Source: Candidatus Endomicrobiellum guadaloupense (GTDB taxonomy: Bacteria > Elusimicrobiota > Endomicrobiia > Endomicrobiales > Endomicrobiaceae). Taken from it: a DNA stretch of 37,037 nucleotides. How positions within the stretch are numbered: position 1 is the first letter of the stretch; the number at the start of each line of letters is the position of its first letter. The stretch lies in contig JAITJN010000029.1 in the NCBI GenBank assembly GCA_031278895.1, forward strand, positions 1 through 37,037. The letters are read 5' to 3'. A model generated the notes under the pieces. It was not told the DNA's origin. It saw nothing but the letters and a program-made list of their open reading frames with translations, and ran no database searches. Below are positions 1-37,037 of the stretch, piece by piece. A program made the position numbers and the translations under genes.

Positions 1-273
1 TATTTCCGCAAAGTCCAAATGTATTACTGGATTTGTTCTAGTCCAGTCCCATTTGTCATATATATACAATCCTTCAAATATCTTTTTATTCCCTTTAAAC
101 AACTCTTTAAACGTACTTATCAATAATGACTTCCCAAATCTTCTTGGTCTTGATAGAAAATATACTCTCCCGCTATTTATCAATTTGTATATATGTTCTG
201 TCTTGTCTACATATATTGCTCCATCATTGCGTAACACTCCAAACGTTTGCGTCCCTATTGGTAGTATTTTCAT
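1..273 (-). CDS. AAA-ATPase-like / PD-(D/E)XK nuclease family protein, N-terminal part, truncated by the window edge
   Basis: Minus-strand translation from ATG at 273: MKILPIGTQTFGVLRNDGAIYVDKTEHIYKLINSGRVYFLSRPRRFGKSLLISTFKELFKGNKKIFEGLYIYDKWDWTRTNPVIHLDFAEI. It has the VDKT...YFLSRPRRFGKSLL Walker-A signature of the AAA-ATPase-like family. An AAGGAAG Shine-Dalgarno lies upstream. It has no stop in the window, so it is missing from the ORF track. Confidence 0.9.
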   Translation of the reverse strand, partial: MKILPIGTQTFGVLRNDGAIYVDKTEHIYKLINSGRVYFLSRPRRFGKSLLISTFKELFKGNKKIFEGLYIYDKWDWTRTNPVIHLDFAEI

Positions 274-448
274 TCTTTCTTCCTTTATTCTTAACTATAT
301 TACTAATACCTTTTCTTTTATCTTTCTACCTTATTATACCAATTTTTTAATTCTTTTCTTTGCAGTTTCTCTCAAGAGTTTTGGACATTCAATTCTCTTT
401 TGCCAAAATGAGGTTTCTATTTTTATCATAAAACTCGACTGGCAGAAT

Positions 449-478
449 TTGACTGGTTTGTCACACTTTATGTATAAT
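449..478 (+). promoter_or_regulatory. putative sigma70-type promoter of rpsT (TTGACT-N18-TATAAT)
   Basis: TTGACT at 449-454 and TATAAT at 473-478, about 40 bp upstream of the rpsT start. Confidence 0.6.
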
Positions 479-517
479 CAGATTGTGTTGTAAACAAGTT
501 TCGGAGGAATACATTAA

Positions 518-805
518 ATGGCAAAACTTAAAACCGGCAGACATACATCTGCTCTTAAAGAGGCAAGAAAAGCAGAGAAAAGAACTGAAAGAAATTCCAG
601 CATTAAAAGTAAAATAAAAACCTCAATAAAGAGAGTTGAAGAAGCTGTAAAAAAAGGTGATGTTAAAGTTGCGTTAGAGCAATTAGCTGCAGCTTTTTCA
701 GAGTGGGATAAGGCTGCAAAAAAGAACGTTGTTCATTTTAAATCCGCTTCAAACCAAAAAGCAAGACTGGCAGAGCTTGTATCTAAAATAGAGAAAGAGA
801 AATAA
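518..805 (+). CDS. rpsT: 30S ribosomal protein S20
   Basis: 95 aa, MAKLKTGRHTSALKEARKAEKRTERN..., a basic helical S20-type protein; SD cggagga upstream. Confidence 0.93.
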   Translation: MAKLKTGRHTSALKEARKAEKRTERNSSIKSKIKTSIKRVEEAVKKGDVKVALEQLAAAFSEWDKAAKKNVVHFKSASNQKARLAELVSKIEKEK

Positions 806-819
806 ATTTTTTTGCAACC

Positions 820-859
820 ACAAGAAACGCTTGTTCTTTTTAGAACAAGCGTTTCTTGT
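820..859. terminator. bidirectional intrinsic terminator between convergent rpsT and holA
   Basis: Perfect 18-bp inverted repeat acaagaaacgcttgttct-tttt-agaacaagcgtttcttgt, with T-rich flanks on both sides. Confidence 0.9.
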
Positions 860-871
860 TTGTATAATTTT

Positions 872-1891
872 TTATTTACATATAAACAATACGGCCTTTT
901 CTAAAGCAGACATTCCATCATTACCGCCAGTTTTAATAGACATATCAGCCTGCAACACAATCTTTAAGCTTTCTTTTAAAGTTTTTGTATTGTGTTTTTT
1001 AAGATTTGAAAAAAATGCATTGGCATAAAAGCTGTGTATTCTAAGGGTTAAGGCAACTTCAGGAATAGACATCTTCTGTTCTTCTAACATACTCTTAGCA
1101 TTTAGCATTTTTCTAACTGAAGAAGATATTGCAGAAAGTATCACTACAGGTTCTTCGCCTTCATTTAAGAGTTTTTCTAAAATAAATACTGCGCGTTTTA
1201 AGTTCTTAGATTCAAGCTCAGAAGACAAAGCATAAATATTTACTTCTTTTGTATATCCTCCAACTTTCTCTAGATCTTCCTCTTTAATTTCTTTTTTATT
1301 TTTTCCAACATATAGAGATAATTTTTCTATTTCGTTCGAAATGTTCAATAAATCCGTACCGTTTTCTTCAACAATAGTTGAAATCAAATTATAAGATGCA
1401 AACTTTCCCCTGCTTTGTAACTCTGTTTTTATAAATTCTTTAGCTTCATTTTCATATTGTTTTCTGCAATCTACCGTAACACAGTTTTTTGAAGAAAAAC
1501 AAGTATTTATAAGTTCTTTACGTTTTGATATGGTTTCTTTTTTATAGTTATCCAAATAGACAAGAACAAGGCAAGATGTAGAAACAATATTTGATAAGTA
1601 TCCTGTTATGCATTCGGCATCTACAGATTTCATCTTGTTTAAGTCTTTTACTATAACAAGTCTTCTATCGCTTAAAAAAGGAAGCGTCTGAATCGCATTT
1701 AGAATATCTACAGAATTTGAGTCACAAGCATAAAAAACTTCTCTATTTAAATCATCTACAGCAAGTATCTTTTCTATTTTGTTAAGACACATATCTATAA
1801 GATAAGATTCTTCGCCTGCAAGTAAATATACAGGCGAAGTTTTTTTTGATTGTATTAATTTATTGAAATCTTGAATTTTTAAAATAGGCAT
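872..1891 (-). CDS. holA: DNA polymerase III subunit delta
   Basis: 339 aa; VYLLAGEESYLIDMCLNKI..., PFLSDRRLVIVKDLNKM, typical HolA layout. Confidence 0.88.
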   Translation of the reverse strand: MPILKIQDFNKLIQSKKTSPVYLLAGEESYLIDMCLNKIEKILAVDDLNREVFYACDSNSVDILNAIQTLPFLSDRRLVIVKDLNKMKSVDAECITGYLSNIVSTSCLVLVYLDNYKKETISKRKELINTCFSSKNCVTVDCRKQYENEAKEFIKTELQSRGKFASYNLISTIVEENGTDLLNISNEIEKLSLYVGKNKKEIKEEDLEKVGGYTKEVNIYALSSELESKNLKRAVFILEKLLNEGEEPVVILSAISSSVRKMLNAKSMLEEQKMSIPEVALTLRIHSFYANAFFSNLKKHNTKTLKESLKIVLQADMSIKTGGNDGMSALEKAVLFICK

Positions 1892-1913
1892 TGAAAATCA
1901 CTTTTATAATATT

Positions 1914-3218
1914 TTACTTTATGCTTGAAAAAACTGCTTTTCCTAAATAGCTTGCTTTTGATGCAAGTTCTTCTTCTATTCTAAAAAGCTGATTATATTT
2001 ACACATTCTGTCTGTTCTTGAAGCAGACCCTGTTTTGATCTGTCCAGTATTTAATGCAACTGCTAAATCTGCAATTATAGTGTCTTCAGTTTCTCCTGAA
2101 CGATGAGACATAATTGCTGTATATCCAGACTTATAAGCCATTTGAACTGCAGATACAGTCTCTGAAAGAGAGCCTATTTGATTAACCTTTATAAGAATTG
2201 AATTTGCAATACCTTTGTCTATACCTTCTTTAAATATTTTCGTATTTGTTACAAAAAGGTCATCTCCAACAAGCTGGACTCTTGATTTTAATTCTTGAGT
2301 AAGAGATTTCCAACCATCCCAGTCAGATTCACCCAACCCATCTTCTATAGAGATTATAGGGTATTTCTTCAAAAGATTTTCATAGAAAACAATCATGTCT
2401 TTTGAAGTTTTTACTTTGTTTTTTACTTCTCCTTCAAGAGTATATTTGCTATTGTCATAAAGCTCACTTGCAGCAACGTCTAAAGCAAAGACTATATCTT
2501 TACCTACTTCATATCCAGCTGCTTTTGCAGCTTCACATATTACCTCTAAAGCCTGTTCGTTAGATGTTAAATTAGGCGCAAATCCACCCTCATCTCCAAC
2601 ACCTGTTGCAAAACCTTTGCTATTTAATACTTTTTTCAAGCTATGAAAAACTTCGCAGCCAGTTCTTAATGCTTCATGAAAATTTGGAGCATTTACAGGA
2701 GCAATCATAAATTCCTGTAAATCAACATTGTTATCAGCGTGTTCCCCACCATTTATAATATTCATTAAAGGGACGGGCAAAATATAATTATCGCTTTTTA
2801 TTCCATAAGTTTTTCTGACATATTCATATAGAGGGAGTTTATTTGAAATCGCTCCAGCTTTAGCGCATGCAAGAGAGACTCCAAGAATAGCATTAGCACC
2901 TAAATTACTTTTAAAATCTGTACCGTCCAGCTTTATCATTGTTCCATCTATTTTTTGCTGTTCAGTTACATCAAAACCGACTACTTTTGGGAATATTTCA
3001 TTATTAATATTTGCAACAGCTTTTAAAACGCCTTTACCGCCAAATCTTTTCTTATCGCCATCTCTAAGTTCCAGAGCTTCTCTCGAACCTGTTGAAGCTC
3101 CGGAAGGAACAGCTGCCCTACCTAAAGTTCCGTCATCCAATAAAACATCCACTTCAACAGTAGGATTTCCGCGTGAATCAACAATTTCTCTTCCTAAGAT
3201 CTTTTTAATTTTTGCCAT
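1914..3218 (-). CDS. eno: enolase
   Basis: 434 aa; [63 protein letters not shown]. Confidence 0.98.
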
Positions 3219-3229
3219 AACTACCTCCT

Positions 3230-4633
3230 CTACGCATTTGCTTTATTGTCACTACCTTTGTTTGAGTCATCAGATTTTTCAACTAACATTTCAAAAAATT
3301 TAGTAGCAAACGTTCCACCAAGAACGCTATTATCTGAACAAACTTCAACATTTACAGTATCTGAGTTTATTTCAGTTATAAAAACCGCTGCTTCTGTCGA
3401 GTCTAAACAACAATTCTCAAAACTCTTGCCAAAATCAAAAGCTATTATATATCCCTTTTTAAAGTTTTTATGTGTTATTCTTGTTTTTAACTCTTTTAGT
3501 ATCTCAATAGTTTTGTCAAAACAATTTTTTTTTGACATTGAAAAACTCTTGCTGAATCTTTTAATTTTGTCAGAATTGAATTTTTCAATTGAATAACCTA
3601 AGAATCTATTTATGCGACTAAATAAGTCAAAGGAAACTCTAAGCATTCCAGATGCGCCTTTTCTCTCACCCGCGTAAAATTGCGCACTTAAATCAAAATA
3701 GAAATCCTTAAAGCTATCTAAAACGCCTGCCTCGCCTATACCACTTCCTCCTTCTAGCTTGGGAGACATGTCTTGAGAATTATTAATCTTAACTATTCCT
3801 GCTTTCTCGTATTCCCAGGCTGCTCCACAATAAGCTTTAGTATGCACACCAAACACAAACGACAAGCGCGTCCCTACTCGTAGACGTCGGGAATTAATAT
3901 TTTCAAAACTAAAACTATTCCCATTATTTAAATTAATATCTTTACTTCCAATCTTAGTAAAGAAATATTTCCCGTAAGTATCAATTTTTGAAATACTACT
4001 TATTTTAAATACAACACCTGCCCCTAAATGACATCCTTCATATAAAGATCTATAATCATACATTATACTTACATCATTTAAATACATTTCAAAGTTTGTT
4101 TGATTGAAACCTAATCTGCCTGAAAATTCCCAGTAAAAAATGTTTTTAAAATTAATATGCCCGAGCAATCCGCCTCCATAATAATAAGATTGTCCATAGG
4201 AATGTTTTGGTGAATCGCTATACCCATTGTAAGAGCTCAAACCATGTTCAAAAAATGGCCCTAGCGTCAATTCTACAACATAAATATTAAAACTTTTTGC
4301 TAATCCAACAATTAAAGATGTTGCAGCTAAATCAACGCGATTATCTTGAGAATCTGTTTTATATTTGGACTCTCCAGTAGACCCTGCTCCAAATAAAGTA
4401 ATGCTGCCAGTACTATTTGGAGACACAGATGAAACTGCATCCATTACGCTTTTATCTGCTGCAATATCAGCTCCTTGATTTAAAAGAGCAAAGTTTGCAG
4501 CAGCACCTTGGGAATAAGAATAATCATTTCCTGTAGCATATATTCTCACTGCAAATATTTGTAAGAAAAAGATAACTGAAAGTATTAAAAAATATTGCTT
4601 AAAGTTAAAAGGGTTTATAAAACAACTATTCAT
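3230..4633 (-). CDS. autotransporter-type outer-membrane beta-barrel protein with a C-terminal soluble extension
   Basis: 467 aa; N-terminal hydrophobic signal sequence; [26 protein letters not shown] resembles the barrel start of the 920-aa autotransporter in this window; barrel strand [10 protein letters not shown], then about 129 aa more. Confidence 0.75.
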
Positions 4634-4672
4634 TTTTGAAATTCCTAAAAAATGCTATGATATTGAAATAGA

Positions 4673-4701
4673 ATTATACAATTCTTTGTAGATTGAAACA
4701 A
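4673..4701 (-). promoter_or_regulatory. putative promoter for the barrel protein-eno-holA operon (TTGTTT-N17-TATAAT on the minus strand)
   Basis: Plus-strand AAACAA at 4696-4701 and ATTATA at 4673-4678, 17-bp spacer, about 40 bp upstream of the 4633 start. Confidence 0.5.
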
Positions 4702-4742
4702 GATAATTCAAAACTCTTTAATAATAAAATTGGAGGTTATAA

Positions 4743-5690
4743 ATGTTAAAATTATCACCAAAAGTTTGTATTGTTGGCTGCGGGAATGTTGGAATGCGTT
4801 ATGCTTATTCAATGATGATAGGCGGCGTAGCAAGAGAAATGGTTCTTGTAGACTATAACAAAAAAAAAGCAGAAGGCGAGGCCATGGATCTCTCACATGG
4901 CGCTCCTTTTGTGTCACCTATAAAGATATATTCTGGAGACTATCCCGATACTGCGGATGCCGACTTAGTAGTAATAACAGCCGGGAGAGGACAACAACCA
5001 GGCGAAACAAGAACAGATTTGCTTAAAGGTAATATAGAAATTTTTAAAACAATAGTACCTGAAATAGTAAAGCATTCGCCAAAAGCAATTATATTAGTTG
5101 CTACAAACCCTGTTGATGTTTTGTCTTATATCACATATAAAATATCCGGGAAACCTTCTCAAGAGGTAATAGGCTCAGGAACTGTACTTGATTCTTCAAG
5201 ATTTAGATATTTAATCAGCAAAGAATTAAATGTAGATTCAAGAAACATACACGCATCTATATTTGGAGAACATGGAGACAGCGAATTTCCAATGTGGAGT
5301 AAAGCTATAATCGGAGACGTGTTTTTTAAAGATTATTTTGAGGATCAAGATAAGGAAAAAGGAGAATATAAACTTAAAGAACTATTTGAAGATGTCAGAG
5401 ATTCTGCTTATGAAATTATAGAGAAAAAAGGCGAGACTTCTTATGGAATAGGATTATCGCTGACTAAAATATCAAAAGCTATTTTAAGAGATCAAAACAG
5501 TGTGTTGCCTGTGTCATCTCTTCTTGAAGATTACTACGGAATAAGTGATGTCTATTTAAGCGTACCTGCAGTTTTACATAAGAATGGAATAAGGCAAGTT
5601 ATGAAGGTCGAATTTGCACAAGACGAGCTTAAAGCCTTAAAAAATTCAGCTGATAAATTAAAAAAACTCATAAAAGAATGTGGGTTTTAG
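4743..5690 (+). CDS. ldh: L-lactate dehydrogenase (LDH/MDH superfamily)
   Basis: 315 aa; VCIVGCGNVGMRYA Rossmann motif, VITAGRGQQPGETRTDLLKGN (Gln at the LDH/MDH specificity position), ATNPVDVLSY, FGEHGDSEFPMWS. Confidence 0.85.
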   Translation: MLKLSPKVCIVGCGNVGMRYAYSMMIGGVAREMVLVDYNKKKAEGEAMDLSHGAPFVSPIKIYSGDYPDTADADLVVITAGRGQQPGETRTDLLKGNIEIFKTIVPEIVKHSPKAIILVATNPVDVLSYITYKISGKPSQEVIGSGTVLDSSRFRYLISKELNVDSRNIHASIFGEHGDSEFPMWSKAIIGDVFFKDYFEDQDKEKGEYKLKELFEDVRDSAYEIIEKKGETSYGIGLSLTKISKAILRDQNSVLPVSSLLEDYYGISDVYLSVPAVLHKNGIRQVMKVEFAQDELKALKNSADKLKKLIKECGF

Positions 5691-5731
5691 ATACTGCAAG
5701 AAAGACATAAATTTTAGGACGATACAAAGAA

Positions 5732-7087
5732 ATGAAAACTGAAACAGCACCTTTAAGTTTAGGCACAGAAAATATAAGCAAGCTTTTAATAAAATATGCT
5801 ATCCCAGCTATTGTGGCAATGCTTGCAACTTCTCTCTATAATGTTACAGACAGCATATTTATAGGACATGGCGTTGGAGTAGACGCGCTGTCTGGACTTT
5901 CTATTACTTTTCCAATAATGAATTTAAGCGTAGCATTCGGATCACTAATAGGTGTTGGAGCTGCAGCTCTCCTTTCAATAAGACTTGGGCAAAAAGATTA
6001 TGAAGCAGCAAATTATATTTTAGCCAATGTTGTTTTATTGAACATAATAATTGGCGTTTTGCTTTCTGTGCTTGTACTTTTTTTTTTAGATCCAATACTT
6101 ATCTTTTTTGGAGCAAGTCCTAAAACACTCCCACATGCTCACGATTTCATGGTTATTATTATGATTGGCAATATTATCCCTCATATATATATGGGACTTA
6201 ATGCTTTGATACGCTCAGAAGGCTATCCGAAAAAAGCAATGATTGCCACTATTATAACCATATTGATAAACCTTATTCTTAACCCTCTATTTATTTTTAA
6301 ATTTGACTGGGGAATACAAGGCAGCGCTTTTGCTACAGTTATATCTCAAACTCTTGTACTATCATGGCAAATATATTTCTTTACAACAAAAGACAGTTTC
6401 ATGTATTTTCAAAAGAAATTCTTTTCTTTAAAGACGAATATTATAAAAGGAATTTTCTCCATCGGCCTCTCTCCTTTTATTTTAAATGTGCTTAGTTGTG
6501 TAGTTATAATACTTATAAATAAAAATCTTTCCATATACGGAGGAGATCTTGCAGTCGGTGCATATGGGATAGTAAACCGTGTATTATTTGTGCTTGTTAT
6601 GATTGTTTTAGGATTAAACCAAGGAATGCAACCTATAGCCGGATACAATTATGGAGCAGGACTTTATCACCGAGTGACAGAAGTATTAAAAAAAACAACT
6701 ATTATAGCCGTAGGTATTATGACATTTGGATCTTTAATTGCTGAATTATTCCCACAGTCTGTATCATCTTTATTTACTTCAGACAGAGAACTTATAAGTG
6801 TAACATCTGTTGGAATGCGATATGTACTTATGACTTACTGTTTAGTAGGTTTCCAAACAGTAGCGATAACATTTTTTCAAAGCATTGGCAAAGCTTATAT
6901 ATCTATTATTCTATCTTTATCAAGACAGGCAATAATTTTAATTCCTTTACTGCTTATAATTCCAAAATACTTTGGAGTAACTGGAGTATGGCTTACTATG
7001 CCTATTGCTGATCTTGGAGCGTTTATAGCAACTATTATTGTTATGCACTATCAGTATAAAATTTTTATAAGAAATGGAATAATGTAA
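5732..7087 (+). CDS. MATE family efflux transporter
   Basis: 451 aa; about 12 TM segments; YAIPAIVAMLATSLYNVTDSIFIGHGVG, NQGMQPIAGYNYGAG. Confidence 0.93.
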   Translation: MKTETAPLSLGTENISKLLIKYAIPAIVAMLATSLYNVTDSIFIGHGVGVDALSGLSITFPIMNLSVAFGSLIGVGAAALLSIRLGQKDYEAANYILANVVLLNIIIGVLLSVLVLFFLDPILIFFGASPKTLPHAHDFMVIIMIGNIIPHIYMGLNALIRSEGYPKKAMIATIITILINLILNPLFIFKFDWGIQGSAFATVISQTLVLSWQIYFFTTKDSFMYFQKKFFSLKTNIIKGIFSIGLSPFILNVLSCVVIILINKNLSIYGGDLAVGAYGIVNRVLFVLVMIVLGLNQGMQPIAGYNYGAGLYHRVTEVLKKTTIIAVGIMTFGSLIAELFPQSVSSLFTSDRELISVTSVGMRYVLMTYCLVGFQTVAITFFQSIGKAYISIILSLSRQAIILIPLLLIIPKYFGVTGVWLTMPIADLGAFIATIIVMHYQYKIFIRNGIM

Positions 7088-7108
7088 ACACAGACAGGAG
7101 GTTTTGCT

Positions 7109-7705
7109 GTGGAAAGAAAATTTGCAATAACAATTGCTAGACAATACGGTAGCGGCGGTCTTATGATAGCTGAACGATTGTCTCACATCCTAGGTATTCC
7201 ATTTTATGACAAAGCTCTCTTACAACTAGCATCAAAGAAAAGTACTCTTGGAGAATCGTTATTTGAAAAGGCCGATGAATATAAAAAATTTTTAGCAGCT
7301 GAATTATTTGAGAATATCTTTAATACAAACCCAATACTTGACGACTCACTATTTAAAATTCAAAGCGACGTTATAAAGCAGATTGCAAGAAAAGAATCAG
7401 CAATATTTGTTGGCAGATGTGCTGATTACGTTTTAAGAGAACACTTCAACTGCATAAGCATATTTATCTTTGCAAATATAGAAGAAAGAGTAAAAAGAGT
7501 AAGTTTAAGAAGTAATATTTCACATGAAAAAGCTGAAAAGCTTATTTATCATACGGATAAAGAGAGAGCTAAGTATTACAATTATTATACGCAAAAAATT
7601 TGGGGCATAGCACACTCTTATAATTTATGTATAGATTCTTCTATATTAGGTATAGATGAAACTGCTTCTTTTATACGATATTTTATAGAAAAAAAGTTTA
7701 AATAA
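7109..7705 (+). CDS. cytidylate kinase-like family protein (GTG start)
   Basis: FAITIARQYGSGGLMIAERLSHILGIPFYDKALL and AIFVGRCADYVLRE; P-loop kinase fold of the cytidylate-kinase-like family; SD caggagg. Confidence 0.85.
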   Translation: MERKFAITIARQYGSGGLMIAERLSHILGIPFYDKALLQLASKKSTLGESLFEKADEYKKFLAAELFENIFNTNPILDDSLFKIQSDVIKQIARKESAIFVGRCADYVLREHFNCISIFIFANIEERVKRVSLRSNISHEKAEKLIYHTDKERAKYYNYYTQKIWGIAHSYNLCIDSSILGIDETASFIRYFIEKKFK

Positions 7706-7762
7706 ATATATAATTATAAATAGCGTTGTCTTCTAGTGTATATATAACTAAAGGGAATAATC

Positions 7763-8893
7763 GTGACTGAACATTCTGGAGATTCGTCTTTAATCGCCAC
7801 TGCTAAGTATTGTAAAATTGGTAATGTTATTCTTGAGTCCACAAAACAGCTAAGAGATGTTACAATTGCATATGAAACTTATGGTATATTAAACGAGAAA
7901 AAAAATAATGCCATACTCATAACACATGGATTTTCAGGTGACGCTCACGCCGCAGGATTTCACGAACATGAAGCAAAGCCTGGCTGGTGGAGCAATATGA
8001 TAGGGCCTGGAAAGGCTTTTGATACTTTCAAATATTTCGTAGTATGCTCAAATGTTTTGGGTGGATGTGCAGGAAGTACAGGGCCATCATCTATAAATCC
8101 AAGTTCAAACAAACCTTACGCTCTAGATTTTCCAACAATAACTATTGCGGACATGGTTCATTGCCAGAAAAAACTCATAGATTTTCTTGAAATAGATAAG
8201 CTCCTTGCAGTAGCAGGGGGCTCTATGGGAGGAATGCAGGTTTTACAATGGGCAGTTTCATATCCTGAAAAAATATGCTCAGCAATACCTATTTCAACAA
8301 CAATGAAACATTATCCTCAACAAATCGCATTTAATGAGGTTGCAAGACAATCTATAATGGCAGATATATCTTGGAACAATGGGAATTATTACAACCAACC
8401 CCATCCTCAAAGAGGTCTTGCAATAGCTAGAATGATAGGACATATAACCTACATGAGCGATAAGTCAATGCAGGAAAAATTTTCAAGAAATCTTAAAGAT
8501 AAAAACCATACATTTAAATTCACTTCAGACTTTGAAGTTGAAGGGTACTTGAAATACAGAAGCGATACTTTCGTAAAAAGATTCGATGCTAATTCATATC
8601 TTTATATTACAAAAGCTATGGATTATTTTGATGTATCAGGAAATAAATTTTTACCTAATGCTAAAAATAAAGACATTAAATTTTTGGTCATATCTTTTTC
8701 TTCTGATTGGCTCTACCCTCCTTATCAGTCAGAAAATATAGTAAAACAATTAACTTTTAAAGGATATAACACAACATATGTTGAAATAAAATCAACTTAT
8801 GGTCACGACTCTTTCTTAGTTGAAATAAAAAACCAAACAAAGCTAGTTATACATTTTCTTGAAAAAGTTTCTAAAGAGGTTTTATATGACTGA
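7763..8893 (+). CDS. metX: homoserine O-acetyltransferase
   Basis: 376 aa; ITHGFSGDAHAAGFHE, NVLGGCAGSTGPSSINP, VAGGSMGGMQVLQWAVSYPEKI (Ser nucleophile); GTG start; followed by overlapping metW. Confidence 0.93.
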   Translation: MTEHSGDSSLIATAKYCKIGNVILESTKQLRDVTIAYETYGILNEKKNNAILITHGFSGDAHAAGFHEHEAKPGWWSNMIGPGKAFDTFKYFVVCSNVLGGCAGSTGPSSINPSSNKPYALDFPTITIADMVHCQKKLIDFLEIDKLLAVAGGSMGGMQVLQWAVSYPEKICSAIPISTTMKHYPQQIAFNEVARQSIMADISWNNGNYYNQPHPQRGLAIARMIGHITYMSDKSMQEKFSRNLKDKNHTFKFTSDFEVEGYLKYRSDTFVKRFDANSYLYITKAMDYFDVSGNKFLPNAKNKDIKFLVISFSSDWLYPPYQSENIVKQLTFKGYNTTYVEIKSTYGHDSFLVEIKNQTKLVIHFLEKVSKEVLYD

Positions 8894-9482
8894 CATTTTG
8901 ACAAATATTCCTCTTGAATACAAGAAAATAGCCTCTATTATTGAACCAAATGCAAAAGTTTTAGATTTAGGCTGTGGAGATGGAACGCTAATATACTATC
9001 TTGTAAAAACAAAAAATGCAGATGTTCAAGGAATAGAGTTAAACAACAGTCTTATATATACTTGCGTTGAAAAAGGCTTGACGGTTTTTCATTCAGATAT
9101 AGAAGGAGGGATAGAAGCATATCCTCCAAAAAGTTTTGACTATATAATCTTACACAATAGCTTACAAGAAGTAAAAAAAATAGACTTTGTAATTGAAGAA
9201 TGTTTTAAACTGACTAAGACAATTATTATAGGTTTTCCTAATTTTGCATATATTACGGCTAGAAGAGACCTTTTTTTAGGGAATTCTCCCGTTACCAAAA
9301 GTCTTCCTTATCAATGGTATAATTCTCCTAACTTAAGATTTTTGAGTATAAAAGACTTTGAAACATTTTGTTTTGAAAAAAAATATAAAGTTGTTCATAA
9401 ATTTTTTTATAGAGCTGAAAAAGAAGTTAGACTTTTCCCAAATCTTTTTGCTCAAACTGCAGTATTCTTCATTACAAGATAA
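8886..9482 (+). CDS. metW: methionine biosynthesis protein MetW (class I SAM-dependent methyltransferase fold)
   Basis: Likely start is ATG at 8886 (MTDILTNIPLEYKKIASIIEPNAKVLDLGCGDGTLI), not the track start at 8859. It overlaps the metX stop. FDYIILHNSLQEVKK and GFPNFAYITARRDLFLGNSPVTKSLPYQWYNSPNLRFLS are MetW hallmarks. Confidence 0.93.
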   Translation: MTDILTNIPLEYKKIASIIEPNAKVLDLGCGDGTLIYYLVKTKNADVQGIELNNSLIYTCVEKGLTVFHSDIEGGIEAYPPKSFDYIILHNSLQEVKKIDFVIEECFKLTKTIIIGFPNFAYITARRDLFLGNSPVTKSLPYQWYNSPNLRFLSIKDFETFCFEKKYKVVHKFFYRAEKEVRLFPNLFAQTAVFFITR

Positions 9483-9524
9483 CAGCTTAATCAAAAAATA
9501 AACATATTAATATGGAAAGATAAA

Positions 9525-10448
9525 ATGAAAGATATTATTCAAAGCTTAAATATTTTAAAAAAAGAAAAAAATGCAGTAGTTTTAGCACATATATATCAAC
9601 AACCAGAAATACACGATATAGCTGATTTTATCGGAGATTCTTTAGAACTAAGCAGAAAAGCATCTAGAACAAAAGAAGAGATTATTGTATTTTGCGGAGT
9701 AAATTTTATGGCAGAAACAGCTTCTATTCTTAACCCTCAAAAAAAAGTTTTGATACCAGATATGCAAGCAGTGTGCCCTATGGCAGACATGGTAAATGTG
9801 GAAAAGCTCAAAGAGTTTAAATCAAGGTTTAGAAATCCAATAGTTATATCTTATGTAAACACTTCTGCTACAGTAAAAGCCGAAAGCGACATATGCTGTA
9901 CATCTTCAAATGCCATAAATGTTGTAAGAAGCGTGGTTAGGGATTTAGGCAATAATATTGATATTATCTTTACGCCTGACAGGAATTTAGGAGGATATAT
10001 CCAAAAAGTATCTGGCATAAAAATGAATATTTGGAATGGGTTTTGTCCTACCCATAATAACTTTATTTTACCTGAATATGTAAAAACAATTAAAAATAGA
10101 TATCTTAAAGCAGAAATTCTAGCACATCCTGAATGCAGGCCTGAAGTTGTTGACTTGGCAGATTATGTTTTGTCTACAGGAGGCATGTGTAAACACGCTA
10201 AAGAAAGCTCTTGTAAAGAATTTATAATATGCACTGAAACAGGTATCTTGTATAAACTACAAAAAGATAATCCTGATAAAAAATTTTATGCAGCAACATC
10301 TCTTGCTGTATGCCCTAATATGAAAAAAATAACACTGGCAAAAATCTATGATGCGCTTGTTAATATAAAAAACATTGTGTCTGTACCAGACAATATCAGA
10401 CAAAAAGCTTATACTCCAATTTCAAAGATGTTAGAAATAAATGCTTGA
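9525..10448 (+). CDS. nadA: quinolinate synthase
   Basis: 307 aa; VLAHIYQQPEIHDIADFIGDSLELSRKA, VFCGVNFMAETASILNPQKKVLIPD, CPMADM, AHPECRPEVVDLADYVLSTGGM. Confidence 0.97.
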   Translation: MKDIIQSLNILKKEKNAVVLAHIYQQPEIHDIADFIGDSLELSRKASRTKEEIIVFCGVNFMAETASILNPQKKVLIPDMQAVCPMADMVNVEKLKEFKSRFRNPIVISYVNTSATVKAESDICCTSSNAINVVRSVVRDLGNNIDIIFTPDRNLGGYIQKVSGIKMNIWNGFCPTHNNFILPEYVKTIKNRYLKAEILAHPECRPEVVDLADYVLSTGGMCKHAKESSCKEFIICTETGILYKLQKDNPDKKFYAATSLAVCPNMKKITLAKIYDALVNIKNIVSVPDNIRQKAYTPISKMLEINA

Positions 10449-10520
10449 CATTTATTTCTGATTAAGGTAATATATGTTGTGTTAGCTAGCAGCTATCCAC
10501 ACTACATATAGTATTATTTT

Positions 10521-13283
10521 TTAAAGTAGATATGAAATCCTGAGCAACCCGACTAACCCTTTCTTTTTCCCTGAATATCCTTCTATGCTTAATTCCATTC
10601 TAAAATTGCTAATCTCAGCTTTTACTCCAAATTCTCCGCTTTGAGTCCAACCACATAAATTCTCATGCTCTAGTTCAAATATAAAAGTTTTTGCTGCAAC
10701 TCTACCTTGTGTTTCATATTCAGCTCCTAGTCCTATAAATGGCGTTATGCTCCAACTTAAATTAAAAATGCTTCTTATTCCTAGTTTTAATCTACTTGAG
10801 TTAATTTGTCTAAAATTTATTATATCTCCGGTAACAAGTTTTGCTTTTTTAGACTCTTCGTGTACATATAACCATTTAAAATATCCTTCAAGGTCTAAAA
10901 TTCCTAAATTTCTTATATATCCGCAGCCAAGATGCCCGCCATAATATGTTCCATCCGTATTAAATTTTCCTTCTCCTATCATATCTCTATTTTTATAGCT
11001 TGAGTCAGTCTTTCCAATTTTTGCAGAACCGTCTAAATATACTTCACCTATTATTTTTCCAAAAGTATCTTTGGCATTCCACAATCCAAATCTTCCCAAA
11101 ATACCTATACCCATGTATTGAGGTTTACCTTTTCCTTCTGTTTTCCCAGATAAATGGCCAATAATTGTATCTTGATCATAGCTAGTTTTTACTGTATATT
11201 CTCCCTCCCCATGTTCCCAAAAAGCACCTAAAACCAACTTTTTATCAACAATAGGTACATACTCTTTAGCTATACCTGCTATAAAAGAAATACCCTTTAT
11301 TTCTAAAGTATTTTCACCATATTTTAAGTTTCCCCAAGACACAATGCCAAATGCACCAGCTTTACCATATGAATTCAAGTTTCCATCGTTATTTGAACTT
11401 ACAGTATCAACTGCTTCTCTTATTCCTTTATCTGCAAGCAAATCTAAAGATCTATTAACAAAGAGTATTTGAGCAGTTCCTTCTTCTAAACAGTTATTAG
11501 CTTTAGGATTGAGATCAAATTTTGAATCTTTAACTTCTAAATATAAAGATGTGTCTGTAGTTCTGATCAAAAAACTATAATCGTAAAGAAGAGTCGTACA
11601 AAAAGATCCATTCATACCTATATTAGTATTATTGTTGACAGGAGCATTATCTATCCCAGTGCCTGTACCTGAGCTTACTATTAAATAAATTTTGTCGCCA
11701 ACATTTAAAATAGGAATATCATCTTCATTTTGAAATTGTACTTTCACGGTAGTCCTACTCAGATTAATTGGTTTAGCAGGATCTTGATACATGCCTCCAG
11801 TACCAGCCTTCACATCTATAATCACATCATCCTTTTTTATATTACTTGGCAAATGAAAATTATAAATTTCAAAGTTATTGATACCATAAATTTGAATATT
11901 TTTTGCGTATATCTCAAGAGTATTTCCGCTAAAAACATTAGGAGTATCATCATGTTTTCCTCCTACCCATAAAATGCTATTTGTTGATAGACAAGCGCCT
12001 TCATGGATAATAAGAGTGTTATTTATAACATTACCAATACTCTTTCCAGAGTAATCGAAATAAATATTTCCTCCAATACTTGCATTATCATAGATACAAA
12101 TCACATTATCCCTAACTGTAACGTTTCCATTATCAGCAGTATGCTGAACACATATTACATGCCCTGCAACTCTTCCAAATATACTAATAACATTATCTGA
12201 AACTACGCCTGATCCCATAGAACAAGCGATTAAACTACCATTTACTACTCCAGAAATGTTCATAATTTCATTTTTAGAAGCTCCAACTCCAACTCTAGCC
12301 CCCTCTGCAACGACATCTACATGACCTGAGCCTGAAAGATTCAAAATATTATATGATGATGTACCACAACTAACGTGAGAACAAGTAACGCCTGTCATAC
12401 AATGCCCTGAAATATTAACTTCATTATTTATTGATATTCCTTCTGTGATATTAACACCCGCGACATGTCCATTTACGTAAGCACCTTCATGAACTCTCAC
12501 TGCGTTTTTTGTAGCTAATCCAGATGTAAGATAAGCAGAGCTAATATCACTACTAATATTTACATTCCCATATATATCCACAAAGTTACTTGTTGCTGTA
12601 CCAGCGCTTACATAGGCAGCGCATATATGACCCTCAAAACCCAAATTAGAGCTTACTATTCCACTTGTACTTACAATAATGCCATTACCAAAAGCTTGTC
12701 CGTTAGCAATATATGCACCAATAATTCTATTTGATACAGCGCTGCTTGATATTACAACAAGATTATTAATTGCTGTCACTTCTGATATCTCTGACTCGAT
12801 AGATACACCTCTAATATCACCTTCAGCAATACCAGAAATATTTACAGTATTTCTTTCAACTCGTCCTGCTCTCAACATCTGTACACCATAAACAGATCGA
12901 GAAACTCCAGAAACTAAAACAGTATTATGTGTGGCTGTTGCCCATATCGTAGTTGCAATACATACTCCATATATTGTGTCTGTAGCAGTTCCTTTTAAAA
13001 TTAAACTATTATAATTAGCATTATTTTGTGGGTATTGCCAATCAATATAAGACCCATAAGTTCTACTACTAACAGTTGCACCTTCTTCAACAGTTAATTT
13101 ATTGTTAATAGATGTATCCTCAAATGGCGCACTACCAGAATTATCTTGCCCATTTCCTGAGATTTCATAATTTATGACACTGCCTCTGTTAATGACAATA
13201 GACTTAGCAAAAACATCTGATGTGTAAAATGATATGATTGATATGAACAAAGTTATATAAAATATTGCATATATCTGCTTCAT
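10521..13283 (-). CDS. autotransporter: repetitive beta-helix-like passenger plus C-terminal beta-barrel
   Basis: 920 aa; signal sequence MKQIYAIFYITLFISIISFYTSDVFA; about 10 degenerate repeats of about 30 aa (GxAxxNxVxISG...); C-terminal barrel ending KKKGLVGLLRISYLL. Confidence 0.85.
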   Translation of the reverse strand: MKQIYAIFYITLFISIISFYTSDVFAKSIVINRGSVINYEISGNGQDNSGSAPFEDTSINNKLTVEEGATVSSRTYGSYIDWQYPQNNANYNSLILKGTATDTIYGVCIATTIWATATHNTVLVSGVSRSVYGVQMLRAGRVERNTVNISGIAEGDIRGVSIESEISEVTAINNLVVISSSAVSNRIIGAYIANGQAFGNGIIVSTSGIVSSNLGFEGHICAAYVSAGTATSNFVDIYGNVNISSDISSAYLTSGLATKNAVRVHEGAYVNGHVAGVNITEGISINNEVNISGHCMTGVTCSHVSCGTSSYNILNLSGSGHVDVVAEGARVGVGASKNEIMNISGVVNGSLIACSMGSGVVSDNVISIFGRVAGHVICVQHTADNGNVTVRDNVICIYDNASIGGNIYFDYSGKSIGNVINNTLIIHEGACLSTNSILWVGGKHDDTPNVFSGNTLEIYAKNIQIYGINNFEIYNFHLPSNIKKDDVIIDVKAGTGGMYQDPAKPINLSRTTVKVQFQNEDDIPILNVGDKIYLIVSSGTGTGIDNAPVNNNTNIGMNGSFCTTLLYDYSFLIRTTDTSLYLEVKDSKFDLNPKANNCLEEGTAQILFVNRSLDLLADKGIREAVDTVSSNNDGNLNSYGKAGAFGIVSWGNLKYGENTLEIKGISFIAGIAKEYVPIVDKKLVLGAFWEHGEGEYTVKTSYDQDTIIGHLSGKTEGKGKPQYMGIGILGRFGLWNAKDTFGKIIGEVYLDGSAKIGKTDSSYKNRDMIGEGKFNTDGTYYGGHLGCGYIRNLGILDLEGYFKWLYVHEESKKAKLVTGDIINFRQINSSRLKLGIRSIFNLSWSITPFIGLGAEYETQGRVAAKTFIFELEHENLCGWTQSGEFGVKAEISNFRMELSIEGYSGKKKGLVGLLRISYLL

Positions 13284-13311
13284 TAAAATACCTCATGATT
13301 TGAGAATGAAT

Positions 13312-16300
13312 TTAATTCAGAAATTCATTCTCTGATTTATTCCTCATTCCTTTTGTATAAAGGTATATATAAGGAACAAAACAAATAGAAAGACCTAATG
13401 CAAATGACAGACCTCCAACAACTGCTATTGCCATAGGCTGGTTTGTAGATCCTCCTCCACCAAAACCAATAGCAAGAGGAATAAGACCTGTAATGGTTGT
13501 AAGAGTAGTCATTGTAATAGGTCTTATATGATTAACTGTAACTTCAACAACATTCTTTTTTAAAGATAAAATATCTGGAGTAATATCACTCATTTTTTTC
13601 AATTCTTCTTCATACATAACATTAAACCTATCAATAAGCAAGATAGAAATATTAACAACGTTACCTATAAGCATTATAAAACCAAGCATTGAAATTGAAT
13701 TTATTGATTGACCTGTAATAAATAATACAACAGCAGCTCCCACAATACCTAAAGGAACAACAGTCATAACTAGAATTGGTTGAAACAAAGATTCAAATTC
13801 CGAAGCTAAAACCATGAAAATAATTATTACACCAAGTCCCAACGCAAACGAAACTTGAGTTAATGCTTCTTTCATGGCAAGCATTTCACCGGAAATAACG
13901 CAATGAACATCTTCATTATTGTACTTTGCATCAAGTATTGATTGTATTTCTTGAACAGCTTTTGTAAAGTTACCCTTAATGTTTGCAGAAAGCAGATATG
14001 TTCTTTCTCCTTCTATTCTCTTAATTGAAGGGAGTGTTTTTACAAAATTAGCTTGAGCTATTTGTTTTAATTGTATTGTTAATCCCCATGGAGAATAAGC
14101 AGTCATCTCCATAACTTTGCTAAGTTTGTCTCTATCTTCTGAACGCATTCTTACTCTTATATCCATTTCATCATCTTTTCTTTTAAGTTTTGTGGCAATA
14201 TAACCTTTAATTGCTGCCAAAGTCATAGCAGAAATTTCTTGAGTTGAAAGTCCAAATAGGGATGCTCTCTCTCTGTCTATTGTAAGCCTTAATTCAGGAA
14301 CTTCATCTGGAGGATCTAGCTTTATTCCATAAAACTGAGGCATTTTTTCCATAACAGCACGAATTTCATTAGATGCTTGTTTAAGTACAGATAAGTCTCT
14401 TCCTCTTACTTCTATTAATAAACCTGAAGCAGCGCCAACACCTGAACCAAATAAACCTTGCTGAGTCATAAATTCAGTCTCTAAACCTTTAATATTAAGC
14501 TTTCTTATTTCATTTGAAATATCTGCAACAAGTTCATCGGTAGATATACCTTCTTTGTGCAATCTTCCTACAATTCTTGCTTGATATGTTCCAAGAGATT
14601 CTATAGATGCAACACCAGAATTATCACCAGTTGAACCTACACTTACTGAAATGTCATTTATTTCAGGATATTTGGAAATCAATCTTTCTATTCTTCTTGT
14701 TGTTGCATCTGTAGATTCTAACGGAGTATCAGGAGGCATTATCAAGTTTAAAGTAAAACGTCTTTCATCAACTTTTGGCATAAAGGCCTTAGGTATAAAA
14801 GCAAGACAAACTACACCTACCATTGTATAAGCTAAAACAATCAACATTATTTTACTGATTTTATAATCTAAAACTTTTTTAAATATCGGAGTAAAATATT
14901 TATTTATTGCGTCCATCCCTGCTGTAACAGACTGTTTTGCTAAGTCAGCTGTAAGAGCAAGACGAGGAACAAGGAAAAGAGCAGTAAATATTGATGAAAT
15001 AAGAGCAAAAGAAATTGTAAGCGCTAACTGTTTAAAAAGTTGTCCTATCATGCCTGCAACAAAAACAAATGGTATAAAAATAGCAAGTGTTGTAAGAGTA
15101 GAACTCATAATAGGCGCAATCAAACTACTTGTAGCAGCATAAATTCTTTCTTTTTTAGGTATAGTTTTGAGTCTGTGAAACTGCATAAGAATATTCTCAA
15201 GAACCACGTTTGAGTTGTCAATAACCATTCCTATTCCAACAGTAAGACCACCCAAAGACATAGTATTTAGAGAAATATCTCCAAAATACATAAAACTTAA
15301 AGTACTACAAAGAGCTACAGGAATAGCTATGTTTATTATTGTAGATGCCATAAAGCTTTTCATAAAAAAATAAAGCAAGATAAATGAAAGTAATATTCCT
15401 TGTATCATGTTTGAGTATAAATTCTCAAGAGACTCTTTAATAAAATCAGACTGATCTAAGGTTATTTTTATATCAACATCTTCTGGCATTTTTTCTTTAA
15501 TATCTTTAAGTTTTTTCTGTACCCCTTTTGATAAATTTATTAAGTTTGAACCTGACTGCTGATAAATACCTACAGATATATTCTCGCTTCCATTGTAACG
15601 AGAATATCCTTTTCTGTCCCTAAGAGTCTCTTTCACTTGCGCAATATCTTTCAAAAATACTATTTTATCACCTGTTTCCTGCTCTTTATTTTTAACTCTT
15701 TTTGTGCTTAACACATGCTCTATGTTATTATCTACCTTTGAGAAAGAAAGGTTAGCTATATCATCAATTGTTTGAAATTCTCCAACAGTTTTAACTAAAT
15801 ATTCATGCTTTTCTTCTTTTATTGTTCCAGCGGGATAAGTGATGTTAGCATTTTCCAGAGAAGTAATAACTTCTGTTATTGAAACCTGATTAGCAAGAAG
15901 CCTTCCTTTATCTATTTCAACAAGTATTTCTTTCTCTTCTCCACCTCTAAGCTCAACTTTTGCAACACCTTCAATACGTTCAAGTTCATCTTTTATGTTT
16001 CTCTTTGACATGTATCTAAGCTCCGCCATTCTCATGTCAGAAGAATCACCGTTTTTATAGCTTACAGAAAGAAGCATAGCTTCAGTTTGAGTAGGATTGT
16101 ACTTCAAAACGACTGGTTCTAATGCTTCTCTTGGCAAGCTTTCTTTTATTAAATCTATCTTTTCACGTACATCCATTGCAGCAAAGTCCATGTTTGTTCC
16201 CCATCTAAACTCACATGTAACAATGGAAACACCTTCTTTTGAATTTGAAGAAACTCTTTTGATGTCTTTTACAGTACCAGCAGTTTCTTCAACCATTTTG

Positions 16301-16491
16301 CTTATAAGCTTTTCTGCTTCTTCAGGCCCTGCGCCATCATACCTTGTTACGATAGTTATTTGTGGATATTCCATAGATGGGAACAATTCTTGAGGGATTC
16401 TTGTATATGAGATTACTCCCAAAAGTCCTATTGACAAAAATAACATTATGGTTGTAACTGGTCTATCTACTGACAATCTCATTATGCTCAT
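13312..16491 (-). CDS. RND family efflux transporter permease (AcrB/HAE type), second of a pair
   Basis: 1059 aa; LSVDRPVTTIMLFLSIGLLGVISYTRIPQELFPSMEYPQITIVTRYDGAGPEEAEKLI; TM4 GMVIDNSNVVLENI. Confidence 0.97.
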   Translation of the reverse strand: MSIMRLSVDRPVTTIMLFLSIGLLGVISYTRIPQELFPSMEYPQITIVTRYDGAGPEEAEKLISKMVEETAGTVKDIKRVSSNSKEGVSIVTCEFRWGTNMDFAAMDVREKIDLIKESLPREALEPVVLKYNPTQTEAMLLSVSYKNGDSSDMRMAELRYMSKRNIKDELERIEGVAKVELRGGEEKEILVEIDKGRLLANQVSITEVITSLENANITYPAGTIKEEKHEYLVKTVGEFQTIDDIANLSFSKVDNNIEHVLSTKRVKNKEQETGDKIVFLKDIAQVKETLRDRKGYSRYNGSENISVGIYQQSGSNLINLSKGVQKKLKDIKEKMPEDVDIKITLDQSDFIKESLENLYSNMIQGILLSFILLYFFMKSFMASTIINIAIPVALCSTLSFMYFGDISLNTMSLGGLTVGIGMVIDNSNVVLENILMQFHRLKTIPKKERIYAATSSLIAPIMSSTLTTLAIFIPFVFVAGMIGQLFKQLALTISFALISSIFTALFLVPRLALTADLAKQSVTAGMDAINKYFTPIFKKVLDYKISKIMLIVLAYTMVGVVCLAFIPKAFMPKVDERRFTLNLIMPPDTPLESTDATTRRIERLISKYPEINDISVSVGSTGDNSGVASIESLGTYQARIVGRLHKEGISTDELVADISNEIRKLNIKGLETEFMTQQGLFGSGVGAASGLLIEVRGRDLSVLKQASNEIRAVMEKMPQFYGIKLDPPDEVPELRLTIDRERASLFGLSTQEISAMTLAAIKGYIATKLKRKDDEMDIRVRMRSEDRDKLSKVMEMTAYSPWGLTIQLKQIAQANFVKTLPSIKRIEGERTYLLSANIKGNFTKAVQEIQSILDAKYNNEDVHCVISGEMLAMKEALTQVSFALGLGVIIIFMVLASEFESLFQPILVMTVVPLGIVGAAVVLFITGQSINSISMLGFIMLIGNVVNISILLIDRFNVMYEEELKKMSDITPDILSLKKNVVEVTVNHIRPITMTTLTTITGLIPLAIGFGGGGSTNQPMAIAVVGGLSFALGLSICFVPYIYLYTKGMRNKSENEFLN

Positions 16492-16521
16492 TTTGCTCCC
16501 TCATAAATATTTAATTTATTG

Positions 16522-19500
16522 CTAAATTTTTATCTTAGGGGCATTAGGAATTTTTGTAGGAGAAGAATCTTCATTTTGGATAACAATTCTTGGAATTTTA
16601 AAAGTCTCTGACGTCAAAGTAGTTTTTGATTTTTTAGATCTAAACTTTCCAATATTTTTTAAAAGGTGTAAATTGTTTAACATTCCATGAAGGCTCTTTT
16701 TAGGATTCTCCATCATATAATAGGCCGTAGGGATGATTAAAAGAGTAAGTATTGTTCCAGTTAACGTGCCAAAAAGAACTGTAAGGGACATGGACCTCCA
16801 CATTGATGCCGCCGCGTCCCTACTTAAAACCATTGGAAGAAGACCAATAGTTTTCATAAGAAAAGTTATTAGTTCTGGACGAAGTCTTTCTTTACATGAC
16901 TCAAATATCACTCTTAAAATGTTTGTTCTTCCAACACGTCTTTGATTTATTTTATCAACAATAATAATTGATCCATAAACAATTGATCCAAATAAAATCA
17001 TTATCCCTATATATACGCCAAGACTTATAGGCTTTTTAAAAATCCAAAGAGAAAATGCTACACCAATTACGCTCAAAGGTAACGCAAACATTATGAGAAA
17101 TGGCTGTTTGTAAGATTCAAATATTGATGCTAAAACAAAGAAAATAAGAATGACAGTAAGTGCAATAGCCAACATAAAAGATCCTTGACTATTTACTGTT
17201 TTCTCATAATCACCAGATAAGGTAAATGAATAGTCTCTAGGGAAAGTAATCGTTTTAATAGCTGCAAATATACCTTTAGCTGCAGTCTTTAATCCTATTT
17301 TTTCTCTATTTGCTGTAAGCTGTATAAAACGTCTTTTATTTTTATGCCAAATCTCTTGAGTAGATTTTATTTCTTGAGCTCTAGCTACTTGTCCAACATA
17401 TACAACTTCTTTCCTAGTATTTATTATAGGTAAAAATAAAACATCTTGTACATTTCTCACACTGCCAGGACGAAGCCTTGCAACTGCTTCTATTTGTTCA
17501 CCGTCTTTCCTGAATTTAGTAGCAATAAGACCTCTTAGTTCTGCATGTAGCGTATTTCCAAAATAATATGCAGTGAGACCAAAATCCGCGAGCTTATTGT
17601 GGTCTACGAAAAGATTTATTTCAGGTTCGTCTTCCCTCATCCTTATTTTTACATCGTTTAGTCCTTTAACTTGCTGAAGTCTTCCAGAAGAAGAAAAAGC
17701 AAGCTGTTTTAAAGTATCATAATCTTGACCATAAAAGTCAACATACATTTCTTTAGAACCAGATGTATCAGAGTCTTGATAATACACAAAGGCAGGAGTA
17801 TAGTCTTCAAAATATTTTCTAAATTCCGCTTTAAACTTGTCAGCTTCTTTATATACCCTTACTTCAATAAAAGTGTGCAGCTTTTCAACTTTTGATGAAA
17901 CTCTATCAACATCTTCTTTAAAAGATAAGAGTTTCGTTTCCATTCTCTTTACTATCTCATTGGAAACTTCTATCCGTGTAGCAGGAGGAAATTGTATTCC
18001 TATTCTGAAGGTATTTGTATCACCTGCATCCATAAATTCAGAATCTCTTGTTCTTAAAATATGAACAGCAAATAAAAAAAGTAAAAATACAACAAGCCAT
18101 ACATAAGTTTGTCTTCTAAAAACAAATTTTAAAATTTTTCCATAGAAATATCTTATCTTCATGTACCAACCTTGGAACTCTAAGGAAAAATTGTTCTGCC
18201 ATCTATATATCTGAGGTGGAACAAATATCATAGTGCTTATAAGAGATGCAAGTAGAGCGAATGTGATTGTAAGACCAAACGGCATGTAGAGTTGTCTTAT
18301 TTCTGGCTCTAAAAATACAAGAGGAAGGAACACTACTATAGTCGTAACCGTAGATGCAAAAATAGGCTGCCAAAGTTCAGCAGTTCCATTTATAACTAAC
18401 TCTTCTTTTGTTTTGTAAGTTCCTCTATGGTGATGGAAAGATATATTTTCTATCACTACTATTGCATTATCCATAACGTTTGCCATACCCATAGCAAGAC
18501 CGCTTAATGTCATAACATTAAAAGTTTGTTTTGTAAAATACATTAAAAGCACAGATATTAAAAGACTTAAAGGAAGGGTTGTGACAACGATAATAACATT
18601 TCTTATATTCTTCATAAATAAAAATAAAATTCCAACAAGCAAAATTACTGCGACAACAAGTGCTTCGCATAGAGAATATATAGCTTTGTTTATGTAATCA
18701 GCATCATTTTTTACAACAGTCAAAGCAACTTCAGAATCTATTTCATGCCTTAATTTATTTATAACTCTAATAGATTCATTGGCCGTACTTATTGTATTTG
18801 CAGCAGTTTCCTTTTGAATATACATGGAAACAACAGATTGAATATTGAGTCTTGAAAAAGAGGTAGGCTCATAAAAAGAATCTCTTACTGTGGCAATATC
18901 GTTTATTCTAATTACAGAACCAGATGGAGTAATAGCTATACCAGTATTTGCAATTTCTTCAATATCTGTATATTCCCCACTAGCTCTTATCACATAGTTA
19001 TTATTTGCTTCATCTATATTCCCTGCTGATACAGAAATATTTGATAAATTAATTTTATTTATAACATCGAGAATTGGAAGATTGTATGCTATAAGCTTTG
19101 AATTATCTATATCTATTAAAAGCTTTCTTTCTCTTCCACCGCCAATCTCAACGTTAGCGACTCCAGAAACTCTCATAAGTTTTTCTTTAATACTTTTTTC
19201 AGCCACATTTCTAAGCTCTTCTGTAGAAAATTTATTAGAGCTTAAAGCTAATATAATTATTGGAGCGTCAGACTGTTCAAATTTAGCTATGATTGGTTTT
19301 TCTGTTTCTTTTGGCAGGAGATGTCTGACAAGTGCTAATTTCTCACGAATATCTACAACTATAAAATCAGTATCCACACCATGATGGAACTCCAGCATTA
19401 TATTAGATTCTGATTCCTTTGAAGAAGAAATCATTTCTTTAAGACCATTAAGCTCAGAAAAAACTTCTTCCAAAGGCTTTGTTACATATTTTTCTACTTC

Positions 19501-19671
19501 GGTTGACGCAATTCCTCCACGAAGTCTTGTAACAACACTTACTGTACCAGACTTAGAGTTAGGATTCAGTTCAACAGGAATCTTAACAACCATGATTGAC
19601 GAGAACATGATTAGCGCCATAACTATCATTAGAGTAGTTATTGGCTTTTTTATACCTATGTCAATAATCAT
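16522..19671 (-). CDS. RND family efflux transporter permease (AcrB/HAE type), first of a pair, more divergent
   Basis: 1049 aa; IDIGIKKPITTLMIVMALIMFSSIMVVKIPVELNPNSKSGTVSVVTRLRGGIASTEVEKYV; TM4 NVMDNAIVVIENI. Confidence 0.95.
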   Translation of the reverse strand: MIIDIGIKKPITTLMIVMALIMFSSIMVVKIPVELNPNSKSGTVSVVTRLRGGIASTEVEKYVTKPLEEVFSELNGLKEMISSSKESESNIMLEFHHGVDTDFIVVDIREKLALVRHLLPKETEKPIIAKFEQSDAPIIILALSSNKFSTEELRNVAEKSIKEKLMRVSGVANVEIGGGRERKLLIDIDNSKLIAYNLPILDVINKINLSNISVSAGNIDEANNNYVIRASGEYTDIEEIANTGIAITPSGSVIRINDIATVRDSFYEPTSFSRLNIQSVVSMYIQKETAANTISTANESIRVINKLRHEIDSEVALTVVKNDADYINKAIYSLCEALVVAVILLVGILFLFMKNIRNVIIVVTTLPLSLLISVLLMYFTKQTFNVMTLSGLAMGMANVMDNAIVVIENISFHHHRGTYKTKEELVINGTAELWQPIFASTVTTIVVFLPLVFLEPEIRQLYMPFGLTITFALLASLISTMIFVPPQIYRWQNNFSLEFQGWYMKIRYFYGKILKFVFRRQTYVWLVVFLLFLFAVHILRTRDSEFMDAGDTNTFRIGIQFPPATRIEVSNEIVKRMETKLLSFKEDVDRVSSKVEKLHTFIEVRVYKEADKFKAEFRKYFEDYTPAFVYYQDSDTSGSKEMYVDFYGQDYDTLKQLAFSSSGRLQQVKGLNDVKIRMREDEPEINLFVDHNKLADFGLTAYYFGNTLHAELRGLIATKFRKDGEQIEAVARLRPGSVRNVQDVLFLPIINTRKEVVYVGQVARAQEIKSTQEIWHKNKRRFIQLTANREKIGLKTAAKGIFAAIKTITFPRDYSFTLSGDYEKTVNSQGSFMLAIALTVILIFFVLASIFESYKQPFLIMFALPLSVIGVAFSLWIFKKPISLGVYIGIMILFGSIVYGSIIIVDKINQRRVGRTNILRVIFESCKERLRPELITFLMKTIGLLPMVLSRDAAASMWRSMSLTVLFGTLTGTILTLLIIPTAYYMMENPKKSLHGMLNNLHLLKNIGKFRSKKSKTTLTSETFKIPRIVIQNEDSSPTKIPNAPKIKI

Positions 19672-19686
19672 ACTTTAGAAACTATC

Positions 19687-20916
19687 CTAGTCTAGAGGTA
19701 TAGAAGTATCATCTTCTTTCAGTTCTTGAAACTTAACTTTTACACCATCTGAAAGTTGCCCTTGGGTTTCAATTACTAAAAGTTCTCCTAAATTAAGACC
19801 TGATAAAACTATAGTTTTTTCTCCAACCTTATCTCCAACTGCACAAGGTCTCATTTGTACAACGCCTTCACTTGGATTGGTATCTGGAACAACAACAGGA
19901 ATAAGAAATGTTGTATCATTTAAAGAAATAATACTGTCGCTAGGAACTAAAACAACATTATGAAACTCTCTTACAAAAATTGTTCCTCTTGCAAACATTC
20001 CAGAACGTAAAAGTCCATCTTTATTTTCTACATCAATTTTTACTGTTTCAGTCCTTGTTCTTTCTTTTACAACTGGAGCAATTTCAACAAGAGTTCCTTC
20101 AAATTCTCTACCAGGATATGAGTCACTATTAATAATTACTTTTTGTCCAGTCGACATTTTTAAAACATCTTTTTCAGGTATATCTACTTCAAAATTTGTA
20201 CCTTGATCACTTATAAACTTACAAACGACATCTTGTGAAGTGACATATTCTCCTGGCTTTATTATAATCTGTGCAAGAATTCCATCGCTTGGAGCAACAA
20301 GATTAGTCTTCTTTAGATTTAATTGTGCAAGATCAAGTTCAGACATGGCTGATTTTGCACGCAGTTCTGAAGCTTCTATCTCAAACTTAGCCTCAAGAAG
20401 TTTACTTTCTGCCAAAGCTTTCATCTTAAACATTTCTTCATACACTTTATATTTCTCTTTAGACGACAAATACGCAGAACGTTCACTTCTGTATCTAGAT
20501 TGAGCATAATCAACCTTAGTAACAGCATCTCTAGTATCTAAAGAACAAACAACCTGTCCTTCTGTAATCTTATCACCTTCTTTAAAATTATATTTCATAA
20601 GGTGGCCTTCTATTTGGAAGCGAAGATCATTTTCAACAGCGCCTTTTATTGATCCCATAACTGTATATTTTTCAGTAAAATCTTGTTTTTTTACCGCAGT
20701 TACTTTTACTTGAATTACCCCTTGTTCTACAACCTCTTCTTTAATCTTTTTGGCAAGCATAAAATATAACGAAACCAAAACAATAATAGAAATTAAGCTT
20801 ATCACAACTATACGAATCTTTTTTTTAAACTTTTGAGGAGATTTTTTATTTTCGTGTTCAATATAGAGAGAAATTTTGTCTATAACAAGATACAGATAGT
20901 ATTTGAGCTTTTCCAA
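19687..20916 (-). CDS. RND efflux periplasmic adaptor (membrane fusion protein)
   Basis: 409 aa; N-terminal TM anchor; KEGDKITEGQVVCSLDTRDAV, coiled-coil, LVAPSDGILAQIIIKPGEYV. Confidence 0.93.
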   Translation of the reverse strand: MEKLKYYLYLVIDKISLYIEHENKKSPQKFKKKIRIVVISLISIIVLVSLYFMLAKKIKEEVVEQGVIQVKVTAVKKQDFTEKYTVMGSIKGAVENDLRFQIEGHLMKYNFKEGDKITEGQVVCSLDTRDAVTKVDYAQSRYRSERSAYLSSKEKYKVYEEMFKMKALAESKLLEAKFEIEASELRAKSAMSELDLAQLNLKKTNLVAPSDGILAQIIIKPGEYVTSQDVVCKFISDQGTNFEVDIPEKDVLKMSTGQKVIINSDSYPGREFEGTLVEIAPVVKERTRTETVKIDVENKDGLLRSGMFARGTIFVREFHNVVLVPSDSIISLNDTTFLIPVVVPDTNPSEGVVQMRPCAVGDKVGEKTIVLSGLNLGELLVIETQGQLSDGVKVKFQELKEDDTSIPLD

Positions 20917-20931
20917 TTTTTGTTCCTCCTG

Positions 20932-22392
20932 TTATCTCAAAGGCATCAATATTAATCTTTCTATTTCCGTCACCGAGGAATAATTTTGATAAGTAGCTCT
21001 TGCATAAGCAGAAATAGATTCAGCGTATTTTAGTGTTTCTTCCATTAAGTTCACAGTTGAAACCTCATAAAGAGAGTTCTGTTTTTTTAGAAGAGCGATT
21101 TTTCTTTTTCTATAAGCTATTTCTTTCTTAAGAGTTCTTGCATTATTTAAAGAGTTTAGATAGTCATTGTATGATTTCTCAGTATCAAGTCTTTTGCTCT
21201 TAAGCGTCTCAACATAATCTGAATTTGCCTGATTAAAACCAACCTTACTTTCTTTTGAGTCAACAAAATAACCTAAGTCATCTAAAAGAGCAAATTTTAT
21301 ATCTTGAGTAACAGTGTCAACTCTTTTACTGGCATCTATAATTGAAGTAGGCTCCGTTCTTTCTTTTGAATAAGAAGCCTCTAAAGAATTTCCCCACAAT
21401 CCCCAAGAAAGTTTTCCCATTACATTCCATGACATTGAAAGCTGCAATGGCTGAGTTGTAAAAGCTTCTCCACTTTTACCATAGAATCCATCAACATAAA
21501 ATTTAGGAATAATTTTTGAACGATTTATCTTAATTTTCATATCAGCCATTTCTGATTGAATTTTAGCTGACTGTACATCTAAATTATTCGTTAAAACAAA
21601 TTTCAGCAAATCATCCAAAGAAAAAGAAATTTCAGGAACATCATCTGGAAGAAAATCTACTTCTTTCTCATTTATTTCAACTACATCTGAAACACCTATA
21701 ACACTTATAAGTTTCTTTATTGCAAAGTTCATATTTATACGAGCTGCTTCATACATATCATAGATTTTATCTTTAAAATGTTCTGCTTCTAAGAGATCAA
21801 GCTGCGAAATAGCTCTTGCCTTATATTCTTTCTGTACTTTTTTAAAAAGCTGCGAAACTATTTCATTTGCATCTGCCAAAGCGTTATATTCTTGTTTTAA
21901 AGTAATGTACTCATAATATGCAAGCTTGATTTTGGCAAAGAGCTCTTCACGAGTTTTTATATAGTTAAACCTTGCGACTGTAACCATCATAGATTCATAT
22001 TTATAAGTACCTTTAGCTCTATAGCCTTCGTATATAGATTGAGATGCTTTTATTCCGTAAGATTCAGAATTGTACTCATAGTCCTCAAACACACCACTAC
22101 CTGAATTTCTTTCAGCCATAGCAGTTGTTCCTTTAGATCTTGTATGTTGAAGCGTAACTTGAGGGAAAAATGATCTTGCAGCACGGGTAGCTCTAGATTC
22201 GGCAAGTTGAATCTGTTCGTGTGTTATAGCCAATTTAGGATCGCGGGATTCACCAATCTTTATACACCTTGCTAGAAAAGCATCGCTAGAGGAGTAAACC
22301 TCTACACATAAAAACAAACAAATAATTATTATTGTTAAAACAAAAGTATATCCTCTAAGAATTTCTCTTTCTTTTAACAAATTTGTCTCCAT
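20932..22392 (-). CDS. TolC family outer membrane efflux protein
   Basis: 486 aa; signal sequence; QIQLAESRATRAARSFFPQVTLQHTRSKG, repeated coiled-coil outer-membrane efflux protein organisation. Confidence 0.9.
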   Translation of the reverse strand: METNLLKEREILRGYTFVLTIIIICLFLCVEVYSSSDAFLARCIKIGESRDPKLAITHEQIQLAESRATRAARSFFPQVTLQHTRSKGTTAMAERNSGSGVFEDYEYNSESYGIKASQSIYEGYRAKGTYKYESMMVTVARFNYIKTREELFAKIKLAYYEYITLKQEYNALADANEIVSQLFKKVQKEYKARAISQLDLLEAEHFKDKIYDMYEAARINMNFAIKKLISVIGVSDVVEINEKEVDFLPDDVPEISFSLDDLLKFVLTNNLDVQSAKIQSEMADMKIKINRSKIIPKFYVDGFYGKSGEAFTTQPLQLSMSWNVMGKLSWGLWGNSLEASYSKERTEPTSIIDASKRVDTVTQDIKFALLDDLGYFVDSKESKVGFNQANSDYVETLKSKRLDTEKSYNDYLNSLNNARTLKKEIAYRKRKIALLKKQNSLYEVSTVNLMEETLKYAESISAYARATYQNYSSVTEIERLILMPLR

Positions 22393-22424
22393 TTTTTACA
22401 AATAATAGACAAATAACTACTTAA

Positions 22425-22453
22425 GGATAACACAAAACATCTTAGATTGTCAA
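22425..22453 (-). promoter_or_regulatory. putative promoter of the TolC-MFP-RND-RND operon
   Basis: Minus-strand TTGACA (plus 22448-22453), 17 bp, TTATCC (plus 22425-22430). Confidence 0.45.
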
Positions 22454-22477
22454 TTTCTTGTAAAATATCACAACATG

Positions 22478-22506
22478 TAGACAAATAAGAAAAATAAGTG
22501 TATAAT
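22478..22506 (+). promoter_or_regulatory. putative promoter upstream of a degenerate ORF and tRNA (TAGACA-N17-TATAAT)
   Basis: TAGACA at 22478-22483, TATAAT at 22501-22506, 17-bp spacer. Confidence 0.5.
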
Positions 22507-22625
22507 AAATGCTAGTAGGGAAGTTTCTGGGTTTGTGGGCATTTCGGCAATTACGTATATAAGTTTTGGTTATTTTATAATACTGCTACTTGTATAAGTT
22601 AAACCTTCTGTTTAAAGGAGAAAAT

Positions 22626-22815
22626 ATGCCAAACGAACAAATTCCAGAAGACAAAGAACAGGAAGACAAAGAGATTAAACGTCGAAGATTTTTTGATCTA
22701 CTCTTTTACTATTTTCACATGTAGCTAGTTTTGCTTTTGAGCAAGATTATGCTGAAGGTCAAAACAATGTATTTAGCTTTCGTCCTCAAAAAGTGTATAA
22801 TACATGCGTTGTTTC
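22626..22815 (+). pseudogene. frameshifted remnant of an exported (Tat-like N-terminus) protein
   Basis: SD aaaggag then MPNEQIPEDKEQEDKEIKRRRFFDLLFYYFHM* (stop 22722-22724). A shifted frame continues FSHVASFAFEQDYAEGQNNVFSFRPQKVYNTC up to the tRNA. The RRRFFDLL motif is Tat-like. Confidence 0.35.
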
Positions 22816-22887
<72 letters not shown>

Positions 22888-23032
22888 TTTATAATTGATA
22901 CAAATCGTAAAACTTCCGCGAACTTCTAAAATCTATTAAAACCTCATTTTAATTCTCATATATTATACTCATATTATACTTATACTGAAGTATTTAGTTG
23001 GAGTAACATAAAAAAAATGTTATTATTAGTCT

Positions 23033-24115
23033 ATGAAAAAAACAATAACTGTACGCCTTAAAAAACATAAATACAATATAATCATCTCTCCATCAACAAA
23101 AACTTTTTTTTCTAGTCTGAGAAAACAAATAAAAACTAAAACTTTCTTTATAATTAGTGATAAGAATATTGAAAAACTTCACTTAAAATCTTTGGTCAAT
23201 TTATTTAAGCAATATGGTTATAATGTACATACTGCAGTTATAAGTTATGGAGAAAAAAGCAAAAATATAAAAAATCTTTCATACTTATACAATAAAGCAC
23301 TTGAGTTAGGAATTGATAGAAAAAGTTGTGCGATAGCATTTGGCGGTGGAGTTATCGGCGATATTGCGGGATTCTTTGCTGCAACTTACATGAGAGGTAT
23401 TGATTTTATTCAAATTCCAACAACACTTCTTGCAATGACAGACTCTTGTGTTGGAGGTAAGACAGCAATAAACGTAACTAAAGGTAAAAATATAGCTGGC
23501 GCTTTTTATCAGCCAAACCTTGTATGGATAAATACTTTTTTCTTAGAGTCTCTTCCTCAAAGACAAATAAAAAATGGGCTTGCAGAGATTATAAAATATG
23601 CATTTATTTTTGACAAAAAATTTTATAACTATTTAGCAGATCTATTTGAAAACGAAATTATATCATCAAATGATCTTGATTATATAATTTATAAAAGTTG
23701 TTTTTACAAAGCAGAAATTGTAGAAAAAGATGAGAGAGAAACAATAGGCCTTAGAGCTGTATTAAACTTTGGACACACTTATGCTCATTGTCTTGAAACT
23801 GCAACTAACTATAATAGATTCTTACATGGAGAAGCTGTAGCAATTGGAATGCTTTTTGCAGCTAGACTTTCTCTAGAGTTAAAAATATGCAAAAGAGAAG
23901 TGTACTATAAAGTAAAAAATATGCTAAATATAACTGCATTTAATCTAGATACAAAGAATAAGCCTATAAAATTCCTCTCGCTTATGAAAAAAGACAAAAA
24001 GTCTGTTGATGGAAATATTAACTTTGTTCTTATAAAAGATATTGGCGAAGTTATAAACAAACAAGTTGCAGACAAAATGGTTTTAAATGTTTTAAAAAAA
24101 TTTAGGAGCATTTAA
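23033..24115 (+). CDS. aroB: 3-dehydroquinate synthase
   Basis: 360 aa; AFGGGVIGDIAGFFAATYMRGIDFIQIPTTLLAMTDSCVGGKTAINV, LNFGHTYAHCLE, LHGEAVAIGM. Confidence 0.97.
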   Translation: MKKTITVRLKKHKYNIIISPSTKTFFSSLRKQIKTKTFFIISDKNIEKLHLKSLVNLFKQYGYNVHTAVISYGEKSKNIKNLSYLYNKALELGIDRKSCAIAFGGGVIGDIAGFFAATYMRGIDFIQIPTTLLAMTDSCVGGKTAINVTKGKNIAGAFYQPNLVWINTFFLESLPQRQIKNGLAEIIKYAFIFDKKFYNYLADLFENEIISSNDLDYIIYKSCFYKAEIVEKDERETIGLRAVLNFGHTYAHCLETATNYNRFLHGEAVAIGMLFAARLSLELKICKREVYYKVKNMLNITAFNLDTKNKPIKFLSLMKKDKKSVDGNINFVLIKDIGEVINKQVADKMVLNVLKKFRSI

Positions 24116-24550
24116 ATGAAAAAAATACTTGTAATAAATGGTCCAAATATAAATATGGTTGGTAAGAGAGAGCCTAAAATTTATGGAGATATTACTCTCA
24201 ATGATATTGAAGAACAAGCTTCTTCTCTTGCAGAAGAGTTAAAACTTGAGCTTGAGTTTTTTCAATCAAATCATGAAGGAGAGATTGTAGATAAAATTCA
24301 AAAAGCTTTTAATAATACTTTTGGAATTATTATAAATCCTGCAGCGTTTACTCATACATCTATTGCTATAAGAGACGCTTTAGCCGCTGTTGCTATTCCT
24401 ACAATAGAAGTACATATCTCAAATATCTATGCAAGAGAAGACTTCAGGCATAAATCTTATATCGCGCCTATAGTTTTAGGACAAATTTCTGGTTTTGGTA
24501 TAAATGGATACCTTTTTGCACTAAAAAAACTGGCAACGTTGGTAGTGTAA
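24116..24550 (+). CDS. aroQ: 3-dehydroquinate dehydratase, type II
   Basis: 144 aa; [65 protein letters not shown]. Confidence 0.97.
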
Positions 24551-24563
24551 ACAGTTTAAAGCA

Positions 24564-24597
24564 AAAATAAGCCACGTTTTTCAACGCGACTTATTTT
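24564..24597. terminator. intrinsic terminator between convergent aroQ and gmhA
   Basis: aaaataagccacgtt-tttc-aacgcgacttatttt; 15-bp stem with two non-Watson-Crick positions and T/A-rich ends. Confidence 0.75.
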
Positions 24598-24614
24598 TTG
24601 TTCAATCTATTTCT

Positions 24615-25193
24615 TCAGTTAAAAACTTTTTCTTCTACAAGTTTAGCAATAATATGTATTAAAAGTATGTGGCATTCTTGAGTCCTTGCGGTAACTTTTG
24701 TCGGAGCACAATAGCATAGATCGCACATATCTTTCATTTTACCACCAACAGAATTTGTCATCCCTATTGTAAAAACACACAACTTTTTAGCAGATTCTAA
24801 AGCATTTATAACATTCTTTGAATTACCGCTTGTTGATATAGCTATAAAAATATCACCTTCTTGAGCAAAAGCCTCAAGTTGCCTGCTAAAAGAATAATCA
24901 TAACCAAAGTCATTTCCTATTGCAGTTAGCGATGATACATTATCATTTAGAGTGAGTGATGGCAATGCCACTCTATTTTTCTCAAAACGAACCACCATCT
25001 CAGCTGAAAAATGTAAAGCATCCGATGCAGATCCACCGTTTCCGCAAATAATAGTCTTTTTCTTGTTTTTGTAAGCATCAACAATTTTATTTACAACATT
25101 ATCAATATAATCTATATGAATGTCATCAAGCATTTTCTTCTTTGCGTCAATGCTATCGTTTATGAGAGTTTTGATAGTCGTTTTTATGTCCAT
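24615..25193 (-). CDS. gmhA: SIS-domain phosphosugar isomerase, likely D-sedoheptulose-7-phosphate isomerase
   Basis: IICGNGGSASDALHFSAEMVVRFEKNRVALPSLTL, AISTSGNSKNVINAL, TARTQECHILLIHII. Likely start MDIKTT at 25193 rather than 25232. Confidence 0.85.
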   Translation of the reverse strand: MDIKTTIKTLINDSIDAKKKMLDDIHIDYIDNVVNKIVDAYKNKKKTIICGNGGSASDALHFSAEMVVRFEKNRVALPSLTLNDNVSSLTAIGNDFGYDYSFSRQLEAFAQEGDIFIAISTSGNSKNVINALESAKKLCVFTIGMTNSVGGKMKDMCDLCYCAPTKVTARTQECHILLIHIIAKLVEEKVFN

Positions 25194-25206
25194 TTTCCAC
25201 CACACA

Positions 25207-26556
25207 CTATTTTGAGAATATATGTTTTGCAAGAAAATCTGTGCTTACACTACCTTTGCGAAATTGTTCGTTATCCATAATCCTAGCATGTAACGAAGAT
25301 GTATTTTTAACATTCTCTATTTCTACTTCTCTCAATGCCCTTTGCATTCTTTTAATAGCCTCATTTCTATCTAATCCAAAAGATATAACCTTTGCTATCA
25401 AACTGTCATAAAATGGAGGAATTGTATATCCTGAATAAACATGAGAGTCAATCCTAACTCCTGGACCTCCAGGCAGATACAATTTCCCTATCTTACCAGG
25501 TGATGGGAGAAAATCTTTATCAGGATCTTCAGCATTGATTCTGCACTCTATAGCATGACCTAATATCTTTACTTTTTCTGAAACAATTGAAAGTTTTCCT
25601 CCAGCTGCAAGCCTTATCTGTTCCTTTACAAGGTCTATACCTGTAACCATTTCAGTTATAGGGTGTTCAACCTGAATTCTCGTATTCATTTCCATAAAAT
25701 AAAAACGACCCTTTTTATCTACGAGAAATTCTACTGTGCCTACAGTAACATATTTAATAGCTGCAGCAGCGTGCCTCGCTGCTTTACCCATTTTTTTTCT
25801 TAAAGATTCGCTTATCAAAGGAGATGGACTTTCTTCAACAAGTTTTTGATGTCTTCTTTGTATTGAACAATCTCTTTCTGGTAAATATGCAGTTTTACCA
25901 TATTTATCTCCAAGTATCTGGAATTCTATATGGTGAGGCTCTTCAATATATTTCTCCATATATACATCTGGATTTCCAAAAGCAGCCTTAGCTTCAGTCT
26001 GAGCCATCATAATAGAGTTTTGAAGACTTTCTTCAGAAGTTACTATTCTCATTCCTTTACCGCCACCACCTGCAGTAGCTTTAACTATTACAGGATATCC
26101 TATCTTTTTTGCCATAGCAAAAATTTTTGGGTCATCGGCACTTATTGGACCATCGGAACCCGGTACAACAGGAACTCCAGATTTTTTCATAAGCTCAATT
26201 GCAGCTATTTTATCTCCCATTTGTTCTATGGATTCTTTTGAAGGTCCGATAAATTTTAAGCCACAAGCTTCGCAAACTTCAGCAAAATAAGTGTTTTCGG
26301 CCAAAAATCCGTATCCTGGATGAATAGCATCTGCACCAGAAATTTCAGCTGCTGCTATAATGCTTGGTATATTTAGATAACTGTCTGAAACGCTTGCTTC
26401 TCCAACACATATAGACTGATCGGCAATTTTCACGTGCATACTTTCTCTATCAACTTCCGAATGTATAGCAACAGTTTTAATGCCGAGATCTCTGCAAGCT
26501 CTTATTATTCTGCACGCTATTTCACCTCTATTTGCAATCAAAACCTTTTTAAACAT
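25207..26556 (-). CDS. accC: acetyl-CoA carboxylase biotin carboxylase subunit
   Basis: MFKKVLIANRGEIACRIIRACRDLGI, VKATAGGGGKGMRIV, FLVDKKGRFYFMEMNTRIQVEHPITEMVTGIDLV. Track start at 26568; MFKK start at 26556 preferred. Confidence 0.97.
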   Translation of the reverse strand: MFKKVLIANRGEIACRIIRACRDLGIKTVAIHSEVDRESMHVKIADQSICVGEASVSDSYLNIPSIIAAAEISGADAIHPGYGFLAENTYFAEVCEACGLKFIGPSKESIEQMGDKIAAIELMKKSGVPVVPGSDGPISADDPKIFAMAKKIGYPVIVKATAGGGGKGMRIVTSEESLQNSIMMAQTEAKAAFGNPDVYMEKYIEEPHHIEFQILGDKYGKTAYLPERDCSIQRRHQKLVEESPSPLISESLRKKMGKAARHAAAAIKYVTVGTVEFLVDKKGRFYFMEMNTRIQVEHPITEMVTGIDLVKEQIRLAAGGKLSIVSEKVKILGHAIECRINAEDPDKDFLPSPGKIGKLYLPGGPGVRIDSHVYSGYTIPPFYDSLIAKVISFGLDRNEAIKRMQRALREVEIENVKNTSSLHARIMDNEQFRKGSVSTDFLAKHIFSK

Positions 26557-26604
26557 CTTCTCTCCCATTTGTAAATAACAGCTTGGATTTGGAATGTTTG
26601 ATAA

Positions 26605-27030
26605 TTATTTACTTGTATCAACTAAAAATAGTTCTTGTCCATATTCAACTGCTTGACCATCTGAAACAAGAACTTTCACTATTTTACCTTTAATTTTTGC
26701 TTTTACATCTTTGATAATCTTCATAGCTTCTATTTGACCAACTTTTTGATCAATAGTAACAATATCTCCTTCTTTTACAAAAGAAGGTTTATCAGCTTCA
26801 GAACTGATTGAAAAAATCCCTACCATTCTTGATTTGATTGGAATTATAAAATCTTTTTCTTGAACTTTTTTCTCTTCAACAACTTCTTTGACACAAACAA
26901 CAGGACGCTGGACATATTCAATTTCAGATTTTTTAAAATACAGAAAACTATCGCCGCTGTGATACTCCATTTCTTCAATATCAGTATGCTTTATTGATTT
27001 CAAAAACTCTTTTATTTCTTGCGGATTCAT
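26605..27030 (-). CDS. accB: acetyl-CoA carboxylase biotin carboxyl carrier protein
   Basis: 141 aa; C-terminal biotinyl domain with EAMKI motif; directly upstream of accC. Confidence 0.93.
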   Translation of the reverse strand: MNPQEIKEFLKSIKHTDIEEMEYHSGDSFLYFKKSEIEYVQRPVVCVKEVVEEKKVQEKDFIIPIKSRMVGIFSISSEADKPSFVKEGDIVTIDQKVGQIEAMKIIKDVKAKIKGKIVKVLVSDGQAVEYGQELFLVDTSK

Positions 27031-27089
27031 TTTAACCTCATTATATCACGGCAAAACGCGCAATATTAAATTTTCTTTAAACAAAAATT

Positions 27090-27647
27090 CTATACTCTTT
27101 CTACATATTCTCCAGTTCTTGTATCGACTTTTATTTTGTCCCCTTCTTTGATAAATAAAGGAACACGAATATCAGCACCTGTTTCAATCTTTGCCATCTT
27201 TGTAAGATTGGAAACAGAATCTCCTTTAATTCCTGGTTCTGCTTCAGCTATTGTCATTTCTATTATTATTGGAAGATCTATACCTATAAGTTCATTTTCA
27301 AGATATATAGCTTCTACTTCAAGGTTTTCTTTAAGGAAGTTTGCTTTATCACCCAATAATTCAGGATAAACGCTTATTTGTTCATATGTATTCATATCCA
27401 TGAAATTGAAATTTATACCTTCTTTGTACAAAAATTGTTTTTTCTGCCTTGTAACGCTTAATGCTTCAAACTTTTCTCCAGACTTAAAAGTACGCTCAAT
27501 AGTGCCACCCTTTTTAAGATGTCTAAGCTTAACGCGCATTATAGCTCCACCCTTTCCTGGTTTATGGTTTTGAAACCACGTAATCTGATAAGGCTCTCCA
27601 TCCACTAAAATATTAAGTCCATTTTTAAAGTCTGACGTTGAAATCAT
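27090..27647 (-). CDS. efp: elongation factor P
   Basis: 185 aa; STSDFKNGLNILVDGEPYQITWFQNHKPGKGGAIMRVKLRHLKKGGTIERTFKSGEKFE. Confidence 0.97.
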   Translation of the reverse strand: MISTSDFKNGLNILVDGEPYQITWFQNHKPGKGGAIMRVKLRHLKKGGTIERTFKSGEKFEALSVTRQKKQFLYKEGINFNFMDMNTYEQISVYPELLGDKANFLKENLEVEAIYLENELIGIDLPIIIEMTIAEAEPGIKGDSVSNLTKMAKIETGADIRVPLFIKEGDKIKVDTRTGEYVERV

Positions 27648-27660
27648 CTTCTCTCCTAGT

Positions 27661-28710
27661 TTAATATGTTGCTGAAGTCAATATTTCACAACCGTTTTCT
27701 TTTATAAGTATAGTATCTTCTATCCTAACACCAAACTCTTGTTCAATATATATACCAGGTTCTACAGTAACTGCCATACCTGCAAAAAAAACGCCTTCGG
27801 CATTTGACGATAACGAAGGCATTTCATGAATTTCTATTCCCACTCCGTGTCCGGTAGTATGTATAAACTTATCTTTATATCCGGCAGATTCTATAACGCC
27901 TCTTGCTGTTTTGTCTGCCCAAGAAATCGGTAAACCAGCTTTTATCCCTTTTAAAACAGCTTCCTGAGAACGTTTTACAATATTCCAAATACGCTTGCTA
28001 TTGTCGTCAATTTTATCTAAAAAGTATGTACGCGTCAAGTCTGAACAATAGCCGTTAAACGCACAGCCTATATCCACCATTATAATATCATTTTCAGCTA
28101 ATATTCTATTAGAACTTCTATGATGAGGGTTTGCAGAGTTTTGTCCAAAAGCTATTATAGGAGTAAAACTTTCGATTACATGATTTTGTGCAAATAGTTC
28201 TAAAATTCTATACTGAATATCTAGCTCACTAATGCCAGGTTTGATCTCTTTTTTGACAGTATCACAAACTTCTGAAACTATTTTGCAGGACTTTTTTAAG
28301 TTTTCTATTTCATTATTTTCTTTTAGTATTCTTGCGTTATCAAGTATGCCTATCTTTCTCTCAAGTTCTATACCTGCTTGGCTCAACTTTTCGCCTAAAA
28401 GAATAAAATCTAATGCTGTCATATATTTTGGATCAATAAACAGATTCTTTATATTGTTTTCTTTTAAAATTTCTAGAACTATCTTATTAAAAAGAACACC
28501 AGGATATACATATACATCTTTATTTTTGAAGAACTCTTTTACTTGATCTTCTATCATCTTGGAGCAAATAGCATAAGTTTTGGCTTTTGTATACAAAAGC
28601 CAAAACCCACCAAATTCAGCTCCGGTAAGATAAAAAATTTCTTTTGAATCAGTAAATAAAACAGTGTCTATCTTTGTATTATTTATTACCTTATTTATAT
28701 TTTTTCTCAT
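27661..28710 (-). CDS. M24 family aminopeptidase (Xaa-Pro peptidase-like)
   Basis: PIIAFGQNSANPHHRSSNRILAENDIIMVDIGCAFNGYCSDLTRTYFL, HTTGHGVGIEIHEMPSL, VTVEPGIYIEQEFGVRIEDT. Likely start MRKNINKV at 28710. Confidence 0.92.
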   Translation of the reverse strand: MRKNINKVINNTKIDTVLFTDSKEIFYLTGAEFGGFWLLYTKAKTYAICSKMIEDQVKEFFKNKDVYVYPGVLFNKIVLEILKENNIKNLFIDPKYMTALDFILLGEKLSQAGIELERKIGILDNARILKENNEIENLKKSCKIVSEVCDTVKKEIKPGISELDIQYRILELFAQNHVIESFTPIIAFGQNSANPHHRSSNRILAENDIIMVDIGCAFNGYCSDLTRTYFLDKIDDNSKRIWNIVKRSQEAVLKGIKAGLPISWADKTARGVIESAGYKDKFIHTTGHGVGIEIHEMPSLSSNAEGVFFAGMAVTVEPGIYIEQEFGVRIEDTILIKENGCEILTSATY

Positions 28711-28804
28711 TGCTTTTTTATCTCCACAATTTCGTTTTTCAAGAATAAATATCGTGCTGTAAAACCTCACGATGCCCAATTCTGTTTAAAATTTTCACAA
28801 GGTC

Positions 28805-28833
28805 TTGACATTATATAATTATTTTATTATAAT
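28805..28833 (+). promoter_or_regulatory. consensus sigma70-type promoter of the cold-shock gene (TTGACA-N17-TATAAT)
   Basis: TTGACA 28805-28810, TATAAT 28828-28833, spacer exactly 17. Confidence 0.85.
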
Positions 28834-28906
28834 AACAAAACAACCGCTAGACGTGGTTGTAAATCTTAATGTCTGTCTAAAAGCAGACGAAAAAGGAGTT
28901 GCAGTA

Positions 28907-29110
28907 ATGGCACAAGGCAAAGTTAAGTGGTTTAACGACCAGAAAGGGTACGGATTCATTTCTAATGATGACGGATCAGGTGATGTTTTTGCACACTATT
29001 CAGCTATTCAATCTGAAGGTTTCAAATCGTTAGCAGAAGGTGACAGTGTTGAATTTGAAGTTGTAAATTCTGACAAAGGTCCTAAAGCAGCAAACATAAA
29101 AAAAATCTAA
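28907..29110 (+). CDS. cold-shock protein (CspA family)
   Basis: [67 protein letters not shown]. Start ATG 28907 with SD aaaggag. The track start at 28805 lies on the promoter and is rejected. Confidence 0.97.
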
Positions 29111-29127
29111 GTTTGTTTAGTAATTTT

Positions 29128-29160
29128 AAAGAGGATTGGAATTCTTTCCAATCCTCTTTT
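29128..29160 (+). terminator. intrinsic terminator of the cold-shock gene
   Basis: aaagaggattggaa-ttct-ttccaatcctcttt followed by T residues; perfect 14-bp stem. Confidence 0.9.
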
Positions 29161-29360
29161 TCTTATTTGTAAAGAAAACCATCAGCGATGTTACTGTGGG
29201 TGCTATCAAAAAACTTTAGTTATGAGGGTGTAGTTAAAGTGCAAGCCACCGAAACCTACGTTTATCGGATATAGAAAAAAGTGGAGAATATTTTTTGAAA
29301 AAAGAAGAGAAGAATAGGGGAAAAGGGCATTTTAGAGGAATCTAAATGATGAACTTAAGG

Positions 29361-29392
29361 AAATCCCAGCCTCAAAATAGAGGCTGGGATTT
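29361..29392 (-). terminator. hairpin terminator downstream of groEL
   Basis: aaatcccagcctc-aaaata-gaggctgggattt; perfect 13-bp stem just past the groEL stop. Confidence 0.75.
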
Positions 29393-29413
29393 ATGTCTAA
29401 AGAATATTATTTA

Positions 29414-31365
<1,952 letters not shown>

Positions 31366-31430
31366 TTTACTTCCTCCTTATATTTTTGCGCTTTCTACTT
31401 TTATTCTAGCGCTTTGACTTGGTGACTGCT

Positions 31431-31459
31431 ATTATACAACTAAAACTATACATTGTCAA
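31431..31459 (-). promoter_or_regulatory. consensus sigma70-type promoter of groES-groEL (TTGACA-N17-TATAAT)
   Basis: Minus strand: TTGACA (plus 31454-31459), 17-bp spacer, TATAAT (plus 31431-31436). Confidence 0.85.
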
Positions 31460-31478
31460 TATCAATCAACAATCAATA

Positions 31479-32204
31479 CTACTCCCCATCGCTTTCTACT
31501 GCTTCTATAGCACGTTTCAGATCAAAACCATCTGAATATAAAGCACTGCCTACAACTGCTCCATAAATACCGCATTGTTTAAGCTTAATAACTTGTTCTT
31601 CGTTTTTTATACCGCCAGAAGCTATAACTTTAATATTTTTTTCTAAAAGCCTTTTTATTCCATTATAGTCAGGACCATAAAACATTCCGTCTCTGGAAAT
31701 ATCTGTATACAAAATATTTCTAACACCTATTTCTTTAAGATTATCAACCAAACTTAATGCATCAATAGAGGTAATATCTTTCCAGCCTTTAATGGCAACT
31801 TTCCCATATTTTGCATCAACAGCTACAATAATTCTTTCATCACCGTACCTATTTACAGCTTCTTTTAAAATTTGAAGATTAGACACTGCAATACTACCTA
31901 AAACCACACTTGCTGCTCCCCAATTAAAAATTTCAGATATTTTATCTAAACTTCTTATACCTCCGCCAACTTGTATTGGAACATCTACACAAGAGCATAT
32001 ACGTTTGATAATTTCTTCATTTGTGCTTTCTTCACTAAAAGCTCCGTCTAAATCTACTATATGTATACGTTTTGCCCCTTTAGATTCCCATATTTTTGCA
32101 ACATTTTCAGGGTCTGTAGAATAAATAGTTTCATATTTAATGTCCCCTTGTTTTAATCTTACGGAATTACCTTGTCTTATATCTATAGCAGGGATTAAAA
32201 TCAT
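31479..32204 (-). CDS. hisA: phosphoribosylformimino-5-aminoimidazole carboxamide ribotide isomerase
   Basis: [50 protein letters not shown]. Confidence 0.96.
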
Positions 32205-32827
32205 TTCCTTACCTCTTTTTTATTTCCTTCAATAGTGTAGCGCTCTTGAAGTTTACTATTTATATCGCCTAAGCTTATATTTTTACTTTGCATTAAAACA
32301 AGAATGTGATAAGTTAAATCACAGATTTCGCCAACTAAATCATTTTTATTCCCATTTTTTGCAGCAATAATAACTTCGCAAGATTCTTCTCCTATTTTTT
32401 TACAAATTTTATCAAGCCCTTCGTTAAGCAAGTAATTTGTATAAGAATTTTTAACAGGATTTTTAGCTCTGCTTGAAATACGGCTATAAATAGCGTCAAA
32501 TATATTTTTTTTTGTTTCGCAAGGAATTATTCCCTTAAAAAAACAAGAGAACTTACCAGTATGGCATGCAAATTCAACGTGTTCCACTAAAATTAATAGT
32601 GTATCGCTATCACAATCTAAATACATACCTTTTACTTTTTGGATACAACCTGAAGTTTCTCCTTTATGCCATAACTTTTTTCTGCTTCGCGAATAAAAAT
32701 ATGTCTCGCCTCTCTCAAGCGTAAGGGTATAACTTTCTTCATTCATATACGCTAACATCAAAACTTCTTTTGTTTTGTAATCTTGAACAATAGCCGGAAT
32801 TAACGGCGTTTTATTAAAATTTATCAT
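32201..32827 (-). CDS. hisIE: bifunctional phosphoribosyl-AMP cyclohydrolase / phosphoribosyl-ATP pyrophosphatase
   Basis: HisI part: [50 protein letters not shown]...ACHTG. HisE part: [16 protein letters not shown]. Confidence 0.95.
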
Positions 32828-33575
32828 TGTGGTACCTTCTTACAGGAATGTTATTTTTAATCATTTCTTGTTTTATGTCATACACAGTTGCAGTTTTATA
32901 ATGCAATAGGGACGCTACTAAAGCTGCACAACAATCTGTTCTGTTAAACATATCAATGATATCATTTACACTTCCACAGCCTCCGCTTACTATAACTGGT
33001 ATGTTTACAATATCTACAACTTTATTTAATGTTTCAATGTCATAACCTCTTTTTGTTCCGTCACTGTTTATTGATGTAAGCAAGATTTCTCCTGCTCCCA
33101 AGCTTTCGCATTGTTTAACCCAGCCCACTAGATTAATCCTTGAGTTGACACGTCCGCCATTTATAAAAATATTTTCTCCATCAGTATCTATGGCAACAAC
33201 AACACATTGTGTTCCAAACTCTTTTGCAGCTTGCAAAATAATACCAGGATTATTAACCGCTGCCGAGTTTATAGATACTTTATCTGCACCAAGTTTTAAA
33301 ACATTACGGAAATCTTCAATGGAACGAATTCCTCCGCCAACTGTCAATGGTATCCTAAGTGCTTTAGCTGATCTTTCTATTATGTTGCTTGTTATAGCGC
33401 GATTTTCGCATGTGGCTGAAATATCTAAAAATACTATCTCGTCAGCTCCCTGTTTTTCGTATTCTTTTGCAAGAACAACAGGATCTCCAATATCAGTTAA
33501 GTTAAAAAAATTAATACCTTTTACAACTCTACCATCTTTTATATCCAAACATGAAATTATTCTTTTTTTAAGCAT
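32814..33575 (-). CDS. hisF: imidazole glycerol phosphate synthase subunit HisF
   Basis: [67 protein letters not shown]. Confidence 0.97.
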
Positions 33576-34143
33576 TTACTTTTTCCTCTATATCAAAATA
33601 CCACTTCCTTAGAAGTTTTAGTCCATATTCTCCACTTTTTTCAGGATGGAATTGAAATCCTGTTACATTGCCATATTTGACTATAGCTGGTATTTGAACA
33701 CCGCAATAGTCTGTATAAGAAACTATATTTTCCAAAGTCGTACTTGCCATATATGAGTGGACAAAATATACGTCTTCTCCTGTATCTAAATTGTTCCACC
33801 CCATATGAGGCAGTCTTGCATTAACAGGTATTTTTATAACCTCACCTTTTATAAAACCTAAACATTCTGTTTCTCCATCTTCATAGCTTTTTTCAAATAA
33901 CATTTGCATTCCAAGACATATACCTAAAATTTGTTTATCAGTATTTTTTAAAACATCAAATAATCCTGTTCCTTTTAAATTTCCTATGGCTGTTTTAATC
34001 GCGCCAACTCCAGGAATAATAATTGCTTTATATGAATCCAGAGTTTTAGTGTTGTTTGTTAATTTTGCGTCAATGCCAATTTCTTTGCAAGCTGACAATA
34101 AACTCGAGATATTACTAGATTTATAATCAATAACTGCTATCAC
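33568..34143 (-). CDS. hisH: imidazole glycerol phosphate synthase subunit HisH (glutamine amidotransferase)
   Basis: [59 protein letters not shown]. Confidence 0.96.
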
Positions 34144-34722
34144 TTATATAACTCCTTTTGAAGAATTTATTTGAGTTCCAGTTTTTTCAATTGCTTGTCT
34201 TAATGACACACCAAACCCTTTGAAAATAGCTTCTATTATGTGATGAGTATTTTTGCCATACTCAAGATTTATGTGAAGCGTTATTCCTGCATTTACAACA
34301 ACTGCTCTAAAAAATTCTTCAACTAATTCAGTTTCAAAATCCCATACTCTTTCAGATGTGAAACTTACGTTAAAAATTAAACAACCACGTCCAGAAATAT
34401 CTAAGTTTACATTTACTAAAGCTTCGTCCATTGGTAGAAAACAACCTCCAAAACGAGCTACTCCTATCTTATCCTCTAAAGCATTTTTTAAAGCTATACC
34501 AAAAACTATGCCAATATCTTCAACAGTATGATGTGCACCTGTATTTAAGTCTCCTATGCAGTTAAGTTTAATATCAACTTTGGCATAGAAAGTTAGAATA
34601 TTAAGCATATGGTCAAAAAACCCAATTCCACTATTCCCATCAAATTTTCCTGTAGCATCTAAATTTAATTTCATTTCTATTTTTGTTTCTTTAGTGTTGC
34701 GTTTAATTTCACTTGTTCTCAT
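34144..34722 (-). CDS. hisB: imidazoleglycerol-phosphate dehydratase
   Basis: FFDHMLNILTFYAKVDIKLNCIGDLNTGAHHTVEDIGIVFG, HHIIEAIFKGFGVSLRQA. Confidence 0.97.
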   Translation of the reverse strand: MRTSEIKRNTKETKIEMKLNLDATGKFDGNSGIGFFDHMLNILTFYAKVDIKLNCIGDLNTGAHHTVEDIGIVFGIALKNALEDKIGVARFGGCFLPMDEALVNVNLDISGRGCLIFNVSFTSERVWDFETELVEEFFRAVVVNAGITLHINLEYGKNTHHIIEAIFKGFGVSLRQAIEKTGTQINSSKGVI

Positions 34723-35997
34723 TTATAACACCTCCTTTACAAAACGAATATTTGCCGCATTTGCGTGAGCATCTAAACCTTCTAATAAAGCAAAAGACGA
34801 AATGTCATCTCTAAACTCTGATAGCACGTTTTTTGGATAATAACTGTAAGAAGTTCTTTTTACAAAATCATACACGCCTAAAGGCGAAGCAAACTTTGCA
34901 GTACCAGATGTTGGCAAGACGTGATTAGTACCGCTCATATAATCGCCAAGTACTTCTGGAGAATTTTCTCCTAAAAATACTGCCCCGGCATTTTTAACTT
35001 TAGCAAGCATTTCTAAAGGATTTTGTGTCATTATTTCTAAATGTTCAGGAGCGATGTTATCTGATATTTCAAAAGCTTCGTCAATAGATTTTGCTATGAT
35101 ACACATTCCATTTTTTTCTAATGCATTTTTTGCTATCTCTTTACGTTTTAGTTTTGGAAGCTGTAACTTTAACTCCTTTTCAACTTCTTTGTACAGATCT
35201 AAGTCAGTTGTAATCAAAATACTTTCTGACATTTCATCATGTTCAGCCTGACTTAGAAGATCTGCTGCGATATAGGCTGGTTTAGCATTAGAGTCTGCAA
35301 TTATTAAAATCTCCGAAGGACCTGCTATCATATCTATATCTACTACTCCAAACAATAATTTTTTTGCACTAGCCACATAAGCATTTCCCGGACCTACTAT
35401 TTTGTCTACTTTTGTAATATTGTTGGTCCCATATGCAGCTACTGCAACAGATTGTACGCCTCCTACTTTGTAAATCTCAGTTATGCCACATATTGCTGCA
35501 GCTGCTAAAATAAAATCCTTAATTTTTCCATCAGATTTTGCAGGTGTAAACATGACAATATCTTTAACACCTGCGAGTTTTGCTGGAACAGCATTCATCA
35601 ATACAGTCGAAGGATATGCTGCTGTACCACCAGGCACATAAATAGCCACACGTTCTAGCGGTCTTATAACTTGTCCCATAATAACACCATTTTTCTTATA
35701 TATAGAATATCCTTTCTGCACTTGCCTTTTGTGAAAACACTCAATCTGTGACTTTGCTTTTTTTAAAATACGCATTGCATTTTTATTAATTATCTTCAAT
35801 GCATTTTCTATTTCTTCATTTGTCACCCTTATAGTTTTACTATTAAAACCATCAAACTTTTTTGCATAAGACAAAACCGCTTCGTCACCGAATTGCCGTA
35901 CATCATCAATTATCTTTCTCACAGAAATTTCTACCTCAATATCCATCTCATTTTTTGGAACAAACCCTTTTGTATTATATTCGACAAGTTTTAACAT
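34723..35997 (-). CDS. hisD: histidinol dehydrogenase
   Basis: RVAIYVPGGTAAYPSTVLMNAVPAKLAG, VDKIVGPGNAYVASAKKLLFGVVDIDMIAGPSEILIIAD, SGTNHVLPTSGTAKF. Confidence 0.98.
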   Translation of the reverse strand: MLKLVEYNTKGFVPKNEMDIEVEISVRKIIDDVRQFGDEAVLSYAKKFDGFNSKTIRVTNEEIENALKIINKNAMRILKKAKSQIECFHKRQVQKGYSIYKKNGVIMGQVIRPLERVAIYVPGGTAAYPSTVLMNAVPAKLAGVKDIVMFTPAKSDGKIKDFILAAAAICGITEIYKVGGVQSVAVAAYGTNNITKVDKIVGPGNAYVASAKKLLFGVVDIDMIAGPSEILIIADSNAKPAYIAADLLSQAEHDEMSESILITTDLDLYKEVEKELKLQLPKLKRKEIAKNALEKNGMCIIAKSIDEAFEISDNIAPEHLEIMTQNPLEMLAKVKNAGAVFLGENSPEVLGDYMSGTNHVLPTSGTAKFASPLGVYDFVKRTSYSYYPKNVLSEFRDDISSFALLEGLDAHANAANIRFVKEVL

Positions 35998-36593
35998 AGC
36001 AGTCTCCCAAGCTTTTCTATAAAATTGTCTATTGCATTTAAGCCTATGCTCTTAGGATTAATTAGAAGCAATGTACTTATGTCACAAATCTTTTCTATTA
36101 CTTCTAACCCGTTGGCTTTTAATGTATTGCCACTTTGAACAATATCAACTATTCCATCGGCTATTTTTAAAATAGGCGCAAGCTCTACTGAACCTTCTAT
36201 TTTTACAATCTTTGGATACTTATTTTTCTTTGCAAAAAATTTCCTTGTGACATTCGGATATTTTGAAGCTATAACTTTGGCTTCTTTATAATTTGAAAAT
36301 CCCGCTAAAGCAAAATGACACTTGCTTATCTTTAAATCCAACAATTCATTATAAATCTCAGTATCATTCTCAATAATTGCATCTTTACCAACAACTGCCA
36401 AATCTACAATATTTAGATCTATAAATTTCAAAGTATCATTAGATTTAGAAAATATAAACTCTATATTATCTTTTGATTTAACAAGCAAACTTCTTCCTTT
36501 GTTACAGATTGATGTGCTGTCAAACCCTGCTTTTCTAAGTAATCCAATAAATTCTTCTTCAATACGTCCTTTAGTAACTGCAACTCTAAGCAT
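35991..36593 (-). CDS. hisG: ATP phosphoribosyltransferase, short form
   Basis: 200 aa; LRVAVTKGRIEEEFIGLLRKAGFD, DIVQSGNTLKANGLEVIEKI; short-form length without the C-terminal regulatory domain. Confidence 0.94.
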   Translation of the reverse strand: MLRVAVTKGRIEEEFIGLLRKAGFDSTSICNKGRSLLVKSKDNIEFIFSKSNDTLKFIDLNIVDLAVVGKDAIIENDTEIYNELLDLKISKCHFALAGFSNYKEAKVIASKYPNVTRKFFAKKNKYPKIVKIEGSVELAPILKIADGIVDIVQSGNTLKANGLEVIEKICDISTLLLINPKSIGLNAIDNFIEKLGRLLC

Positions 36594-36620
36594 TATAATT
36601 ATCTCCTGTAATTTTCAAAA

Positions 36621-36655
36621 TAAAAAAACCGTGTAGTTTAAAACCCACACAGCTT
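36621..36655 (-). terminator. his leader intrinsic terminator (attenuator)
   Basis: Minus-strand RNA aagcUGUGUGGguuuuaaaCUACACGGuuuuuuuauu: 8-bp core stem (GU pairs included) plus U7 tract, ending about 30 nt before hisG. Confidence 0.8.
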
Positions 36656-36672
36656 ATAAAACCTCTATAGCA

Positions 36673-36707
36673 ATGTAGGCGCAAACAAACGACACTCACG
36701 CCTACAT
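36673..36707 (-). promoter_or_regulatory. his leader hairpin 1:2 (pause or anti-antiterminator candidate)
   Basis: Perfect 9-bp stem ATGTAGGCG (plus 36699-36707 on minus) / CGCCTACAT (plus 36673-36681). The 3' arm GCCTACAT can also pair with terminator 5' arm GTGTGGGT. Confidence 0.65.
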
Positions 36708-36719
36708 GAATTCCATGTT

Positions 36720-36779
36720 TTAGCGCAAATGTCGCCCATTATGATGATGTAATTTTGCAAACATTGCCATGTTAAACAT
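36720..36779 (-). CDS. hisL: histidine operon leader peptide MFNMAMFAKLHHHNGRHLR
   Basis: 19-codon ORF with SD AAGGAAAG; codons 11-13 and 17 are His (CAT CAT CAT ... CAT). It lies between a strong promoter and a terminator upstream of hisG, in a different frame from the listed ORF 36665-36871. Confidence 0.82.
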   Translation of the reverse strand: MFNMAMFAKLHHHNGRHLR

Positions 36780-36821
36780 CTAAATCTTTCCTTAAATAAA
36801 ATAAAACTTACGCTGCACAAA

Positions 36822-36850
36822 AGTATAGTCATTATTTCAAAATTTGTCAA
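36822..36850 (-). promoter_or_regulatory. his operon promoter (TTGACA-N17-TATACT)
   Basis: Minus strand: TTGACA (plus 36845-36850), 17 bp, TATACT (plus 36822-36827), about 45 bp upstream of the leader peptide start. Confidence 0.85.
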
Positions 36851-37037
36851 ATAAAAAACTTCTATGGTCAATCAAAGGTAAAAAAAGAACGAAAAAAGGG
36901 TACTCTTATATGAAAAACATTATTCAACAGGCTCCTTAGATAGTTAAATGTTCCAAATGTAAGGCTTTTTATTCCACAACTAATTATATCTTTATTATCT
37001 TTCTCTTCTTAAGTGGGTTGATGTTGTGGTAGTCTAC

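What the first reader, a model, noticed from the sequence alone, without database searches (positions are those of the whole stretch)
36594..36850. Complete histidine-operon attenuator with a His-rich leader peptide, missed by ORF calling
Seen in sequence on the minus strand, in order: promoter TTGACA-N17-TATACT; SD AAGGAAAG; 19-aa ORF MFNMAMFAKLHHHNGRHLR* with His codons at 11, 12, 13 and 17; a hairpin with a perfect 9-bp stem (ATGTAGGCG/CGCCTACAT); an intrinsic terminator (CTGTGTGG/CUACACGG + U7); then hisG. Ribosome-mediated his attenuation is well known from enteric bacteria (hisL). An instance in this lineage, if Elusimicrobiota as suspected, would extend it to a distant phylum. I do not know whether it has been described there.
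Basis: partly seen in the sequence, partly recalled or inferred. Interest (0 to 1): 0.88.

Follow-up and report, generated by a model that had tools for sequence, protein, structure and literature searches.

The report
Histidine operon leader-peptide attenuator in Endomicrobium
Upstream of the histidine-making genes of a termite-gut Endomicrobium lies a tiny His-rich leader gene followed by mutually exclusive RNA hairpins, so a ribosome that runs short of histidine probably switches the genes on; the mechanism is known from other bacteria but does not seem to have been reported in this phylum.

Summary
The end of the ORF (segment B) pairs with C, D with E and A with D, which gives the six-segment logic of the enteric his leader. 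Masking the RNA with a ribosome at the His run gives B:C + D:E (antitermination). At the stop codon it gives C:D + E:F (termination). The leader occurs in exactly 5 of 342 Elusimicrobiota genomes, all Endomicrobium, always before a Bacillota-like short-form hisG. The promoter, the reading frame and the distance from the His run to segment B are kept. RF00514 does not match, no TrpR/HisR-family repressor was found in the genus, and native long-form hisG genes in the genus lack the element. Such attenuators were already known in Proteobacteria and, by prediction, in three Firmicutes lineages, so this is a new member of a known kind and, as far as I could search, the first in its phylum. In these five genomes hisG is short-form yet hisZ, its usual partner, was not found. 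No transcript or expression data exist.

The parts
36822..36850 (-). promoter TTGACA-N17-TATACT
   Evidence: the same hexamers and 17-nt spacing are readable in all four relatives
36786..36793 (-). Shine-Dalgarno AAGGAAAG of the leader ORF
   Evidence: kept in L031, weaker G-rich sequence in L032-L034
36720..36779 (-). leader peptide ORF MFNMAMFAKLHHHNGRHLR*
   Evidence: same frame in five species, the only length change being a 6-nt in-frame insertion in L032
36741..36749 (-). control codons His11-His13
   Evidence: at -9 to -7 from the last sense codon in all five (L033 reads His-Arg-His)
36755..36770 (-). segment A (can pair with D when no ribosome is present)
   Evidence: 93% of cells paired, 22-44% when slid
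36722..36737 (-). segment B: last five codons of the ORF plus the first stop base; pairs with C
   Evidence: GCGACATTTGCGCTAAA invariant in five species; B:C 97.5% of cells paired
36687..36707 (-). segment C: pairs with B (stalled ribosome) or D (ribosome at stop)
36673..36685 (-). segment D: pairs with C (attenuator hairpin) or, through its 3' part and the following bases, E (antiterminator) or A
36643..36680 (-). antiterminator hairpin D:E
   Evidence: 16 pairs, 96% of cells paired; D:E probability about 0.87-0.99 when the His-stalled transcript ends just past E
36623..36655 (-). intrinsic terminator E:F with U run
   Evidence: 11 pairs, 98% of cells paired
35991..36593 (-). hisG, short form, first gene of the controlled operon
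   Evidence: NCBIfam TIGR00070
31479..35997 (-). hisD, hisB, hisH, hisF, hisIE, hisA downstream in the same operon
   Evidence: NCBIfam matches

Best explanation
This is a ribosome-mediated transcription attenuator of the his operon. With enough charged tRNA-His, the ribosome runs to the stop codon and covers segment B, so C pairs with D, E pairs with F, and transcription stops at the U run before hisG. When histidine is short, the ribosome halts at His11-13. That leaves B free to pair with C, so D is free to pair with E, the terminator cannot form, and the operon is transcribed. With no ribosome on the leader, A is predicted to close over D outside B:C, leaving E and F to terminate. Shown: the elements, their conservation in five species and the mutual exclusivity of the pairings. 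Inferred: transcription from the promoter, translation of the ORF, the response to histidine, and the A:D state.
For: The anatomy is complete and directly upstream of hisG. The frame is kept across five species and the HHH run is at a fixed distance from B, even where L032 has 6 extra bases upstream of it. B and D are nearly invariant. The helices hold 93-98% of cells against about 22-55% when slid. Of 35 distinct changes in paired columns, 24 keep every pairing, against 17.7 expected for random changes (p about 0.017). With a ribosome at the His run and polymerase just past E, D:E forms with probability 0.87-0.99 in all five; with the ribosome at stop, the complete leader forms C:D and E:F in all five. 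PF01371, the family of TrpR and HisR, finds nothing in the genus. No T-box was found there.
Against: No transcript, ribosome or expression data. Only five sequences, two of them close, so covariation is weak: two pairs changed on both sides, no more than in shuffles. In L033 and L034, at equilibrium on the complete leader, the terminator wins even with a stalled ribosome, so switching there must be decided while the RNA is being made. Three or four His codons are fewer than the seven of E. coli hisL (PMC10989985).
Confidence: 0.93

Rival explanations
1. The terminator and hairpin are a constitutive or protein-controlled leader (for example a TrpR-family HisR or an RNA-binding protein), and the His-rich ORF is incidental.
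For: In the phylum, Elusimicrobium minutum has a HisR repressor before its his operon (PMC9413887).
Against: No PF01371 protein in 43 genomes of the genus. The ORF is kept in frame with the His run at a fixed distance from segment B in five species. Alternative pairings involve the ORF itself.
Confidence: 0.04
2. It is a divergent T-box that reads uncharged tRNA-His directly.
For: T-boxes exist in this genus: one stands before trpE in G027 (L072, 82 bits, below the gathering score of 93, E = 8.7e-17).
Against: No T-box match in the leader in the Rfam scans. The transcribed leader is only about 190-200 nt, with no AGGGUGGNACCGCG element.
Confidence: 0.01
3. The leader is a relic: once functional, now without regulatory effect in these reduced endosymbiont genomes.
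For: Endomicrobia endosymbionts lose amino-acid pathways (PMC11257099). L033 has lost one His codon. No hisZ was found although hisG is short-form.
Against: Promoter, frame and stems are kept while the stretch between promoter and SD has diverged.
Confidence: 0.06

Closest known systems
his operon leader (hisL) of E. coli / Salmonella, Rfam RF00514
   Same: His-run leader peptide, leader of similar length (about 180 nt in E. coli, PMC10989985), an extra hairpin between leader ORF and terminator (described for Salmonella in PMC1183508), and B:C + D:E versus C:D + E:F switching (my knowledge of the Salmonella model).
   Different: No RF00514 match at E up to 10. Three clustered His codons plus one, not seven in a row. 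B lies inside the last codons of the ORF. The no-translation state is predicted as A:D rather than A:B.
His leader-peptide attenuators predicted in Firmicutes (B. cereus group, Peptostreptococcaceae/Lutispora, Erysipelotrichales; PMC9413887) and before hisZ/hisS* of bacilli (PMC2965389)
   Same: Three to five His codons in a short ORF, attenuator and terminator hairpins with an alternative antiterminator, and RF00514 fails there too.
   Different: Other phylum. Their sequences were not at hand, so homology could not be tested. Here hisG, not hisZ, is the first gene.
RF04312 'trpB ncRNA motif'
   Same: Two hairpins, the second a terminator; best sub-threshold hit, 33 bits.
   Different: Below its gathering score of 59. 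It also matches unrelated hairpins in the genus, so it says little.

Membership tests
ribosome-mediated amino-acid attenuator (his type) | short leader ORF enriched in the codon of the end product | tested here: met
   4 His of 19 codons, HHH run; five species; 0.03 expected by chance with SD in 37 kb
ribosome-mediated amino-acid attenuator (his type) | intrinsic terminator between leader ORF and first structural gene | tested here: met
   36655-36626 + U run; 98% of cells paired in five species
ribosome-mediated amino-acid attenuator (his type) | mutually exclusive antiterminator whose formation depends on ribosome position | tested here: met
   (equilibrium folding with ribosome masks; in L033 and L034 only on the growing transcript)
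ribosome-mediated amino-acid attenuator (his type) | controls the biosynthetic operon of that amino acid | tested here: met
   it lies directly upstream of hisG-D-B-H-F-IE-A; control itself is inferred
ribosome-mediated amino-acid attenuator (his type) | histidine- and translation-dependent termination in the cell | not testable with these tools
   needs a reporter or RNA-seq
Rfam RF00514 His_leader | covariance model score at or above gathering | tested here: not met
   no match (the latter listing every match up to E = 10)
Rfam RF00230 T-box | covariance model match | tested here: not met
HisR (TrpR-family) control | PF01371 protein in the genome | tested here: not met
   0 of 43 genomes of the genus

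The most novel reading that the evidence does not exclude
In this Endomicrobium lineage a horizontally acquired his operon no longer has HisZ, the usual activating and histidine-sensing partner of short-form HisG, and a leader-peptide attenuator that arose or was gained in the symbiont is now its main histidine control.
Probability: 0.25. Interest if true: 0.6.

Novelty: new member of a known kind. Interest (0 to 1): 0.42.

Why it matters
It extends His leader-peptide attenuation to Elusimicrobiota, a deep lineage where, as far as I could search, only a HisR repressor had been reported for his genes. It shows the mechanism attached to one acquired operon and absent from native his genes of the same genus, a clean case for asking whether attenuators travel with operons or arise anew. 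It also fits a pattern of mixed RNA controls, since the same genus carries a T-box before trpE.

Tried and rejected
Sub-threshold RF04312 hits elsewhere in the genus were inspected: cold-shock-gene terminators, a thiG leader and other unrelated hairpins. Weak covariance-model hits in another family of the phylum (G078, G105, G111, G124, G132, G145) and three-mismatch hits to segment B in G061 and G062 are chance. An A:B hairpin as in Salmonella was looked for: it forms well only in the window (P 0.68), at about 0.45 or less elsewhere, and is not consistent across the five. Leaders before native long-form hisG in the genus and phylum were looked for: no convincing His-run ORF. The second short-type hisG (L007, L008, L013) has no His-run leader. 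The Clostridial relatives have hisZ directly upstream of hisG and no His-rich leader before hisZ.

Full report
Observation. The operon reads hisG-D-B-H-F-IE-A. A short ORF with HHH and an SD-like site is expected 0.03 times in 37 kb of first-order Markov sequence. The leader folds at -55.4 kcal/mol, z = -5.4.

Where it comes from. HisG is 79-93% identical to four Endomicrobium genomes (L031-L034 = G036, G010, G015, G027), then 40-51% to uncultured Bacillota (Ruminiclostridium/Ruminococcus MAGs). Most other hits in the genus and phylum are long-form HisG of about 290 aa, 25-33% identical. In a tree the five sequences lie on the short-form side with the Bacillota, apart from the native Elusimicrobiota long forms, which include other Endomicrobium (100/99 support, but long branches and pattern-limited sampling). 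So the operon was most likely acquired horizontally. The donor is not identified.

Conservation of the leader. All five genomes carry the promoter with identical hexamers and 17-nt spacing and a leader peptide: MFNMAMFAKLHHHNGRHLR, MFNIAMFAKLHHHNERHLR, MFKKAMLTILQQHHHNERHLR, MFNKVMFTVLHRHDERHLR, MFNKAMFARLHHHYERHLR. The stretch between promoter and SD is not conserved. The His run stays at -9 to -7 from the last sense codon, even where L032 has two extra codons. The last codons (GCGACATTTGCGC TAA) are invariant. A pattern for them finds only these five leaders among 43 genomes of the genus, plus two chance sites. A covariance model built from them finds only these five among 342 genomes of the phylum; weaker hits are unrelated hairpins.

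The switch. D also pairs with E (antiterminator, 16 bp). E also pairs with F (terminator, 11 bp). B:C + D:E hold 96% of cells, C:D + E:F 98%, and A:D 93%, against 22-55% when slid. Many pairs vary on one side only, through G-U. Only two pairs change on both sides, and the shuffle controls are not exceeded, so covariation alone proves little with five sequences. Changes in paired columns nevertheless keep their pairings more often than random changes (24 of 35 against 17.7, p about 0.017).

Ribosome masks. Taking RNA from about 12 nt downstream of the A-site codon: with the ribosome at the first His codons and polymerase just past E, D:E has probability about 0.98 in all five and B:C is the dominant partner of B. 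With the ribosome at stop, the complete leader forms C:D and E:F in all five. In the window itself the stalled state stays antiterminated even on the complete leader (D:E 0.76-0.94). In L033 and L034 the complete leader at equilibrium prefers the terminator, so there the decision must be made during transcription. Without a ribosome, A closes on D around B:C and E:F forms in four of five (L032 is mixed).

Other controls. RF00514 does not match. No T-box was found in the his leaders. PF01371 (TrpR/HisR) finds nothing in 43 genomes of the genus, although Elusimicrobium minutum has HisR (PMC9413887). Native hisG genes in the genus show no convincing His-run leader.

Prior knowledge. His attenuation is textbook in enteric bacteria. 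Predicted His leader-peptide attenuators exist in three Firmicutes lineages, where RF00514 also fails (PMC9413887), and before hisZ/hisS* in bacilli (PMC2965389, whose authors consider both convergent origin and transfer). The extra hairpin of the Salmonella his leader (PMC1183508) corresponds to C:D here. The comparative genome paper on Endomicrobia (PMC11257099) notes that histidine synthesis is patchy in the endosymbiont genus and does not mention attenuation. Searches of the held library found no report of such a leader in Elusimicrobiota; subscription journals are mostly not covered.

An oddity beside it. Short-form HisG normally works with HisZ (my knowledge), and the Clostridial relatives have hisZ directly upstream. 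None of the five genomes shows a HisZ: searches find only HisS. The genomes are 53-94% complete, so absence from one alone would be weak; absence in all five and from the operon is stronger. If real, the usual histidine-feedback partner is missing, which would make the attenuator the main known histidine control. This is inference.

Verdict. A real and complete attenuator, well supported by comparative sequence, untested by experiment, and a new member of a known kind in a phylum where I found no earlier report.

Noticed in passing
window 35991-36593 and genomes G000, G036, G010, G015, G027: Short-form hisG (200 aa) with no detectable hisZ in any of the five genomes; the only related protein found is HisS.
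   Followed up: partly
L072:2969-3233 (minus), G027: T-box leader (82 bits, just under the gathering score of 93, E = 8.7e-17) directly upstream of trpE in the close relative Candidatus Endomicrobiellum devescovinae.
   Followed up: partly
L071, region upstream of trpE in G010: Sequence resembling a decayed version of the same T-box (AAGATTGGCTGGCATTATGGACAAATTTTAATGTCC), with no Rfam match.
   Followed up: no
L007, L008, L013 (G033, G012, G009): A second, different short-type HisG (235 aa) in three other Endomicrobium genomes, followed by hisD in L007, so the genus appears to hold three kinds of hisG.
   Followed up: partly
L058 around 1430-1640 (G001): Sequence resembling a TPP riboswitch (CTGAGA...ACCATTTGAACCTGACATGGATAATACCGTCAGGGA) and a terminator before a thiG-like gene, seen by eye only.
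   Followed up: no
window 10521-22392 (minus): Tandem pair of AcrB-type efflux pump genes with an outer-membrane efflux protein gene, and a 920-aa ORF at 10521-13283 without a Pfam match at E <= 1e-8.
   Followed up: no
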